A DNA stretch of 64,000 nt, from contig NZ_JALJRZ010000001.1 of NCBI RefSeq assembly GCF_024519435.1, positions 868,001-932,000 on the forward strand, in the 5' to 3' direction. Source of the DNA: Terrabacter sp. Ter38 (GTDB taxonomy: Bacteria > Actinomycetota > Actinomycetes > Actinomycetales > Dermatophilaceae). Shown piece after piece: positions 1 through 64,000 of this stretch. The position numbers were made by a program, and so were the translations under genes. The notes beneath the pieces are model-generated. The model was not told the DNA's origin and ran no database searches. It worked only from the letters and a program-made list of their open reading frames with translations. Every line of letters begins with the position of its first letter. Within the stretch, counting starts at the first letter, position 1.

Positions 1-1039
<1,039 letters not shown>

Positions 1040-1096
1040 CTGGTGATCTCACTCCCGACTGAACGTGTGGACTCGCCCGGTGGGCGGGCTCCATCG

Positions 1097-1114
1097 CCCG
1101 TGATGGGTCACGGG
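1097..1114 (-). other. Small hairpin in the secA leader
   Basis: A perfect 7-bp inverted repeat, CCCGTGA/TCACGGG, with a 4-base loop lies about 60 bases upstream of the secA start. It has no T-run on either strand, so a terminator for the upstream ycaQ-like gene is possible but unproven. It could equally be a structured 5' leader. Confidence 0.3.
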
Positions 1115-1242
1115 ACCCGCCTAGGCTAGCCGCCTTCCGGACACAACGACCAACGCATCGGCGCCCGGCCCGGTTCCGGCACCGGCGCAGCCCGCGCCCC
1201 CTCCCGTCACCGACGGCGTATGCCGTGTGTCCGGGGGCGCGC

Positions 1243-2508
1243 TCAGCGGCTCGTGGCGGCGCCGGCCGGGGCGGGCGGCTCCGACGCGGTGCGCGCGTCG
1301 CCCGACGGGTCGAGGGGCAGGTCGACACGGCCGAGTCCGAGCCAGTCGGCCATCGACTCGAGGTTGGCGACCAGGGCGGGGCGGGCCTCGACGGGGGCCC
1401 CGGGCTCCCACGTGACCCGGTGGCAGCGCAGCACCCCCGCGACGCGGTCGGCCTTGAGGTCGCAGCGCGCGACGAGGGCGTCGCCGTACAGGAAGGGGAG
1501 GACGTAGTAGCCGTGCACGCGCTTCTGCGCCGGCGTGTAGATCTCGATGCGGTAGTGGAAGTCCCAGAGGGCGTGGATGCGCTCGCGCTGCCAGACGAGC
1601 GAGTCGAAGGGACTGACCAGGGCCTCGGCGTGCACGCGCCGGGGCAGCCGGGCCTCGGCGTGCAGCCAGGCGGGCTTCCAGCCCGGCACGCTGACCGGGA
1701 TGAGCTCGCCGTCGGCGACGAGGCGGGCGATGGCCGGGCGGGCGTCCTCGCGCCTGATCCGGAAGTAGTCGGCCAGGCACAGCTCGGTGCCGACGCCGTG
1801 GGCCCGAGCGGCGATCCGGACGAGCTCGAGGTAGCGGTCGGGGTCGGCCTCCGGTCCGGGACGGTCGATCCAGGTCGCCCGAAGCGGCGGCGGCGCGGTG
1901 GCTGCGAGCGCGGCGTACCGTCGCTCGAACTGGGACGTGCGCCCTGCCGAACTGATCTGTCCGGCCCAGAAGAGGTACTCGAGGGCCTGCTTGACGTCGG
2001 ACCAGTTCCAGCCCCAGTGGTCGGTGCGGCGGGGCTGGTCGTGCGCGAGGGCGACCTCGACCTCGCGCGCGGTCATCGGGCCGCGTGCCTCGACCTCGGC
2101 CCGCACGAGATCGACGTGGTCGGGGCGCTCCTCGAGGATGCGCCGCATGCCGCCCCATGCCTTCTCGGCGGCCGCGCGCATGCGGAAGTCGAGCAGCGGC
2201 CACGTCGAGGGCGGGACGAGGCTCGCCTCGTGCGCCCAGTACTCGACGAGGCGCCTCGGGGCGCGGTCGCGGGCCCGGTCGAGCAGCGCCGGGTCGTAGG
2301 GGCCCAGCCGGGAGAAGAACGGGAGGTACTGGCTGCGCGCGAGCACGTTGACGCTGTCGATCTGGACGACCCCGACGCGGTCGACGACGCGCTGGACGTG
2401 GCGCATCGTCGCCGTGAAGGGCTCGGGTCGCGGGTCGAGGAAGCCCTGGGCGGCGATGGCGGTGCGGCGCGCCTGCGCCCGCGTCATCCGGCGCGTGGCA
2501 ACGGTCAT
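1243..2508 (-). CDS. YcaQ/AlkZ-type winged-helix DNA glycosylase (HTH_42 family)
   Basis: The predicted protein has 421 residues. The ATG at 2508 was chosen because AGGAG lies 8 bases upstream, and because the longer frame would run into the regulator gene. The N-terminal region carries VVQIDSVNVLARSQYLPFFSRLG-like sequence. The Q49-I50-D51 triplet matches the Q-hydrophobic-D catalytic motif of the YcaQ subfamily; AlkZ-like members have QxQ. The EYWAHEAS block and the tandem winged-helix layout also fit. YcaQ-family enzymes unhook interstrand crosslinks and excise bulky N-alkyl purines. The substrate here is inferred. The gene lies 76 bases downstream of the orphan response regulator and may share its transcript. 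Confidence 0.85.
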   Translation of the reverse strand: MTVATRRMTRAQARRTAIAAQGFLDPRPEPFTATMRHVQRVVDRVGVVQIDSVNVLARSQYLPFFSRLGPYDPALLDRARDRAPRRLVEYWAHEASLVPPSTWPLLDFRMRAAAEKAWGGMRRILEERPDHVDLVRAEVEARGPMTAREVEVALAHDQPRRTDHWGWNWSDVKQALEYLFWAGQISSAGRTSQFERRYAALAATAPPPLRATWIDRPGPEADPDRYLELVRIAARAHGVGTELCLADYFRIRREDARPAIARLVADGELIPVSVPGWKPAWLHAEARLPRRVHAEALVSPFDSLVWQRERIHALWDFHYRIEIYTPAQKRVHGYYVLPFLYGDALVARCDLKADRVAGVLRCHRVTWEPGAPVEARPALVANLESMADWLGLGRVDLPLDPSGDARTASEPPAPAGAATSR

Positions 2509-2584
2509 GGACGGTGCTCCTGGGCGACTCGGCCCGGTCGGTCGTGGTGGTCGTGGTGCTCGTGGTGCTCGTGGTCGGCCGGCG

Positions 2585-3268
2585 TCAGTCGGGGTCGATG
2601 AGCCGCTGGCGGACGGCATACATCGCCGCCTCCATGCGCGAGTGCATCTGCAGCTTGTCGAGGATGTTGCGGATGTGGTTGCGCACGGTGTTCTCGGAGA
2701 TGAACAGCTCAGCGCCGATCTCACGGTTGAGCTTGCCCTTGGCGACGCTCCGGAGGATCTCGAGCTCGCGGTGGGTCAGCCGCGGCAGCTCCAGCCCCGG
2801 CGTGGGCGCGGGCGGCACGTCCTTCTGGCTGATCGCCTTGAACTCCTCGAGCAGCTTGGACGCCATGAGGGGCGAGAGGAGCGACTGACCCTGGAAGACG
2901 CTGCGGATGCCGGCCGCCACCTCCTCAGGAGGCACGTCCTTGAGGAGGTAGCCGTTGGCCCCGGCCCGGACGGCCTCGAAGAGGTTGGCCTCGTCGTCGG
3001 AGCTCGTCAGCATGAGGATGCGCGCCGAGGGCACCCGCTGCTTGATGACCCGGCACGCGTCGATGCCGCCGCGCTTGGGCATGCCGACGTCCATGACGAT
3101 GACGTCGGGAAGGATCTCCTCGGCCTGGTCGACCGCCTCGATCCCGTCGGCCGCCTCACCGACGACGTCGATGCCGTCCTCCGTCGACAGGACCGTCTGC
3201 AGACCCCGACGGTAGAGGGCGTGGTCGTCGACGATGAGGACACGGATGACGTCGGGGGGTGGGTTCAC
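2585..3268 (-). CDS. Orphan NarL/FixJ-family response regulator
   Basis: The predicted protein has 227 residues and a GTG start. Its receiver domain shows the acidic pair D14-D15, the phospho-acceptor D60 in VIVMDVGMP, a switch residue in MLTSSDD, and the conserved lysine in YLLKDVPPEE. The C-terminal LuxR-type helix-turn-helix shows LTHRELEILRSVAKGKLN and ENTVRNHIRNILDKL. No sensor kinase lies next to it, so its signal is unknown. The start is not secure: only a weak GGAG lies 2 bases before the GTG. A single-copy orphan regulator near hpf and secA is common in Actinobacteria. Confidence 0.88.
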   Translation of the reverse strand: MNPPPDVIRVLIVDDHALYRRGLQTVLSTEDGIDVVGEAADGIEAVDQAEEILPDVIVMDVGMPKRGGIDACRVIKQRVPSARILMLTSSDDEANLFEAVRAGANGYLLKDVPPEEVAAGIRSVFQGQSLLSPLMASKLLEEFKAISQKDVPPAPTPGLELPRLTHRELEILRSVAKGKLNREIGAELFISENTVRNHIRNILDKLQMHSRMEAAMYAVRQRLIDPD

Positions 3269-3403
3269 GGCTCCATCTTGGCCCAGACCACGGACACGCC
3301 GCCCGATCGAGGGCCCGCGTCGGCGCGGCGCGCACCGGACGCCCGTCGGGGCGCCCCCGACACGGGGACGCCCCGACGCGGTCGACGTCCGGAGAGCAGG
3401 GGA

Positions 3404-4057
3404 TCAGCCCGTGGCGGCGACGGCGGCGTCCGCGTCGGTCTCGAGGTGCAGCACCCCGTAGCTCCAGCCGCGGCGCCGGTAGACCACGCTCGGACGATCG
3501 GTGTCTGCGTCGTGGAAGAGGAAGAAGTCGTGTCCGACGAGCTCCATCTGGTTGACGGCGTCCTCGAGAGACATGGGCGCGGCCGTGTGGATCTTCTCGC
3601 GGACCTCGATGGGCGAGTTGCCGAGCGCACCGAAGCGCTCGAGGTCGTCGACCCGACCGTCACCGGCGTCGCCGGCTGCGGAGTCGTCGGAAGCCGCGCC
3701 GTTCGCCGAGGCGTCGATGCGGGCGGTCGCCTGCGCGACCGACTCGGGGATGCGTCGTCCGCGACTGACCTTGCGCTTGTCGTGCACCCGCCTCAGGCGG
3801 TCCATGAGCTTGTCCACGGCCGCGTCCAGAGCGGCGTACTTGTCGTCGAGACAAGCCTCCGCCCGGATCACGGGGCCCTTGGCGTGGCACGTGATCTCGA
3901 CCTTCTCGGACCCACGGGCGACCCGCTCGTGGGTGACGACGACGTCGATGCGGTGCACCTTGGGCGCGAGCGCGGGCACCTTGGCCAGTCGCTCGTCGAG
4001 CTGCTCACGGAATCGGTCGGGGATCTGGACGTGGCGTCCAGTGACGACGATCTCCAC
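3404..4057 (-). CDS. hpf: Long-form ribosome hibernation promoting factor
   Basis: The predicted protein has 217 residues. I placed the start at GTG 4057 because a strong AGGAGGA lies at 4061-4067; an upstream in-frame ATG at 4078 would place that site inside the gene. Residues 1-100 form the YfiA/RaiA fold (VEIVVTGRHVQIP, VTCHAKGP-like strands). An acidic, Ala/Asp-rich linker follows, and the last 60 residues are the long-HPF dimerisation domain (MSLEDAVNQMELVGHDFFLF). Long HPFs dimerise 70S ribosomes into inactive 100S particles in stationary phase or hypoxia. A 6-bp hairpin (CGCACG/CGTGCG, 4074-4092) sits just upstream of the ribosome-binding site. Confidence 0.92.
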   Translation of the reverse strand: MEIVVTGRHVQIPDRFREQLDERLAKVPALAPKVHRIDVVVTHERVARGSEKVEITCHAKGPVIRAEACLDDKYAALDAAVDKLMDRLRRVHDKRKVSRGRRIPESVAQATARIDASANGAASDDSAAGDAGDGRVDDLERFGALGNSPIEVREKIHTAAPMSLEDAVNQMELVGHDFFLFHDADTDRPSVVYRRRGWSYGVLHLETDADAAVAATG

Positions 4058-4326
4058 GGTTCCTCCTTCATCACGCACGTCTTCTTCGTGCGGGCAGTGA
4101 GAGTGTTTCCGGGCCGCTGGTCACCTAGGACGGGCCCGCGGTCGACGCGGCACCACCCCTTCCTGTCGATCTCGTCCCCGAGGTCGGCCGGCAGGCCGTT
4201 CCCCCGTGGGACGGGGTCCATGACTCGACACTACTGGGGCCGCGCGCCCACTGGAAGGCGTGCCGGACATCCCCCTGCAACATCACACGCACGGCGCCCG
4301 CCAGCGCCTCGCCCGCGGGCCACAGG

Positions 4327-5274
4327 TCATCCGCGGGTCCGCTGGGTGGCGGCCAGGGCGGCCCCCACGACAGACTCGGCACCGGCGGCCCGCAGGGCCC
4401 GAGCGGCCTCGGCGAGGGTGGCCCCGGTCGTCACCACATCATCGACGAGCAGGCATCGTCGACCCCGGATCACATTGTCCCACAAAGGGATCACCGACAA
4501 GGCCCCGGCGAGGTTACCGCGGCGCTCGACCGTCCCCAGTCCGGACTGGTCCTCCACGCGGCGCACGTGACGCAGTGCCGGGGCGACCCGGAGCGCCGGC
4601 CCGGGTCGTCCGACGAGCTGTGCGACCGCTGCCTCGCACAGACCTGTCATCGGCGTGTCGCCCCGCTCGCGGACAGCGCGTCGCGAGGAGGGAGCCGGGA
4701 CGACGAGCACGACCCCGGCGTCCCAGCCGACGCCGGCCATCGCTGCGTCGAGCGACACTGCGAGGAGGGGCACGAGGACGGCTCCGAGGTCGCGCCGGCC
4801 GGCATCCTTCCACGCGGACACGGCCGCGCGCAGCGGGTCGGCGTAGACACCCCAGGCGTGCACGGGCGGCATGCCGTCCGGGACCGGATGCGGCACGACC
4901 CAGGGTCCGCCGCCGTGCAGGCGCGCGTCGCCCTGCGCGGCAGATGTATGCGCCGAGTGACCGCCGGGGTCACGAGAGGCGGGTGCCCCGAAGGCCAGGC
5001 CCTCGAGGGCACGTGCGCACCGAGCACACCAGACGGCACCCGGTCGGAGGCACCCGCCACACTCTCGCGGCAGGACCAGGTCGACGAGGTCGCTGTCGCG
5101 CACCGTGGCCGCACCGTGCGAGAGGGCGGCCCCGATCGCTCGCCCGAGGTCACCCGCCCAGCGCCCCGCGCGTCTCTCGCGGTGCGGCGGGTCCGCCAGC
5201 CGTGACCCGCGACGCCCTCGCACGAAGCCAGCCCACCTCATGGCGGCGGGAAGGTCGAGGCCTGCGGCCGTCAC
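4327..5274 (-). CDS. comF: ComF-family phosphoribosyltransferase-like protein
   Basis: The predicted protein has up to 315 residues from GTG 5274; ATG 5241 is an alternative that removes 11 residues. Two CxxC pairs in the N-terminal third (CGGCLRPGAVWCARC) look like a zinc ribbon. The C-terminal third is a type I phosphoribosyltransferase fold with the PRPP-binding loop CLLVDDVVTTGATL. ComF proteins take part in DNA uptake in competent species, but most actinobacterial members are uncharacterised. It lies 51 bases downstream of lpqB on the same strand, as in Mycobacterium, so co-transcription with mtrA-mtrB-lpqB is likely. No other competence gene is in the window. Confidence 0.86.
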   Translation of the reverse strand: MTAAGLDLPAAMRWAGFVRGRRGSRLADPPHRERRAGRWAGDLGRAIGAALSHGAATVRDSDLVDLVLPRECGGCLRPGAVWCARCARALEGLAFGAPASRDPGGHSAHTSAAQGDARLHGGGPWVVPHPVPDGMPPVHAWGVYADPLRAAVSAWKDAGRRDLGAVLVPLLAVSLDAAMAGVGWDAGVVLVVPAPSSRRAVRERGDTPMTGLCEAAVAQLVGRPGPALRVAPALRHVRRVEDQSGLGTVERRGNLAGALSVIPLWDNVIRGRRCLLVDDVVTTGATLAEAARALRAAGAESVVGAALAATQRTRG

Positions 5275-5325
5275 TGGGGACGACGGCCGTCGGGCGGGCA
5301 GGGGTGTGGACGGCCAGAGCGGCGC

Positions 5326-7119
5326 TCAGCCGCCGGGGACGAGGACGTCGCTGCCGCGCTCGATGAGGGGCCAGTTGGAGCCGGCCCTGGCGAGCACGCG
5401 GTTGTCGCTCGTGACGATGATGATGCCGCGCGGGCCGCCGACGGTCGTGATGGTCACGGCCCCGGGGACGGCACCGAGCCGCGCCGCGCCCGTGCGCGTG
5501 CCGTCGACGCCCGCACCGATCGTCGCGAGCCACGCACGCATCGGGTCACCCTTGCGCTCCTGGCCCAGGACGGCGTAACCGACCGGGTCGAGCCACGTGA
5601 CGTCCTGGATGCGGGCCAGGGACTGGGCCTGGCGCAGCGGCTGCGCGAGCGCCTGCGGCTCGCCGTTCGTCGCGCGGACGATGCCGCTGAGACCGAGCTG
5701 CTCGTCGCCTCCCGACCGGTCGGTGGTGACGATGAGCACGCGGGTGGCGTCCGCGGCCACGGCGATGGCCTTGACCCGACGGTCCCCGAGCCACGGCGTG
5801 CTGATCGGCTTCGGGGTGGAGCCGGGGTCGCTCGAGACGGAGTCGAGCACGAAGACGCGGTCGTCGCCCTGCTCGTCGCTGCCGGCGATCCACAGGTAGC
5901 CCTCGGCGTCGTAGACCGGGCGGATGAGCGACGTCGCGAAGGAGGCCACCGTCCTCGGCTGCTCGGTCGCGCGCCAGATCGACAGGTCGCGCCCGTTGGC
6001 CGACACCGCCGCCACCTGCTTGCTGTCGACGGAGAGCGCGAGGCTGCGCCACGTGTCGGGGATGCGCGCGATGTCGCCGTCCTTGGGCTTGAGGTCGGGC
6101 CGCTTCGCGTCCTGGGTGTCGGGGACGTAGCGTGGGTCGAAGCGTCTCAGGGCATCGCCCGTGCGCAGCTGCGCCGTGTCGAGGAAGGTCTTGGGGACGA
6201 CGTCGTAGCCGAGCTCGGCCGCGGACGACACCGTGGTCACACCGCCGGGCAGCTCGAGCTGGGTGCTGTCGACGGCGAGCGACACCGAGCTCACCGACGC
6301 GATCTGACTCAGCGTCTTGGTCAGCTGGGCCCACATCGCGGCGCGACCGGCCGGGTCGGCCGAGAGCGCCTCGCTGCTGAGGTTGACCTGGGCCCTGCCG
6401 TTCGACACCGGGACGGCGTTGACGGCCAGACGGGTGCCTGCTGGGACCCCGGTGGCGACGGCACCGGCGAGGTGGCTGGGCACGGCGCTCAGCTGGGCGC
6501 GCGCCAGGGTCGTGGCCAGACGGGACCCGATCGGGAACCACCTCGAGTCGGGCACGAGGTCGCGCCCGGTGCGCGTCACGTAGTGGACGACCCGGTTGAC
6601 GTAGACACGGTTGAACTGGTCGTTGTCGAGCCACAGCCCGAAGCCGCTCCTGGGCAGCTCCACGCGCCATTCGCCGCCGACCTTCGTCAGCCCGAAGGTG
6701 ACCTTCTCCCGAGTACCCGGCGGCTGCTCGACGTAGCGTCCGTCCGGCGTCAGCCGAGCCAGGGCGTCGGCGCTCACCTCTACCCTGTCATCGGCGAGAC
6801 GGCGCACCGTGAGGTCACCGTCGTAGACGACGACGTCCTCGCTCGACCACCGCCAGAGATCGACCGACTGAGGCGTGAGGAACGCCTGCCCGGTGGCATG
6901 GGTCTCGTCGGTGTCCTCGCCGGCCCGGAGGAACCCCCGGACGACAGCCTCCTGGCTCGCCCCGTCGAACGGACCGACGGCCACGACGCGGACCGGCTCG
7001 TTGAGCACCTCGCCCAGCGCGCGGCCCTCGACGACCGGGCCGGTGTCGGGTAGGCCACCGCACGCCGCGAGGGCGGTGGAGGCGGCGAGCAGCAGCGCCG
7101 CGAGACCGCGGGCTCTCAC
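5326..7119 (-). CDS. lpqB: Lipoprotein LpqB, partner of the MtrAB two-component system
   Basis: The predicted protein has 597 residues from GTG 7119, which overlaps the mtrB stop as GTGA. It begins with a basic n-region, a hydrophobic stretch and the lipobox LAAC, with the acylated Cys at residue 20. The middle part matches the GerMN-like domain (GTRLAVNAVPVSNG to SLAVDSTQLELPGG). The C-terminal half is a beta-propeller-like repeat region (WIAGSDEQGDDRVFVLD). In mycobacteria LpqB sits outside the membrane, binds the MtrB extracellular domain and tunes MtrA activation. Gene order mtrA-mtrB-lpqB-comF is conserved, which supports the name. Confidence 0.94.
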   Translation of the reverse strand: MRARGLAALLLAASTALAACGGLPDTGPVVEGRALGEVLNEPVRVVAVGPFDGASQEAVVRGFLRAGEDTDETHATGQAFLTPQSVDLWRWSSEDVVVYDGDLTVRRLADDRVEVSADALARLTPDGRYVEQPPGTREKVTFGLTKVGGEWRVELPRSGFGLWLDNDQFNRVYVNRVVHYVTRTGRDLVPDSRWFPIGSRLATTLARAQLSAVPSHLAGAVATGVPAGTRLAVNAVPVSNGRAQVNLSSEALSADPAGRAAMWAQLTKTLSQIASVSSVSLAVDSTQLELPGGVTTVSSAAELGYDVVPKTFLDTAQLRTGDALRRFDPRYVPDTQDAKRPDLKPKDGDIARIPDTWRSLALSVDSKQVAAVSANGRDLSIWRATEQPRTVASFATSLIRPVYDAEGYLWIAGSDEQGDDRVFVLDSVSSDPGSTPKPISTPWLGDRRVKAIAVAADATRVLIVTTDRSGGDEQLGLSGIVRATNGEPQALAQPLRQAQSLARIQDVTWLDPVGYAVLGQERKGDPMRAWLATIGAGVDGTRTGAARLGAVPGAVTITTVGGPRGIIIVTSDNRVLARAGSNWPLIERGSDVLVPGG

Positions 7120-8870
7120 GGAGCGCGCTCCACGACGATGCGTCGCAGACGCAGCGTGTCGTCGTCGGCCGGGCCGCCGGCGTACGAGGACCCGTCGCCA
7201 CCCGCCGGCCCCGTCGAGTCGGCCCCTTCGGCCGCGCGGGCCCGGGCCGCCTCCGCCGCGAGCGGGCTGAGCGGCAGGGGCGAGCTCGTGATCGTCGCGT
7301 CGGCCTGACGCGGCAGGGTGAGTCGGAAGCACGACCCCTCGCCCCGTGCTCCCCATGCCTCGAGGCGGCCCGCGTGCAGCCGGGCGTCCTCGAGCGCGAT
7401 GGCCAGGCCGAGACCGGTGCCACCGGTCGTGCGGGCCCGGGCCGGGTCGGCACGCCAGAAACGGGTGAAGACGAGCGCCGCCTCGCCCGGACGGAGCCCG
7501 ACACCGTGGTCGCGCACCGTCACGGCGACGGCGGAGTCGTTGGACCCGATCGTCACCTCGACGGGCCGGCCCTCGCCGTGCTCGATGGCGTTGGACACGA
7601 GGTTGCGCAGGATGCGCTCGATCCGGCGAGAGTCCATGTCGGCGACGACGGCGCTGGCGGGTGCGTTGACGACGAGCTGGGTGCCCTTGCGGGCGGCGAG
7701 GGTACGGTGCGCGTCGACGGCCCGCTCGACGCAGGCACGCAGGTCGCTCGCCTCGACCTCCAGCACGGCCGCGCCGGCGTCGAACCGCGAGATCTCGAGC
7801 AGGTCGCTGAGCAGCGACTCGAAGCGGTCGAGCTCGCCGCGGAGCAGCTCTGCCGAGCGAGCGACCGTCGGCTCGAAGTCGTGCCTGGAGTCGTGGATGA
7901 GGTCACCGGCCATGCGGATCGTCGTGAGCGGCGTCCGCAGCTCGTGCGAGACGTCCGAGACGAAGCGTTGCTGCACCCGCGAGAGGTTCTCGAGCTGGGC
8001 GATCTGCTGCTGGATCGAGGCGGCCATCCCGTTGAAGGACGTGCCGAGTCGCGCGAGGTCGTCCTCGCCCTTGGCCTGCATGCGCTCGTTGAGGTTGCCC
8101 TCGGCGAAGCGCTCGGCGACGGAGGCGGCGCGACGCACCGGGTCGGCCACGAGGCGCGTCACGACGAAGGCGATGGCACCGATGAGCAGGATGAGGGCGG
8201 CGCCGCCGAAGAGGAAGGTCTGCCCGATGAAGCTGATGATCTCGCGCTCACGGTCCATCGGGTAGATGAAGTAGAGGCCGTAGTTGCCCGCCACCGGGAG
8301 CACGACCTTCTGGCCGACGATGACGGCGGAGATGCTGTCGCTGCCCTCCTCGATGGTCGCGACCTGGAGGTGCTGACGGTCGGGCTGGGCCGCGACCTGC
8401 TGGCGCAGCTCGTCCGGGATGAACCGGACGCCGACGCTGCCGCTCTCGACCGTCCTGACGATGAACGGTGACGTGTTGTCGTCGAACCGCGTCAGCACGA
8501 CGTAGCGCGTCTCGTTGCCCGCGTCGCGCCGGTAGGTGTTGATGAGCGTCGTCGCGAACTGGGTCAGCTTCTCCTGCGTGTCCGTCTGGTCGGTCGAGTC
8601 GAACTGTCCCTGGGCGTCGGTGGCGTCGCGCAGGCTGTCCTCCGACGCGATGCGCTGGCGGCTGTCGACGAGCCCCTGGGCGATCGAGCCGTAGAGGTAG
8701 GTGCCCACCGCGGTGAGCACGAGGATGCCGAGGAGCATCGTCACCACGACGACGCGGAAGCCGAGGGAGGCCCGCCACAGGTGGAGCAGCCGGCGCCAGG
8801 CCGTGCGCAACGCCGCACCGGCCCGCGAGGCCATCCCCGCGGGTCCGCTCCGGGCCGCGCGCTCCGTCAT
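7116..8870 (-). CDS. mtrB: Sensor histidine kinase MtrB
   Basis: The predicted protein has 584 residues. The ATG at 8870 directly follows the mtrA stop (TGACATG); an in-frame start at 8903 would overlap mtrA. Order of parts: a basic N-terminus, a first membrane helix at about 38-60, an extracellular sensing region of about 150 residues, a second helix near 220-245, and a HAMP domain. The HisKA box SDVSHELRTP follows with phospho-acceptor H309. Then come the N box (LVSNAIEHGEG) and G boxes (DHGVGL, GGTGLGLAIA) of the ATPase domain. MtrB phosphorylates MtrA and in mycobacteria and corynebacteria links cell-wall status to division. The short Ser/Gly-rich C-terminal tail is probably disordered. 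Confidence 0.95.
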   Translation of the reverse strand: MTERAARSGPAGMASRAGAALRTAWRRLLHLWRASLGFRVVVVTMLLGILVLTAVGTYLYGSIAQGLVDSRQRIASEDSLRDATDAQGQFDSTDQTDTQEKLTQFATTLINTYRRDAGNETRYVVLTRFDDNTSPFIVRTVESGSVGVRFIPDELRQQVAAQPDRQHLQVATIEEGSDSISAVIVGQKVVLPVAGNYGLYFIYPMDREREIISFIGQTFLFGGAALILLIGAIAFVVTRLVADPVRRAASVAERFAEGNLNERMQAKGEDDLARLGTSFNGMAASIQQQIAQLENLSRVQQRFVSDVSHELRTPLTTIRMAGDLIHDSRHDFEPTVARSAELLRGELDRFESLLSDLLEISRFDAGAAVLEVEASDLRACVERAVDAHRTLAARKGTQLVVNAPASAVVADMDSRRIERILRNLVSNAIEHGEGRPVEVTIGSNDSAVAVTVRDHGVGLRPGEAALVFTRFWRADPARARTTGGTGLGLAIALEDARLHAGRLEAWGARGEGSCFRLTLPRQADATITSSPLPLSPLAAEAARARAAEGADSTGPAGGDGSSYAGGPADDDTLRLRRIVVERAP

Positions 8871-8871
8871 G

Positions 8872-9549
8872 TCAGGACGGGCCGGCCTTGTAACCGACGC
8901 CACGGACGGTCACGACGATCTCCGGCCGCTCGGGGTCGTGCTCGATCTTGGAGCGCAGCCGCTGGACGTGGACGTTGACGAGGCGGGTGTCGCCCGCGTG
9001 GCGGTAGCCCCACACCTGCTCGAGGAGCACCTCGCGGGTGAAGACCTGCCAGGGCTTGCGCGCCAGCGCGACGAGCAGGTCGAACTCGAGCGGCGTCAGG
9101 GACAGCGACTCGCCGTCGCGCTTGACGGAGTGGCCGGCCACGTCGATCTCGAGGTCGCCGATCGACAGCTTCTCGGGCGCGGGCTCGTCGCCGCGGCGCA
9201 GCCGGGCGCGGACGCGGGCGATGAGCTCCTGCGGCTTGAAGGGCTTGACGACGTAGTCGTCGGCACCGGACTCGAGCCCCACGACGACGTCGACGGTGTC
9301 GGTGCGCGCGGTGAGCATGACGATGGGCACCCCGCTCTCGGCGCGGATGCGACGGCAGACCTCCATGCCGTCGAGTCCCGGGAGCATGACGTCGAGCAGC
9401 ACGAGATCGGGCCGCGACTCACGGAACGCACCGACCGCCTCGGAACCGTCGGCCACGTGGGTGACCTCGAGCCCCTCGTTGCGCAGCACGATCCCGAGCA
9501 TCTCGGCGAGTGCGAGGTCGTCGTCGACGACCAGTACCCGACCCTTCAC
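8872..9549 (-). CDS. mtrA: OmpR-family response regulator MtrA
   Basis: The predicted protein has 225 residues. GTG 9549 was chosen because AAGGAG lies 6 bases upstream and because it gives MKGRVLVVDDD, the usual MtrA N-terminus. Receiver residues D9-D11, phospho-acceptor D53, T80 and K102 are all present. The C-terminal winged helix shows SLTPLEFDLLVALARKPWQV and RLVNVHVQRLRSKIE. MtrA is an essential regulator in several Actinobacteria, controlling cell-wall hydrolases and replication genes. It is the first gene of the mtrA-mtrB-lpqB operon, so the promoter should lie in 9550-9777. Confidence 0.97.
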   Translation of the reverse strand: MKGRVLVVDDDLALAEMLGIVLRNEGLEVTHVADGSEAVGAFRESRPDLVLLDVMLPGLDGMEVCRRIRAESGVPIVMLTARTDTVDVVVGLESGADDYVVKPFKPQELIARVRARLRRGDEPAPEKLSIGDLEIDVAGHSVKRDGESLSLTPLEFDLLVALARKPWQVFTREVLLEQVWGYRHAGDTRLVNVHVQRLRSKIEHDPERPEIVVTVRGVGYKAGPS

Positions 9550-9653
9550 GACACACTCCTTCCCGGGACCGCTGACCACGCGGCCCCGTACGTCCTGACC
9601 AAATCATCACACACGCCTGACGACCTGCTGACCGATCAGAGCGTGACGGGGCC

Positions 9654-9710
9654 GTATGCCGTCCGCGCACCCTCTGCGGGCACGTGCCGTGAGCGGGCCA
9701 CGCGGCATAC
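9654..9710. repeat. Inverted pair of the GGCATACG element
   Basis: Between mtrA and the lipoprotein gene the octamer occurs twice in opposite orientations: CGTATGCC at 9653-9660 and GGCATACG at 9704-9711. The flanks GGGC and GCCC extend the symmetry. This is the clearest paired example of the dispersed motif described in the findings. No att-site features or integrase are nearby. Confidence 0.5.
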
Positions 9711-9726
9711 GGGCCCGGGACGCGGC

Positions 9727-9755
9727 GAGGGGCCCCGACGGTGTCGGAACCCCTC
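9727..9755 (-). terminator. Terminator-like hairpin downstream of the lipoprotein gene
   Basis: Arms GAGGGGCCCCGAC and GTCGGAACCCCTC flank a 3-base loop. In leftward RNA the two non-Watson-Crick positions become G-U pairs, but in rightward RNA they would be C-A mismatches. The hairpin therefore suits leftward transcription, ending 23 bases after the lipoprotein stop. There is no clear T-run, as is common in high-GC Actinobacteria. Confidence 0.6.
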
Positions 9756-9777
9756 GTGGAGCGGTGTGGTCAGGCCG

Positions 9778-10323
9778 TCAGCTCTGCGTGACGTACCACT
9801 TGCCGCCGATCTTGACGGCCTTGAAGCTCGAGACGACGTCGGCGGCGAGGGCCGGCTCGGTCGTGACGCTCTCGAAGGTGGCGTTGTTGCCGTTGACGGT
9901 GGCGCCGCTGATCTTCAGTCCCTGGAAGGCCGCGCCCAGCTCCTTGATCTGGTCGAGCATCGGCGTGATGGTCTTGCCGCAGGCCGAGGCGGCACCCGGG
10001 ATGCTCGAGATGGCCTTGCCTCCTGTGGCCATGAGCGCACACACGGTGTTGCCGTCGCCGGCGACCATGGCGCCGAGCCATGAGGTCATCGCCGCCTCCG
10101 GCGTCCCCTGGTCGACGGGGCCGGCCGTCGCGCTCGTCGTGGCCGTGTCGGTGGCGCCGGTGTCGTCGGTCGTGCCCGACGACATCGTGTCGGACGGCGT
10201 GGTCGCGCTCGAGGTCGTGCCTGCCGGAGAGGTCGGTGTCGCTTCCGGGTCGACGGACTTCGAACAGGCGGCGAGCGAGACGGAGAGGGCCAGTGCGAGT
10301 GCACCGGTCAGGAGCTTCTTCAT
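9778..10323 (-). CDS. Secreted lipoprotein, NTF2-like fold suspected
   Basis: The predicted protein has 181 residues from ATG 10323. It starts MKKLLTGALAL with a hydrophobic core and lipobox LAAC (Cys20). About 60 residues of Thr/Ser/Ala-rich linker follow (ATPTSPAGTTSSATTPSD), typical of lipoproteins spanning the wall. The C-terminal 110 residues (AAMTSWLGAMVAGDGNTVC to KIGGKWYVTQS) resemble the DUF4878/NTF2-like domains often found on actinobacterial lipoproteins. Two cysteines (VCALM, ACGKT) could form a disulfide. I do not recognise a specific function. It ends 229 bases downstream of the mtrA start, with a terminator between them, so it is a separate unit. Confidence 0.82.
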   Translation of the reverse strand: MKKLLTGALALALSVSLAACSKSVDPEATPTSPAGTTSSATTPSDTMSSGTTDDTGATDTATTSATAGPVDQGTPEAAMTSWLGAMVAGDGNTVCALMATGGKAISSIPGAASACGKTITPMLDQIKELGAAFQGLKISGATVNGNNATFESVTTEPALAADVVSSFKAVKIGGKWYVTQS

Positions 10324-10491
10324 GGAGGGTCCCTGCCAGACGGGTGGTCGGTGAGTCCCCCGATCCTCCCATGGGAGGGCCCTCGGGGAGCGGCGCGGAG
10401 CGCGTCGGGAGCGGTGCGCGCGACCAGCGGCGCCGCTTGCCAATCCGCCCAAAAGCCCCCGTCCCGTCCGACGAGCGGGGATGATCGCCCG

Positions 10492-12045
10492 GTGACGAGC
10501 GACACGAGGGGAAGCACCCCGGCCGCCGAGCTGGCCCCGGACACCGGCCGGGTCGACGGCCGGGTCGACGGCCGAGTCGGCGGCGCGGTCGACGGCCCGG
10601 TCGAGGTCCCGGTCGACGGCCCCGTCGACAGGGGGCCGGACCCGACCACGCGCGGCCGACGCGGCCCGCTGCCGCTCGGCGTCCGCCAGGCGCTGCCCGG
10701 CCTCGTCATCCTCGTCGCCGTCGTCCAGATCGCCCGTCCGATCGGCGACCCCGACACCTTCTGGCACCTCGCGGCCGGCGACCGGCTCCGCGAGACGTGG
10801 ACGTTCAACGGGCCCGACCCGTGGAGCACGATGTCGACGCAGCCCTGGCGACTGCACGAGTGGCTGCCCGAGCTGCTCATGAGCGTCGTCCAGCAGCTCC
10901 TCGGGCTGCCGGGGGTGGCCTGGCTGCTCCCCCTCGGCGGGGCCGTCATCGGGCTCACCCTGTGGCGCGCGACCCGGCCGCGGGCCTCGCTCCTCGCCTC
11001 GGCCGCCGTCACGTCCGTCGCGCTCGTCGCGATGAGCCAGAGCCTGTCGCTGCGACCGCACCTGCTCTCCTTCGCCTTCGCCGTGGCCTTCACGGCGGCC
11101 TGGCTGCGCTCCGCCGCGGACGCCCGCCCGCGGTGGTGGCTCGTGCCGGTCACGTGGGTCTGGGCCTGTACCCACGGGATGTGGTTCTTCGGGGTCGTCA
11201 TCGGGGTCGTCGCCCTGCTCGGGATCGCGCTCGACCGAGCGGTGACCCGAAGGCAGTGGCTGCGCCTCGCGCTGGTGCCGCTGGCCTCCCTCGCGGCCGC
11301 CGCCATGACGCCGACCGGACCCGAGCTGCTCCTGTCGCCCTTCGCCGTCAACGAGACGACCCAGTTCATCGAGGAGTGGATGCCGCCGTCGCTCCGGCAG
11401 CCCGGTTTCCTCGCCTTCCTCGCGCTGGCCGGGGCCGTCGTCCTCGTCTGGGCCCGCTCCCGGCACCGCGCCCGGTGGACCGACATCCTCCTCGTCGGGC
11501 TGGCGATCGGGCTGGCCCTGCTCTACAGCCGGACCGTCGCGGTCGGCGCCGCCGTCATCGCCCCGGTCGCTGCGGCGACGATCCAGGGCCTGCTCCCGCC
11601 GGACCGCGAACCCGTGACACGGCGCGAGGTCGGCCTGACCGTCGGCCTCGCGGCGCTCGGGCTCCTCGTCGCCGCCCTGGTCCTGCCGACCCGCGCGGCC
11701 GTTCCCACGTGGGGCGCCAACGACCTCGACGCACCTCTGTCCGCACTGCCCCAGGGCACCGTCGTGTGCAACGACTACGGTGTCGGCGGCTGGCTCATCT
11801 GGCGCCACCCGAACGTGCGGCCCACCATCGACGGGCGCGTCGAGGTCTACGCGACGGGACACGTCAAGGAGCACATCGACTTCGAGCGGGCAGCGCCGGG
11901 CTGGCAGGCCTACGTGCGCCGGACGGGGTGCACGTACGCCCTGCTCACGAAGGGCCAGCCGGTCGTCGAGGCACTGACGGAGCAGGCGCGATGGACGGTC
12001 GCTCAGCGCGGCTCGGAGTACGTCCTGCTCCGCGCACCGAGCTGA
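10492..12045 (+). CDS. Polytopic membrane protein with GT-C glycosyltransferase-like architecture
   Basis: The predicted protein has 517 residues from GTG 10492. The first 65 residues are cytoplasmic, including a low-complexity run encoded by seven tandem 12-bp units. About ten hydrophobic helices follow. The first loop, RPIGDPDTFWHLAAGDRL, carries acidic residues where GT-C enzymes hold their metal/lipid-phosphate site. The C-terminal 95 residues form a soluble domain (GTVVCNDYGVGGWLIWRHP to SEYVLLRAP) like the extracytoplasmic domain of related polytopic proteins. Transfer of sugars from lipid-phosphate donors is a reasonable inference, not shown. It diverges from the lipoprotein gene and converges on ahcY. 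Confidence 0.75.
   Translation: MTSDTRGSTPAAELAPDTGRVDGRVDGRVGGAVDGPVEVPVDGPVDRGPDPTTRGRRGPLPLGVRQALPGLVILVAVVQIARPIGDPDTFWHLAAGDRLRETWTFNGPDPWSTMSTQPWRLHEWLPELLMSVVQQLLGLPGVAWLLPLGGAVIGLTLWRATRPRASLLASAAVTSVALVAMSQSLSLRPHLLSFAFAVAFTAAWLRSAADARPRWWLVPVTWVWACTHGMWFFGVVIGVVALLGIALDRAVTRRQWLRLALVPLASLAAAAMTPTGPELLLSPFAVNETTQFIEEWMPPSLRQPGFLAFLALAGAVVLVWARSRHRARWTDILLVGLAIGLALLYSRTVAVGAAVIAPVAAATIQGLLPPDREPVTRREVGLTVGLAALGLLVAALVLPTRAAVPTWGANDLDAPLSALPQGTVVCNDYGVGGWLIWRHPNVRPTIDGRVEVYATGHVKEHIDFERAAPGWQAYVRRTGCTYALLTKGQPVVEALTEQARWTVAQRGSEYVLLRAPS
10546..10629. repeat. Seven tandem 12-bp units inside the GT-C-like gene
   Basis: Seven consecutive 12-base units of consensus GGCCSGGTCGAC, with a few substitutions, encode a G-(R/P/A)-V-(D/E/G) four-residue repeat. 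The first two units are identical. In-frame 12-bp unit changes would alter the length of the cytoplasmic tail without frameshift. Confidence 0.85.
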
Positions 12046-12073
12046 CCGGCAGCCCTCGCGGCCCCGGACACAC

Positions 12074-12107
12074 GGATGCCGCCCACCTCGTGAGGTGGGC
12101 GGCATCC
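12074..12107. terminator. Bidirectional terminator between convergent genes
   Basis: A perfect 16-bp stem (GGATGCCGCCCACCTC and its complement) has a 2-base centre. It lies between the stop of the membrane-protein gene at 12045 and the ahcY stop at 12153, which converge. A second hairpin follows 11 bases on. Confidence 0.85.
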
Positions 12108-12118
12108 GTACGCCGCGG

Positions 12119-12144
12119 GGACCGCCCCCGGGCGGGGGCGGTCC
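12119..12144. terminator. Second bidirectional terminator next to the ahcY stop
   Basis: A perfect 11-bp GC-rich stem, GGACCGCCCCC/GGGGGCGGTCC, has a GGGC loop and lies 8 bases beyond the ahcY stop. Together with the hairpin at 12074-12107 it insulates the two convergent units. Confidence 0.8.
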
Positions 12145-12152
12145 GGGCGGGC

Positions 12153-13589
12153 TCAGTATCGGTAGTGCTCCGGCTTGTACGGGCCGGCGACGTCGACGCC
12201 GAGGTACTCGGCCTGGCCCTTGGTCAGCTCGGTGAGCCGAACGCCGAGGGCGTCGAGGTGCAGGCGCGCGACCTTCTCGTCGAGGTGCTTCGGCAGGGTG
12301 TAGACCTGCTTGGCGTAGTCGCCGGTCTTCGTGAAGAGCTCGATCTGGGCGATCGTCTGGTTGCTGAAGCTGTTGCTCATGACGAAGCTCGGGTGGCCCG
12401 TCGCGTTGCCGAGGTTCATCAGGCGGCCCTCGGAGAGCACGATGATCGAGCTGCCCGAGGTGAAGGTCCACTCGTGGACCTGCGGCTTGATCTCGGTCTT
12501 CTGGATGCCGGGGACGCGACCGAGGCCGGCCATGTCGATCTCGTTGTCGAAGTGGCCGATGTTGGCCACGATCGCCTTGTTCTTCATCTTCGTCATGTGG
12601 TCGGCCGTGATGACGTCGTAGCAGCCGGTCGTCGTGACGAAGATGTCGGCAGTCTCGACGACGTCCTCGAGGCGGGCGACCTGGAAGCCCTCCATCGCAG
12701 CCTGCAGGGCGCAGATCGGGTCGATCTCGGTGACGATGACGCGAGCACCCTGACCGCGGAGGGACTCGGCGCAGCCCTTGCCCACGTCGCCGAAGCCGGC
12801 GACGACGGCGACCTTGCCACCGATGAGGACGTCGGTGGCGCGGTTGAGGCCGTCGATGAGCGAGTGGCGGCAGCCGTACGTGTTGTCGAACTTGCTCTTG
12901 GTCACGGCGTCGTTGACGTTGATGGCCGGGAAGAGCAGCTCGCCGGCCTCGGCCAGCTGGTAGAGGCGGTGGACACCGGTGGTGGTCTCCTCGGTGACGC
13001 CCTTGATGCCGGCGGCGACCGTCGTCCACTTCTGCGGGTCGGTGGCCAGGGTCTGGCGGACGAGCTCCTTGAAGACGCCGAACTCCTCGGAGTCCTCGTC
13101 GGTGGTGGGCGGCACCTGACCGGCCTGCTCCCACTCGCGGCCCTTGTGCACGAGCATCGTCGCGTCGCCGCCGTCGTCGAGGATCATGTTCGGGCCCTCG
13201 CCACCGGGCCACGTGAGGATCTGGTCGGTGCACCACCAGTACTCGGGAAGGGTCTCGCCCTTCCAGGCGAAGACGGGGACGCCCTGGAGGTCGTCGGCGC
13301 TGCCCTTCGGGCCCACGACGACGGCCGCGGCGGCCTCGTCCTGCGTCGAGTAGATGTTGCAGGAGGCCCAACGGACCTCGGCGCCGAGCGCGGTGAGCGT
13401 CTCGATGAGCACGGCCGTCTGGACCGTCATGTGGAGCGAGCCGGCGATGCGAGCGCCCTTGAGGGGCTGGGCCTCGGCGTACTCCTCGCGGATCGCCATG
13501 AGGCCGGGCATCTCGTGCTCGGCGAGTCGGAGCTGGTGTCGGCCGGCCTCGGCGAGGCTCAGGTCGGCAACCTTGTAGTCGAAGGACAT
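12153..13589 (-). CDS. ahcY: Adenosylhomocysteinase (S-adenosylhomocysteine hydrolase)
   Basis: The predicted protein has 478 residues from ATG 13589, with AAGGAAA upstream. It hydrolyses S-adenosylhomocysteine to adenosine and homocysteine, closing the methyl cycle, and binds NAD tightly. The N-terminal substrate domain shows [16 protein letters not shown] and [11 protein letters not shown]. The NAD-binding core shows [20 protein letters not shown], and the C-terminus ends in KPEHYRY, the usual PxHYRY end. Length matches mycobacterial SahH. As in mycobacteria, it lies a few genes from mtrA. Strong flanking terminators suggest a single-gene unit. Confidence 0.97.
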
Positions 13590-13690
13590 GAGTGATCGTT
13601 TCCTTTGATCGTCGGTCTGCAGACCCGGCGCGCCCCTCTGGGCTCATCTGGCGGGTCATCACCCACGCCGGCAGTCGCCCAGTCTAGCCG
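13590..13690 (-). promoter_or_regulatory. Possible structured 5' leader of ahcY
   Basis: Upstream of ahcY the leftward strand can form a bulged hairpin (GGC-GT-GGGT, loop GATG, ACCC-GCC) within about 90 bases of the start. The sequence does not match the SAH riboswitch core that I know (GAGGAGCGYUGC ... GCCAGGCUCGG), so no ligand can be assigned. Confidence 0.25.
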
Positions 13691-13837
13691 CGCGCCCGGT
13701 CGGCCTCGAATCACGTGTCGAGCCCTGCGGCGTCCGTCTCCGCGCTCTCCGTCACCCACACACCCTGGGGTCGGCTACCCACCACCCCCGGCGTGATGGT
13801 GGCCTCGACGTGTGCGGGTGAGTGAGGGACGCGCAGG

Positions 13838-14812
13838 TCAGGCGGCACGACGAGCAGCTCGGCGGGCTGCGCTCTCGATCCGGCGTCGGATGCCACCGGG
13901 GTCGCCGAGCTGTGACCACACCACACGGACGACCTCGTAGTCCTCGTCGCGGATCGCGTCCTCGCGGATCTTCTCCGCGAAGAGAGGGTTGTCGGCCGGC
14001 AGGCCGGTCCTGCCGTCGCCCTCAGCCGCGCGGGCTGCACCTGCGACACCTGCGGCGGGGCGGTACTTCACGGCACCGTCGAACTCGAGGACGACGGGAT
14101 GGTCGTCGAGCAGTGCGTCGACCCGTTTGGGCCCCTGCCTCGTCCGGATCCACACCTGGGGCGTCGCACGAATCTCCAGCCCGCGCAGAACTGCTCCGAG
14201 CCGGGTCTCGCCCGGTGACTCGTGCCGCCCGTCCGCGTGGGCCAGCGCGGCTCGGACGGGTGCGATCCCGGTGCGACCCGCGAACACCCGGAGCGCCTGC
14301 TCGATGCCCTGCGCCGTGACGAGCTCGGCGTGCAGCGCTGCGTCGGCCGCGATGAGGGCGTCCATCGGGCCGTTGAGGATCCCGGTCTGCACCACCGCGA
14401 CGGCGATCGGCAGGACGGGGCCCGACGTGGTCTCGCGGACCCGCGGGCCCCGTAGGGCGGGATGCACCCGGTAGCCCTGACGTGACCTCGACCCGCGGTC
14501 GCGAACCCGGGTGAGGTGGACGACGGAGAGGTCGGCGCGCCACACAGGGATCCCGACCGCGAGCAACCGCGAGTGGTGGCTGGCCGCGACCCGGCCCTCG
14601 AAGTGGCGGAGCAGCGCCCGCAGGCTCAGCAGGTGCCGGTCTACGGTGTCCACCGGCTCACGGGTGGCGAACCAACCGCGGACGAGTCGGTGCAGGCGCC
14701 CGTCCCTGCAGAGCCGCTCGATGTCGTGCGAGGTCAGGCCGAGCTCGTGCAGTCGGGCGGCGTCGACGACGTGGTCGTCGCAGTGGGGCACGAGATCGGG
14801 TGCGCGGTCCAT
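13838..14812 (-). CDS. Lone AbiEi-like / DUF559-type protein with PD-(D/E)XK-like C-terminus
   Basis: The predicted protein has 324 residues from ATG 14812. Residues 10-60 form a small winged-helix like the N-terminal domain of AbiEi antitoxins (LHELGLTSHDIERLCRDGRLHRLVRGWF). The C-terminal 110 residues keep the pattern E...R...Q......RVD....D..VVLEFDG..KY...F..K.RED...D..YEVVR, which is a PD-(D/E)XK/VSR-like nuclease core. This fused family is widespread in Actinobacteria and is often annotated as type IV antitoxin. No AbiEii-type nucleotidyltransferase toxin lies next to it, so toxin-antitoxin function is not supported. A DNA-repair or defence nuclease is equally possible. Confidence 0.75.
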   Translation of the reverse strand: MDRAPDLVPHCDDHVVDAARLHELGLTSHDIERLCRDGRLHRLVRGWFATREPVDTVDRHLLSLRALLRHFEGRVAASHHSRLLAVGIPVWRADLSVVHLTRVRDRGSRSRQGYRVHPALRGPRVRETTSGPVLPIAVAVVQTGILNGPMDALIAADAALHAELVTAQGIEQALRVFAGRTGIAPVRAALAHADGRHESPGETRLGAVLRGLEIRATPQVWIRTRQGPKRVDALLDDHPVVLEFDGAVKYRPAAGVAGAARAAEGDGRTGLPADNPLFAEKIREDAIRDEDYEVVRVVWSQLGDPGGIRRRIESAARRAARRAA

Positions 14813-15008
14813 AGGGTCAGGGTGCCCGCCACAGGCCGCCGTCCCCGGTGCCGCAGCACCCATGTGGACACCGGTGGGTGCCGTGCCGGGGGTGTGGACG
14901 GCGGCGTGAGCCCGTCCCACCACGCGAGGGCACACGGTGCGGACAGCAGCACACGGCATACGCGGTGCGGTGGGCCTCGAGGTGTGCGGCTGGACCCCGC
15001 CCGCGTCG

Positions 15009-15950
15009 TCAGTGCGTGGTCGCGGGCTTGTCGTGCTTCGCGCGGCGCGGGATGACGTGCAGGACGGCGACGACGACGGCGCCGACGACGAGACCGATGA
15101 GGGCGGACGCCAGCGTGTTGACGACCCAGGCGAGGAAGCCGCCGATCCCGGCCACCCCGGACACGCTCTCCTCGAGGTGGTGGACGAGGTCGTACAGCAC
15201 GTGCCAGCCGAGCTCGTCGACGCCGACGAGCAGGATGTGGCCACCCACCCACAGCATCGCCGCGATGCCGACGGTCGACAGCACCGAGAGCAGCTTCGGC
15301 ATGCCCTTGACGAGGCCGCGGCCGATGCGCTGCGAGGCACCAGACTCGCGCCCGGCGAGATGCAGGCCGACGTCGTCCATCTTGACGATGAGGCCGACGA
15401 CGCCGTAGACGAGAGCCGTGATGAGCAGCGCCACGATGACGAGGATGATGAGGCGCGAGACGAACGGCTCGGTGTCGACCTCGTTGAGGGCGATGACCAT
15501 GATCTCGGCCGACAGGATGAAGTCGGTGCGGATCGCGCCGGAGACGACGGCCTGCTCGTCGACCTCGCCGACCTCGGCCTCCTCCTCCTCGTGGCCCGAG
15601 ACGATCTCCCAGACCTTCTCGGCGCCCTCGTAGGCGAGGTAGGCGCCGCCGACCATGAGGATCGGCGTCAGCAACCAGGGCAGGAACTGGCTGAGCACCA
15701 TGATGACCGGGAGGATGATGAGGAGCTTGTTGCGCAGCGAGCCGATCGCGATCCGCTTGATGATCGGCAGCTCACGCTCGGGTGCCAGACCCTGCACGTA
15801 GCGCGGCGTCACGGCTGTGTCGTCGACGACGACGCCGGTGGCCTTGAGGCTGGCCTTCGCGGCCGCGGCGCCCACGTCGTCGACGGACGCCGCCGCGAGC
15901 TTCACGAGTGCCGCGACGTCGTCGAGGAGCGCTACGAGTCCGCCTGCCAT
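15009..15950 (-). CDS. DUF808 family (YedI-like) inner-membrane protein
   Basis: The predicted protein has 313 residues from ATG 15950. It shows the family start MAGGLVALLDDVAALVKLAA and the block SLRNKLLIILPVIMVLSQF. Six or so membrane helices follow, with an acidic loop HEEEEAEVGEVDEQAV and the conserved RTDFILSAEIMVIALNEV. E. coli YedI is the known homologue, and the family has no established function. The gene lies between mycothione reductase (42 bases from its stop) and the AbiEi-like gene, all on the same strand. Confidence 0.88.
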   Translation of the reverse strand: MAGGLVALLDDVAALVKLAAASVDDVGAAAAKASLKATGVVVDDTAVTPRYVQGLAPERELPIIKRIAIGSLRNKLLIILPVIMVLSQFLPWLLTPILMVGGAYLAYEGAEKVWEIVSGHEEEEAEVGEVDEQAVVSGAIRTDFILSAEIMVIALNEVDTEPFVSRLIILVIVALLITALVYGVVGLIVKMDDVGLHLAGRESGASQRIGRGLVKGMPKLLSVLSTVGIAAMLWVGGHILLVGVDELGWHVLYDLVHHLEESVSGVAGIGGFLAWVVNTLASALIGLVVGAVVVAVLHVIPRRAKHDKPATTH

Positions 15951-15992
15951 GGCGTCATCCTAAGGTGGTCTGGGAGCCCGCTGGGAACGCGC

Positions 15993-17384
15993 TCAGGCCG
16001 GCTCGTCGAGCTTCAGCCCGAGCAGGGCGTTCTCGACGACCTCCGCGAGAGCCGGGTGGATCCAGTACTGTCCGCGGGCGAGGTCGTGGACCGTCGTGCC
16101 GAACGCCATCCCCTGCACGAGTGGCTGGATGAGGGAGGTCGCCTGCGGACCCATGAGGTGGGCGCCGAGGAGAAGGCCCGTCGTGGGGTCGGCCACGAGC
16201 TTGCAGATGCCCGTCCTGTCCTCCATGGCCCAGCCGTATGCCGTGTCGCCGTAGGCCTGGACGTACGCCGTGTGCGCCCGGCCCTGCTCGGCGCACTCCT
16301 GCTCGGTCAGGCCGACGGTGGCGACCTGCGGGTGGCTGAAGACGCCGGACGGCACGTTCTCGTGCGGCAGGACGCGCAGGTCGTCGGGGTGCACGAGGTT
16401 GTGCGCGACGGTACGGGCCTCGGCGTTCGCCAGGTGCTTGAGCTGGTGCGGCGCGCTGATGTCGCCGAGGGCCCAGACACCCGGTGCGCTCGTCCGACCG
16501 TACGAGTCGACCTCGACCCGTCCGTCGTCGAGCAGCCGCAGGCCCCCCGCCTCGACGCCGAGGCTCCCGCTGTTGGGCACGCGACCGGTGGCGACGAGCA
16601 GCAGGTCGGCATCGACGGCCGTGACGTCGTCGAGGCGCAGGCGCACGCCCGCTCCCCCGGCGCCGGTCTCGACGGCCGTGACCGTCGATTCGGTGCGCAC
16701 GTCCCACTGCTCGCGGGCCAGGTCGGTGAAACGCCGTGCGATGTCGGTGTCGAGATGGCGCAGCAGCAGGGACGACCGCGCCACGACCGTCACCTGCACG
16801 CCGAACGAGGCGAAGACGTGGGCCATCTCGGCGGCGATGAAACCGCCGCCGATGATCGCGAGCCGTTCGGGCAGCGCGTCGATGCGCATGATCGTGTCGG
16901 ACGTGTGGAACGGCACGCCCGACTCGGTGACGACGTCGGGCACGAGCGGATGGGCGCCGGCGGCCACGACGACCTGGTCGGCCCTCAGCGTCTCCTCGCG
17001 GCCGTCGCCGAGGTCGACCGTCAGGGTCCGGTCACCGGTGAAGCGCGCGTGCCCGAGGTAGGCCGTGGTGTTGGGACCCTCGACGCGGTAGCGCCGGCCA
17101 CCGTCCGAGATGGGGTCGATGCGCCCGAAGACGCGGTCGCGGACGTCGGCCCAGCGCACCCCTTCCAGCGTGGCGTCGACGCCGTAGCGGCCGGCCTCGC
17201 GCACGTCGCGCGCGAGGTCCGCGGCGTAGACGAACATCTTCGTCGGGATGCAGCCGACGTTGAGGCAGGTGCCGCCGAACGTCCCGCCCTCGATGATCGC
17301 GACGCGCTTGTCGTCGAAGTCTGGGGTCACGAGCGAGTTGCCCGAGCCGCTGCCGATGATGGCCAGGTCGTAGTGCTCCGTCAC
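15993..17384 (-). CDS. mtr: Mycothione reductase
   Basis: The predicted protein has 463 residues from GTG 17384. It is a flavin disulfide reductase: FAD-binding GSGSGNSL near residue 11, redox pair C40 and C45 in GGTCLNVGCIPTK, NAD(P)H-binding IIGGGFIAAEMAHVF, the second FAD motif GVWALGDISAP, and the C-terminal catalytic HPALAEVVENALLG. The GSGSGN start and the total length are typical of mycothione reductase rather than dihydrolipoamide dehydrogenase. It reduces mycothiol disulfide with NADPH, keeping the thiol buffer of Actinobacteria reduced. A SigR/SigH-type sigma factor, which often controls mtr, is encoded at 36.7 kb. I saw no clear GGAAT-N18-GTT promoter upstream. Confidence 0.93.
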   Translation of the reverse strand: MTEHYDLAIIGSGSGNSLVTPDFDDKRVAIIEGGTFGGTCLNVGCIPTKMFVYAADLARDVREAGRYGVDATLEGVRWADVRDRVFGRIDPISDGGRRYRVEGPNTTAYLGHARFTGDRTLTVDLGDGREETLRADQVVVAAGAHPLVPDVVTESGVPFHTSDTIMRIDALPERLAIIGGGFIAAEMAHVFASFGVQVTVVARSSLLLRHLDTDIARRFTDLAREQWDVRTESTVTAVETGAGGAGVRLRLDDVTAVDADLLLVATGRVPNSGSLGVEAGGLRLLDDGRVEVDSYGRTSAPGVWALGDISAPHQLKHLANAEARTVAHNLVHPDDLRVLPHENVPSGVFSHPQVATVGLTEQECAEQGRAHTAYVQAYGDTAYGWAMEDRTGICKLVADPTTGLLLGAHLMGPQATSLIQPLVQGMAFGTTVHDLARGQYWIHPALAEVVENALLGLKLDEPA

Positions 17385-17479
17385 CGTGGCAGCCTACGTG
17401 GGTGACCCGACCGACCCCGGACGGCATCCGTTTGCGCGCGGTCGGCACCCGGCATACGCCCCCCGGTGGTGGTGGGTGA

Positions 17480-18628
17480 TCAGGTGTCGCGGGCGCCCTG
17501 CAGCAGGCGCACGTGGGGCGAGTTCGCGGGGTCGAAGCCGAAGCCGAGCGCGAGGTAGGTCGCGGCGAAGTCCGCCAGGGCGACGTGGTGCGCGAGGCGC
17601 AGCAGGGGGTCGGCGGCCGGGGCGTCGACGAGCGAGACGCGCACACCGGCGTCCTCAGCCACGGACACGACGGTGTCGACCAGCCCGTGCGGCTCCCCGG
17701 GCGAGGTGTCGCGAAGCATGATGAGCCGCAGCGGCGGCCGCGTCGGGCCGTCGAGGAACGGGTCGGCGAAGATGTCGTCGGTCCCGCCGCCCCCGGACTG
17801 GCCCGGCGCGAGGGGGCCGTCGAAGCACGCGACGATCTGGCTCGCGGCGTCGGGCAGGGCGCCGTGCGCGACGGGCACCCGGCCCGTGCGGCCGAACATG
17901 GCGGCGGCCCGGCGGGCCGTGACGTCGCCGAAGGGTCCCTCGCCGAGGACGATGGGCGTTGACTCGGCGAGCTCGGTCGCGAGCACCTTGGCGGGGTTGA
18001 CGAACGACTCGGACGACGGTCGCGCGTCGGTGGCCGTGCGGTCGAGGACGTCGGCGAGCTCGGCGAGCGTCTCGTGGCTGACGGACGCGATGCCCATGGC
18101 GTCGGCGGCGAGCAACGCAGGGATGGCCTGGGCCCACACCGACGTCCGTGACGACGCCCCGCTGAGCGCGATGGGGACGTGCACGCCGTGGGCCCGGGCA
18201 CAGACGTCGGCCAGCGGCGAGTCGGCCGCCCCCACGGTGACGAGGAACGCACCACGCCGCGCGGCCTCGGCGGCGAGGGCGAGCGTTCCGGCCGCCCGAC
18301 CGGACTGGGACACGGCGATGACGACGTCGAGGGCCCCCACCCAGCCGGGGAGCGACCCCGATGAGCAGCTCTGGACCGGCAGGGCTGCCGCGCCGCGGGA
18401 CACGGCCTCGAAGAGGTCGGCCACGGCGACGGAGCCGCCGGCGGCCGCGACGACGACCCCACGGGGCCCGACGTCACGGAGCCGGTCGAGGCCGGCTTCG
18501 GCCGAGGCCGCGACCGTGCGCCGCACCTGGGCACCCGCGCCGGCCAGGGCGCGCAGCGTGTCGCTGGCGTCGAGAGAGGCCAGGGCGCCCTCGTCGTCGA
18601 GGCGGGCTTCGTCGAACACGGCGCCCAC
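17480..18628 (-). CDS. SIS-domain protein, phosphoglucose/phosphomannose isomerase-like
   Basis: The predicted protein has about 382 residues from GTG 18628, five bases after the Trm112-like stop; GTG 18619 is a possible alternative. Two SIS folds can be traced. The first has VVAAAGGSVAVADLFEA, the second DVVIAVSQSGRAAGTLALAAEA, then VWAQAIPALLAADAMGI and TPIVLGEGPFGDV. It corresponds in position and layout to M. tuberculosis Rv3256c, between manB and manA. SIS domains bind phosphosugars. A role in mannose-6-phosphate supply for mannosylated envelope glycans is inferred from the operon. No manA is visible in this window. Confidence 0.8.
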   Translation of the reverse strand: MGAVFDEARLDDEGALASLDASDTLRALAGAGAQVRRTVAASAEAGLDRLRDVGPRGVVVAAAGGSVAVADLFEAVSRGAAALPVQSCSSGSLPGWVGALDVVIAVSQSGRAAGTLALAAEAARRGAFLVTVGAADSPLADVCARAHGVHVPIALSGASSRTSVWAQAIPALLAADAMGIASVSHETLAELADVLDRTATDARPSSESFVNPAKVLATELAESTPIVLGEGPFGDVTARRAAAMFGRTGRVPVAHGALPDAASQIVACFDGPLAPGQSGGGGTDDIFADPFLDGPTRPPLRLIMLRDTSPGEPHGLVDTVVSVAEDAGVRVSLVDAPAADPLLRLAHHVALADFAATYLALGFGFDPANSPHVRLLQGARDT

Positions 18629-18633
18629 GGGTC

Positions 18634-18879
18634 TCAGCCGTCGGTGCGGCGGGCGAGGTCGACGAGCAGGACGGGGACGCCGCCCTCGACGGGGTAGGCG
18701 AGGTGGCACGCGTCGCAGCGAAGCTCGGCGGTCTCGGCAGTCGTGGTGGTCGCGGTGGTCTCGCTCGTGCCGGCCGGCTCACCCGTCGTGTGCACGGCGT
18801 CGACGAGCTCGCCCTTGCACTGCGGGCACCGGAGGATGCCGCGCAGCCACGGCTCGATCGTCTGCTGGCTCTGGCTCAC
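18634..18879 (-). CDS. Trm112-family zinc-ribbon small protein
   Basis: The predicted protein has 81 residues from GTG 18879, overlapping the phosphomannomutase stop as GTGA. It begins with the family signature LRGILRCPQCKGEL, and the second zinc pair is LRCDACHLAYPV before GGVPVLL. The two halves are separated by about 20 Thr/Ala/Glu residues (TTGEPAGTSETTATTTTAE), longer than in most bacterial members of about 60 residues. Eukaryotic Trm112 activates methyltransferases. The bacterial role is unknown, and its place between phosphosugar enzymes is conserved in Actinobacteria. Confidence 0.85.
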   Translation of the reverse strand: MSQSQQTIEPWLRGILRCPQCKGELVDAVHTTGEPAGTSETTATTTTAETAELRCDACHLAYPVEGGVPVLLVDLARRTDG

Positions 18880-20366
18880 GAAGCGTCTCCTGCGTCCTGG
18901 GCGGTGGTGGACCCGTTCTCGTCGCCCGCGGTGGCACCCGACCGGATCAGGGCGAGCAGCTCGTCGCGCACGTCCTGCATCGTCTCACGGTCGGCGGCCT
19001 CGACGTTGAGCCGTAGGAGCGGCTCGGTGTTGGAGGCCCGCACGTTGAACCACCACATCGGGGCGTCGCCCTCGGGGCTCGTGATTGTCAGCCCGTCGAG
19101 CTCGTCGGTGCCGGCGCCGCGCACCTGGGCCCACGCCCGTACCTGTTCGACGACGGCTGCCTGGTCGGTCACCGTGGAGTTGATCTCGCCGGACGCGACA
19201 TAGCGCTCGTACTCGTCGCAGAGGTCGGACAGCGGGCCGTCCTGCTCGCCGAGGGCGGCAAGCACGTGCATGGCGGCGAGCATGCCGGTGTCGGCGTACC
19301 AGAAGTCGCGGAAGTAGTAGTGGGCCGAGTGCTCGCCGCCGAAGACGGCTCCGGCGCGGGCCATCTCGCCCTTGATGAAGGAGTGACCGACGCGGGTGCG
19401 CACCGGCGTCGCGTCGTGCTCGACGACGATCTCGCGCACCGCGGCGCTCGAGATGACGTTGTGCACGATGGACACCTCGGTGTCGCCGCCTTCGCGGGCA
19501 CGGAGGATCTCGCGGACGGCGACGAGCCCGGTGACGGCGCTGGGCGAGACGGGCTCGCCGCCGGCGTCGACGACGAAGCAGCGGTCGGCGTCACCGTCGA
19601 AGGCGAGGCCGATGTCGGCCCCGTGCTCACGCACGGCGGCCTGCAGGTCGACGAGGTTGGCCGGGTCGAGGGGGTTGGCCTCGTGGTTCGGGAAGGTGCC
19701 GTCCAGCTCGAAGTAGAGCGGGACGATCTCGAGGGGCAGCTCGGGCAGGCCGGCGCCCGTGCCGAGCACGGCAGGGACGGTGTGGCCGCCCATGCCGTTG
19801 CCGGCGTCGACGACGACCTTGAGCGGGCGCGAACCGGACAGGTCGACGAGCCCGCGCAGGAAGGCGGCGTAGTCACCGAGCAGGTCGCGCGTCGTCACCG
19901 AGCCGGGACCCCCGGCGGGGTGCGCGAGACCGGTACCGCCGTCGAGCAGCCACTGGGCGAGGTCGCGGATCTCGGCGAGGCCCGAGTCCTGGCCGACGGG
20001 GCGGGCCGCCGACCGGCACAGCTTGATGCCGTTGTACTGGGCCGGGTTGTGGCTCGCGGTGAACATGGCGCCCGGGAGGTCGAGGGCGCCGCTGGCGTAG
20101 TAGAGGCCGTCGGTCGAGCAGAGCCCGATGACGGTCACGTCGACGCCGCGCGAGGTCACACCGGCGGCGAAGGCCGCGGAGAGCTCCGGCGAGCTCGGGC
20201 GCATGTCATGACCGATGACGACACCGCTGGCCCCGTCCGGGACGGCGACGACCTCGGCGAACGCGGCGCCGATGGCGTGTGCCACGTCGGGCGAGAGCTG
20301 GTCGGGCACGATTCCACGTACGTCGTAGGCCTTGACGAAGTCTGCGAGGTGGGGCACGCCGAACAC
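18876..20366 (-). CDS. manB: Phosphomannomutase/phosphoglucomutase
   Basis: The predicted protein has 496 residues from GTG 20366; GTG 20357 is an alternative. It belongs to the alpha-D-phosphohexomutase family: the catalytic serine loop TASHNP with S105, the metal-binding loop DGDADRCFV, the sugar-binding GGEHSAHYYF, and the phosphate-binding RASNTEPLLRLN. It interconverts mannose-6-phosphate and mannose-1-phosphate (and probably glucose phosphates), feeding GDP-mannose for envelope glycans. It is the second gene of the DUF3499 - manB - Trm112-like - SIS run, which matches Rv3258c-Rv3256c in M. tuberculosis. Both downstream junctions are tight enough for translational coupling. Confidence 0.93.
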   Translation of the reverse strand: MFGVPHLADFVKAYDVRGIVPDQLSPDVAHAIGAAFAEVVAVPDGASGVVIGHDMRPSSPELSAAFAAGVTSRGVDVTVIGLCSTDGLYYASGALDLPGAMFTASHNPAQYNGIKLCRSAARPVGQDSGLAEIRDLAQWLLDGGTGLAHPAGGPGSVTTRDLLGDYAAFLRGLVDLSGSRPLKVVVDAGNGMGGHTVPAVLGTGAGLPELPLEIVPLYFELDGTFPNHEANPLDPANLVDLQAAVREHGADIGLAFDGDADRCFVVDAGGEPVSPSAVTGLVAVREILRAREGGDTEVSIVHNVISSAAVREIVVEHDATPVRTRVGHSFIKGEMARAGAVFGGEHSAHYYFRDFWYADTGMLAAMHVLAALGEQDGPLSDLCDEYERYVASGEINSTVTDQAAVVEQVRAWAQVRGAGTDELDGLTITSPEGDAPMWWFNVRASNTEPLLRLNVEAADRETMQDVRDELLALIRSGATAGDENGSTTAQDAGDAS

Positions 20367-20374
20367 CCTAGTGG

Positions 20375-20767
20375 TCAGGAGTCCTTGAGGATGCGCAGGT
20401 GTCCGCGGCGGCCGGACTCGACGGCGCCGGACTCGGCCTCCGCCGTGGCCTGTCCCCTCGAGGTCGTGCGGTTCTCGCCGGGCCGGATCGTGCGCGGGCG
20501 GCCGGCCTCGCGCACAGCATCAGCCAGGGCCAGGAGGTCGTCGGGGGCCAGGGCCGGCTCGGGGAAGTCGCCACCCACGCGCACGACCTCCCACCCACGT
20601 GGAGCCGTCATGCGCTCGGCGTGCTCGAGGCACAGGTCGTACGTGTGCGGCTCGGCGTAGGTCGCGAGCGGCCCGACGACGACAGCACGGTCGGCGTAGG
20701 CGTACGTCAGGGTCGCGACGGCAGGACGGGCGCATCCCGTCTTCGAGCAACCACGTGTCAGACCCAC
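20375..20767 (-). CDS. DUF3499 family protein
   Basis: The predicted protein has 130 residues from GTG 20767, chosen because the family begins close to RGCSKTGC. An ATG at 20812 would add 15 unconserved residues. CSKTGC and CLEHAERM give a possible metal site, and the core TLTYAYADRAVVVGPLA is well conserved. The last 50 residues are charged and probably disordered. It is the Rv3258c counterpart, always next to manB in Actinobacteria. No function is established. It ends 8 bases before the manB start. Confidence 0.85.
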   Translation of the reverse strand: MGLTRGCSKTGCARPAVATLTYAYADRAVVVGPLATYAEPHTYDLCLEHAERMTAPRGWEVVRVGGDFPEPALAPDDLLALADAVREAGRPRTIRPGENRTTSRGQATAEAESGAVESGRRGHLRILKDS

Positions 20768-20895
20768 GATCCGGGACTCTAGTCCGCGCTCCCGAAGAGG
20801 ACGAATCACCACGCCGTCCGAGCACGAGATCGCCGCGGGCGTATGCCGCCGGGTGGCGTCCGCGCGCGGGCTGACGGTCGATCTAGAGTGGAGAC

Positions 20896-21330
20896 GTGGA
20901 CACCGCCTCCCCCCGCACGCCCGGGCGCCCGCGTCGGCGTGACCGGCACGGACGCGGCCGCCGGGGACCTCTGGCGTGGCCGCCGGTCCCCGCCATGACC
21001 TCGCGCCGCGACGAGTTCGACGACTTCGTCCTCGACGCCGCGGCCCGGCTCGAGGCGACGTGCGGGCGTGCTTTTCCCGCAGTGGAGTTCGCTGTCGAGG
21101 ACGTGCCTCGCGGACCGGCTCCGTGGGATCACCGCGAAGTCCCGCTCGGCCGGCTCTACCCGGCGACGAGCGCGCGTCCGGCGCGGATCGTCGTCTACCG
21201 CCGGCCTGTCGAGACGCGCGTCACCGACCGTCGAGACGTGGCCGCCCTCGTGGCCGACATCGTCACGGAGCAGGTCGCCGGGCTGCTCGGGGTCGCGCCC
21301 GAGGACCTCGACCCCGGCTTCGGGGAGTGA
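20896..21330 (+). CDS. Metallopeptidase-family (zincin-like) protein with degenerate active site
   Basis: The predicted protein has 144 residues from GTG 20896. The first 35 residues are Arg/Pro-rich; a shorter start at MTSRRDEFDDFV (20996) is possible. The body matches the PF06262 minimal zincin family (FDDFVLDAAARLEA, LGRLYPATSARPARIVVYRRP). Where catalytic members carry HExxH, this protein has VTEQVAGLLGVAPEDLD, so both zinc-ligand histidines are missing. It should not be a standard metallopeptidase. It is the positional equivalent of Rv3259, diverging from the DUF3499-manB operon. Confidence 0.78.
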   Translation: MDTASPRTPGRPRRRDRHGRGRRGPLAWPPVPAMTSRRDEFDDFVLDAAARLEATCGRAFPAVEFAVEDVPRGPAPWDHREVPLGRLYPATSARPARIVVYRRPVETRVTDRRDVAALVADIVTEQVAGLLGVAPEDLDPGFGE

Positions 21331-21360
21331 CCCTCCGACACCGGCCGGGCGGTGCTGTCG

Positions 21361-22827
21361 CTAGTTGCGCACCTGACGCACCGGCACCGACAGGGCCCGC
21401 ACGGGCGCGTCGCTGAGCGAGGCCACCGAGAAGAACGGCACTCCCGCGTCGACCCCGGCCACGGAGACGGCGCCTCGCAGCGTCCCCCTCGTCGGCACCA
21501 CCCAGACGCCCTTCGCGTCCTTGGCGTCGACGGCCACGGTCGAGTCGGCCGGCACGTCGATCGTGGACACCCGGGCGTCGTCACCTGAGCCGAGCCGCAC
21601 CTGCGCCGTGGCGGGAGCCGAACCTGACGTCAGGAGAAGGTGTTTCGTGGTGCCGTCAAGCCCGGGGAGCAGGACTCCGGCGACACCCCGAAGAGGCGGG
21701 GTCGCGGGAGTCCAGGCGAAGTCGCCCATCAGGTCGCCGGTCGTCGCGCGGCGTTCGGTCCAGGCTGCCCCCACGAGCGGCTGGTCGGACCGGACGCCCA
21801 GACCCATGGCAGCCGGGTTGGACGGGATGGCCAGGTCGAGCGTCGAGCCCGCCGGCACGCGTACGGCCCGGAGGTCCGCGGGCTGCACCGCCCCCTGGGC
21901 GGTGAGCAGTCGCACCTGGGCCAGGGCCTCGGTGCTGCCCGGGTTGGCCAGGCGCAGCCAGATCCCGCCGCCGGTCTCGACACCGGGCACGACGAGGTCG
22001 GTGTTCGGTGAGGCGGCGCGGGTGGCGTCGTCGATGCCGCGGCCCGTGGCGCCGAGGATCCACTGCTCGTCGAGCACGGCCGACACGACGCCGCCCGTGG
22101 CGGTGACGTGGACGACCGGACCGGCCTCGTCGGGCGCGAGGGCGTCGAGGGAGACGACCTCGCGCGAGAGGGGCGGGATGGAGATGCTGCGCGCTCCGCC
22201 GGCGTCGACGGGTCCACCTCGCCCCAGCACCTCGAGAGAGACGGTCACGGCGTTGGCGCCGGGGTTGCTGACGATGACGCGCTCGGTGCGCGAAGGGCCC
22301 GCGCCGCCACCGACGAGCCAGACGTCGGACGACGGCAGCTGGCAGGGGGTCACGGCCAGGCCGCGGTCGTCGTCACCGGTGTGGCGCCACACCTGCGTGG
22401 CGACGAGCCCGGGGGCGAAGGCGCCCCGCGCCCTCGCGATGACGACGTCGGGGGCTGCGGTGGCCGCCGAGACCTCCGCTGCCCGGTCCGAGCTCTGGGC
22501 GAGGCCGGTGGACGACGGGCCTCCGAGCAGCGCCACGGTGCCCGAGCCGCCTGCCGGCGCACCGGCGACGACACCCTGGTCGGGAGTGGCCGCCGCGACG
22601 GTGACGGTGCCCGCGACGTCCCGCAGCCCCGTGGCTCCGAGTCGCTGCTGGCCCGGGCACACGAGGGAGGACTCGTCGAGCAGGACGGTGGAGGACTCGG
22701 GCAGGCCGGCCTGCTCGCCCGGGGTCGCGAGCTGCACGGAACCGCTGACCCGGGTCGCTCCGACCGCGAGTCCCGCCGCGACGAGCGCCACGGCGCCCGC
22801 CCGGACCATTCCGGACACGTTCGTCAT
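21361..22827 (-). CDS. DUF5719 family secreted/membrane-anchored protein
   Basis: The predicted protein has 488 residues from ATG 22827, with GAGGAGG upstream and an ATGA overlap with the glycosyltransferase stop. One hydrophobic N-terminal helix (AGAVALVAAGLAVGATRV) is followed by a long extracytoplasmic part made of beta-rich repeats. NPGANAVTVSLEVLGRGG and LANPGSTEALAQVRLL suggest Ig-like or pilus-biogenesis-like sheets. Two cysteines (LVCPGQ, TPCQL) may pair. The family has no known function, but it regularly follows the giant GT2 gene near whiB2, so an envelope-glycan role is inferred. Confidence 0.82.
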   Translation of the reverse strand: MTNVSGMVRAGAVALVAAGLAVGATRVSGSVQLATPGEQAGLPESSTVLLDESSLVCPGQQRLGATGLRDVAGTVTVAAATPDQGVVAGAPAGGSGTVALLGGPSSTGLAQSSDRAAEVSAATAAPDVVIARARGAFAPGLVATQVWRHTGDDDRGLAVTPCQLPSSDVWLVGGGAGPSRTERVIVSNPGANAVTVSLEVLGRGGPVDAGGARSISIPPLSREVVSLDALAPDEAGPVVHVTATGGVVSAVLDEQWILGATGRGIDDATRAASPNTDLVVPGVETGGGIWLRLANPGSTEALAQVRLLTAQGAVQPADLRAVRVPAGSTLDLAIPSNPAAMGLGVRSDQPLVGAAWTERRATTGDLMGDFAWTPATPPLRGVAGVLLPGLDGTTKHLLLTSGSAPATAQVRLGSGDDARVSTIDVPADSTVAVDAKDAKGVWVVPTRGTLRGAVSVAGVDAGVPFFSVASLSDAPVRALSVPVRQVRN

Positions 22828-25800
22828 GTGCGCCTCCTCGAGCGTCGGTTGCCGAAGGGGACGGCCATGAACACCACGAAGCCGAGCAGCAGCCCCTGGC
22901 CGAGGCGCCACCACGGCTGTGCTGCAGCGAGATCGATCTCGAGCTCCCCGGCGGTGGGTGGCACGGCATACGTGGGCTGGACGGCCCCAGCCACCGGCAG
23001 GAGCTCTCGCCCGTCGTAGGTCACGAGCGCCTGCTGCGACCACTCGGTGGGCTCGGCCAGGACGACGAAGCGCGCGGCGCTCCCGGCCGGGAGCGTCGTG
23101 TCGACCGCGGCGTGCGGTCCCGACGTGGGCACGACCCGCAGCAGCGCTCCGTCGGCATCGACGAGGCGGGCACGCGACGGGGCGGTCGCAGAGACCCCGC
23201 CGTCGGCGGCCGGCAGCGGCTGCACCTTCCAGAGGATGCCGCGCTCGCTCGTGCCGAGACGGCTCAGACCCTCGGAGGAGTCGAGGCGGCGGGCGAGGGC
23301 GGAGTCGGCCGTCGCCCGCACCTGCACGAAGCCGACGCCGAGGCGGGCCAGGGTCGTGGAGTCGAGGGAGTCGGCCCCGCGGCCGCCCACGAGGTTGGCC
23401 ACGGCGTCGACGAGCGGCGCGTCATCGGCGTCGGGTGTGCGATCGAGGTCACGCAGCAGCTCACCCGGCTCCTGACCGGCGAGGACGAAGTCCACGACGT
23501 CGTCGGACGGCCGCAGGAGCAGCAGGCGGTTGCCGAGCGGGCCGCTGCCCTGCTCGATCGCGACGGCGGGGAGGGTCGCCTGCCCCACCGAGAGCGTGTG
23601 GCCGATGCCCCGGACGCCCCAGGCGGCGGCCCCGGCGAGGACCGGGACGACGGCGAGCGTCGCGGCGGCGACGGCTGCGGCGAACCCCCAGCGCCGACCC
23701 GGACGGGCCAGTGACTCGAGCACGGGCCTGCTGCCCGCCAGCACCCCGACGAGCAGACCGGCCAGCCAGAGCTGCAGGCCGAGGCCGGCCCAGAGGTGTG
23801 CCGTGGCGGACTGTCCGACCCCGGTCTCGGCCGAACCGAGGACCACCGCCCCGGACGCGAGGGCAACGGCGAGCCCGAGCAGCGCGAGCACCCCGCCGAC
23901 GAGCAGACCGACGGACTCGGCGCGGCTGCGTCCCCGCGTCGCGAGCCCGAGGACCCCCAGCACGACGAGCGGCGCGCCGAGCCACACGGCCCAGCTGGTC
24001 GCGCCCGGCTCGCCGAGGACGTGCGCGAGCACCCCCGACGGGCCGCGGACGTCGACGGTCGTGACGAGGCCGGGACCGGAGAGCAGCAGCCGTGGGTCCT
24101 GGACGAACTGGGCCGCCCACGGTCCCAGGAGCGCGGTGGGCACGACGAGCAGCACGAGAGCGCGGGCCCGGCGCAGGCCCGGGCCGAGGACGAGGAGCAG
24201 CAGGGCGGCGACGACCGAGAGCGCGAGCAGCGGCGGCGCGAAGGCGCCAACCACCGCCGTCGCGAGCGCCGTCGCGAACGAGGCGGTGAAGGTGCCGTCG
24301 CGGCGGGCCGCGAGGCAGAAGCCGGCGAGGACGAAGGGCAGCAGGACGTGGACGACGGCCACGCCGACCCGGCCCTGCGAGATGCCGACCGCGGCGACGC
24401 CGGCCGTGCCCCAGGCCAGGGCACCCAGCGCCCGGGCGACCCGCGAGGAGGTGACGACACGTCCGGCGAGGTAGGCCGACCACGTCGCGAGCACCGGCGC
24501 GAGGAAGAGCAGCCAGGCGATGGTCACACCGGCGCTCGACCGGCTCTCGGCGACGCCCGGGACCCGCTCGGCCAGCCACGTCAGGGCGGAGAGGACGGCG
24601 AGATGGGGGCCGGACTCGGCTCCGGTGCCGAGCCCCGCGCCGTGCCAGGCGTCGCGGAACGCGTGCCACAGACCGGACGCGTCGGTCGACACGGGTCGCA
24701 GCTCGCCGCCGGCCACGCCGGCGTTCGTGGGTGAGAGCGCCCCGGCCCGGATGGTGTCGCGCCAGGCGGCCGTCGTCGCGACAAGCACGGCGAGGACGGC
24801 GAGGAACCCGGGGTGCGAGACGATGCGACGCGGCAGCGACGCCGGCAGGTGGTCGAGCGACTCGGAGTCGTCGGCGACGGGGCCGGTCTCGGTGGTGAGG
24901 GCCGCCTCGCGCCGCAGGCGGCTGCGCTCGGGTGTGATGGCGTCCTGGATGTGGTCGATGGTGGTGCGGGCGGCCACGGCTGGCGCGACGAAGAGCGTGC
25001 CGAGGTGGTCACGGCGCAACCGCTTGGTCCGGCGTCCGCGCCAGCGGGCGCCGAGGGTCGCGAACGGGTGGAGCAGCGCGCTGACGTCGGTCAGCTCGCG
25101 CCAGGCCTGCCTCGGGCGCTTGGCCACGAGGAGCGTCACGGACGACACGAGGGCGGACAGCGCCATCCAGACGGCGAGGAACGGTACGGCCAGCGGCGAG
25201 CAGCGGGCCAGTGTGACCTGCCGGGCGGCTCGGCGCCCCCGGCGTTCGAGCTCACGCGGCCTGGGGACACCCGGTCGCTCCCCGTCGATGCCGGCGGACG
25301 CGTCGCGCACGACCGCCCCCGGCACGACGACGACGCGATGGCCGGCGAGCTGGGCCCGCCAGCCGAAGTCGAGATCGGCTCCGTGCTCGACGAACGCAGG
25401 GTCGAAGCCACCGAGGTCGTCGTAGGCGGAGCGGCGCACGAGCATGCCGCTCGTGCTCACCGCGAGGACGTCCGCGCGGTGGTCGTACTGGCCCTGGTCG
25501 GCCTCCCCGCGGGCGGGCGAGGCCAGGCGGCGGCCCGTGCGGGTGATCTGGATGCCCATCTCGACGAGGCGTCGCGGGTCGTCCCAGGCGACGATCTTCG
25601 GCCCCGCCACCCCGACGGACTTCGAGCGGAGCCCGGCCTGGAGCAGCTGCGCGAGCGCGTTGGCGCGCGGCACGGTGTCGTCGTGGAGCACCCACACCCA
25701 GCTCGTGGACGCGTCGGCGCCAACGGGGAGCGCCGCGACGCCGGCGGCGATGGCGCGACCGATCGGCACGCGGCCGTCGAGACGCACGATCTCGACGGAC

Positions 25801-26093
25801 GGGACCGCCCGGCGCACGCCGGAGTGGGCGCGTGCGATGGCGTTCGACGTGTCGCTGCTCGCGACGTCGACGATGACGAGCCGCGCTGGCGGCAGTGTCT
25901 GGGCGGCCAAGCCGTCGAGACACTGCGCCAGCCACGCAGCTCCGTTGTGCACGACGACGATCGCGTCGACCGTTCCGTTCGGTCGCTGCCCGGTGGAGGG
26001 AGGGGCGGACAACGACACGGACGACACACTCCCCGCGCCAGCGGGGGTGCTCAGGTCTTCGGCGAGCTCGTCGGGCACAGCGGCTACCTGCAC
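22824..26093 (-). CDS. Large family 2 glycosyltransferase with polytopic C-terminal region
   Basis: The predicted protein has 1089 residues from GTG 26093. Residues 40-290 are a GT-A fold: AIVVVHNGAAWLAQCLDGL, the HDD motif in WVWVLHDDTVP in the DXD position, GMLVRRSAYDDLGGFD and HGADLDFGWRAQLAGH. A membrane helix near 310-330 and a basic linker follow. From about 430 there are a dozen hydrophobic helices with long extracytoplasmic loops, including WLAERVPGVAESRSS and a final soluble segment ending in a membrane anchor plus RRSRRRT. The fusion suggests a sugar polymerised at the inner membrane face and handled or exported by the same protein. The substrate is unknown. Coupled to the DUF5719 gene. 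Confidence 0.85.
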   Translation of the reverse strand: MQVAAVPDELAEDLSTPAGAGSVSSVSLSAPPSTGQRPNGTVDAIVVVHNGAAWLAQCLDGLAAQTLPPARLVIVDVASSDTSNAIARAHSGVRRAVPSVEIVRLDGRVPIGRAIAAGVAALPVGADASTSWVWVLHDDTVPRANALAQLLQAGLRSKSVGVAGPKIVAWDDPRRLVEMGIQITRTGRRLASPARGEADQGQYDHRADVLAVSTSGMLVRRSAYDDLGGFDPAFVEHGADLDFGWRAQLAGHRVVVVPGAVVRDASAGIDGERPGVPRPRELERRGRRAARQVTLARCSPLAVPFLAVWMALSALVSSVTLLVAKRPRQAWRELTDVSALLHPFATLGARWRGRRTKRLRRDHLGTLFVAPAVAARTTIDHIQDAITPERSRLRREAALTTETGPVADDSESLDHLPASLPRRIVSHPGFLAVLAVLVATTAAWRDTIRAGALSPTNAGVAGGELRPVSTDASGLWHAFRDAWHGAGLGTGAESGPHLAVLSALTWLAERVPGVAESRSSAGVTIAWLLFLAPVLATWSAYLAGRVVTSSRVARALGALAWGTAGVAAVGISQGRVGVAVVHVLLPFVLAGFCLAARRDGTFTASFATALATAVVGAFAPPLLALSVVAALLLLVLGPGLRRARALVLLVVPTALLGPWAAQFVQDPRLLLSGPGLVTTVDVRGPSGVLAHVLGEPGATSWAVWLGAPLVVLGVLGLATRGRSRAESVGLLVGGVLALLGLAVALASGAVVLGSAETGVGQSATAHLWAGLGLQLWLAGLLVGVLAGSRPVLESLARPGRRWGFAAAVAAATLAVVPVLAGAAAWGVRGIGHTLSVGQATLPAVAIEQGSGPLGNRLLLLRPSDDVVDFVLAGQEPGELLRDLDRTPDADDAPLVDAVANLVGGRGADSLDSTTLARLGVGFVQVRATADSALARRLDSSEGLSRLGTSERGILWKVQPLPAADGGVSATAPSRARLVDADGALLRVVPTSGPHAAVDTTLPAGSAARFVVLAEPTEWSQQALVTYDGRELLPVAGAVQPTYAVPPTAGELEIDLAAAQPWWRLGQGLLLGFVVFMAVPFGNRRSRRRT

Positions 26094-26130
26094 CCGGACA
26101 CCAGCGAGGTGCCGGGCTGGAACCTCACGA

Positions 26131-26397
26131 TCAGACCGCGCGCTTCTTCAGCTTGCGGCGCTCTCGCTCGGACAGTCCGCCCCAGATGCCGAATCTCTCG
26201 TCATTGGACAGGGCGTACTCGAGGCACTCGGATCGCACCTCGCATCCCACGCAGACCTTCTTGGCCTCGCGGGTGGAACCGCCCTTCTCCGGGAAGAACG
26301 CCTCCGGGTCGGTCTGGGCGCAGAGCGAACGCTCCTGCCAGGAGAGCTCACCCTCCTGCTCGCCCGTGTCCGACCAAACCACCATCAACTCGTGCAT
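26131..26397 (-). CDS. whiB2: WhiB2-type iron-sulfur regulator
   Basis: The predicted protein has 88 residues from ATG 26397 with GAGGAGG upstream. Four cluster-binding cysteines are C26, C49, C52 and C58, followed by the GIWGG turn and a basic tail ERERRKLKKRAV. ALCAQTDPEAFFPEKGG-type sequence and the location between a giant GT2 gene and fbiA match M. tuberculosis whiB2 and M. smegmatis whmD. Those are essential for septation, and the Streptomyces orthologue WhiB acts with WhiA in sporulation-specific division. The protein is shorter than mycobacterial WhiB2 because it lacks the N-terminal extension. Confidence 0.95.
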   Translation of the reverse strand: MHELMVVWSDTGEQEGELSWQERSLCAQTDPEAFFPEKGGSTREAKKVCVGCEVRSECLEYALSNDERFGIWGGLSERERRKLKKRAV

Positions 26398-26641
26398 GAC
26401 CCCTCCTCGACCCTGACTGCACTTTGTGTCAGCACTGTCGCACCGAGCGGCACCGTTCTCCGGAGGTTCCGGACAAATACGTCCAAGAGCTCCAGCGATC
26501 CAACCCCGACCGACTACAACAATGAAATTACATGCGTGTCATATGCCCCACGTCAAGCCCGTTGGTGATATTCGCAGGTTCGACATGTCCGGGCCGACCC
26601 CGCGCGACGTGCCGTGGGCAGACTGCTGAGAGGATCGGCGC
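26398..26641. promoter_or_regulatory. Divergent whiB2/fbiA regulatory region
   Basis: These 244 bases are AT-richer than the surroundings. The stretch AATGAAATTACATGCG near 26521 is the lowest-GC spot in this part of the window. Two small palindromes lie on the whiB2 side: CCGGA-N3-TCCGG at 26460-26472 and GGAC-N6-GTCC at 26471-26484. Both promoters must lie here, but I cannot assign -35/-10 boxes with confidence. Confidence 0.5.
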
Positions 26642-27646
26642 ATGCGCATCACCGCCCTGGCCGGAGGAGTCGGCGGCGCCCGGTTCCTCCGGGGCCTGCT
26701 CCACCACGCCCGACAGACCTACCCACTGGTCGCCGATCCCGACCGCCCCGATCCGCTCGAGCTGACCGTCATCGGCAACACCGGCGACGACATCACGCTC
26801 TTCGGCCTGCGGGTGTGCCCAGACATCGACACGCTGCTCTACACCCTGGGCGGAGGCATCCACGAGGGACAGGGCTGGGGGCGCGCCGACGAGTCGCACC
26901 ACCTCGCCGCGGAGCTCGCCGCGCTCGGCGCCGAGCCACAGTGGTTCACCTTGGGAGACAAGGACTTCGGCACCCACGTCTACCGCTCGCAGCTGCTGGG
27001 CCAGGGTATGCCGCTGAGCGGCGTCGTCGAGCGGCTCTCCGCCCGCTGGGGCCTCGGTGAGCTCGGCGTACGCCTCCTCCCGATGACCGACACCCCCGTC
27101 GAGACGCACGTCGTCGTCGAGCAGGACGGTGAGCAGCGGGCGATCCACTTCCAGGAGTGGTGGGTGCGCCACCGCGCCGAGCTCGCAGCCGACCGGTTCG
27201 TCGTGGCCGGCCTCGACCGCGCCACGCCGGCTCCCGGCGTGCTCGACGCGATCCGCGAGGCCGACGTCGTCATCCTGCCGCCGAGCAACCCCGTCGTCTC
27301 GATCGGCATCATCCTCGGCGTCCCTGGTGTGCGTGAGGCGCTGCGCGGCACGCGCGCGCCCGTGGTCGGAGTCTCCCCCCTCGTCGGGGGGCGCCCGGTG
27401 CGGGGGCACGCCGACGTGTGCCTGCGCACGATCGGGGTCGAGGAGTCGAGCGCGGGAGTCGCCGGGCTCTACGCCGACTTCCTCGACGGGTGGCTCGTCG
27501 ACGAGGAGGACCCCATGCCGGCACGGCGCGGTGTCGAGGTCCTGCGCCGCCCGCTCCTCATGAGCTCGGTCGAGGCGGCCGCCGACATGGCCGGGGCGGC
27601 CCTGGACCTGGGTCTGCGGCTGCGCACGGAGCGAGCCCCGGCGTGA
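26642..27646 (+). CDS. fbiA: 2-phospho-L-lactate (or EPPG-forming) transferase FbiA, F420 biosynthesis
   Basis: The predicted protein has 334 residues from ATG 26642 with AGAGGA upstream. CofD/FbiA family motifs are clear: MRITALAGGVGGARFLRGL, LTVIGNTGDD, TLLYTLGGG, and VILPPSNPVVSIGIIL. FbiA joins the phospholactate or phosphoenolpyruvyl moiety to the deazaflavin Fo. In actinobacteria the phosphoenolpyruvate route gives dehydro-F420-0. The stop overlaps the fbiB start as GTGA. Neither fbiC nor fbiD is in the window. Confidence 0.95.
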   Translation: MRITALAGGVGGARFLRGLLHHARQTYPLVADPDRPDPLELTVIGNTGDDITLFGLRVCPDIDTLLYTLGGGIHEGQGWGRADESHHLAAELAALGAEPQWFTLGDKDFGTHVYRSQLLGQGMPLSGVVERLSARWGLGELGVRLLPMTDTPVETHVVVEQDGEQRAIHFQEWWVRHRAELAADRFVVAGLDRATPAPGVLDAIREADVVILPPSNPVVSIGIILGVPGVREALRGTRAPVVGVSPLVGGRPVRGHADVCLRTIGVEESSAGVAGLYADFLDGWLVDEEDPMPARRGVEVLRRPLLMSSVEAAADMAGAALDLGLRLRTERAPA

Positions 27647-28701
27647 CCGCGCCGATCACGATCACCCCGCTCACCGGCATACCCGAGGTGCGTGAGGGGG
27701 ACGACCTCGCCGAGGTGATCGAGGTCGGTCTCGAGCACGCGGGCGTCCGGCTCGTCGACGGCGACGTCGTCGTCGTCTCGAGCAAGATCGCGAGCAAGGC
27801 ACTCGGTCTCGTGACGCACGACCCCGACAAGGACCGCGTCGTCCACGGCGAGACCGAGTACGTCGTCGCCGAGCGGTCGGCGGGCGACCGCGTCACGCGG
27901 ATCGTCCGCGCCAAGGCCGGCCCCATCATGGCGGCGGCGGGTGTCGACGGCTCCAACACGGGGGCGCGTGGTGGGTGGCTGCTGCTCCCCCACGACCCCG
28001 ACGGCATCTGCGAGCAGGTCCATGACGCCCTCGTCGCACGGCACGGCGTCCGGGTCGGTGTGGTCCTGAGCGACACGGCCGGACGGGCCTGGCGCGTCGG
28101 ACAGGTCGACTTCGCACTCGGCGCCCACGGGCTGCGCGTCCTCGACGACCTGCGCGGGGGCACCGACGCCGACGGCAAGCCGCTCGAGGTGACGACCCGC
28201 GCGGTCGCCGACGAGATCGCCGCCGCAGCAGACCTCGCGAAGGGCAAGGTGTCGGCCGTACCCGCCGCCGTGGTGCGGGGGGTGCCGGGGATCCTCGTCG
28301 ACGAACCCCTCGAGTCCCACCCCCGCGGACGCGACCTCGTGCGCACCGGCCCCGGGGACTGGTTCGGCTACGGCCGGGTCGAGGCCGTGCGGGCAGCCCT
28401 CGGCATCGAGCCCGGCAGCCCGGAGGCCGTTGACGTGGGCATCGCCCCCGCCGGCACCGACACCCGCCTCGACGCTGTGTCTCGCGCGGTCCGCGCGGCC
28501 CTGCACGGCGTCGAGTCCGGCACCGCCGACGTCGGTCGGCTCTCGGTCACCCTCGGCGCCGACAGCCCCTACGAGCTCGGACAGCTCGTCGCCCGGCTGC
28601 GGGCCGCGCTGTGGTGCGAGTGGCTGGCCGCTGAGGCCGGCCCGCCGTCTGCGGACGGACTGTCGGCGGTCGTGCACGTCTCGGGCGCGCACGGGTCCTG
28701 A
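27643..28701 (+). CDS. fbiB: F420:gamma-L-glutamate ligase FbiB, without the usual nitroreductase-like domain
   Basis: The predicted protein has 352 residues from GTG 27643. Residues 1-245 are the CofE ligase domain: VVVVSSKIASKALG, VVAERSAGDRVTRIVRAKAGPIMAAAGVDGSN-like sequence, and VVLSDTAGRAWRVGQVDFALGAHGL. It adds glutamates to F420-0. Mycobacterial FbiB has about 448 residues, and its FMN-binding C-terminal domain reduces dehydro-F420. Here the C-terminus is only about 80 residues of a different kind (LDAVSRAVRAALHGVESG to LSAVVHVSG). I saw no nitroreductase-like fragment in other frames downstream, so this looks like a different architecture rather than a frameshift. Confidence 0.9.
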   Translation: MTAPITITPLTGIPEVREGDDLAEVIEVGLEHAGVRLVDGDVVVVSSKIASKALGLVTHDPDKDRVVHGETEYVVAERSAGDRVTRIVRAKAGPIMAAAGVDGSNTGARGGWLLLPHDPDGICEQVHDALVARHGVRVGVVLSDTAGRAWRVGQVDFALGAHGLRVLDDLRGGTDADGKPLEVTTRAVADEIAAAADLAKGKVSAVPAAVVRGVPGILVDEPLESHPRGRDLVRTGPGDWFGYGRVEAVRAALGIEPGSPEAVDVGIAPAGTDTRLDAVSRAVRAALHGVESGTADVGRLSVTLGADSPYELGQLVARLRAALWCEWLAAEAGPPSADGLSAVVHVSGAHGS

Positions 28702-28730
28702 CCGCCGGGGACCGGAAGGGCCGAGCCCGC

Positions 28731-28760
28731 CGACGTCACCCGACGTCACCCGACGTCACC
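28731..28760. repeat. Three perfect tandem 10-bp units
   Basis: CGACGTCACC occurs three times in a row at 28731-28760, spanning the end of the oxidoreductase gene and the short gap after fbiB. The last copy overlaps the leftward stop codon at 28756-28758. The unit length is not a multiple of three, so copy-number change would move or alter the stop context. Confidence 0.85.
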
Positions 28761-29727
28761 CGACGGTGAAGACGACCTTGCCGAAGACGTCGCCGTCGAC
28801 CATCCGCGCGAAGCCGTCCCGAGCCCGGGCGAGCGGCAGGACGGAGTCGACGACCGGCTCGATGCGTGCCTGCTCGACGAGGCGGGCCAGCTGCCCGAGC
28901 TCCTCGCGCGTACCCATCGTCGAGCCGACGACGCGCAGCTGCTTGAAGAAGATCTTCGTCAGCTCGGCCTTCGCCGGCGCGTCGCCCGACGTGGCCCCGG
29001 AGATGACGATCGTCCCGCCGGGGCGGAGCGAGTTGACGGAGTGCGACCACGTCGCGGCGCCGACGGTCTCCATGACCGCATCGACCCGGTCAGGCAGGCG
29101 CTCGCCCGAACCGAAGACGCGGTCGGCGCCGATCTCGAGGGCCCGCTGGCCCCGGGCCTCGTCTCGTGACGTGGCCCACATCCGGTAGCCGGCGGCCGAG
29201 CCGAGCTGGATCAGTGCCGTGGCGACACCCCCACCGGCGCCCTGGACGAGCACCGTGCCCCCCGGCTGCACGCCGGAGTTGGTGAAGAGCATGCGGTAGG
29301 CGGTGAGCCACGCCGTCGAGAGGCAGGCAGCCGTCTCCCACGGCATCGACGCCGGCTTCGGCACGACGTTGCCTTCGGGGACGAGGACCTTCTCGGCGAG
29401 GGTGCCGTCGTGCAGCTCTGACAGGAGGGTGCGTCGCGGGTCGAGGGTCTCGTCGCCGCGCCAGCCCTCCGAGGGGACGACGGCGTGGACGATGACCTCG
29501 TTCCCCTCGGCGTCGACCCCCGCGCCATCGCAGCCGAGGACCATCGGGAGCCGGTCCGGCGCGAGGCCGACGCCACGCAGCGACCACACGTCGTGGTGGT
29601 TGAGCGCCGCGGCGCGCAGGTCGACGACGATCCAGCCCGGTCGGGCCTCCGGTTCGGGGCGGTCCCCGACGACGAGACCCGAGAGCGGGTCGGAGGCGGA
29701 CTGACCGGCGGCGTAGGCAGCAAGCAT
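28756..29727 (-). CDS. Zinc-independent MDR-type quinone oxidoreductase
   Basis: The predicted protein has 323 residues from ATG 29727. It shows the medium-chain dehydrogenase fold: AAALNHHDVWSLRGVG, the GroES-like core PMVLGCDGAGV, and the Rossmann motif VLVQGAGGGVATALIQLGSA. The lobe-loop four-cysteine structural zinc cluster is absent, so a quinone- or enone-reductase type is more likely than an alcohol dehydrogenase. The substrate is unknown. It converges on fbiB, with only 54 bases between the stops, and diverges from bioY. Confidence 0.85.
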   Translation of the reverse strand: MLAAYAAGQSASDPLSGLVVGDRPEPEARPGWIVVDLRAAALNHHDVWSLRGVGLAPDRLPMVLGCDGAGVDAEGNEVIVHAVVPSEGWRGDETLDPRRTLLSELHDGTLAEKVLVPEGNVVPKPASMPWETAACLSTAWLTAYRMLFTNSGVQPGGTVLVQGAGGGVATALIQLGSAAGYRMWATSRDEARGQRALEIGADRVFGSGERLPDRVDAVMETVGAATWSHSVNSLRPGGTIVISGATSGDAPAKAELTKIFFKQLRVVGSTMGTREELGQLARLVEQARIEPVVDSVLPLARARDGFARMVDGDVFGKVVFTVG

Positions 29728-29779
29728 TCCAGCACCATAGTGACCGGCGGCCGGACGGCGCCCCGGTAGGGTCCTGCCC

Positions 29780-30493
29780 GTGACCGACAACACCTCCGTG
29801 CGCCAGGATCCCCAGCAGACGACGACGGCGACCCGGGACCGTGCCGAGTCGAGCACCACGACGGTCGGTCGGGCCTTCACGGCTGCCGACCGCGGCGCCG
29901 GTCCGCAGGCCCGCGGCGTCGACGCCCAGTCGGTCGCCCTCGTCGCCGTCTTCACGGCGCTCCTCGTCGCGGCCGCGGTCGTGCCCGGCATCCCCGTCGG
30001 CGGGTTCGGCGTGCCGATCACGCTGCAGACCCTCGCCGTCGTGCTCACCGGGCTCGTGCTCGGCCCGCTCCGCGGCGGTCTCGCCGTGGCGCTCTACCTG
30101 CTGCTCGGCTTCGTCGGGCTACCGGTCTTCAGCCGGGGTCAGTCTGGCCTGCAGGTGCTGAGCGGACCGACGGCCGGCTACCTCGTGTCGTTCCTCGTCG
30201 CGGCGCTCCTCGTGGGGGTCGCCGCCCGAGTGGTCGTCCGACGCACCAACCGGTCGCTCTGGGTGCCGCTGCTGCTGTTCGCCTCCTTCGCCACGACCGT
30301 CGCGGTCGTCCACACGCTCGGGGTCGTCGGGCTCATGGTCAACCTCCGGCTGCCGCTGTCGGCTGCGATCAGCGCCGACCTGCCCTTCCTCCCGGGCGAC
30401 CTCGTCAAGGACGTCGTCGCCGTCGTCGCCGCCGTCGCCGTGCACCGCGCCTTCCCGGACGTCCTCGCGCGCCCGTGGCGCTCCCGCGCGTGA
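29780..30493 (+). CDS. bioY: Biotin ECF transporter S component BioY
   Basis: The predicted protein has 237 residues from GTG 29780. A 45-residue polar N-terminus precedes six membrane helices. Family marks are GIPVGGFGVPITLQTLAVVLTG, GLAVALYLLLGFVGLPVF, GPTAGYLVSFLVAA, and the final FLPGDLVKDVVAVVAAVAV. BioY binds biotin in the membrane and works with the energising module BioM-BioN. All three genes are consecutive here, giving a dedicated ECF importer. No biotin synthesis gene or BirA is in view. Confidence 0.94.
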   Translation: MTDNTSVRQDPQQTTTATRDRAESSTTTVGRAFTAADRGAGPQARGVDAQSVALVAVFTALLVAAAVVPGIPVGGFGVPITLQTLAVVLTGLVLGPLRGGLAVALYLLLGFVGLPVFSRGQSGLQVLSGPTAGYLVSFLVAALLVGVAARVVVRRTNRSLWVPLLLFASFATTVAVVHTLGVVGLMVNLRLPLSAAISADLPFLPGDLVKDVVAVVAAVAVHRAFPDVLARPWRSRA

Positions 30494-30500
30494 CCCGTCC

Positions 30501-31211
30501 GTGACGGAGGTCAGCCTCGAGGCTGCGACGGTGGCGGTGCCCGTCGACGGCTCCCCCGGGCAGCGGACGCGCACCATCCTCGGGCCCGTCGACCTCGTCC
30601 TGACCGAGTCCCGGGTGACGGTCATCGGCGCCAACGGGTCAGGCAAGTCGACGTTGCTCCGCCTCCTCAACGGCCTGGTCACCCCGACGTCGGGCACCGT
30701 GACCGTCGACGCGCTCGACACCGTGCGTCACGGGGCCCGCGTGCGCCGCCGCGTCGCGTTCGCCTTCACCGACCCGATCTCCCAGCTCGTCATGCCCACC
30801 GGGCGCGAGGACGTCGAGCTCTCGCTGCGGCGCCTGCACCGATCGCGCACCGACCGCCGGGCCGCCGCCGAGCGGGTTCTCGAGCGCTTCGGGCTGGCCC
30901 AGCTCGCCGACCAGAGCGTCTACGACCTGTCCGGGGGTGAGCGCCAGCTCATGGCCCTCGCCGTCGTCCTCGCCACGGAACCGGGCCTGCTCGTCCTCGA
31001 CGAGCCGACGACGCTCCTCGACCGACGCAACACCCTCCGGCTGCGCTCCCTGCTCGACTCGCTCCCCCAGTCCGTCGTCGTCGCGACCCACGACCTCGAC
31101 CTCGCCCTCCACGCCGACCGGACCCTCGTCGTCGACGACGGGCGCATCGTCTTCGACGGTGAGCCGGCGACGGCCGTGGAGCGCTACCTCATGTTGTCCG
31201 ACGCACCGTGA
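30501..31211 (+). CDS. bioM: Biotin transporter ATPase BioM (ECF A component)
   Basis: The predicted protein has 236 residues from GTG 30501, 7 bases after bioY. It shows ABC ATPase motifs: Walker A VIGANGSGKSTLLRLLNG, Q-loop near PISQLVMPTG, signature VYDLSGGERQLMALA, Walker B GLLVLDEPTT, and the switch His in VVATHDLDLAL. ECF ATPases couple ATP hydrolysis to movement of the S component through the T component. The gene ends in a GTGA overlap with bioN. Confidence 0.93.
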   Translation: MTEVSLEAATVAVPVDGSPGQRTRTILGPVDLVLTESRVTVIGANGSGKSTLLRLLNGLVTPTSGTVTVDALDTVRHGARVRRRVAFAFTDPISQLVMPTGREDVELSLRRLHRSRTDRRAAAERVLERFGLAQLADQSVYDLSGGERQLMALAVVLATEPGLLVLDEPTTLLDRRNTLRLRSLLDSLPQSVVVATHDLDLALHADRTLVVDDGRIVFDGEPATAVERYLMLSDAP

Positions 31212-31879
31212 ACGGTCCCGGCCTGTTCACGGCGCACGTCCCCGGCACGTCGGTGGTGCATCGAATGCCGCTGTGGCTCAAGCTGGTCGGCGTTCTCGCC
31301 GTCGGGGCGATGCCGTGGTTCACGCAGTCGGTGTGGCCGCTCGCCGTCACGACGATCGTCCTGGTCGGAATCGTTCTGGCAGCCCGCCTGCCGGGCCGCC
31401 GTCTCGTGCGGTCGATGCGTGGGCTCCTCCCCGTCCTCGTCGTCCTGCTGGCCTTCCAGTGGTGGTCGCGCGACGTCGCGTATGCCGTCCGCGTCGTCCT
31501 CGGCATCGTCAACGCGTTCGTCGCGGCGGGCATCCTCACGGCGACGACGCCGGTCACCGACCTGCTCGACGGCGTCGTGCGGGCGGCCCGCCCGCTGCGT
31601 CGCGTCGTCGACCCCGAGGTCGTGGCGCTCACCCTCGGTGTCGTCGTCCGTTCGGTGCCCTGGGTGGCCGGATCGTTCTCCAGCGTGCGCGAGTCGGCCC
31701 GTGCCCGAGGCCTCGACCGCGATCCTCGCGCCGTCGTCGTGCCGACCGTCGTGCACGTCGTCGCCTTCGCACGGTCGACGGGTGAGGCCCTCGCGGCCAG
31801 AGGTCTCACCGACCCGGCCGACGACGAGGACGCTCCCGGACCGGACGGACCGGGAGCGTCGTCACGGTCGCCTGACTAG
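31208..31879 (+). CDS. bioN: Biotin transporter permease BioN (ECF T component)
   Basis: The predicted protein has 223 residues from GTG 31208. Five or so hydrophobic helices are followed by the two short coupling motifs of EcfT proteins, SARARGLD and ALAARGLTD, which contact the ATPase. A terminator hairpin lies inside the last 17 codons. Its TAG stop (31877-31879) is shared with the TAG stop of the convergent malic enzyme through the palindrome CTAG. Confidence 0.9.
   Translation: MNGPGLFTAHVPGTSVVHRMPLWLKLVGVLAVGAMPWFTQSVWPLAVTTIVLVGIVLAARLPGRRLVRSMRGLLPVLVVLLAFQWWSRDVAYAVRVVLGIVNAFVAAGILTATTPVTDLLDGVVRAARPLRRVVDPEVVALTLGVVVRSVPWVAGSFSSVRESARARGLDRDPRAVVVPTVVHVVAFARSTGEALAARGLTDPADDEDAPGPDGPGASSRSPD
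31829..31860. terminator. Terminator hairpin inside the 3' end of bioN
   Basis: A perfect 11-bp stem, GACGCTCCCGG/CCGGGAGCGTC, has a 10-base loop. It lies within bioN codons and 16 bases beyond the malic-enzyme stop on the other strand, so it can terminate leftward transcripts and attenuate rightward ones. Confidence 0.65.
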
Positions 31880-33048
31880 CGCACCGCGTCGAGGACCCGA
31901 CCCGAGACGGCCTCGGCCACGGCCGGAGCCACGCGCTCGTCGAACACGCTCGGCACGATCCGGTCTGCTGTCGGCGCGTCGACGAGGCCGGCGATGGCAT
32001 GCGCGGCGGCCAGCTTCATCTCCTCGGTGATCCGGCGGGCCCCGGAGTCGAGCGCGCCGCGAAAGATGCCGGGGAAGGCGAGGACGTTGTTGATCTGGTT
32101 CGGGAAGTCGGAGCGTCCGGTCGCGACCACCTCGGCGAAGCGGGCGGCGACGACCGGGTGCACCTCGGGGTCGGGGTTGGCGAGCGCGAAGATGATCGCG
32201 CGCGGCGCCATCCGCAGGAGGTCGCGCTCGGCGACCGTGCCCCCCGAGACGCCGATGAGGACGTCCGCCCCGGAGAGCGCGTCGCCGATGGCGCCGGTCA
32301 CCCCGTGCCGGTTGGTCACATCCAGGAGCTCGCGCTTGTGGGTGGCGAGGTCGTCGCGGTCGGGACCCAGCACGCCACGGGAGTCGACGACCACCACCTC
32401 GCCCACGCCGGCCGACACGAGGATCCGACTCACGGCGACGCCGGCGGCACCGGCGCCCGAGACGACGACGGTGAGGTCGGCGAGGGCCTTGTCGACGACC
32501 CGGACGGCGTTGAGCAGGGCGGCCAGGGCCACGATCGCCGTTCCGTGCTGGTCGTCGTGGAAGACCGGGACGTCGAGGCGGTCCTGGAGCCGGCGCTCGA
32601 TCTCGAAGCACCGCGGCGCCGAGATGTCCTCGAGGTTGATGCCGCCGTACGTCGGTGCGATCCGCGCCACCGCGTCGACGATCTCGTCGACGCTGCCGGT
32701 CTCCATGCACACGGGGACGGCGTCGACGTCGGCGAAGTGCTTGAAGAGCACAGCCTTGCCCTCCATCACGGGCATCGCGGCCAGCGGCCCGACGTCGCCG
32801 AGTCCGAGGACGGCGGTACCGTCGCTGACCACGGCGACGGTGTTGCGGCGGCTCGTGTAGACGGCGGCCAGCGTCGGGTCGGCCGCGATGGCCAGGGAGA
32901 CCTGGGCGACCCCGGGCGTGTAGAGGACGGAGAGATCGGCAGCACCGCGCAGCTCCGACGTGGCGTGTACCCCGAGCTTCCCACCCAGGTGGGCCCGGAA
33001 GACCGGATCGCTGGGGTCGAAGAGCTGGCTGGTGGGCAACGCACTCAT
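31876..33048 (-). CDS. Short-form NAD(P)-dependent malic enzyme
   Basis: The predicted protein has 390 residues from ATG 33048 with AGGTG upstream. It belongs to the small bacterial malic enzymes: VLYTPGVAQVSLAIA, the lysine-bearing GKAVLFKHFADVDAVP, YGGINLEDISAPRCF, FHDDQHGTAIVALAALLNA and the Rossmann VVVSGAGAAGVAVSRIL. It decarboxylates malate to pyruvate. The cofactor cannot be read safely from sequence alone. The 173-base upstream gap to the HD-domain pair holds its promoter. Confidence 0.93.
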   Translation of the reverse strand: MSALPTSQLFDPSDPVFRAHLGGKLGVHATSELRGAADLSVLYTPGVAQVSLAIAADPTLAAVYTSRRNTVAVVSDGTAVLGLGDVGPLAAMPVMEGKAVLFKHFADVDAVPVCMETGSVDEIVDAVARIAPTYGGINLEDISAPRCFEIERRLQDRLDVPVFHDDQHGTAIVALAALLNAVRVVDKALADLTVVVSGAGAAGVAVSRILVSAGVGEVVVVDSRGVLGPDRDDLATHKRELLDVTNRHGVTGAIGDALSGADVLIGVSGGTVAERDLLRMAPRAIIFALANPDPEVHPVVAARFAEVVATGRSDFPNQINNVLAFPGIFRGALDSGARRITEEMKLAAAHAIAGLVDAPTADRIVPSVFDERVAPAVAEAVSGRVLDAVR

Positions 33049-33221
33049 GCTGGAACACCTCGTTCGCATGGAGACGAAGAGGGCAGGCGCCCTCACTGGT
33101 GGACAGTGCCGGGGGTCTGGCCTGCAGGTTTCGTTCTCGCGACGGGGGTTGCCCGAAGTCGCCATCATGGCACGCCGCCACGGACCCACCCAAGGGGCGC
33201 CGGCGCGGTGTGACCCCTGTC

Positions 33222-34514
33222 TCAGGCGTGGGCCGAGGAGCCGAGGGACTTCAGGAGTGCGTCGACGACGCGCGGGTCGTACTCGTAGCCGAGGCCGAGG
33301 TAGATGCGTTCGACGGCTGCCTCGCGCGCCCGCGCGCTGCGGGCCCCGGCCGTGAGGTCCTCGTAGGCGTTGACGACCTTGACGATGCGGCTCGTCAGGG
33401 GGATCTCCTCGCCGAGCTCGCGCACCTGGCGGTAGGGCGTCGTCTGGTGCTCGAGGATCCGCGCGACCCCCTCGAAGACGCCGGTCTCTCGGACGATGGC
33501 GACGGTGTCGGCCTCGATGCGACGTTGGTCTGCCGGCGCCGCCAGGACCGTGGCGCCACCGGGGATCGGCTCGACGAGGGCCACCTGTCCGATGTCGTGG
33601 AGCAACGCGGCGTACTCGAGGTCGAGCAGCTCGCGCTCCGACAGGCCCAGCTCGCGGCCCACCTGGACCGACAGGGCTGCCACCCGCTCGGAGTGCCCGG
33701 ACGGGGTGTAGCCGGCGGCGTCGGTCAGGCGCGAGAGCGTCCGGATGCTCTGGAGGTAGGTGGCGCGGATGCTGACGTAGCGGCGGAACGCGAAGAGCGT
33801 CAGCACGAGCGGGATGAGGAAGAGCGGCAGGGCCGCGATGCCGAGGGGTGGGGCCGCGAGCGCGATGAGGACGCCCGTGACCGCGACCGCGATCGACAGC
33901 GCGAACGACGAGCGGAACTCCTCGATGAACGTCCGACGCACGTTCGCACCGGCCGACAGCCCACGGAGCAGGGAGGTGAAGAGGGCATCCGTGACGAGGG
34001 CCAGAAGGCAGATCCCGAGCAGCAGGGCAGCCTGCTGCCACGGAGCGGCCGCCATCTCCCGGGCAGGCTCGCCGGGTCGCTGCCCGAGCACCAGCACGCG
34101 GTAGACGATCGTGGCCACGACGATGGCCACGAACCGGCCGGCCGTGTCGACGAGGCTCGTGTCGCGGCGGGCCGCGACCCGCACGGTCGTCCCGAGCGCC
34201 ATCGCTGCCGCCGTCACCGTGAGTGCGAAGGGGGCGCCGTAGGGAACGGCGACATCGCCGGGAAGCTCGGTGGTGAGGCCCAACCCGAAGGCGGCTGCCA
34301 TCGCGATGGGGGCCGCCCCCCGGAAGCCGGGGGCCGAGATGTGGAACCACTCACCGAGCACGATCGTGACGCCGAAGGCCGCGACGACCCAGACCGTGGT
34401 CGAGTCGTTCAGCGAGGGGACGTCCCCGGTCTGGATCGCGGCGAGGGCCGACGCGAGCAGGCAGAGGACCCCGAGGACCCCGGCCACCGGCTCACGTCTC
34501 AGGGCGCCGTTCAC
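33222..34514 (-). CDS. Membrane HD-domain phosphohydrolase, HD-GYP-like with degenerate GYP
   Basis: The predicted protein has 430 residues from GTG 34514, overlapping the upstream HD gene as GTGA. About 8-9 N-terminal helices form a membrane sensor-like module. The C-terminal 190 residues are an HD-GYP-type domain: HSERVAALSVQVGRELGL, catalytic ALLHDIGQVALV with the HD pair intact, and NAYEDLTAG. Where GYP would lie, the sequence reads ILEHQTTPYRQV, so the HHExxDGxGYP motif is lost. HD-GYP proteins hydrolyse cyclic di-GMP or related nucleotides. Activity here is uncertain. It pairs with the next gene, which shows the opposite pattern. Confidence 0.82.
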   Translation of the reverse strand: MNGALRREPVAGVLGVLCLLASALAAIQTGDVPSLNDSTTVWVVAAFGVTIVLGEWFHISAPGFRGAAPIAMAAAFGLGLTTELPGDVAVPYGAPFALTVTAAAMALGTTVRVAARRDTSLVDTAGRFVAIVVATIVYRVLVLGQRPGEPAREMAAAPWQQAALLLGICLLALVTDALFTSLLRGLSAGANVRRTFIEEFRSSFALSIAVAVTGVLIALAAPPLGIAALPLFLIPLVLTLFAFRRYVSIRATYLQSIRTLSRLTDAAGYTPSGHSERVAALSVQVGRELGLSERELLDLEYAALLHDIGQVALVEPIPGGATVLAAPADQRRIEADTVAIVRETGVFEGVARILEHQTTPYRQVRELGEEIPLTSRIVKVVNAYEDLTAGARSARAREAAVERIYLGLGYEYDPRVVDALLKSLGSSAHA

Positions 34515-35830
34515 GAGGCCACCTCCGCTGGTGCCGACGCGGGCCATCCGTGCTTGTCCAGCGCGACGATGGCAGCGGCCACGACGTCGGGGTCGAAGCG
34601 TCCCGGGTCGGCACGGAGCCGGCGCGCGACGTCGGCGATCGACACGACGGGTGCGGCGTCGGGGTCGCGCACGACGTCGTCGATCGCGGTCGTGACGGCG
34701 ACGATGCGCGCGGCGACGGGGATGGCGTGGCCGGCCTGGCCGTCGGGCCGGCCCGTCCCGTCGAAGCGCTCGTGCTGGTGACGGATGCCGGACCGCGCGT
34801 CCTCGAGGAAGTCGATGCCCTCGATCATCCGGGCGCCCACGACGCAGTGGCCGTCGATGACCCGGCGCTCGGTGGGGCTCAGCGAGGACGGGGACCGGCG
34901 CAGCAGTCGGGTGGCGACCCCCAGGTGGCCGATCTCGTGGAGCGTCGCGGCATACCGCACTGTGCCGATCTGGCCCGGTGGCAGGCCGAGCTCCTCGGCG
35001 ATCCACTCGGCGAGGACGGCCGCGCGCCGACTTCGGTCCACGGCGGCGGGCTCCTTGGTGCCGAGGGCGGTGACGAGGGTGTCGATCGTCCGTTCGTGCG
35101 AGCGGAGCTCCTCGCCGTACTGGATGAAGGCCCAGCGGGCAGCGAGCAGCGGCGCGAGGACGAGCAATGCACTGAAGGCGCCGAGTCCTGCAGGGAACCA
35201 GAGGATGACGAACAGCAGGCCGATGATGCCGTAGCCGACGTAGGCGACCCCGGATCCGCTGAGGACGCGGCGGAGCTGGACGCCGAAGGGAATCCCCTGG
35301 TCGAGGTGCAGGACGCCGGAGATGAGGCTCGCGTTGACGAGGCAGCCGACCACGTCGGCCGCGAGCAGGGGCAGTCCGACGTGCAGCCCGAGCTGGGCGG
35401 TGCTCATGTGGGTCATGGCGGAGCCCTCGGCGCCGCCGAGCAGTCGGTAGGTCAGGGCGGCGGCAGCGCCGAGCAGGCCGCACATGGCGGCGTTGAACAT
35501 CGTCGCCGTCCACCGCGGCTGACGTCGGTCGATGAGCATCGACACGGAGCCGACCACCCACGCGCCGAAGACGCCGACGATGGCGGCCGAGGCGACGAGG
35601 ATGATCGACAGGAACGAGAAGCTGATCCGCAGTCCGACGTCGGGTTCGCGGATCTGGAAGCTGACGATGCCCATGAGGCACAGCAGCAGAAGAGGTCCGA
35701 GCTCGGGTCGGGGCAGCACGAGCCAGGACGCCACTCCGGTGGCGATCGAGGTCGCGACGACGAGCGCGAGATAGGCCGGCAGCCACCGGGACCTGACGGT
35801 TGCGGTGGCTGCCTGACTCACATCAGTCAC
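34511..35830 (-). CDS. Membrane HD-domain protein, GYP-like motif kept, HD changed to HE
   Basis: The predicted protein has 439 residues from GTG 35830. Roughly eight membrane helices (ALVVATSIATGVASWLVL onward) precede a C-terminal HD-GYP-like domain. The first half reads RRAAVLAEWIAEELGL and AATLHEIGHLGVATRLL, with HE where catalytic HD is expected. The second half keeps HCVVGARMIEG and HQHERFDGTGRPDG, close to the HHExxDGxGYP signature. The two HD genes overlap by 4 bp and look like a duplication whose copies have lost different halves of the active site. Confidence 0.82.
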   Translation of the reverse strand: MTDVSQAATATVRSRWLPAYLALVVATSIATGVASWLVLPRPELGPLLLLCLMGIVSFQIREPDVGLRISFSFLSIILVASAAIVGVFGAWVVGSVSMLIDRRQPRWTATMFNAAMCGLLGAAAALTYRLLGGAEGSAMTHMSTAQLGLHVGLPLLAADVVGCLVNASLISGVLHLDQGIPFGVQLRRVLSGSGVAYVGYGIIGLLFVILWFPAGLGAFSALLVLAPLLAARWAFIQYGEELRSHERTIDTLVTALGTKEPAAVDRSRRAAVLAEWIAEELGLPPGQIGTVRYAATLHEIGHLGVATRLLRRSPSSLSPTERRVIDGHCVVGARMIEGIDFLEDARSGIRHQHERFDGTGRPDGQAGHAIPVAARIVAVTTAIDDVVRDPDAAPVVSIADVARRLRADPGRFDPDVVAAAIVALDKHGWPASAPAEVAS

Positions 35831-35838
35831 GGTAGCGC

Positions 35839-35875
35839 GACGGCACCGGGGTCTTCAGGGAACCCCGGTGCCGTC
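35839..35875 (-). terminator. Terminator of the 30-codon gene
   Basis: A perfect 14-bp stem, GACGGCACCGGGGT/ACCCCGGTGCCGTC, has a 9-base loop. It begins 19 bases after the stop of the small gene and ends just before the GTG start of the downstream HD gene, so the small gene appears to be its own transcript. Confidence 0.8.
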
Positions 35876-35893
35876 CAGCGGCTCTGGAGGGGC

Positions 35894-35986
35894 TCAGCCG
35901 CCCCAGCCCCAGACGCCGGCGAGGGAGATGATGGCGCGGGTGGCGAGGTCGTTGGACGCGAGTGCCGACAGGAGGGCAGCGAACAT
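35894..35986 (-). CDS. 30-residue hydrophobic peptide of unknown function
   Basis: ATG 35986 to TGA gives 30 codons: M-F-A-A-L-L-S-A-L-A-S-N-D-L, then ATRAIISLAG and a tail VWGWGG. Support for a real gene is good. AAGGAG lies 7 bases before the ATG, 28 of 30 codons end in G or C as in neighbouring genes, and a strong terminator follows the stop. Residues 2-23 could form one amphipathic or membrane-lying helix with near-zero net charge. The tail has two Trp and four Gly in eight residues. I recognise no family. A membrane-active, signalling or leader peptide are all possible. A palindrome overlaps its probable promoter. Confidence 0.72.
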   Translation of the reverse strand: MFAALLSALASNDLATRAIISLAGVWGWGG

Positions 35987-36115
35987 TGGGGGGCTCCTTG
36001 TTAGATGGATGTTCCGGATGCGTGCGCCATTGGAGGGGCGTTGCTACGGCAGCACAGAACAACAGAGGTTTCCCTCGATGCTCAGGATGCCTTGCGCGCG
36101 GGGGCGCATGGAAGC

Positions 36116-36141
36116 AGATCCGGCCTATTCATGCCGGATCT
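36116..36141. promoter_or_regulatory. Palindrome overlapping a candidate promoter of the small gene
   Basis: AGATCCGGC and GCCGGATCT (9-bp arms, 8-base spacer) form a 26-base palindrome 130 bases upstream of the 30-codon gene. In leftward orientation the box TATAGAT (36138-36144) merges into its first arm, and the AT-rich run TTAAAATC lies just upstream. This fits a repressor operator over a -10 box. A 5' leader hairpin is the alternative. Confidence 0.45.
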
Positions 36142-36272
36142 ATACGAAGATTTTAAGGTTCGCAGGGCGACCCCGCGACCAATTGGGCCGCTCGCGCCGG
36201 ATGTGGAAGAATCGGGTCTTCGTGTCCCGCACCGGGGCCCGAGACCAGGGTACGACCCATTAGGAGCCGACG

Positions 36273-36347
36273 ATGAGCAAGCGCGCCCGCAAGCGCCGCT
36301 CCCGCAAGGGCAACGCCGCCAACCACGGCCGCAAGCCCAACGCCTGA
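36273..36347 (+). CDS. Ribosomal protein bL37 (24 residues)
   Basis: ATG 36273 to TGA encodes 24 residues, beginning MSKRARKRRSRKG and ending NHGRKPNA, with TAGGAG six bases upstream of the start region. It matches the 24-residue actinobacterial large-subunit protein bL37 seen in mycobacterial ribosome structures in length, in the KR-rich start and in the ANHGKRPNA-type end. It sits near the decoding-distal 23S rRNA region in those structures. Its position beside the SigH-type sigma/anti-sigma pair is conserved in mycobacteria. A terminator follows immediately. Confidence 0.9.
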   Translation: MSKRARKRRSRKGNAANHGRKPNA

Positions 36348-36362
36348 GCCGCAGACGTCAGA

Positions 36363-36392
36363 GGCCCGCACCCGAGCAGCTCGGGGCGGGCC
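36363..36392 (+). terminator. Terminator of bL37
   Basis: GGCCCGC-A-CCCGAG, a 3-base loop, and CTCGGG-GCGGGCC form a 13-bp stem with a single bulged A, followed by TT. It lies 15 bases after the bL37 stop and also faces the convergent anti-sigma gene. Confidence 0.82.
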
Positions 36393-36436
36393 TTCGTCGT
36401 GACCCTGGGACCCGACGTGACGTCGTGGGCCGGTGA

Positions 36437-36733
36437 TCAGCCGCGGTCGACCTGGATCACGGTCATCGAGATGCGCGACATGATCGTCAGGCGCAGCGCC
36501 TCCGGCGCCTGCTCGCACTCGCACGAACGCTTGATGAGGGACTTGAGGGTCGTGTCGAGGTCGTACTCCTTGAGGCACGGCCCGCACTCGTCGAGGTGCG
36601 CCTGGATCTTGGCGCACTCGTCGGGTCCCAGCTCGCCGTCGAGATACTCGTAGACCCGCAGCAAGGCCTCAGAGCAGTCGGTGCGCGTCGCGCTGTCCGA
36701 CGCGCCCTGTCCACCCGTCGTGTGGTCCTTCAT
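36437..36733 (-). CDS. rsrA: Zinc-binding anti-sigma factor of the RsrA/RshA type
   Basis: The predicted protein has 98 residues from ATG 36733 with GGAAGGAAG upstream and an ATGA overlap with the sigma gene. The ZAS motif H46-x3-C50-x2-C53 and the partner C20 are all present. In RsrA, oxidation of these thiols expels zinc and releases the sigma factor. [16 protein letters not shown] matches the sigma-contact helix region. The C-terminal [17 protein letters not shown] is also typical. This gives a thiol-redox switch tied to the mycothiol genes of this genome. Confidence 0.93.
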
Positions 36734-37524
36734 GACCGGCTTCCTTCCGTGCCAGCAGCGATCCCGGCACCCATCGCGGCACCGTCGGAGGTGCCGGCCG
36801 CAGCGAAACCGCGGTCGGCGGCGTACTCCGAGAGGAGCTCGCGGAGCTGACGGCGTCCGCGGTGCAGCCTGCTCATGACGGTGCCGATGGGCGTGTCCAT
36901 GATCTCGGCGATCTCCTTGTAGGCGTAGCCCTCGACGTCGGCGAAGTAGACCGCCAGGCGGAACTCCTCGGGGATCGCCTGCAGCGCGCGCTTGACGTCG
37001 CTGTCGGGGAGGTGGTCGAGCGCCTCGGCCTCGGCCGAGCGCAGCCCGACCGACGTGTGCGACTCGGCCCGCGCGAGCTGGTAGTCCTCGATCTGGGCCG
37101 CGTCGGACTCCAGCGGCTGGCGCTGCTTCTTGCGGTAGCTGTTGATGTACGTGTTGGTGAGGATGCGGTACATCCACGCCTTGAGGTTGGTGCCCGGCTT
37201 GTACTGGTGGAACGCGGCGTACGCCTTGGCGAACGTCTCCTGCACGAGGTCCTCGGCGTCGCTCGGGTTGCGCGTCGTGCGTAGAGCGGCGCTGTAGAGC
37301 TGGTCGAGCAGGGGCATCGCCTCGCGCTCGAAGCGCGCCCGGCGATCGTGCTCGTTCTCGCTCGCCACGTCGACGGTCGCGTCGGCGCGGGCGAGGTCGT
37401 CGGGGTCGGCAGACGCTGCAGGCGCCGGCCCCCGGGCCGTCGCGCTCGTGTCGGGTCTCGTGTCGGTGCTCGGGTCCGTCAGCCGCAGGGCTGCGCTCGG
37501 ATCGGTCTTCTTGTCCTTTGCCAT
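36730..37524 (-). CDS. sigR: ECF sigma factor of the SigR/SigH thiol-stress type
   Basis: The predicted protein has 264 residues from ATG 37524, with GGGAGG upstream. Region 2 shows [18 protein letters not shown] and [22 protein letters not shown]. Region 4 shows [44 protein letters not shown]. Together with the coupled RsrA-like gene this is the SigR (Streptomyces) / SigH (Mycobacterium) class, which turns on thioredoxin, mycothiol and Clp genes. The unusually long N-terminal (80 residues, Asp/Thr/Ala-rich) and C-terminal tails are low complexity. The reading frame stays open upstream, so a longer form like Streptomyces SigR' is possible. Confidence 0.93.
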
Positions 37525-37637
37525 CGCCTCCCAGCCTAGACCGGTGGGCTGGGGCAGCAGACCGTGCTCGGTCGGCACGGTCGCGACGCGCTCGGGCTCA
37601 CGGGTGGGGCAGGTGACCATGCTCCGTGCAACGACAC

Positions 37638-38279
37638 CTAGCCGGGCAGCATTCCCGCGATCGTGCCGAGCGCCTCGGTGAGGGCGGCGCGCGAGCCCTT
37701 CGGGAAGCTGTGCGCGCCCGGGACCTCGACGAGCGTCGTGCCCGCCGAGAGGTGCCGGCGCACCTCGTCGGGCGTGCCGAACGTGTCGTGGGTGCCCTGC
37801 ACGACCCACGACGGCGTGGGCGCGAGCGCGAGCTCGTGGGCGCGCAGCTTCTCCGGCTGACCCGGCAGGTGGAGCGGGAAGCTGAGCAGGAGGCCGGCAT
37901 CGGCCTCGAGCGGTCCGGCCGTGCGGCACGCCACGCGCGCTCCCGCACTGCGGCCGCCGACGACGAGGGGGCGCGGCAGACGGCCCCTGCCGGTCATGAG
38001 CGCCTCGACGATCGGCACCCAGGCGACGTCGAGCGTGGGCGGGCGGCCGGCCACCTTGCGACCTGCCACCAGCCACGGCTGCGCGACGAGCACGACGGCC
38101 CATCCGGCGCCGACGAGCACCTCGCGGGCGATCGCGAGGTCGATCGCTCCGAGCCCTCCCCCGGCGCCGTGGCCGAGGACGACGGTGCCGCGTGGCCGCG
38201 TGGGCCGCTGGATGTGGGCGCGTCCGGGACCTCCCGGCGTCTCGATCTCGCGGACCGTCTCGCGGGCCCGTGCGCTCAC
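37638..38279 (-). CDS. KANL3/Tex30-type alpha/beta hydrolase
   Basis: The predicted protein has 213 residues from GTG 38279, overlapping the SRAP stop as GTGA. Hydrolase marks are [16 protein letters not shown], the nucleophile elbow [38 protein letters not shown] and the late His in [10 protein letters not shown]. The family is small, widespread in bacteria and without a defined substrate. Location between a sigma factor and a SRAP gene suggests co-transcription with SRAP. Confidence 0.85.
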
Positions 38280-39121
38280 GCGCCGACCACCTCACCGGTC
38301 ATCGGGTCGACGACGCCCTCGAGCTCGGACTCGGGGACGGGCTCGACGAGGGCCGGACCGTTGTTGCGGGTCGCGCCCACGGCTCGGCTGACCGGGTGGG
38401 CCTCGAAGCGCCCGGGCGCGGCGAACTCGAGGACGCCCTGGACGTAGGCCGGGTCCTTCTCGTCGGGGTCGAGCCAGTGCTCCCACTGGGCGGGCTCGAG
38501 GACGAGCGGCTGGCGGTCGTGGATGCGGTCAATGCCGGGGTCGGCGGCGGTCGTGATGATGGTGAAGGTCGTCAGCCAGGCCGCCGGGTCGCCCTCGGGC
38601 AGCTCGCGGTCGCGCCAGAACTCGTAGAGCCCGGCGAAGGCGACGGGGGCTCCGTCGGCGCGGTGGATGAAGAAGGGCTGCTTGCGCGGCTTGCCCTTGG
38701 CGTCGACGGCGGTCGGCGAGACCTGCCACTCGTACCACCCGTCGGCCGGCACGAGGCAGCGGCGCGAGAGGGCGGCCTTGGCGAAGGCACCCTTGCCGAG
38801 GACCGACTCCGCTCGGGCGTTGGTCATCCGCAGACCCGTCGAGACGTCCTTGGACCACGCCGGCACGAGACCCCACGTGAGCATCCGGAGCTGCCGGGCG
38901 GGGACGGTCTCCTCGTCGACTCCGTCGGTGCCGCGAGGCCTCCGGGTCAGCACGACCGCCGCCTGCTTGGACGGGGCCATGTTCCAGTCGGGTTCGCCCA
39001 CCGGCGGGTTCTGGGGGTTCTTGAGCACGCTGCGCGCGGGCTCGTCGGTGTGGTCCTCCTCGACGTCGAAGGCCTCGATGAGCTCGTCGGGCCGCGCGCT
39101 CGCGGCATACCTCCCGCACAT
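38276..39121 (-). CDS. SRAP/HMCES-family abasic-site crosslinking protein (YedK-like)
   Basis: The predicted protein has 281 residues from ATG 39121. The protein begins MCGRYAAS, so Cys2 is placed for the thiazolidine crosslink with abasic sites in single-stranded DNA that defines the family. Other marks are [23 protein letters not shown], the catalytic Glu in [21 protein letters not shown] and the His of IHDRQPLVL. It is the counterpart of Rv3226c, next to aroA and rsgA as in mycobacteria. No good ribosome-binding site precedes the ATG, so a leaderless mRNA is possible. Confidence 0.93.
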
Positions 39122-39131
39122 GCGCCACAGC

Positions 39132-39171
39132 GTATGCCGGGTGGCCGACGACAGGGATCGTGACGGCATAC
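39132..39171. repeat. Two GGCATACG elements in the SRAP/DoxX divergent gap
   Basis: CGTATGCC (39131-39138) and GGCATACG (39165-39172) lie in opposite orientation in the 189-base gap between the SRAP gene and the DoxX-like gene. A further partial copy, GGCATACC, lies at 39104-39111 within the first SRAP codons. Confidence 0.5.
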
Positions 39172-39310
39172 GCGTCCTTCTGGCCGGCGACGACCGCGGG
39201 GCCCGGCGTGGGCGGCACGTCCTGCGGCGCGGGTATGTCGATACCGTAGGTGTCCACAGGTCCACGATGGTCACGACGCGTTCGTCGTCGCGGCCAGAGG
39301 AGGAAAACGC

Positions 39311-39841
39311 ATGATCGTCCGTCGTCTCGCCCGCCCGCTGCTCGCATCCGTCTTCGTCGCCGCCGGCGTGGAGGCCCTGCGCCACCCGGCTGCGCGCACC
39401 GACCAGGCCGCGCACCTGCTCCAGAAGGTGCCGGACATGGTGCCGGGGGCCGAGGTCGCCGCGAAGGACCCTGACCTCTTCGTCCGGATCAACGGGGCCG
39501 CCCTGCTCGGCGGTGGACTCCTGCTCGCGACCGGTCGGATGCCGCGGCTCGCCTCGACGGTGCTCGCCGCCTCGGTCGTGCCGACGACGGCGATCGAGCA
39601 CGCCTTCTGGGAGGAGACCGACCCCGCCCGCAAGGCGCAGAGCCGCAGCCTCTTCCTCAAGAACGTCGGCCTGCTCGGCGGCCTGCTCCTCGCCGCCGTC
39701 GACACCGAGGGCAGGCCGGGCCTGGCCTGGCGCGCCCAGCACGCCACGAAGACGACGCGCCGCGAGGCCCGTCACGCCCAGCGGGCCGCCACGCGTGAGG
39801 CGCGCCTGCTCGCCCATCGAGCCCAGGACGTCGTGAGCTGA
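39311..39841 (+). CDS. DoxX-like small membrane protein
   Basis: The predicted protein has 176 residues from ATG 39311 with GGAGGAAA upstream. Four hydrophobic helices fit the DoxX fold: [55 protein letters not shown] and [17 protein letters not shown]. The C-terminal 35 residues are Arg/Ala-rich and cytoplasmic. Family members are linked to thiol and oxidative-stress membrane complexes in mycobacteria, but nothing specific can be said here. The stop is at most 37 bases before aroA. Confidence 0.83.
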
Positions 39842-39878
39842 GTTGAGTCCCGCTGATCCATCGCCCCACCCCCTGTCC

Positions 39879-41255
39879 GTGACGGACGGCGCCACCGAGG
39901 GCGCCACCCTGACCGAGGATCCCGACTGGGCAGCGCCGCTCGCGCCCGGACCGCTCGATGCCACGGTCTTCCTGCCGGGCAGCAAGTCCCTGACCAACCG
40001 CTACCTCGTCCTCGCGGCGCTGGCGAGCGACCGTTCACGCCTGCGCGCTCCCCTACGCTCGCGTGACACGCTGCTCATGGCCGAGGCGCTGCGCGCCCTG
40101 GGCGTACGCATCGACGACGTCGCGTCGGAAGGTGAGTCCGGGGGCGCCGGGACCGGGACGGTCGGCGGAGTGCTCGACTGGGTGGTGACGCCCCCCGAGA
40201 CGCTGAGCGGTGACGTGACGGTCGACTGCGGATTGGCCGGCACCGTGATGCGCTTCCTGCCCGCGGTGGCGGCGCTCGCCGACGGACGGGTGCGTCTCGA
40301 CGGCGACCCCCAGGCGCGGGTGCGTCCGATGGGTCCGGTGACCGACGCGCTGCGTGCGCTCGGCGTCGTCGTCGACGACCACGAGGGGCACCTGCCGGTC
40401 ACGGTCCACGGGCGCGGACGGGTGCCGGGCGGGTCGGTGACGATGGACGCCTCGGCCTCGTCGCAGTTCATCTCGGCTCTGCTCCTCGCGGGGGCACGCT
40501 ACGACGAGGGCGTCACGGTGCACCACGACGGCAAGCCGGTGCCGAGCGAGCCTCACATCCTCATGACGGTCGAGACCCTGCGCGACGCGGGCGCGATCGT
40601 CGACGACAGCGAGCCGAACACGTGGCGTGTCGAACCGTCCGAGATCAACGCCCTCGACGTGTCGGTCGAGCCGGACCTGTCCAACGCCGGGCCTTTCGTC
40701 GCGGCGGCCCTCGTCGCCGGCGGGACCGTGCGGGTGCCCGGGTGGCCCCAGCACACGACCCAGGCCGGCGACCTCCTCCGCGAGATCCTCGACACGATGG
40801 GCGCCGACGTGCGCCTCGACCGCTCGGGACTCACGGTCGTCGGCAGCGGTGAGCTCGTCGGCATCGACATCGACCTGCACGACGCGGCCGAGCTGACCCC
40901 CACCGTGGCGGCTCTCGCGGCGCTCGCCTCGACACCCACGTGGATCCGCGGGGTGGCCCACATCCGCGGCCACGAGACGGATCGTCTCGCGGCGCTCACG
41001 GCAGAGCTCGGGCGCGTCGGGTCGCACGTCACCGAGACCGACGACGGCCTGCGCATCTCGCCGGCACCCTTGCACGGTGGGCGGTTCCGCACCTACCACG
41101 ACCATCGCATGGCCACCGCGGGCGCGATCATCGGGCTGCGCGTGCCCGGCGTGCTCGTCGAGGACATCGACACGACGCGCAAGACGCTGCCCGACTTCGT
41201 CGGGCTGTGGCAGGGCATGCTCGACGGCTCACGCCCCGTGGTGCTCTCTCGATGA
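39879..41255 (+). CDS. aroA: 3-phosphoshikimate 1-carboxyvinyltransferase (EPSP synthase)
   Basis: About 458 residues if GTG 39879 is the start; an in-frame TTG at 39843, directly after the upstream stop, would add 12. Family marks are [56 protein letters not shown], the PEP-site block ETDRLAAL and YHDHRMAT. It makes EPSP from shikimate-3-phosphate and phosphoenolpyruvate. The stop overlaps rsgA as ATGA. The aroA-rsgA pair matches Rv3227-Rv3228. Confidence 0.95.
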
Positions 41256-42298
41256 GCTGGCGGGACCTCGACGAGGGAGACATCCGGGTCCGCCCCAGTC
41301 GCAAGGGGTCCCGGCCCCGCACCAAGGAGCGTCCCGCCCACGCGGACGCCGTCGTCGCCATGGTCATCGGCGTCGACCGCGGCCGCTACACGTGCCTCAT
41401 CCCCAAGGGCTCGCTCGGCAAGAAGGAGCCCGAGCGCGTCGTCACGGCGATGAAGGCCCGTGAGATCGGACGCACCAGGGTCGTCGTCGGTGACGACGTC
41501 GCCCTCGTCGGCGACCTCGCCGGGGGTCCGGACGCCCTCGCCCGGATCGTGCGCATCGAGGAGCGTCGCTCGGTGCTGCGGCGCACGGCCGACGACACGG
41601 ACCCCTACGAGCGGATCATCGTGGCCAACGCCGACCAGCTCGTCATCGTGACGGCCCTGGCCGACCCCGAACCGCGCCCGCGCATGGTCGACCGCTGCCT
41701 CGTCGCGGCCTACGACGCGGACCTCGAGCCGCTGCTCGCGCTGACGAAAGCCGATCTCGTCGACCCGAGCGACTTCCTCGCGCACTACACGCCCCTCGAG
41801 GTCGAGCACGTCGTGACGTCGTGGAAGGACGGCGACTTCTCCGGCCTCGAGGAGCTTCGCGCCAGGCTCTCCGGCAAGGTCTCGGTCCTCGTCGGTCATT
41901 CCGGCGTCGGCAAGAGCACGCTCGTCAACGGCCTCGTCCCCGGCGCCCTGCGCGCCACCGGCGTCGTCAACGACACGACCGGCCGCGGGCGCCACACCTC
42001 GACGAACGCCGTGGCACTGCGGCTGCACGGTGCCGACGGCTCCGACGACGGCTGGGTCATCGACACGCCGGGCATCCGGTCGTTCGGACTCGCCCACATC
42101 GACGTCGACCACATCATCGACCACTTCCCCGACCTCGCCGAGGGCACCGACAACTGCCCGCGCGGCTGCACGCACGACGAGGAGGAGTGCGCGCTCGACG
42201 CCTGGGTGGCGGACGGTCACGCCGGACCCGCGGGCGCGTCACGTCTCGAGTCGCTGCGTCGCCTGCTCAGCAGCCGGAGCACGACCGAGGAGCACTGA
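41252..42298 (+). CDS. rsgA: Ribosome small subunit-dependent GTPase A
   Basis: The predicted protein has 348 residues from ATG 41252. The order is an N-terminal OB fold, then the circularly permuted GTPase ([11 protein letters not shown] before the G1 loop GHSGVGKS at 215-222, then [11 protein letters not shown] and [14 protein letters not shown]). A C-terminal zinc knuckle follows ([13 protein letters not shown]). RsgA checks late 30S maturation. The basic stretch [14 protein letters not shown] near the N-terminus is common in actinobacterial members. A terminator-like repeat overlaps the stop. Confidence 0.95.
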
Positions 42299-42326
42299 GC
42301 CGCAGCGGCCTTCGGCGCCGGGCTCA
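42296..42326 (+). terminator. Branched hairpin at the rsgA stop
   Basis: TGAGCC (which includes the rsgA stop) and GGCTCA form a 6-bp outer stem around an inner CGGC/GCCG pair with a TTCG-containing loop. It lies 30-60 bases before the hisN-like start. Confidence 0.5.
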
Positions 42327-42357
42327 GCGCCCCTGCTCGGACCGATGCCGCTAGGTT

Positions 42358-43155
42358 GTGCCGGTGACCTCCTACGACGACGATCTTCGTCTGGCCCATG
42401 TCCTCGCGGATGCCGTGGAGAGGGTGACGATGGCACGCTTCCGCGCGGCCGACCTCGTCGTCGAGAGCAAGCCGGACCTCACGCCCGTCACCGACGCCGA
42501 CCGCGCCGCCGAGGAGCTCGTCCGGCTGCAGCTCAAGCGCACCCGACCGCGTGACGCCGTCGAGGGCGAGGAGTTCGAGACGACCGGCCACGGTCCGCGA
42601 CGGTGGATCATCGACCCCATCGACGGCACGAAGAACTTCGTCCGCGGCGTGCCCGTCTGGGCCACGCTCATCGGCCTCGTCGTCGACGACGTCCCGGTGT
42701 TGGGGCTCGTCGCCGCGCCGGCCCTGCAGCGTCGCTGGTGGGCCGCGACCGGCTCCGGCGCCTGGAGCGGCCGCTCCCTGTCGTCGGCCACGCGCATCTC
42801 GGTGTCCCAGGTCGGACGACTCGGCGACGCCTCTCTGTCGTACTCGTCGCTCGCGGGCTGGCGGGTGCGCGGTCGGCGTGACGACTTCCTCGACCTCATG
42901 GACGACTGCTGGCGCACCCGCGCCTATGGCGACTTCTGGTCCTACATGCTCGTGGCCGAGGGTGCCGCCGACATCGCGGCCGAGCCCGAGCTCGCCGTCC
43001 ACGACATGGCCGCCCTCGTCGCGATCGTGCAGGAGGCCGGTGGACGGTTCACCGGACTCGACGGCAAGGACGGCTGCTGGAGCGGCAACGCGCTCGCGAC
43101 CAACGGCCTGCTGCACGACGAGGTGCTCTCGCGGATCGGCACCGCACCCGCGTGA
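42358..43155 (+). CDS. hisN: Inositol-monophosphatase-family enzyme, probable histidinol-phosphatase HisN
   Basis: The predicted protein has 265 residues from GTG 42358; GTG 42364 is equally possible. Metal-site motifs are VTDADRAAEE, AVEGEEFE, IDPIDGTKNFVRGVPVWATLI and VHDMAALVAIVQEAGG. Length, PIDGTKNF and the WSYMLVAEG block match actinobacterial HisN (Rv3137 type), the last-but-one step of histidine synthesis. Other inositol-phosphatase activities cannot be excluded from sequence. Confidence 0.83.
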   Translation: MPVTSYDDDLRLAHVLADAVERVTMARFRAADLVVESKPDLTPVTDADRAAEELVRLQLKRTRPRDAVEGEEFETTGHGPRRWIIDPIDGTKNFVRGVPVWATLIGLVVDDVPVLGLVAAPALQRRWWAATGSGAWSGRSLSSATRISVSQVGRLGDASLSYSSLAGWRVRGRRDDFLDLMDDCWRTRAYGDFWSYMLVAEGAADIAAEPELAVHDMAALVAIVQEAGGRFTGLDGKDGCWSGNALATNGLLHDEVLSRIGTAPA

Positions 43156-43214
43156 CGCCACGCCGTCCTGAGGCCGCGCTGGGCGGGCTGCGCTGTCCGG
43201 CATAGCCTTTCGGT

Positions 43215-43829
43215 ATGAGCACCGACTCCGCCGATCCCGCCGACCCCTCGGTCCCTGCCCCTGCGGTCCCCGTCGCATCGGTCCGCCCCGCCCGCGAGGG
43301 TGACGTGCCGGCGCTGGCCGAGGTCGCCGCGGCGACGTTCGTGCTCGCGTGTCCGCCGTCGATGACCGTGGACCGCGTCGACGCGTTCGTCGAGGAGGTC
43401 CTCTCCCCCGCTCGCTTCACCGACTACCTCACCGACCCCCACCGTCACGTCCTCCTCGCCGAACGCGACGGGGCCGCACTGGGCTACGCGATGCTCGTCG
43501 CCGGCGACCCCCAGGACGACGACGTCAGGGCCGCGATCCGGCTCCGCCCGACCGTCGAGCTGTCCAAGATCTACGTCCTGCCGCAGGCCCACGGCACGGG
43601 CGCCGCGGCCCTGCTCATGAGCCGGGCTCTCGACTGGGCACGCGACTCCGGCGCAGCGGGTGTGTGGCTCGGCGTCAACCAGCAGAACGAGCGCGCCCAG
43701 CGGTTCTACGGCAAGAGCGGCTTCGACCGGGTCGGCGCCAAGCGCTTCCTCGTCGGCGGTGTCTACGAGGACGACTACGTCATGGAGCGCCCCCTCCGGC
43801 CGACCGACCCACCCCGCGGTTCGAGGTGA
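43215..43829 (+). CDS. GNAT-family N-acetyltransferase
   Basis: The predicted protein has 204 residues from ATG 43215. After a 20-residue Ala/Pro-rich start comes a GNAT fold: VRPAREGDVPALAEVAAATF, the core strand ELSKIYVLPQAHGTGAAALLMSRAL with the acetyl-CoA loop QAHGTG (consensus Q/RxxGxG/A), VWLGVNQQNERAQRFYGKSGF and GVYEDDYVMERPL. The substrate is unknown; the region up to residue 70 resembles spermidine/protein acetyltransferases of this class. It converges on the M16 peptidase genes. Confidence 0.87.
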   Translation: MSTDSADPADPSVPAPAVPVASVRPAREGDVPALAEVAAATFVLACPPSMTVDRVDAFVEEVLSPARFTDYLTDPHRHVLLAERDGAALGYAMLVAGDPQDDDVRAAIRLRPTVELSKIYVLPQAHGTGAAALLMSRALDWARDSGAAGVWLGVNQQNERAQRFYGKSGFDRVGAKRFLVGGVYEDDYVMERPLRPTDPPRGSR

Positions 43830-43864
43830 TCCCGTGACCCATCCCGGTGTCGGCATCACCTCGA
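43821..43864. terminator. Hairpin between convergent GNAT and M16 genes
   Basis: TCGAGGTGAT and ATCACCTCGA are perfect 10-bp arms separated by 24 bases. The left arm contains the GNAT stop, and the right arm lies 17 bases beyond the M16 stop on the other strand. Confidence 0.5.
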
Positions 43865-43880
43865 ACGCAAGGTTCTCGGG

Positions 43881-45269
43881 TCAGGCGTCGGTGACCACGG
43901 TCACGTCGCCGAGGCCGAGGGCTTCGATGGCAGGCAGGTGGGCGGCGGCGTCACCGACCATGACGATCGTCCACCCTGTTCCGGGTTCGCCCGTCCCGAC
44001 GCCGGCGCCCTCGACGAAGCGGGCATAGGCCGCCTCGACCCGACCCCGGTCGACGGTGGCGAGGTCGCGGAGGTTGTCGGTCGTGAACGCCGTGGTGCGA
44101 CCGTCGAGAGCCATGCCCACCGCCTCGTCGGCGATGGAGTCAGCGGTGGCGTAGCGACCGGGCGCGGTCTTGGAGATGAAGTCGACGCCGGAGCGGATCT
44201 CCTTGTCGCTGAACCCGTCCCGGCCGCTCTCGAGGATCTCGACGAGCAGCCTCAGCGACTCGGCGGTCGAGTCGGCGCGCACGGAGCCGGACGTGAGGAA
44301 CACGCCACCGCGACGCCGCGGGCGGAAGCTCGACCGGATGCCGTACGTGTAGCCCTTCTCCTCGCGCAGGACGGCGTCGATGCGGGCGTTCGGCGAGCCT
44401 CCCAGGACGAAGCCGAGCACCGGGTAGGGCGCCCACCCACCCTCGACGGAGCGGTCGGGTCCCGGCGCGCCGATGACGAACTCGGTCTGCACCGATCCCG
44501 AGCGTGACACGAGGACGATGCGACCGCGGTCGGGCGCGAGGGCGGCGGCGTGCTGGAGGTAGCGCTCCCGGTCCCGGGGACCGTGGGCCCACCCCCCGAG
44601 GGCGGCCTCGACGAGGGCCGGCACGTCGAGCCCGTCGAGGTCTCCGGCGACGACCATCGTGCCGCCGGCGGCGACGACGTGCTCCGCATGGAAGGCCACG
44701 ACGTCGTCTCGCGTGATCGACGAGACGGTCTCGCGCGTGCCGCCCGTGGGCCGGGACGAGCGGTCGTCGGGGGCGTAGAACGTGCGGACGAACTCCAGCC
44801 CGGCGCGGTGTGCAGCGACGGAGCGCTCCTGCTCGATCTCGGCGAGACGTGTACGCACCTGGCGCGCGACCTCGTTCTGGGGGAACGCCGGCTCGGTGAG
44901 GATCTGTCGGAGCAGGTCGAGCGCGGGCTCGAGGTTGCCCTTGACGACATCGAGGTCGAGCGAGAGGCCGGCGTCCGCCATTCCCGCGCCGAAGCTGACA
45001 CCCTTGCGCTCGAGCAGCCGGGCGAACTCCTCGGCCGTGTGCTCCGCGGTGCCCTCGTCGAGGGTGCGGGACATGATCGAGGCCACGCCCTCGCGCTCGA
45101 GCGGCTCGTCCCGGAGCGACACGGGCAGCCCGAGGCGTACCGAGACGACGTACTGGCCGGGGACGTCGTAGGTGAGCAGGCGCAGGCCGTTGGGCAGGTC
45201 GTGGGCGCTGCCCTCGGGGAAGTCCCACGGCTCGGGGGGTGCGACGACGGGGCGGGCGACGGCGGTCAT
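43881..45269 (-). CDS. M16-family peptidase-like subunit without zinc motif
   Basis: The predicted protein has 462 residues from ATG 45269, overlapping the upstream M16 gene as ATGA. The fold is M16 (LPNGLRLLTYDVPGQYVVSVRLGLP, GTMVVAGDLDG, REEKGYTYGIRSSF). Where HxxEH should lie it has EGVASIMSRTLDEG, so it cannot bind zinc in the usual way. The C-terminal R/Y pair (EKGYTYG) that stabilises substrate in non-catalytic subunits is intact. This is the standard inactive partner of a two-gene M16 protease. Confidence 0.9.
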   Translation of the reverse strand: MTAVARPVVAPPEPWDFPEGSAHDLPNGLRLLTYDVPGQYVVSVRLGLPVSLRDEPLEREGVASIMSRTLDEGTAEHTAEEFARLLERKGVSFGAGMADAGLSLDLDVVKGNLEPALDLLRQILTEPAFPQNEVARQVRTRLAEIEQERSVAAHRAGLEFVRTFYAPDDRSSRPTGGTRETVSSITRDDVVAFHAEHVVAAGGTMVVAGDLDGLDVPALVEAALGGWAHGPRDRERYLQHAAALAPDRGRIVLVSRSGSVQTEFVIGAPGPDRSVEGGWAPYPVLGFVLGGSPNARIDAVLREEKGYTYGIRSSFRPRRRGGVFLTSGSVRADSTAESLRLLVEILESGRDGFSDKEIRSGVDFISKTAPGRYATADSIADEAVGMALDGRTTAFTTDNLRDLATVDRGRVEAAYARFVEGAGVGTGEPGTGWTIVMVGDAAAHLPAIEALGLGDVTVVTDA

Positions 45270-46600
45270 GCGGCCTCCTCCGAGTCCTTGTCGGTGCGGT
45301 CGGTGTCGTCGGGCTGGTCGGCGTCCTTGCTCGTGTCGGCGAGGTAGCGCACGACCGCCCGCGACGCGGGGTCGAGCCACGCCGCCGCAGCAGCGCGGGC
45401 CTGCTCGGCGGTCACCGCGCGGATGCGCTCGACGAAGGTGTTGACGTATGCCGGGTCGCCCGTGAGCAGGGCGTGGTGGCTGATGTGGTCGGCGCGCTCC
45501 TCGATGCTCGCGAGCGCGCTCAGCCACGAGCGTTCGGTGTCGGCGATGACCGACTCGAGCTCGGCGGCATCCGGCCCCTCGTCGATGAAGCGGCGGATCT
45601 CCTCGCACACCGCGGCCTCGACGTGCTCGACGTCGGCGCCCGCGGACACGTCGACGGTGATGGTGCCGAGCCCGACGCCGTCGACGAGTCCCATCGTCCA
45701 TCCGCCCACGGCCACGGCGGTCTCGTCGGTGCGCACCAGACGGCGCACGAGCCGAGAGCTCGCCAGGCCGCCGAGCACGTCGACGGCCACCTGGCAGGCG
45801 AGGTAGTCGGGCGTCGTGTCGACGGGGAGCCGGAAGGAGACGTAGATGCGGTCGTTGGGGACGTCACCGACGCGGTCCAGCCGGACCGGCTCCGACAGCG
45901 GTGGCAGCTGCGCGTGCCGCTCCCGCGGGTGCAGCTCGATGGCTGGCAGGCCGCCGAAGTACCGCTCGGCAGCGGCGAAGCCCTCCGCCGGCGTCACGTC
46001 GCCGACGAGGGTGAGGACGGTGTTGTTCGGCCCGTAGTGCGCGCGGAAGAAGGCGTGGACGTCCTCGAGCGTCGCGGCGTCGAGGTCTTCCATGGAGCCG
46101 ATCGTCGGGTGGTGGTAGGGGTGGTCCTCGGGGAACGCCGTCGCGTAGATGTCGATGAGCGCGGAGCCGTAGGGCACGTTGTCGTACCGCTGGCGCTTCT
46201 CCTCCTTGACGACGTCGCGCTGGTTGTCGAGGTTCTCCTGGGTCACGGCGTCGAGCAGGTGGCCGTGCCGGTCGGCCTCGAGCCACAGCGCGAGCTCGAG
46301 GGCACCGGTCGGCACGGTCTCGAAGTAGTTCGTCCGGTCGAACCACGTCGTGGCGTTGAGCCGGGCGCCCTCGTCCATGAGGGCCGAGAAGTGCTCGCCC
46401 GACGCGACGTTGCGGCTGCCCTGGAACATCAGGTGCTCGAAGAGGTGGGCGAAGCCGGTGCGTCCGGGGGTCTCGTGGCGGGAGCCGACGCCGACCCACA
46501 GGTTCACCGCGACGTTGGGCACCGTGTGGTCCTCGCTGACGATGACGCGCAGGCCGTTGGCGAGCGTGTGCTCCGCGAGCGGGTAGGAGATCGCTGTCAC
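45266..46600 (-). CDS. M16-family zinc peptidase, catalytic subunit
   Basis: The predicted protein has 444 residues from GTG 46600. The inverted zinc motif H52-L-F-E55-H56 is followed by the second glutamate region ENLDNQRDVVKEEKRQRYDN. LANGLRVIVSEDHTVPNVAVNLWVGVGSR is the typical N-terminus. Members process or degrade unfolded peptides. There is no signal peptide, so it is likely cytosolic. The acidic Asp-rich tail (DADQPDDTDRTDKDSEE) is unusual. It precedes and is coupled to the inactive partner. Confidence 0.93.
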   Translation of the reverse strand: MTAISYPLAEHTLANGLRVIVSEDHTVPNVAVNLWVGVGSRHETPGRTGFAHLFEHLMFQGSRNVASGEHFSALMDEGARLNATTWFDRTNYFETVPTGALELALWLEADRHGHLLDAVTQENLDNQRDVVKEEKRQRYDNVPYGSALIDIYATAFPEDHPYHHPTIGSMEDLDAATLEDVHAFFRAHYGPNNTVLTLVGDVTPAEGFAAAERYFGGLPAIELHPRERHAQLPPLSEPVRLDRVGDVPNDRIYVSFRLPVDTTPDYLACQVAVDVLGGLASSRLVRRLVRTDETAVAVGGWTMGLVDGVGLGTITVDVSAGADVEHVEAAVCEEIRRFIDEGPDAAELESVIADTERSWLSALASIEERADHISHHALLTGDPAYVNTFVERIRAVTAEQARAAAAAWLDPASRAVVRYLADTSKDADQPDDTDRTDKDSEEAA

Positions 46601-46730
46601 GAACCGACCCTATGCGACGGAGTGCGGAAGGTGACGAGTCGTGAACGCGCACCAGGCCGTCGAGTACGTGCAGAATGCGGGGGCCGAACTCGGCACCGCC
46701 GCCTTCTTCCGTCAGGAGCACGCTCACCCC

Positions 46731-47255
46731 ATGACCGACCACCCCGTTCCCGAGGCCAGCTCGTCCGAGCCCGTGGTCCCACCGGTGCCGTCGACGGGCG
46801 TCCCCTCGGCTCCCGAACAGCCGACTCCCGCGCAGCCGACTCCCGCGCAGCCGACTCCCGCGCAGCCGACTCCCGCGCAGCCGACGTCGGCTCCGCCGGC
46901 TCACGCTCAGGTCACCGGCGGCAGGCCGGGTCGCCTGTCGGGGCTCAAGCGCTTCGGCGGCTTCCTCTTCGCAATCCTCGCCTTCTTCCTCTTCCGGGCC
47001 CTGACCGCGGACGACGGCACCCACGGCATCAAGACCGGGGAGTGCATCGCGTCGGTCGGGACCGACGACTTCAAGAAGGTCGACTGCGGGGACTCGACGT
47101 CGCTCGGTTCGGTCACCTTCGTCGAGAAGAACGCCCCCACCGACGAGACGTCGGCACTGGCCCTCTGTGCGAAGCACGACGCCACGAACGCCTTCACGAG
47201 CGCTACCTCGGACGGTGGGGCCGGCACGATCATCTGCGTCGCCGACCGGAAGTAG
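46731..47255 (+). CDS. LppU/SCO3897-like membrane-anchored protein with PAQPT repeats
   Basis: About 174 residues from ATG 46731; an in-frame GTG at 46641 with GGAAGG upstream would add 30 residues. The N-terminal 50 residues are Pro/Thr-rich and include four perfect 15-bp repeats encoding QPTPA. One membrane helix follows (FGGFLFAILAFFLFRAL). Outside lies an 80-residue domain with four cysteines (GECIASVG, VDCGDS, LCAKHD, IICVAD) matching the LppU-like proteins of Streptomyces and mycobacteria. Function is unknown. Confidence 0.75.
   Translation: MTDHPVPEASSSEPVVPPVPSTGVPSAPEQPTPAQPTPAQPTPAQPTPAQPTSAPPAHAQVTGGRPGRLSGLKRFGGFLFAILAFFLFRALTADDGTHGIKTGECIASVGTDDFKKVDCGDSTSLGSVTFVEKNAPTDETSALALCAKHDATNAFTSATSDGGAGTIICVADRK
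46818..46885. repeat. 15-bp tandem repeat, four perfect copies plus a partial one
   Basis: The unit CAGCCGACTCCCGCG repeats at 46818, 46833, 46848 and 46863, followed by a partial copy. It is in frame and encodes QPTPA, so copy-number changes would lengthen or shorten the proline-rich cytoplasmic segment without frameshift. Confidence 0.92.
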
Positions 47256-47324
47256 GAGACGCACCAGCACGTCCACGACGGGCGCCCGGTGTGACTGTGC
47301 GCCCCTCTGACGCACCGACGTCAG

Positions 47325-47379
47325 ATAACTGTTGGTTATGCTGTATTCGGCTAGCATCACCACGCGGTATGATCGGGTC
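47325..47379 (+). promoter_or_regulatory. Probable leaderless promoter with upstream palindrome
   Basis: TATGAT at 47368-47373 is an ideal actinobacterial -10 box. It lies exactly six bases before the ATG at 47380, so the transcript should start at or next to the start codon. TTCGGC at 47346-47351 is a 16-base-spaced -35 candidate. Just upstream lies ATAAC-N5-GTTAT (47325-47339), an operator-like palindrome. No ribosome-binding site precedes the ATG, in agreement with leaderless translation. Confidence 0.6.
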
Positions 47380-49080
47380 ATGGCTGGAGCTCCGGAGAAC
47401 GACCTGCTGACCACGATCCGCGCGAGCGTCATCGGTGACGACCAGGTGATGCACGGCCCCTACGGCCCGCGCCGCGTCACGTACGCGGACTACACCGCCT
47501 CGGGCCGTGGCCTGACCTTCATCGAGGACTTCATCCGCAACGAGGTCCTCCCCCGCTACGCCAACACCCACACCGAGAGCTCGGGCACCGGGCTGCAGAC
47601 GACGCGCCTGCGCGAGGACGCCCGGCGCACCATCCGCGACTCCGTGGGTGGTGACGACGAGACGGTCGTCGTCTTCGCCGGCTCGGGCTGCACCGGAGCC
47701 ATCGACAAGCTCGTCGGCATCCTCGGCCTGCGCATCCCGTCGAACTTCGAGGACCGTTGGCACGCCAGCGATCTCGTACCCTCCGACCAGCGGCCCGTCA
47801 TCTTCATCGGGCCCTACGAGCACCACTCCAACGAGGTGATGTGGCGCGAGTGCGTCGCCGATGTCGTCGTCATCCCGCAGGACCTCGACGGGCACGTCGA
47901 CATCGAGGCGCTCCGCGAGCGCCTCGTCGAGCACGCCGACCGCCCGCTTCTCATCGGCTCCTTCTCGGCCGCGAGCAACGTCACCGGCATCGTCACCGAC
48001 ACCGACGCGATCTCCTCGCTCCTCCATGAGCACGGCGCGCTCGCCTTCTGGGACTACGCCGCCGCCGCGCCCTACGTCGACATCGAGATGTACGGCCGAG
48101 GCGGCCGGGGCGTCGCCGACCCGACGGCATACAAGGACGCCGTCTTCCTCAGCCCGCACAAGTTCATCGGCGGCCCGAGCACGCCGGGCGTCCTCGTCGT
48201 GCGCCGCGAGCTCATGACCAACCGGGTGCCCGACGTGCCGGGCGGCGGCACCGTCACCTACGTCAACCCCGATGCCCACGACTACCTCACCGACCCCGCG
48301 CACCGGGAGGAGGGCGGCACGCCCGCCATCATCGAGGCCATCCGCGCCGGGCTCGTCTTCAGGCTCAAGGAGGCCGTCGGCGTGGAGACCATCCGGGCCC
48401 GCGAGGACCGCTTCCTCCAGCGCGCGGTCACGGCCTGGCGCGACGAGGCGGCCATCGAGATCCTCGGCAACCTCGACGCCGAGCGCCTGTCGATCGTGTC
48501 GTTCGTCGTCCACGCCCAGGGCGAGCGCTACCTCCACCACAACTTCGTCGTCGCCGTGCTCAACGACCTCTTCGGCATCCAGGCCCGCGGCGGCTGCTCG
48601 TGTGCCGGGCCCTACGGCCACTACCTCCTGGGCATCGACCTCGAGCGCTCGCACGAGTTCGAGCGCGAGATCGGGCGCGGCTGCGAGGGCATCAAGCCGG
48701 GCTGGGTGCGAGTCAACTTCAACTACTTCATCTCCGACGTCGTCGCCGACTACGTCATCGAGGCCGTCCGACTCGTGGCCCGCGACGGCTGGCGGCTGCT
48801 CGGCGACTACGACTTCGAGCCGGCGACGGGGATCTGGCGCCACCGGGACGGCCCGGTCGAGCCCCCGCTACGGCTGCACCAGGTGAGCTTCGAGCAGGGG
48901 CGCCTGACCTACCCCGCGCAGCTCGAGCGGGCCGGGGAGGACGCACTCGCCGGACACCTCGCCGACGCGCGAGCGATCCTCGCCGCGGCCGACCCGCAGC
49001 GGTGCGACGAGGCACACGTCAACGTCGACTTCGACCACCTCAGGTGGTTCGAGCTGCCCGTCCGCAGCCTCTCTCGCTGA
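47380..49080 (+). CDS. Class V aminotransferase / cysteine-desulfurase-like PLP enzyme
   Basis: The predicted protein has 566 residues from ATG 47380. The fold-type I core shows YADYTASGRGLTFIEDFI, NTHTESSGTG, VVFAGSGCTGAIDKLV, AFWDYAAAAPYVDI and the PLP lysine K261 in LSPHKFIGGPSTPG. ARGGCSCAGPYGHYLLGID contains two cysteines near the position of the SufS/NifS catalytic cysteine. It is much longer than SufS (about 420), with a C-terminal 110-residue extension. The reaction is unknown. No iron-sulfur assembly gene is near, and its own regulated promoter suggests a conditional role. Confidence 0.85.
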   Translation: MAGAPENDLLTTIRASVIGDDQVMHGPYGPRRVTYADYTASGRGLTFIEDFIRNEVLPRYANTHTESSGTGLQTTRLREDARRTIRDSVGGDDETVVVFAGSGCTGAIDKLVGILGLRIPSNFEDRWHASDLVPSDQRPVIFIGPYEHHSNEVMWRECVADVVVIPQDLDGHVDIEALRERLVEHADRPLLIGSFSAASNVTGIVTDTDAISSLLHEHGALAFWDYAAAAPYVDIEMYGRGGRGVADPTAYKDAVFLSPHKFIGGPSTPGVLVVRRELMTNRVPDVPGGGTVTYVNPDAHDYLTDPAHREEGGTPAIIEAIRAGLVFRLKEAVGVETIRAREDRFLQRAVTAWRDEAAIEILGNLDAERLSIVSFVVHAQGERYLHHNFVVAVLNDLFGIQARGGCSCAGPYGHYLLGIDLERSHEFEREIGRGCEGIKPGWVRVNFNYFISDVVADYVIEAVRLVARDGWRLLGDYDFEPATGIWRHRDGPVEPPLRLHQVSFEQGRLTYPAQLERAGEDALAGHLADARAILAAADPQRCDEAHVNVDFDHLRWFELPVRSLSR

Positions 49081-49098
49081 GCGGGCGGGCACCCGAGG

Positions 49099-49998
49099 TC
49101 AGGGGACGAGCACGAGCTTGCCGCCGGCGTGGCCGCTGTCGCTCAGCGCCTGCGCCTGCGCCGCCTCCGTGAGCGGCAGCACGCGCGAGATCGTCGTCGT
49201 GAGCGCGCCCGACGCCCTGAGTGCCACGAGCTCGGCGAGGTCCTCCGCCGACCGCTGCGACGTGCCGCTGAAGGTGATGCCGGTCGTGAAGGCGGCCGGG
49301 TCGGCGATCGTCACGAGCCGGTCCGGGCCACCGAGCAGCTCGACGGAGTCGTCGAGGACGCCGGCACCACTCGCGTCGAGCACGGCGTCCACCCCGTCCG
49401 GCGCCAGTTCCCGCACGCGGTCGAGCCAACCATCGCCGTAGGTCGTCGGTGTGGCGCCGAGCGCGGCGACACGCTCCTGGTTGGCCGCCGAGGCCGTGCC
49501 GATGACGGTGGCACCGGCCGCGACGGCGAGCTGGGTCGCGACCTCGCCGACCACCCCACTGGCCCCGTGCACGAGCAACGTCTCGCCGGGCTGCACGCCG
49601 AGCAGGCGCAGCACGCGTCTGGACGTCTCGCCGGCGACGGGCAGCGACACGGCGACGGTGGCGTCGAGCGCGTCGGGCACGACGGCATACGTGCTCAGCA
49701 CGGCGAGCTCGGCGTACGCACCGCCCTCCGCGAAGCCGACGACCCGGTCACCCACCGCGACGTCGGTGACCCCCTCCCCCAGCGCGTCGACGACACCGGC
49801 GGCCTCGAGGCCGGGCACGAGCGGGAACGCCGTGTCCGGCGAGGCCATGCGGCCGCTCCGGGCCTTGCCGTCGGCCGGGTTGACCCCGACCGCCTCGACC
49901 CGGACCCTGACCTGGCCGCGGGCCGGTTGCGGGTCGGGCCGCTGCGCCTCGTGCAGCTCCTCGGGTCCGCCGAAGCGGTCGATGACGATGGCCTTCAT
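49099..49998 (-). CDS. NADP-dependent quinone oxidoreductase (MDR family)
   Basis: The predicted protein has 299 residues from ATG 49998. MKAIVIDRFGGPEELHEAQRP and EAVGVNPADGKARSGR start the GroES-like part. The Rossmann part shows LLVHGASGVVGEVATQLAVAAGATVIGTAS. No structural or catalytic zinc ligands are visible. This is a QOR-type enzyme related to, but distinct from, the one at 28.8 kb. It converges on the class V aminotransferase, with 18 bases between stops. Confidence 0.9.
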   Translation of the reverse strand: MKAIVIDRFGGPEELHEAQRPDPQPARGQVRVRVEAVGVNPADGKARSGRMASPDTAFPLVPGLEAAGVVDALGEGVTDVAVGDRVVGFAEGGAYAELAVLSTYAVVPDALDATVAVSLPVAGETSRRVLRLLGVQPGETLLVHGASGVVGEVATQLAVAAGATVIGTASAANQERVAALGATPTTYGDGWLDRVRELAPDGVDAVLDASGAGVLDDSVELLGGPDRLVTIADPAAFTTGITFSGTSQRSAEDLAELVALRASGALTTTISRVLPLTEAAQAQALSDSGHAGGKLVLVP

Positions 49999-50177
49999 GG
50001 TGCCTCCTGCTGCCCGGCCGCCCGGCGGGCGACGTCATCCGCACAACGACGCGGACCGCTCGCGTATGCCGTCGCGTCCGGTCCCTGGGCACCGCGGCCT
50101 CCGAGCGACCACCCAGCCCCACCACGGCGCCATCGCGGCGTGGCCGTCGAGTCCGTGGACGGCGATGTTGGAGTGCG

Positions 50178-52754
50178 TCAGAGACGGGGGTCGACCGGCT
50201 CCGACTCGAGGGCGAGCACCGCGAAGACGGGCTCGTGGACGCGCCACAGCGGCTCGCCCCGGGCCAGCCGCTCCAGGGACTCGAGCCCGAGCGCGTACTC
50301 GCGCAGGGCGAGGGACCGCTTGTGCCCGAGGTTGCGCTCGCGGAGCCGCTCGAGGTGCTGGGGCAGCGTGTAGTCGGGTCCGTAGATGATCCGCAGGTAC
50401 TCCCGCCCGCGCACCTTGAGGCCCAGCTGCACGAGACCCGAGCGGGTGCGCAGGAGGCCGGCCGCCGGCTTGACCACCATGCCCTCGCCACCCGAGGCGG
50501 TGAGGTCTTCCCACCACCGCACGCCGGCCGCGACCGACGCCGGGTCGCCGGTGTCGACGACGAGCCGGCGCGTCGTGCGGAACGTCTGCGGGTCGGCCTC
50601 GACGAGGCGGTCGATGCGGTCGAGGTGCCATCGGTGCCCGCGGTCGTGCCAGGTGCTGCCCTCGCCCGCGAGCAGCTGGAAGGGCGCGAGCTGCACACCG
50701 TCGAGACCGTCGACGTCCCAGCAGTACCGGCGGTATGCGGCCGTGAACGCCTCGGCGTTGGCCCGCCGTGCCATGGTGCGACCGAGCAGGTCGGCGACGT
50801 CGAGACCGCGTCCGGCGGCGCGCTCGAGCACGTCGACGGCGGCGGGCAACGCGGCGCGGGCAGCCGCGCCGACGGAGGCGTACTGCTCCCGCAGCAGCGC
50901 GTCGGCCTTGAGCGACCAGGGCAGCAGCTCTGCGTCGAGCAGCAGCCAGTCGGTCCCGAGCTCGTCCCAGAGGCCGGCCTCCCCCACGGCCGTCCGCACC
51001 CGCGTGAGCAGGGACTCGGTGAGGTGGCCGTCGAGGAAGGACCGACCCGTGCGGGTGTGCACGACCCCGGTCTCGCCGGCCGGGGCCCCGAAGCGTCGCG
51101 CGGCCGTGGCGGCGTCGCGACACACGAGCACGACGGCACGCGAGCCCATGTGCTTCTCCTCGCACACGACCTCTCCGACACCGGCTTCGGCGTAGGCGCC
51201 GAAGGCCTCGTCAGGGTGCTCGAGCAGGTCGGTGCGTCGCGATGTCGCGACCGGCGCCATGGTCGGCGGCAGGTAGCCGAGCCAGCGCGGGTGCACGGCG
51301 AAGCGGCTCATCACCTCGAGTGCGCCGGCGGCGTTCTCGCCGCGGATCGAGATCCGCCCGTGGTGGGCCGTCTCGACGACGCGGCGGCCGAGGACGTCCG
51401 TGAGGTCGAGGTCGTCGTCGCCACGCGCCTGCCCGGCGCGGATGTCGCCTGCGGCCACGGTGCTCCCGCCGGCGACCGGGAACGGCTTGGACGGCGCGTA
51501 CCAGACCTGCTCCGCGGCGATCTGCACGACCTCCTTCTCCGGGTAACGCAGCGCCGTGAGGTGACCTCCGAAGACGCACCCGGTGTCGAGGCACATCGTG
51601 TTGTTGACCCACTCGGGGTCGGGCGTCGGCGTGTGGCCGTAGAGGACCATGGCCCGGCCGCGGTAGTCGCGCGCCCACGGGTAGCGGACGGGCAGCCCGA
51701 ACTCGTCGGTCTCCCCCGTCGTGTCGCCGTAGAGGGCGAAGGACCGGACCCGCCCCGAGGCCCGCCCGTGGTAGGCCTCCTTCAGCCCGGCGTGGGCGAC
51801 GACGAGCCGCCCGTCGTCGAGCACGAGGTGCGACACGAGGCCGTAGCACCAGTCGCGCACGGCCGCGCGGAACTCGGCAGGCTCCTGCCCGAGCTGGGCG
51901 AGCGTCGTCTCGAGCCCGTGGCTCACCTGGACCCGGGCTCCGTCGAGAGCCCGGACGAGCTTGTGCTCGTGGTTGCCGGGGACCGCGAAGGCGTGCCCCG
52001 ACGCCGTCATGCCCATGGCGAGGCGCAGCACCCCCGGGGTGTCGGGACCCCGGTCGACGAGGTCACCGACGAACACGGCGCGACGGCCCTCGGGGTGCTC
52101 GGCGTCGACGGCTCGCCCCTCGTCGTCGCGGACCAGCGCGTAGCCGAGCCGGTCCAGCAGCCGCTCCATCTCGAGCCGACAGCCGTGCACGTCGCCGATG
52201 ACGTCGAACGGGCCGTGCTCGTCGCGACGGTCGTTGAGCAGTCGCTCACGGACCACGTCGACCGAGGCGATCTCGTCCACGCCGTTGAGGATGTGAACCT
52301 TGCGGAAGCCCTCTCTCCCCAGGCCTTTCAGTGACCGCCGAAGCTGGTCGTGGTGCCGCTTGACGACGTGGGCGCCGAAGTCGCGGTCGGGCCGCTCGCG
52401 GTTGCGCTCGACGGCGACCGACACCGGCACGTCGAGGACGACGGCGACCGGCAGCACGTCGTGCGCCCTGGCGAGCTCGACGAGCTGGCGCCGCGCGTCC
52501 TTCGAGACGTTGGTCGCGTCGACGACCGTGAGTCGTCCGGCGGCGAGTCGCTTGCCTGCGATGTAGGCGAGCACGTCGAAGGCGTCCTTCGAGGCCGCCT
52601 GGTCGTTCTCGTCGTCGGACACGAGCCCGCGGCAGAAGTCGCTCGAGATGACCTCGAAGCGACCGAAGTGCCGGGCCGCGAACGTCGACTTGCCCGATCC
52701 GGACGCACCGACGAGGGCGACGAGGGCGAGCTCCGGGATCGCGATCGTCGTCAT
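50178..52754 (-). CDS. pnkp: Bacterial polynucleotide kinase-phosphatase-ligase Pnkp (RNA repair)
   Basis: The predicted protein has 858 residues from ATG 52754, overlapping the hen1 stop as ATGA. Three modules occur in the usual order. First is a 5' kinase with Walker A GASGSGKST (16-24) and VVDATNVSKDARRQLV. Second is a 2',3' phosphatase of the metallophosphoesterase type with GDVHG (187-191), VGDLVDRGPDTPG and PGNHEHK. Third is a ligase-type adenylyltransferase with nucleophile K534 in EEKHMGSR and SGGEGMVVKPAAG. With Hen1 it repairs RNAs cut by ribotoxins, leaving a 2'-O-methyl mark at the junction. Length matches the Clostridium thermocellum enzyme. Confidence 0.95.
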   Translation of the reverse strand: MTTIAIPELALVALVGASGSGKSTFAARHFGRFEVISSDFCRGLVSDDENDQAASKDAFDVLAYIAGKRLAAGRLTVVDATNVSKDARRQLVELARAHDVLPVAVVLDVPVSVAVERNRERPDRDFGAHVVKRHHDQLRRSLKGLGREGFRKVHILNGVDEIASVDVVRERLLNDRRDEHGPFDVIGDVHGCRLEMERLLDRLGYALVRDDEGRAVDAEHPEGRRAVFVGDLVDRGPDTPGVLRLAMGMTASGHAFAVPGNHEHKLVRALDGARVQVSHGLETTLAQLGQEPAEFRAAVRDWCYGLVSHLVLDDGRLVVAHAGLKEAYHGRASGRVRSFALYGDTTGETDEFGLPVRYPWARDYRGRAMVLYGHTPTPDPEWVNNTMCLDTGCVFGGHLTALRYPEKEVVQIAAEQVWYAPSKPFPVAGGSTVAAGDIRAGQARGDDDLDLTDVLGRRVVETAHHGRISIRGENAAGALEVMSRFAVHPRWLGYLPPTMAPVATSRRTDLLEHPDEAFGAYAEAGVGEVVCEEKHMGSRAVVLVCRDAATAARRFGAPAGETGVVHTRTGRSFLDGHLTESLLTRVRTAVGEAGLWDELGTDWLLLDAELLPWSLKADALLREQYASVGAAARAALPAAVDVLERAAGRGLDVADLLGRTMARRANAEAFTAAYRRYCWDVDGLDGVQLAPFQLLAGEGSTWHDRGHRWHLDRIDRLVEADPQTFRTTRRLVVDTGDPASVAAGVRWWEDLTASGGEGMVVKPAAGLLRTRSGLVQLGLKVRGREYLRIIYGPDYTLPQHLERLRERNLGHKRSLALREYALGLESLERLARGEPLWRVHEPVFAVLALESEPVDPRL

Positions 52755-54226
52755 GCCGCACCACCTTCCGTCGTCGAGTGGGCGGAACCGTCCTGTCGGA
52801 GGTCCACGCGTCGGAAGAGCGCGAGCTGGGTGGGTGCCCCCAGCTCCGGGTCGACGTCGCCCACGGGACGCAGCTCGACGGCATACCCGTGGGCCTCGGC
52901 GACCGCCGAGGCCCACCGCCCGAACTCGTCGCGGGTCCACTCGAACCGGTGGTCCGGGTGGCGCATCGCGCCGGCCGCGAGGCGCTCGTAGCGCACGTTG
53001 AACTCGGCGTTCGGCGTGGTCACGACGACCGACGCCGGGCGCGCGTGGCCGAAGACGCTGCGCTCGAGGGTCGGCAGCCGGTCGAGGTCGAGGTGCTCGA
53101 CCACCTCCATGAGGACGACGGCGTCGAAGCCCTCGAGCGCGCGGTCGCGGTAGGTGGCCGACGACTGGCGCAGGGTCAGGCGCGCGCGGACGCTGTCTGG
53201 CATGCGCTCCAGCCCGAGACGCCGCTCGGCACGCTCGAGGGCACCCGCAGCGACGTCGACACCGACGACCTCCGTGAACGCGGGATCGGCCAGCAGCTCG
53301 CGCAGCAGAGCGCCCTCGCCGCAGCCGAGGTCGACGACGCGGTGCGCGGCCGTGTCGCGCAGGGCGGCGAGGACGGCGGCGGACCGGAGCCGGACGAGCG
53401 GGGTCGCCGGCTCGACATCGTCACCGCCTGCGGTCGGCTCGGCCGACAGCGACTCGGGCTGCGAGGACTCGGGGGCGACGTCGTCGAGCGCGTCGAGGCG
53501 CTCGGTGGCCTCGGCGACGAACACGCCCTGGTGCTTGAGGTAGCGACGGGTGACGAGGTCGCGCTCCGGGTGGCTGCCGAGCCACGCACCGGCGTTGCGG
53601 ACGAGCTTGTCGACCTCGTCGGTGCTGACCCAGTAGTGCTTCGCGCCGTCGAGCACCGGCAGGAGCACGTAGAGGTGGCTCAGGGCGTCGGCGAGCGGCA
53701 TGGTGCCCGTCAGCGTCACCTCGGCGTAGCGCGAGTCACCCCACCGTGGCACCTCGGGGTCGAGTGCGACGGCGTCGGCCCGGACGTGCCAGCCGAGCGG
53801 TGCAAAGAGTCGCTCGACGAGGTCGATGCCCCCCGAGCAGGGCAGCGCCGGCACGGTGACCGTGAGCGGGAGCGCGGCGCCCTCGAGGTCGGGCCGAGCC
53901 GGGCAGCGGCCCTTGAGCGCCGTGCCCCACACCTTGCCGAGCGCCACCGCGAGCATCGACGACGCGGCATACGGCCGGTCGTTGACGTACTGCGCGAGGG
54001 CGAAGCCGTCGCCGCCGAAGCGCTTGCCCCGGACGATGCCGATGGGGTCGACCTCGAGCAGCAACGCTGCCGTGCACCGTTGCTCGTCCGACTCGGGGTA
54101 GAAGACGTGGGCCGTGCCGACCGGCAGCTCGAAGGACTGCACCCGGTCTGGGTGCTTGTGCAGGAGGTAGCCGAGGTCGCTCGCGACCGTGGTCCCGGTC
54201 GCCGTCGTCGTGATGGTCAGCAGCAC
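52751..54226 (-). CDS. hen1: 3'-terminal RNA ribose 2'-O-methyltransferase Hen1
   Basis: The predicted protein has 491 residues; GTG 54226 was chosen because it gives MLLTITTTATG, the usual Hen1 start. The N-terminal 240 residues are the bacterial Hen1 domain that cooperates with Pnkp (ASDLGYLLHKHPDRVQSF, FGGDGFALAQYVNDRPY). An acidic linker follows, then the methyltransferase: SAM loop VVDLGCGEG with D299, and the metal site EVVEHLD with a later His in FGHARPASVVV. It methylates the 3'-end of the 5' RNA fragment before ligation, blocking re-cleavage. First gene of the two-gene operon. Confidence 0.95.
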   Translation of the reverse strand: MLLTITTTATGTTVASDLGYLLHKHPDRVQSFELPVGTAHVFYPESDEQRCTAALLLEVDPIGIVRGKRFGGDGFALAQYVNDRPYAASSMLAVALGKVWGTALKGRCPARPDLEGAALPLTVTVPALPCSGGIDLVERLFAPLGWHVRADAVALDPEVPRWGDSRYAEVTLTGTMPLADALSHLYVLLPVLDGAKHYWVSTDEVDKLVRNAGAWLGSHPERDLVTRRYLKHQGVFVAEATERLDALDDVAPESSQPESLSAEPTAGGDDVEPATPLVRLRSAAVLAALRDTAAHRVVDLGCGEGALLRELLADPAFTEVVGVDVAAGALERAERRLGLERMPDSVRARLTLRQSSATYRDRALEGFDAVVLMEVVEHLDLDRLPTLERSVFGHARPASVVVTTPNAEFNVRYERLAAGAMRHPDHRFEWTRDEFGRWASAVAEAHGYAVELRPVGDVDPELGAPTQLALFRRVDLRQDGSAHSTTEGGAA

Positions 54227-54330
54227 GCGCTCATTGTGCACGCCACGAAGGGGGAGGCGGGCGACCCGCGGGCCTCCGCCGGATGAGCCGTCCTCGTCGC
54301 GGGACCGCGGTGATCGGGCATGCTGGGCGC

Positions 54331-54891
54331 ATGAACGGGCCCCTCCTTCTCGCCGGCGACCGCCTCGCCGAGCTGGCGCTGGCGCCGCTGACCTACCCCG
54401 AGGTGGGCGCGAGCCTACGCAAGGGGCCCCTCCCGGCCGGCTACGGGCACCTGCGACGGCGCGCCGTCGTCGGCCAGGGCACGGACGCCCTCGACCGTGC
54501 GACGGAGGCGCTGCTCGGGTGGGCGGTCCAGCGCCGCGCCGGCGTGCGCGTGGTCGCGTCGAGCCCGGTCGTGCTGCCCGCCGTCGTCGCCGACCTGCGC
54601 CTCGGCCCGGGGCCGCTGTCCCTCCGGGCACCCGTACGCGTCGTCGACGTCGTCGAGGGACCGCGGCGTCGCGGCTTCGCCTACGGCACGCTCCCGGGAC
54701 ACCCGGAGACGGGCGAGGAGTCATTCGTCGTGTCGCTCGGGGAAGACGGCGACGTCACCTTCACGGTGCGCGCCTTCTCACGCCCGAGCGGGGCCCTGAC
54801 GCGTCTCAGCGGCCCGGTCGGGCGCCGGGCCCAGCGCCTCGTCGCCGACCGCTACCTGCGGTCCCTGGCGTCCCTCGTTCGGACGTCCTGA
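54331..54891 (+). CDS. DUF1990 family protein
   Basis: The predicted protein has 186 residues from ATG 54331. It shows the family blocks LTYPEVGASLRKGPLPAGYGHLRRRAVVGQG, VRVVDVVEGPRRRGFAYGTLPGHPETGEESF and LVADRYLRSLASL. DUF1990 proteins are found in Actinobacteria and plants and look like small START/SRPBCC-type ligand-binding folds. Function is unknown. It diverges from hen1 across a 104-base gap that must contain both promoters. Confidence 0.87.
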   Translation: MNGPLLLAGDRLAELALAPLTYPEVGASLRKGPLPAGYGHLRRRAVVGQGTDALDRATEALLGWAVQRRAGVRVVASSPVVLPAVVADLRLGPGPLSLRAPVRVVDVVEGPRRRGFAYGTLPGHPETGEESFVVSLGEDGDVTFTVRAFSRPSGALTRLSGPVGRRAQRLVADRYLRSLASLVRTS

Positions 54892-54968
54892 ACCTCGAGG
54901 CTGCCTCGGGCGACGTGCTGGCCCGGCGGCGGCCGAGGGCGGCCGAGGGCGACGGCCCGGGGCGACGC

Positions 54969-55475
54969 TCAGTGCAAGAACGTCTTGGAGACGACCATGA
55001 CGACGCCGAGCAGGGCCGCTGCGAGCGACTCCCGGACGGCCCTGCGCGGGCTCGAGCCCGCGGCGCGAGCCCCGAGGTAGCCGACCGCCCCGAGCTCGAT
55101 GACGGTGAGCCACAGGGCGAGGTTGACCGCGAGCGCGGTATCGGCCCCGAGCAGGTCGGCGACGAGGACGACCACGATCGCGGGTACACCGCCCATGAGC
55201 ACGCGCGACTCGTGGCGTACGGCGGCCACCATCCGCCGTGGCAACGGCGACCCGACGTGCGTGAACTGGTCGGAGAAGGCCCGCACGTAGACGTCGGCGA
55301 GCCAGTAGACGACGAGGACGAAGACCGCCGCGAGGACGACGCGCCCCGTCGACGGCGCGTGGTTCGCGGTCGCGCTCATGACGGCGCCGGTGATGATGGC
55401 CCCGTAGAGCAGCCCGGCCGGGTTGTCCCGGGCGATGAGCCGCGTGGCCCGCTCCCGGGCTGTCTCCTCCACCAC
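54969..55475 (-). CDS. Small four-helix membrane protein, unknown function
   Basis: The predicted protein has 168 residues from GTG 55475. A charged start (VEETARERATRLIARDN) precedes hydrophobic helices around LLYGAIITGAVMSA, VVLAAVFVLVVYWLADVYVRAF, VPAIVVVLVADLLGA and LALWLTVIELGAVGYL. A conserved-looking HxxR (VRHESRVLMGG) lies in the central loop. I recognise no domain. It stands alone, between the DUF1990 gene and the tRNA. Confidence 0.7.
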   Translation of the reverse strand: MVEETARERATRLIARDNPAGLLYGAIITGAVMSATANHAPSTGRVVLAAVFVLVVYWLADVYVRAFSDQFTHVGSPLPRRMVAAVRHESRVLMGGVPAIVVVLVADLLGADTALAVNLALWLTVIELGAVGYLGARAAGSSPRRAVRESLAAALLGVVMVVSKTFLH

Positions 55476-55570
55476 GGCCGGCTCCCCTCAGCGTGCGCCA
55501 CCCGACGCGGCGCCACGGGCCCAGCCTGCCGCGACGGCAGGTCGTTGCGCCAGTGGCTCGCCCGGGAACG

Positions 55571-55604
55571 ACGAAGGGCCCCAGATCTCCCTGGGGCCCT
55601 TCGT
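55571..55604 (-). terminator. Terminator downstream of the initiator tRNA
   Basis: A perfect 14-bp stem, ACGAAGGGCCCCAG/CTGGGGCCCTTCGT, has a 6-base loop and lies 18 bases beyond the tRNA 3' end. It also lies upstream of the leftward membrane-protein gene and so separates the two units. Confidence 0.88.
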
Positions 55605-55621
55605 GTCGCTGACGCGATCAG

Positions 55622-55695
55622 TAGCGGGGGCAGGATTTGAACCTGCGACCTCCGGGTTATGAGCCCGGCGAGCTACCGAGCTGCTCCACCCCGCG
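55622..55695 (-). tRNA. Initiator tRNA-fMet (CAT anticodon)
   Basis: This is a 74-base cloverleaf on the leftward strand. The anticodon loop CTCATAA gives CAT, flanked by GGG and CCC, the three G-C pairs typical of initiators. Position 1 is C, facing T at position 72, so the first acceptor pair is a mismatch. That mismatch marks initiator tRNAs and lets formylase act. The T arm is GCAGG-TTCAAAT-CCTGC. CCA is not encoded. The D arm GAGCAGCTCGGTAGCTC is normal. Confidence 0.96.
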
Positions 55696-55780
55696 TCGGC
55701 AAGAGCAACGTTACGCGAAACCTCGCGCAGGACCAAATCGAGGCCACGTCGTGCACCGATCCGACGCGGTCGACCCCGGA

Positions 55781-55823
55781 ACGACCTGTGGCAGCACGCG
55801 ATTCGCGTGCTGCCACAGGTCGT
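55781..55823 (-). terminator. Very long hairpin downstream of the UPF0182 gene
   Basis: A perfect 20-bp stem (ACGACCTGTGGCAGCACGCG and its complement) has a 3-base loop ATT, starting 17 bases after the UPF0182 stop. It insulates that gene from the tRNA gene 86 bases on. It is the longest perfect hairpin I saw in the window. Confidence 0.85.
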
Positions 55824-55839
55824 GATCGGGATCGGCCGG

Positions 55840-58800
55840 TCAGGGTGTCGCCGTCGGCGCCGACCGCGGTGAGGCCTCGACCGCGCGCGTCAGCGCCTCC
55901 TTGAGCTTGGCCTGCGCCTGGCCGTAGGCGGCGAAGTCACCGCGCTTGAGAGCCGCCTCACCCTCGACGTAGGCCGCCTGGGCGTCCTTGAGCGCCTTCG
56001 ACAGCGCCGCCGTGTCCGGGCTCCCGGGCGTCGCCGTCGACGAGGGCGTCGGCGTGGGCGTCGCCGTGCTGCCCGGCGTGGGCGTCGGAGTCGGGGTGGG
56101 GGTCGGAGTCGTGCCGGTGTCGCCCGCCTGCGCGCCCGACGAGCCACCGAAGAGGTCGTTGAGAGCCGCATCGAGAGACCCGGCCCAGGCGATCTTGTCA
56201 CCGAAGGCGACCGCCACGGCCGAGAGGCGCGGGTAGGTGCCCGAGCCGCTCGACCGGGCCTGGACGTAGATCGGCTGGACGTAGAGCAGGCCGCCACCGA
56301 CCGGAAGTGTCAGCTGGTTGCCGAAGATGACGCTGGCGCCCGTCGACGAGGTCGTCGAGATGAACTGCGCCAGGGTCAGCTGGCGACCCAGGGACGCGTC
56401 GTTGGAGGTGACCGTCGAGGTCCGCATGTCGTTGTAGACCTGACCCGGACCGTTGACCGAGCCACCCGTCGTCTCGAGAAGGCGCAGCTTCCCGTAGTTC
56501 GCCGACTTCTTGCCGGTCTGGGTCCCTGCGTCCCCGTCGACGGCGAGGAAGCCCGAGAGGACGTTGCGGTCACCGGTCGGCATGAACGTCGAGGTCAGCG
56601 AGAAGGCGGGGCTCGACTGGTCCGGCATCGCGAGCGAGAGGTAGTACGGAGGCTGGAGCAGGTTGTCGGCCGGCTGCGTCGGGTCGTCGGGCACGCGCCA
56701 GAAGTTCTGGCCGCCGTAGAACGACGCTGCGTCCTGGTCGTGGTACTTCTCCAGCAGCGTGCGCTGCACCTTGAAGAGGTCCTCGGGGTAGCGCAGGTGC
56801 GCCATGAGCGAGCCGCTGATGTCGCTGAGCGGCTTGACGGTGCCCGGGAAGATCGACATCCACGCCTTGAGCACGGGGTCCTGCTCGTCCCACTGGTAGA
56901 GCGTCACCGTGCCGTCGTAGGCGTCCACCGTCGCCTTGACGGAGTTGCGGACGTAGTTGACCTGGCCGGCCTGCACGGCACGCACCGAGTTGCGGGTGCT
57001 CGTCACGGCGTCCTCGGTCGCCGTGTCGAGCGTCGTCGTCTGGGAGTACGGGTAGTTCGCCGACGTCGTGTAGCCGTCGAGGATCCACTGGACCCGACCG
57101 TCGACGACCGCGGGGTAGGCGTTGCCGTCGAGCGTCAGCCACGGGGCCACCCGCTGGACGCGCTCACGCGGCGTGCGGTGGTCGAGGACGCGCGAGTCGT
57201 TGGTCACCGCGTCGGAGAGGAGGAAGTTGATCTCGCGGTACTTCACGGCATACGCGAGCCGCCTCACGGCGTCGAGCTGGACGCCACCCACGCCGGCGTA
57301 GGTGTAGTTGATCTGCCCGGTGCCCTGCGGGTCCGGGTAGTCGAACTCCTGCTTGTTGCCACCGACGACGGAGTACTCCGGCGAGTTCTCCCCGAAGTAG
57401 ATGCGCGGCTCGTACTTCCCGAGGGCGCCTTCCGTGCCGATCTGCGACTCGATGAAGGTCGGTCGACCGTCCGGCTCACGGGTGTTGCCCTTGGCCGCGA
57501 CGACGCCGTAGCCGTGGGTGTAGACCGTGTGGTCGTTGAGCCAGTTGCGCTGGCCGTCGGGCACGCCGCTGAGGTCGAGCTCGCGGGCCGCGATGACGGT
57601 GTCCTGCGACTTGCCCTCGATCTGGTAGCGGTCGACGTCGAGCACGTCGGCGAACTGGTAGTACCCCTTGCTCGCCTCGAGCTGCTTGAACGTCGGGCCG
57701 ACGACGTTGGGGTCGATGAGGCGGATGCCCGGCACCGTCGCCGCGTCGCCGCGCAGCTGACCGGGGGCCGCGACCGTCTTCGTGTCGTAGGAGTCCACCT
57801 TGATGTCACTGAAGCCGTAGGCCGCTCGGGTGGCGTTGATGTTGCGCTGGATGTAGGGGACCTCTAGGGACTTCTCCGACGGGCGCACCTTGAGTGACTG
57901 CACGAGGGCCGGGTAGATGCCGCCGACCGCGACGACGATGACGGCGAGCACCGCGACGCCGACGAGCGGAAGGCGCCACGAGCGCGTCCAGATCGTCGTG
58001 AGGAACATGATCGCGCACATGACGGCGGCGAGAGCGAGGATGCCCTTGGTCGGGATGATGGCGTGCGACTCGGTGTACTGGATGCCGGTGATCTTCGTCG
58101 ACTGCGCGGTCGCGAGGTTGTAGCGGTCGACCCAGAAGGCCACCGCGCGCACGAGCACGAGGGCCGCCGCGATGACCGACAGGTGCACGCGGGCCGCCTG
58201 CGTCGAGCGCATCTTGTTGCCGGCGACGATGCCGCCGTAGAGGTAGTGCGTGAAGGCGGCCGTGATGAAGCCGATGACGAGGATCATCGTCAGGAACGCG
58301 ACGACGAAGTTGATCCACGGCAGGTCGAAGACGAAGAAGCCGATGTCGAGGCCGAACTCGGGGTCGGTGGCGCCGAACGGGCTGCCGTTGCGCCACAGCA
58401 GGAAGGTGTCCCACTGCGTGGCTGCCGACAGACCGGCGAAGAGGCCGACCGCGAGCGGTGCCGCGATCGTCGCGGTCCGGCGCATCGGCTCGACGAGCTG
58501 GCGGTAGTGCTCCATGGCCTGCGTGTCGGGCGACGGGGCGTAGATGGGGCGGTTGCGGAACGCGAAGTGGATGCTCGACCACACCATCGCTGCCGTGAGC
58601 AGGCCCCCGACGAGACCGAGCACGAGCTTGGTGACGATCTGGGTGCTGAAGACCCCCGCGAAGCCGACCGACTGGTACCACAGCACCTCGGTCCAGAACT
58701 GCGCCGCGATGGCGATGACCACCAGCAGCGCGGCCGCCACGACGAGGGACGTGACGAGCGGGCGTCGGGTGGGCGGCAGCGTGGCCGCGTCGGGGCGTCG

Positions 58801-58863
58801 GGGCGGGCCCGAGTCGTCGTCGTTGAAGTTGCCCGGCGGGGGGCCGAAGTTGCTGTCGCTCAC
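55840..58863 (-). CDS. UPF0182 family large membrane protein
   Basis: The predicted protein has 1007 residues from GTG 58863. Seven membrane helices occupy about residues 40-330. A long extracytoplasmic part follows with the family blocks SLEVPYIQRNINATRAAYGF, HTVYTHGYGVVAAKGN, IYFGENSPEYSVVG and PEDLFKVQRTLLEKYH. A Thr-Pro repeat linker (TPTPTPTPTPTPGS) and an Ala/Lys-rich helix (LKDAQAAYVEGEAALKRGDF) end the protein. It is the Rv3193c/Rv0064 type; no function is established. Neighbours match the Rv3193c-Rv3195 region. Confidence 0.92.
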   Translation of the reverse strand: MSDSNFGPPPGNFNDDDSGPPRRPDAATLPPTRRPLVTSLVVAAALLVVIAIAAQFWTEVLWYQSVGFAGVFSTQIVTKLVLGLVGGLLTAAMVWSSIHFAFRNRPIYAPSPDTQAMEHYRQLVEPMRRTATIAAPLAVGLFAGLSAATQWDTFLLWRNGSPFGATDPEFGLDIGFFVFDLPWINFVVAFLTMILVIGFITAAFTHYLYGGIVAGNKMRSTQAARVHLSVIAAALVLVRAVAFWVDRYNLATAQSTKITGIQYTESHAIIPTKGILALAAVMCAIMFLTTIWTRSWRLPLVGVAVLAVIVVAVGGIYPALVQSLKVRPSEKSLEVPYIQRNINATRAAYGFSDIKVDSYDTKTVAAPGQLRGDAATVPGIRLIDPNVVGPTFKQLEASKGYYQFADVLDVDRYQIEGKSQDTVIAARELDLSGVPDGQRNWLNDHTVYTHGYGVVAAKGNTREPDGRPTFIESQIGTEGALGKYEPRIYFGENSPEYSVVGGNKQEFDYPDPQGTGQINYTYAGVGGVQLDAVRRLAYAVKYREINFLLSDAVTNDSRVLDHRTPRERVQRVAPWLTLDGNAYPAVVDGRVQWILDGYTTSANYPYSQTTTLDTATEDAVTSTRNSVRAVQAGQVNYVRNSVKATVDAYDGTVTLYQWDEQDPVLKAWMSIFPGTVKPLSDISGSLMAHLRYPEDLFKVQRTLLEKYHDQDAASFYGGQNFWRVPDDPTQPADNLLQPPYYLSLAMPDQSSPAFSLTSTFMPTGDRNVLSGFLAVDGDAGTQTGKKSANYGKLRLLETTGGSVNGPGQVYNDMRTSTVTSNDASLGRQLTLAQFISTTSSTGASVIFGNQLTLPVGGGLLYVQPIYVQARSSGSGTYPRLSAVAVAFGDKIAWAGSLDAALNDLFGGSSGAQAGDTGTTPTPTPTPTPTPGSTATPTPTPSSTATPGSPDTAALSKALKDAQAAYVEGEAALKRGDFAAYGQAQAKLKEALTRAVEASPRSAPTATP

Positions 58864-59102
58864 GTGGAGTGCCTTGGGTGCTGGGGCGGGCAGGTGGTCG
58901 GGCGGACCCGTGGGCAGCCTCCTGAGGCCGCCTGCGGCAACCATAACCCGCGCTCGTGCGGCACCCGCGGCGCGATACCGCAACGTGACCGGCACGAGAC
59001 CCCGGGCGTCGATGGCGTACGCGTCAGGCCCGTCCCAGGGGCGCCGCCCGGTCCGCGCCGGGTCCGCGCCGGTCACCCCACGGCATACGGCAGCATGGGG
59101 GC
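58864..59102. promoter_or_regulatory. Divergent promoter gap between UPF0182 and PPA1309 genes
   Basis: These 239 bases hold no gene. A GGCATACG element lies at 59082-59089, just before the rightward start. A possible leftward -10, TATGGT (58940-58945), lies about 77 bases before the UPF0182 start, without a convincing -35. Confidence 0.35.
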
Positions 59103-59633
59103 GTGAACGCGCAGCCCGTCATCGACCCACTCGCCATCGCCGCCCTCGACACCGAGCGGCACGTCGCAGCCTCCGGCTGGGACCAGCCCGCCCGGCTCTT
59201 CGCGCTCGTGCGCACGGCCGACCTGCTCGAGCGCGAGCCGCAGCTGCGCGACCAGATGGGACCCTCCGACCTCGCCGACGGCGCCCTGACCGCCATCGAG
59301 CAGGAGGGTCTGCCCACGACGAGCTCGCTCGAGACGCTGCTCGGACGACTCGCCTGGCCCGACGAGGTCGACGGCTGCGCCTTCGCCATCGAGCGCATGG
59401 TCGTGCCGCCCGAGGCCGAACGGGAGCTGCCATCCCGGGGCGACGAGGCCGTCGACCACCTCGCAGCCCACCCGGACCGCAAGGACGTGCGGCTCGTCGT
59501 GGCGGTCCTGCGTGACGGCACCTCGATCTGCCTGCTGCGCCAGCGCGACCACGACTCGGACGACGCCGTCGCGACCGGCAAGGACATCGCCCCGGGACTC
59601 GTCGAGGCCCTCAAGGCGACCTTCGAGGACTGA
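59103..59633 (+). CDS. PPA1309 family protein
   Basis: The predicted protein has 176 residues from GTG 59103. It matches an actinobacteria-only conserved family: VAASGWDQPARLFALVRTADLL, LPTTSSLETLLGRLAWPDEVDGCAFAIER, DVRLVVAVLRDGTSICLLR and a final GKDIAPGLVEALKATF. No enzymatic motif or membrane segment is seen. Function is unknown. It lies between the UPF0182 gene and the PDZ/Lon-type protease gene and converges on the latter. Confidence 0.88.
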   Translation: MNAQPVIDPLAIAALDTERHVAASGWDQPARLFALVRTADLLEREPQLRDQMGPSDLADGALTAIEQEGLPTTSSLETLLGRLAWPDEVDGCAFAIERMVVPPEAERELPSRGDEAVDHLAAHPDRKDVRLVVAVLRDGTSICLLRQRDHDSDDAVATGKDIAPGLVEALKATFED

Positions 59634-59662
59634 GCGCCCGTGGGCGGCCCACTCCTGCGTCG

Positions 59663-60799
59663 TCAGCAGCGGGGCAGCGAGCCCGTCTGGCCCTTGGCGA
59701 TGGCCTCGACCGCGGTGCGGGCCTCGTCGAACGTGCTGACCTTGAAGACGTCGAGGCCGTCGGGCACGTGCCCGACCACCTCGGTGCAGTTGTCCGCCGG
59801 GGCGAGGAAGTAGGCGGCACCGTCGGACCGGGCACCGGCGAGCTTCTGGCGGATGCCACCGATGGGGCCGACCTTGCCATCGTCGTCGATCGTGCCGGTG
59901 CCGGCGATCTGGCGACCCCCGGCCAGCGGGCCGGGCGTCAGCTTGTCGTAGATGCCGAGGGAGAACATGAGTCCCGCGGACGGACCGCCGATGGCGCCCG
60001 CGTCGATGGTCACCGTGGCCGGGAAGTCGTGGTCGAGCCCGAGCAGGACCCCGAGGGCCGTGCGGCCGCCCTGGCCCGCGACGGTCGGGACGTCGACCGT
60101 CAGCTCCTTGCCGGCGCGCGTGACGGTGAGCGACACGCTCTCTCCGGGCTTCTTCTTCTGGAGGGCGTCGCGCAGGGCCTGCGTCGTCGTCACGGGCTCG
60201 CCGTCGATGCTGTCGAGACGGTCGCCGACCTTGAGCAGACCCTTGGCCTTCGACGAGTCGGTGATGCCGGCGATGGCGACGTGGGTCGGCACCTGTTTGC
60301 CGATCGCGCGCAGGGCGACGGCGGTGGCCTCCTCCTGCGAGCCCTCCATCTGGACGGCGTTCTCCTCGGCCACCTGCTCCTGCGTGACCTGTGGGTCGAA
60401 GAGGTCGTCGACGGGAAAGACGTCGCGGGCGGGGTCGATCCACGCCTGCAGGATGTCCCAGGCGTCGACGGGGTAGCCCGGTCCGCCCTCGACGCGCACC
60501 GTGGTGAAGCGCAGCGCGCCGTCGGTCGGATAGGTCGGCAACCCTGAGATCGCGATGATCGGCTTGTTCTGGGCGCCGGACGTGCCGAGGGTGTTCTGCG
60601 TCGGCCCGGGGCTCATGACGGCATACGGCAGGTGAACGACCGAACCGACGACCATGAGGACGAGGAAGAGGAAGAACGCCGCCAGCACCGCCTTGTTGCC
60701 GCGGGTGAGCCTGCCCGTGTCCTCGCTCTCGAGCACCTCGGCGCGAGTCGGCAGGTCGGTACCGGTGGGCTGCTCCGGCACGCGCTTGATCGTCCTCAC
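59663..60799 (-). CDS. YlbL-type membrane PDZ/Lon-fold serine protease
   Basis: The predicted protein has 378 residues from GTG 60799, overlapping the moaE stop as GTGA. A cytoplasmic start and one helix (AVLAAFFLFLVLMVVGSVV) anchor it. A PDZ domain follows (AKGLLKVGDRLDSIDGEPV). The C-terminal domain carries the Lon-type Ser-Lys dyad: S274 in GAIGGPSAGLMFSLGIYD and K319 in GPIGGIRQKLAGAR, 45 residues apart. Bacillus YlbL and mycobacterial Rv3194c are relatives, linked to cell-division checkpoint proteolysis in Bacillus. The substrate here is unknown. Confidence 0.92.
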   Translation of the reverse strand: MRTIKRVPEQPTGTDLPTRAEVLESEDTGRLTRGNKAVLAAFFLFLVLMVVGSVVHLPYAVMSPGPTQNTLGTSGAQNKPIIAISGLPTYPTDGALRFTTVRVEGGPGYPVDAWDILQAWIDPARDVFPVDDLFDPQVTQEQVAEENAVQMEGSQEEATAVALRAIGKQVPTHVAIAGITDSSKAKGLLKVGDRLDSIDGEPVTTTQALRDALQKKKPGESVSLTVTRAGKELTVDVPTVAGQGGRTALGVLLGLDHDFPATVTIDAGAIGGPSAGLMFSLGIYDKLTPGPLAGGRQIAGTGTIDDDGKVGPIGGIRQKLAGARSDGAAYFLAPADNCTEVVGHVPDGLDVFKVSTFDEARTAVEAIAKGQTGSLPRC

Positions 60800-61245
60800 G
60801 GCAGCCCGACCCACTCGTCGGCGCCGTCGGCGAAGCGCTGGTGCTTCCAGATCGGGATCGTCGCCTTGAACTCGTCGATGAGCTCGCGGCAGACGTCGAA
60901 CGCCTCGCCGCGGTGCTCGGCGCTGACGCCGACGATCACCGCGACGTCACCGACCTCGAGGTGACCGACCCGGTGGACGACGGCCAGGCGCACGGAGCGT
61001 CCGTCGGCCGCGAGCCGGTCGGCGAGCGCACGGGCCGCCTCGGCCGCCTGCGGATGCGCGGAGTAGTCGAGGGCGGCCACCGTCTTGTCGGCGGTCTCCT
61101 CGGTGGCTTCGCCCACGGGCCCGTCGTGGTCACGCACCGTGCCGACGAAGAGGCAGACGCCGCCGGCCCTGGGCGAGGAGACGCTCGTGAGCACCTCGTC
61201 GACCGACAGAGGTGTCTCACGGATCTCGGCAAGGGTGACCGTCAC
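60796..61245 (-). CDS. moaE: Molybdopterin synthase catalytic subunit MoaE
   Basis: The predicted protein has 149 residues from ATG 61245. Family marks are GGVCLFVGTVRDHD, the lysine-bearing RLAVVHRVGHLEVGDVAVIVGVSA, HRGEAFDVCRELIDEFK and IPIWKHQRFADG with the catalytic lysine. MoaE with MoaD inserts sulfur into precursor Z. No moaD or other molybdenum-cofactor gene lies nearby, so the pathway must be encoded elsewhere. Coupled to the YlbL-type gene. Confidence 0.94.
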   Translation of the reverse strand: MTVTLAEIRETPLSVDEVLTSVSSPRAGGVCLFVGTVRDHDGPVGEATEETADKTVAALDYSAHPQAAEAARALADRLAADGRSVRLAVVHRVGHLEVGDVAVIVGVSAEHRGEAFDVCRELIDEFKATIPIWKHQRFADGADEWVGLP

Positions 61246-61391
61246 GCCCGCAATCGTATGCCGCCCCGCGGGCCCCCGCGTTCCGCGCCCGCCCGCGCAC
61301 GGGGTGGGGAACCAACGAGGTCGATCCGTGGTTGTCTTGGTGTACGGCCAGACGGCCGGCAGGAGATCCGTTCGAGTGGGGATGAGCAGGC

Positions 61392-63224
61392 ATGGCCGAC
61401 GACCGTGGACGCGGTGACGACAACCACAGCGACAAGGACGACGTGTCCGGCGAGGAGCAGGACGACGCGGGCCAGCAGGACGACGCGGGCCAGCAGGACG
61501 CCGGCCGGCCTGACGACGCCGCCCGGGCTGGCGACGCCGGCGACCAGGTCGGCCAGCCCGATGCGGGCCGGGGACCCGGCGAGTCCCCCTTCGGCCTGCC
61601 GCTGAACCGCCCCGGCGGCGGCTCCCCCGGTTCGGGAGCCGGACCGGTCGGCTTCGGCAGCGGCTTCGGGGGCGGCTTCGGTGAGGGCTTCCCCGGCCTG
61701 CCTGACCTCGGCGGGATGGACCCGTCCGACCTCGGGGCCATGCTCGAGAAGGTGCTCGGCGAGGCTGCCGACAACCCCGAGCTCGCCGAGGCGATGAAGA
61801 GCATGGGCGTCGACCCCCGCGACCCGGCCACGCAGGCCGCGATGCGGGCCCAGCTCGGCACCTTCATGGCTGCCCAGGACTCCCCGACCGGCTCGCGCGA
61901 CCTGGCGACCGAGGTCGCCCGCCGGCACGTCATGGCCGCGCAGGGCAACGACGTGCACGACGCAGCCGCCGCACGTGCGGTCGCCGATGCGGTCGCCGTG
62001 GCGACCCTGTGGCTCGACGAGCAGACGACGCTGGCCCCCCCCGCCTGGCGTGCGACCGGCCTGAGCCGCGCCGAGTGGGTCGAGGCGACGATGCCGCGCT
62101 GGTTCGAGCTCATCGAGCCCGTCTCCGACGGCGTCACCGCCGCGACGTCCGACGCCATGCGCAAGCAGGTCGGCGAGCTCGGCCCGGAGGCCTTCGGCGA
62201 TGCCATGCCCGAGGGACTGCCGGAGGGCTTCGACCCGCGGCAGATGGTCGAGCAGTGGGCGCCGATGCTCGGCAACCTCAGCCGCCAGATGTTCTCGGCC
62301 CAGCTCGGCCAGGCCGTCGGCACGCTCGCCACCGAGGTCGTGACCGGCACCGAGGTCGGCCTCCCCCTCACCGAGCCGGGCGTCGTCGCCCTGCTTCCCG
62401 GCAACGTCGCCGAGCTCGCCGAGTCGCTCGAGATCGACATCGCGCAGGTGCGCCTCTACCTCGCGGTCCGCGAGGCGGCTCGCGTCCGCCTCTTCTCCGA
62501 GGTGCCGTGGCTCGGGCCGCAGCTGCTCTCGGCGGTCTCCGACTACGCCCGCAACATCACGATCGACACCGACGCCATCGAGTCGGCCCTGTCGACGATC
62601 GACCCCTCGGACCCCGAGGCGCTGCGCACGGCCCTGCAGGGCAACCTCTTCCGGCCGCAGCCGACGCCTGCCCAGCGCGCCGCGCTCGACCGGCTCGAGA
62701 CGCTCCTCGCCCTGGCCGAGGGCTGGGTCGACCACGTGACCGACCGCACGACGGCCCGGCACCTGCCGCTGTCGGCGGCCCTGGCCGAGACGATCCGCCG
62801 GCGCCGGGTGGGCGGAGCGGCTCAGAAGACGTTCGCCGGGCTCGTCGGGCTCGAGCTGCGCCCGCGCCGGCTGCGCGACGCCGCGAACCTCTGGGCCGCG
62901 CTGGAGAGCGCGGGCGGCGCGACGCTCCGCGACGGCCGCTGGGCCCACCCGGACCTCGCCCCCACGTCGGCCGACCTCGACGACCCGATCGGCTACGTCG
63001 AGCGGGCGACCGGCACCTCCGCGACGGGCGCGCTGCCCGAGGGCGGAGACAACCTGGGGTCGGACCTCGACTCCGTGCTCCAGGGCATCCTCGAGGAGGC
63101 CGACCGCGAGCGCGGAACCGACCCAGGCACAGGCACCGGCACCGGTGCGGCCGACGGGGACGACGGCGACACCAGCGGTGACAGCGACGGCGACGGCGAC
63201 ACCAGCGCCGGCCCGCAGCGGTGA
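61392..63224 (+). CDS. Zincin_2 family protein (F420-associated 'zinc-dependent metalloprotease')
   Basis: The predicted protein has 610 residues from ATG 61392. A 60-residue Asp/Gln/Gly-rich start leads into a Gly/Pro stretch and then the PF10103-type helical domain (LGNLSRQMFSAQLGQAVGTLATEV, LPGNVAELAESLEIDIAQVRLYLAVREAARVRLF). Catalytic relatives have HExxH at about LAVREAARVRL; here both histidines are replaced, so activity is doubtful. The C-terminus is again Gly/Asp-rich. It is the Rv3195 counterpart. Coupled to the NUDIX gene through GTGA. Confidence 0.87.
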   Translation: MADDRGRGDDNHSDKDDVSGEEQDDAGQQDDAGQQDAGRPDDAARAGDAGDQVGQPDAGRGPGESPFGLPLNRPGGGSPGSGAGPVGFGSGFGGGFGEGFPGLPDLGGMDPSDLGAMLEKVLGEAADNPELAEAMKSMGVDPRDPATQAAMRAQLGTFMAAQDSPTGSRDLATEVARRHVMAAQGNDVHDAAAARAVADAVAVATLWLDEQTTLAPPAWRATGLSRAEWVEATMPRWFELIEPVSDGVTAATSDAMRKQVGELGPEAFGDAMPEGLPEGFDPRQMVEQWAPMLGNLSRQMFSAQLGQAVGTLATEVVTGTEVGLPLTEPGVVALLPGNVAELAESLEIDIAQVRLYLAVREAARVRLFSEVPWLGPQLLSAVSDYARNITIDTDAIESALSTIDPSDPEALRTALQGNLFRPQPTPAQRAALDRLETLLALAEGWVDHVTDRTTARHLPLSAALAETIRRRRVGGAAQKTFAGLVGLELRPRRLRDAANLWAALESAGGATLRDGRWAHPDLAPTSADLDDPIGYVERATGTSATGALPEGGDNLGSDLDSVLQGILEEADRERGTDPGTGTGTGAADGDDGDTSGDSDGDGDTSAGPQR

Positions 63225-63850
63225 CGGGGGCACGCCGCCCTCCGGAGCAGCCGGACCCGCGCGGGTCCCACCGGCCCCTCGACGGGCCGGACGGGACCGC
63301 CTGGCGCCGGCTGCACGACGACGCCGTCGCTCGGCTGGAGTCGTGGGTGGCACCGGACGAGGAGCAGGAGCGCCTGCGCACGGAGTTCCTCCACCACCTC
63401 CACACCCACCCGGACGCGATGAGCAAGGCCGGACCGCCGGCACACCTCACGGGCAGCGTCATCGTGCTCGACGACGACGGCGACGCCGCTCTGCTGACCC
63501 TGCACCGCCGGGCCCGGGCATGGTTCCAGTTCGGCGGACACTTCGAGCCGGGCGACGCGACGGTGTGGCACGCGGCCACTCGTGAGGCGCGTGAGGAGTC
63601 GGGCATAGCGGACATCACGGCCTTTCCGGAGATCGCGCAGCTCGATCGGCATCTTCTTTCCGGAGATTTCGGCAGGTGCCGTGAGCACCTCGACATCCGC
63701 TTCGCGGCGCGTACTCCGAGGTCGACGGAGTCGACGGTCAGCACCGAGTCGATCGACGTCCGGTGGTGGCCGGTGGACGCCCTCCCCGAGGGGACGCGAG
63801 AAGACCTGCGCCCCCTCGTGGACGCCGGTCTGAGACTGCGCCGGCGCTGA
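63221..63850 (+). CDS. NUDIX hydrolase
   Basis: The predicted protein has 209 residues from GTG 63221. The NUDIX box reads GGHFEPGD then ATREAREESGI, keeping the metal-binding REAREESG core. The usual first Glu of GX5E is Asp, and the spacing to REA is one residue longer than the consensus. Upstream, LTGSVIVLDDDGDAALLTLHRR is the typical first strand pair. The N-terminal 70 residues are helical and partly polar. The substrate cannot be predicted. Confidence 0.87.
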   Translation: MTGARRPPEQPDPRGSHRPLDGPDGTAWRRLHDDAVARLESWVAPDEEQERLRTEFLHHLHTHPDAMSKAGPPAHLTGSVIVLDDDGDAALLTLHRRARAWFQFGGHFEPGDATVWHAATREAREESGIADITAFPEIAQLDRHLLSGDFGRCREHLDIRFAARTPRSTESTVSTESIDVRWWPVDALPEGTREDLRPLVDAGLRLRRR

Positions 63851-63924
63851 CCGAACGGCCGGTGCGTGGGACGTCGTCACGGCATACGTGGTCGTCTGCC
63901 GTCAGGCGGAGCGTGTCGTGGCGT

Positions 63925-64000
63925 TCACTCGTCACTGAGGTCGAGGCCGGCGGCGGCCGAGACGCCCTGGAGGTAGCCGCGGGCCCGCTCGAGACGCGGG
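63925..64000 (-). CDS. C-terminal end of an unidentified leftward gene
   Basis: The leftward frame ending with TGA at 63925-63927 reads RLERARGYLQGVSAAAGLD followed by LSDE-stop, and is open to the right edge. The codon pattern is GC-rich at third positions, so it is likely real. Only about 25 residues are present, too few for a family call. In mycobacteria a helicase (uvrD2) or an ABC1/UbiB-like kinase lies nearby. Confidence 0.6.
   Translation of the reverse strand, partial: PRLERARGYLQGVSAAAGLDLSDE

What the first reader, a model, noticed from the sequence alone, without database searches (positions are those of the whole stretch)
35838..36145. An isolated 30-codon gene with its own promoter palindrome and terminator
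Seen directly: a leftward ORF of 30 codons (35894-35986) with AAGGAG seven bases before its ATG, 28/30 codons ending in G/C, and a 14-bp terminator after the stop. Upstream, a 26-base palindrome (36116-36141) overlaps a TATAGAT box. The peptide is hydrophobic, near-neutral, and ends VWGWGG. It stands alone between two membrane HD-domain genes and bL37/sigR. I know no family like it. Inference: a regulated short membrane or signalling peptide, possibly linked to the HD proteins just downstream.
Basis: partly seen in the sequence, partly recalled or inferred. Interest (0 to 1): 0.72.

Follow-up and report, generated by a model that had tools for sequence, protein, structure and literature searches.

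The report
Tryptophan-tailed signal peptide beside membrane receptor
The tiny 30-residue gene is real and belongs to an apparently undescribed, fast-varying family of short peptides ending in tryptophan that sit just upstream of the same membrane HD-domain protein in many actinobacteria, which makes them candidate secreted cell-to-cell signals.

Summary
The ORF (35894-35986, minus strand) is conserved in 9 of 9 genomes of its genus. It is the only SD-preceded ORF of 15-60 residues ending W-x-W (up to six more) on either strand of the window.

In its family, 53 of 106 HD loci carry such an ORF between bL37 and the HD gene, against 0.05 in shuffles; 99 of 106 have a Trp near the end, against 12.7. 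Outside the family the figures are 31 and 52 of 68.

The precursors look like signal-peptide precursors. One genus pairs a conserved leader with 11 different W-x-W cores in 11 genomes. Elsewhere there are Sec-type signal sequences, tandem genes, and cores repeated 2-5 times per precursor.

The neighbour (HD1) models as a membrane domain resembling ECF-transporter S components (weak match) fused to an HD-GYP-like domain. Two conserved leader RNAs without an Rfam match precede the peptide genes.

Best reading: an exported Trp-tailed peptide sensed by HD1. The pairing is well shown; export and sensing are inferred. A cis-acting leader peptide is the main rival. My searches found no matching family or paper.

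The parts
35894..35986 (-). Trp-tailed peptide gene (30 codons plus stop), MFAALLSALASNDLATRAIISLAGVWGWGG
35994..35999 (-). Shine-Dalgarno AAGGAG
   Evidence: AAGGAG invariant in the 10 leaders aligned
35981..36080 (-). conserved leader (GAGG-GAAA-CCUC hairpin plus multibranch helix predicted); mean column identity 86% in 10 genomes, weak matches (E 0.0003-0.67) in four loci of other genera
   Evidence: against structure:
36116..36141 (.). palindrome at the promoter; 7-9 of 9 arm pairs (G-T counted) kept in the ten sequences compared
36138..36157 (-). promoter core CTTAAAATCTTCGTATAGAT with two -10-like boxes (TAAAAT 36150-36155, TATAGAT 36138-36144); conserved in relatives
   Evidence: sequence; use as promoter inferred
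35838..35874 (-). 15-bp hairpin after the stop (terminator-like, no T run); relatives show different but hairpin-like sequence by eye
34511..35830 (-). HD1: ECF-S-like membrane domain plus HD-GYP-like domain (degenerate motif HEIGH/GRP); proposed receptor
33222..34514 (-). HD2: second membrane HD protein, in tandem with HD1
36273..36347 (+). bL37 gene, divergent landmark of the locus in the family

Best explanation
The gene encodes the precursor of a short exported signal peptide whose active part is the C-terminal Trp motif (here VWGWGG). The peptide is made from its own transcript, under a promoter dyad and a conserved leader, and is released or displayed outside the cell. The product of the next gene, HD1, senses it through an ECF-S-like membrane domain. 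Binding changes the activity of the cytoplasmic HD-GYP-like domain and so the level of c-di-GMP or a related nucleotide. Species differ in core sequence as pheromone types do. SHOWN: the gene, its linkage to HD1, the Trp motif, hypervariable and repeated cores, Sec-like precursors in some genera, conserved leaders, the predicted HD1 fold. INFERRED: translation, export, processing, binding to HD1, the effect on nucleotide signalling.
For: Linkage: Trp-tailed ORF in 99 of 106 family HD loci against 12.7 in shuffles and 14 antisense; strict W-x-W 53 against 0.05 and 0. Outside the family 52 and 31 of 68 (shuffles 10.6 and 0.3, antisense 5 and 2). A profile of the 20-residue form finds, in the 30 genomes with E<=1e-6, a copy next to HD1 in each (against the coordinates). 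No convincing Trp-tailed gene was seen in 11 family genomes without an HD1 match but with bL37. Precursor logic: conserved leader plus 11 distinct cores in 11 genomes of one genus, both Trp invariant; 11 Sec-like precursors among the W-x-W hits (14 pattern hits, three dropped by eye) and eight more by eye; cores repeated 2-5 times per precursor; three ORFs with 5, 4 and 5 copies of YHNWEPKA in G160; four tandem ORFs with one C-terminus in G092. In 13 of 18 sets of repeated or shared cores the copies differ by silent changes. Receptor: model pLDDT 91.9; HD-GYP match E 8.9e-8; ECF-S-like match TM 0.67, E 0.08. No processing enzyme is shared by eight wider loci (50 of 65 predicted ORFs scanned).
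Against: No expression, export or binding data. The Terrabacter peptide has no signal sequence. The ECF-S match is weak (E 0.08). The window's HD1 lacks the canonical HD-GYP motif. Nine genomes of family f26 have HD1 without a credible peptide. Conserved RNA before, and a conserved block after, the 20-residue ORF also suit a cis-acting leader peptide. The motif patterns were chosen after seeing the data, and loci are related, so the counts are not independent.
Confidence: 0.55

Rival explanations
1. Cis-acting leader peptide. Ribosomes translating the short ORF, stalled at its C-terminal Trp codons or by a nascent-chain motif, switch RNA structure and control HD1 expression. The peptide itself has no job.
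For: The ORF lies directly upstream of HD1; Trp sits near the stop; a conserved covarying RNA precedes it and a conserved block GCTGCCGATCCCC follows it in the 20-residue type; some forms are very short (13 residues).
Against: Cores repeated up to five times per precursor, tandem genes and Sec-like signal sequences are not needed for stalling. In Terrabacter a strong hairpin separates the units and HD1 seems to have its own TANNNT box just before a leaderless-type start (sequence, inference).
Confidence: 0.2
2. Small intracellular or membrane partner. The peptide stays in the cell, inserts in the membrane and directly modulates HD1, as small auxiliary subunits do.
For: Many forms are hydrophobic or amphipathic and short (Terrabacter, the GWSWW type, the SWED type).
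Against: Sec-like precursors with repeated cores, and charged 20-residue forms such as MKKIVTAVEQFLQSGANWKW.
Confidence: 0.13
3. Secreted antimicrobial or modified natural product, with the HD proteins serving as regulator or immunity.
For: Multi-core precursors and hypervariable cores are also typical of such products (recalled). Single loci hold a methyltransferase (L288, L294) or a signal-peptidase-like ORF (L291) within a few kb.
Against: No modifying enzyme is shared by the eight wider loci (50 of 65 predicted ORFs scanned). Presence in nearly every HD1 locus of the family examined is unlike accessory bacteriocins.
Confidence: 0.07
4. Type I toxin or dual-function regulatory RNA.
For: Short hydrophobic peptide under a long conserved leader.
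Against: No antisense partner was looked for; the linkage to HD1, charged forms and repeats do not fit.
Confidence: 0.03

Closest known systems
Gram-positive peptide quorum-sensing pairs (agr, ComQXPA, Rgg-SHP, RRNPP)
   Same: Short precursor gene beside its proposed receptor gene; conserved leader and variable C-terminal core; ComX and some SHP-type peptides also depend on Trp (recalled; ComX Trp isoprenylation seen in the abstract of PMC5331326).
   Different: The proposed receptor is an HD-GYP-like membrane protein, not a histidine kinase or an intracellular regulator; no shared processing gene found beside it; Actinomycetes.
Fungal alpha-factor-type multicopy pheromone precursors
   Same: Signal sequence followed by tandem identical cores (G172 and G033); the fungal design is mentioned in the abstract of PMC6339444.
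   Different: Bacterial, much shorter, core built around Trp.
HD-GYP phosphodiesterases (PA4781 4r8z, DvhD 9rbz)
   Same: Fold of the HD1 C-terminal domain; class consensus HDIGK...HHHER.DG.GYP.
   Different: The window copy has HEIGH and GRP, so activity may differ; it carries an ECF-S-like membrane domain.
ECF-transporter S components (4huq chain S, RibU 5kbw, FolT 9kym, BioY 4dve)
   Same: Similar predicted membrane fold (TM up to 0.67).
   Different: Weak E-values (0.08 at best); fused to a signalling domain; no evidence that it binds an ECF module.
Ms1 / scr3559 regulatory RNA
   Same: Conserved Actinobacterial intergenic RNA-like gene of similar size (recalled).
   Different: Its published flanks are HAD-IB hydrolase and oxidoreductase genes (PMC9130861 passages), not bL37 and HD.

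Membership tests
Peptide pheromone-receptor pair | precursor gene adjacent to its receptor gene over many lineages | tested here: met
   adjacency to HD1; that HD1 is the receptor is not shown
Peptide pheromone-receptor pair | conserved leader, variable core | tested here: met
   first 12 residues mean entropy 0.28 bit; 11 distinct seven-residue cores in 11 genomes of one genus (two differ by one residue)
Peptide pheromone-receptor pair | peptide is exported | tested here: inconclusive
   Sec-like precursors in some genera (judged by pattern and eye); none in the window peptide
Peptide pheromone-receptor pair | peptide binds and activates the receptor | not testable with these tools
   needs experiment
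HD-GYP phosphodiesterase | HD-GYP fold | tested here: met
   E 8.9e-8, HD_5 3e-25
HD-GYP phosphodiesterase | catalytic HD...GYP residues (motif recalled) | tested here: not met
   window copy has HEIGH and GRP (sequence); met in the class consensus
ECF S component | S-component fold | tested here: inconclusive
   TM 0.67 but E 0.08
Trp-codon attenuator leader peptide | Trp codons next to a terminator/antiterminator switch | tested here: inconclusive
   W near the stop in most forms, but cores repeated 2-5 times per precursor in several; no switch demonstrated
Ms1 RNA | synteny with HAD-IB hydrolase / oxidoreductase | tested here: not met
RiPP precursor | modifying enzyme encoded nearby | tested here: not met
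   eight loci of 8-9.5 kb, 50 of 65 predicted ORFs scanned against Pfam; nothing shared across loci, methyltransferases in two
Known small-protein families (Pfam, NCBIfam) | match above curated cut-off | tested here: not met
   window peptide and nine other forms

The most novel reading that the evidence does not exclude
A class-wide peptide signalling system of Actinomycetes: hypervariable, sometimes multicopy, secreted Trp-tailed peptides are ligands of an ECF-S-like membrane receptor fused to an HD-GYP domain, so that neighbours' peptides set intracellular c-di-GMP, with expression of the peptide controlled by dedicated structured leader RNAs.
Probability: 0.45. Interest if true: 0.93.

Novelty: new variant of a known kind. 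Interest (0 to 1): 0.82.

Why it matters
If right, a large part of the Actinomycetes carries an unrecognised peptide language, encoded by genes too short to be annotated easily, beside the stress sigma factor region in many families. It would link cell-cell signalling directly to an HD-GYP protein, give a ligand to an orphan membrane sensor, and offer species-specific peptides that could be made by simple synthesis to probe development and antibiotic production. Even if the peptide acts only in cis, a tiny ORF kept beside one receptor gene over about 19 families, with two conserved leader RNAs that Rfam does not match, is unexplained and directly testable.

Tried and rejected
Ms1/scr3559 RNA was my first idea, from the intergenic RNA-like conservation beside an HD gene. 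It was dropped because the published Ms1 flanks differ. Rfam gave nothing for the window stretch (E up to 1) or for 15 loci of the 20-residue type (gathering). At E up to 5 in nine loci it gave seven matches far below their gathering scores; one (a microRNA family, L027) overlaps the leader and I take it as chance.

Conserved leader as a general riboswitch: the 20-residue-type model R2 matched 34 of 197 genomes at E<=0.05, 32 at E<=1e-4, one place each except G228, and by coordinates these 32 precede the peptide gene. So it is not a widespread riboswitch, and no ligand is proposed.

The class search with the Terrabacter-type profile A4 gave mainly noise apart from the own genome, including many 32-codon frames matching only profile positions 14-28; these were not followed. 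Weak family hits (L033-L046, L082-L089) were not counted as homologues. Alignment A1 mixed strands and was discarded. The HD2 model was poor (pLDDT 69.6, five sequences) and was not used. Attenuator, toxin and RiPP readings were weighed and kept as rivals.

Limits of the counts. The patterns were defined after the motif had been seen; SD and length limits differ slightly between them; the single-W criterion has about 12% background. Among the 55 W-x-W loci a few (for example G042, G104) may be spurious. In G050 the start of HD1 was mis-set by the script because the contig ends. One search covered 110 of the 167 family genomes with a match. One search covered 68 of the 119 genomes outside the family with a match at E<=1e-20, many of the rest matching in the HD domain only. 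At least seven loci were scored wrongly: G218, G245, G267, G302, G468 (peptide present; contig ends or SD distance), G217 (13-residue ORF, missed) and G189 (same ORF missed, a chance ORF scored).

Literature: nine full-text searches (the first two were about Ms1) listed nothing on such peptides. I saw listings and openings of abstracts, plus passages of PMC9130861 and PMC11077062.

Full report
What was checked. The ORF at 35894-35986 (minus strand), its AAGGAG seven bases upstream, the 28 of 30 GC-ending codons, the palindrome 36116-36141 and the hairpin after the stop are all there. The hairpin is 15 bp with no T run. The peptide is found in 9 of 9 genomes of the genus, own genome included. 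The named relatives are Terrabacter and other Intrasporangiaceae. Within the set of ten Terrabacter-type peptides the codon evidence is modest (pooled pN/pS 0.55; variable positions 18/13/19 of 29 codons), so the case rests on wider comparison.

The leader. Upstream of the start a block of about 70 bases is more conserved than the peptide itself. A model of it (R1) finds, in 34 other loci of the family, four matches with E up to 1 (0.00028, 0.034, 0.32, 0.67); all four lie at the start of the peptide gene as read from the coordinates. On an alignment of 15 matches, 97.1% of cells pair, 9 of 23 pairs have changes on both sides, and 0 of 500 shuffles reach the covariation score. That alignment was fitted to the model and the changes come largely from the few distant members, so this is support, not proof. 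Against structure, the leader of the window alone folds no better than shuffles (z -0.42). Rfam has no match here at E up to 1. The palindrome keeps 7-9 of 9 arm pairs, G-T counted, in the ten sequences compared, as an operator or an RNA hairpin would.

The pairing with the HD gene. Profiles of the peptide reach other genera of the family, with bL37 divergent upstream in 18 of 18 loci tested and HD1 downstream. Searching from HD1 instead gave 18 named loci, and 18 of 18 hold upstream an ORF of about 30-40 residues ending W-x-W with up to four more residues, each with an SD-like sequence by eye. In the family, 167 of 186 genomes have a match to HD1 at E<=1e-20. I examined 110 of these loci; 55 hold a W-x-W-tailed SD ORF, and most of the rest hold one with a single C-terminal Trp, for example ...IDIVSWED. 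Control over the 106 loci with bL37 located: W-x-W tail 53 observed, 0 antisense, 0.05 per dinucleotide-shuffled set; Trp within seven residues of the end 99 observed, 14 antisense, 12.7 shuffled. In the whole 64-kb window, both strands, the finding is the only W-x-W-tailed SD ORF. In eight further loci of 8-9.5 kb such ORFs occur in five, and there only before HD1; the other three (L292-L294) have differently tailed forms. Of 19 family genomes without an HD1 match, bL37 was found in 12; 11 were examined, one of them with little flank, and none has a convincing Trp-tailed gene there. Five show Trp-ending ORFs which I judge antisense or inside other genes.

Beyond the family. In 296 genomes of the class 122 have a match to the HD1 profile at E<=1e-20, part of them in the HD domain only. 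I examined 68 loci outside the family, taken from the better matches: W-x-W tail 31 (antisense 2, shuffled 0.3), Trp within five residues of the end 52 (antisense 5, shuffled 10.6). At least seven of these loci were scored wrongly by the script and do have the peptide by other calls (83, 95, 120). Three forms recur: a 20-residue form M[KS]KI..AVE.FL......W.W in many families (alignment A7), a hydrophobic form ending GWSWW, and one ending GISWT. A profile of the 20-residue form was run on 292 genomes: each of the 30 genomes with E<=1e-6 has a copy beside HD1 by the coordinates; G228 and G245 have a second copy on another contig, the latter also followed by an HD1-like N-terminus. Nine genomes of family f26, several with an RsrA-like C-terminus (name recalled) just upstream, show no credible peptide. 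The 20-residue form carries its own leader, AGCGGAGCGGAU...hairpin...GUGAC, whose stem pairs in 98.8% of cells with 15 double changes and 0 of 500 shuffles as high. Pairing of its 5' flank with the SD region is suggestive (permutation p 0.003). A model of it matched 34 of 197 genomes at E<=0.05. The 32 with E<=1e-4 lie before the peptide gene or, in G193, before one cut by the contig end, and they revealed still shorter forms such as MFKMLLEPGVSWR. Counting, about 19 family labels are represented.

What the precursors look like. In genus g44 eleven genomes share the leader MKAITTIFESIL with small changes (mean entropy 0.28 bit over 12 positions) but have eleven different seven-residue cores, two of them differing by one residue, with only the two Trp invariant. 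In five of the eleven an identical core is repeated, for example RGWTWTG twice; in G149 it recurs with both ends changed. Elsewhere a Sec-like signal sequence precedes the tail, as in ...APAQAAQAPEASTQGWEWGS, or precedes repeats, as in G172 with GYTWQG four times. G160 has three ORFs with 5, 4 and 5 copies of YHNWEPKA and G092 four ORFs ending GPVSIWGWGG. Of 18 sets of repeated or shared cores, 13 show silent differences between copies, four are identical in DNA and one differs by one amino-acid change; the copies were picked by amino-acid pattern, so only the silent divergence is informative, and the pooled pairs (116 synonymous differences) are not independent. Such features are expected of precursors of released peptides, not of a stalling leader peptide.

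The neighbour. HD1 of the window was modelled at pLDDT 91.9. Its C-terminal half matches HD-GYP domains (E 8.9e-8), and its membrane half most resembles ECF-transporter S components (4huq chain S, TM 0.67, E 0.08; RibU, FolT, BioY lower), so this second match is tentative (that 4huq is an ECF transporter is recalled). The class consensus has the canonical HDIGK and GYP motifs (motif recalled), but the window copy reads HEIGH and GRP, so its enzymatic activity is uncertain. A second membrane HD gene follows in the window and in the wider class loci L287-L290, which also hold an ECF-type sigma factor and, in three of the four, a zf-HC2 protein. In the eight wider loci 50 of 65 predicted ORFs were scanned: no peptide-modifying enzyme, exporter or processing protease recurs in all; scattered finds are a secretion ATPase domain (T2SSE) in L289 and L290, methyltransferase domains in L288 and L294, and a signal-peptidase-like ORF in L291. 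SRAP-domain genes (named for an SOS-associated peptidase) recur in four loci as part of the neighbourhood.

Conclusion. The peptide gene and its bond with HD1 are, I think, beyond reasonable doubt. That it makes a signal read by HD1 is the reading that best joins hypervariable and repeated cores, export signals and a membrane sensor; I give it 0.55. The main rival is a cis-acting leader peptide, favoured by the conserved RNA and the closeness to HD1. No Pfam or NCBIfam family and no paper listed in nine searches describes it.

Noticed in passing
window 29780-31879 (+): BioY-like (by eye), ABC ATPase and CbiQ/EcfT-type genes, i.e. a probable ECF transporter, lie about 3 kb from HD1, whose own membrane domain resembles an ECF S component.
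   Followed up: partly
window 34511-35830 (-): HD1 of this window has lost the canonical HD-GYP residues (HEIGH, GRP) that the class consensus keeps.
   Followed up: partly
L307-L335, upstream of the 20-residue peptide genes: A conserved, covarying RNA element AGCGGAGCGGAU-hairpin-GUGAC without an Rfam match, one place per genome in nearly all genomes that have it.
   Followed up: yes
L307-L366, just after the peptide stop: A second conserved block GCTGCCGATCCCC between the peptide stop and HD1, possibly pairing with the leader or the SD.
   Followed up: partly
L147 (G092), L149 (G160): Tandemly multiplied peptide genes before HD1 (four and three copies).
   Followed up: partly
L181 (G021), L182 (G018), L161, L162, L199: Forms with WWW cores that resemble trp leader peptides (recalled) but stand before HD1, in three of the five loci as repeated cores.
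   Followed up: no
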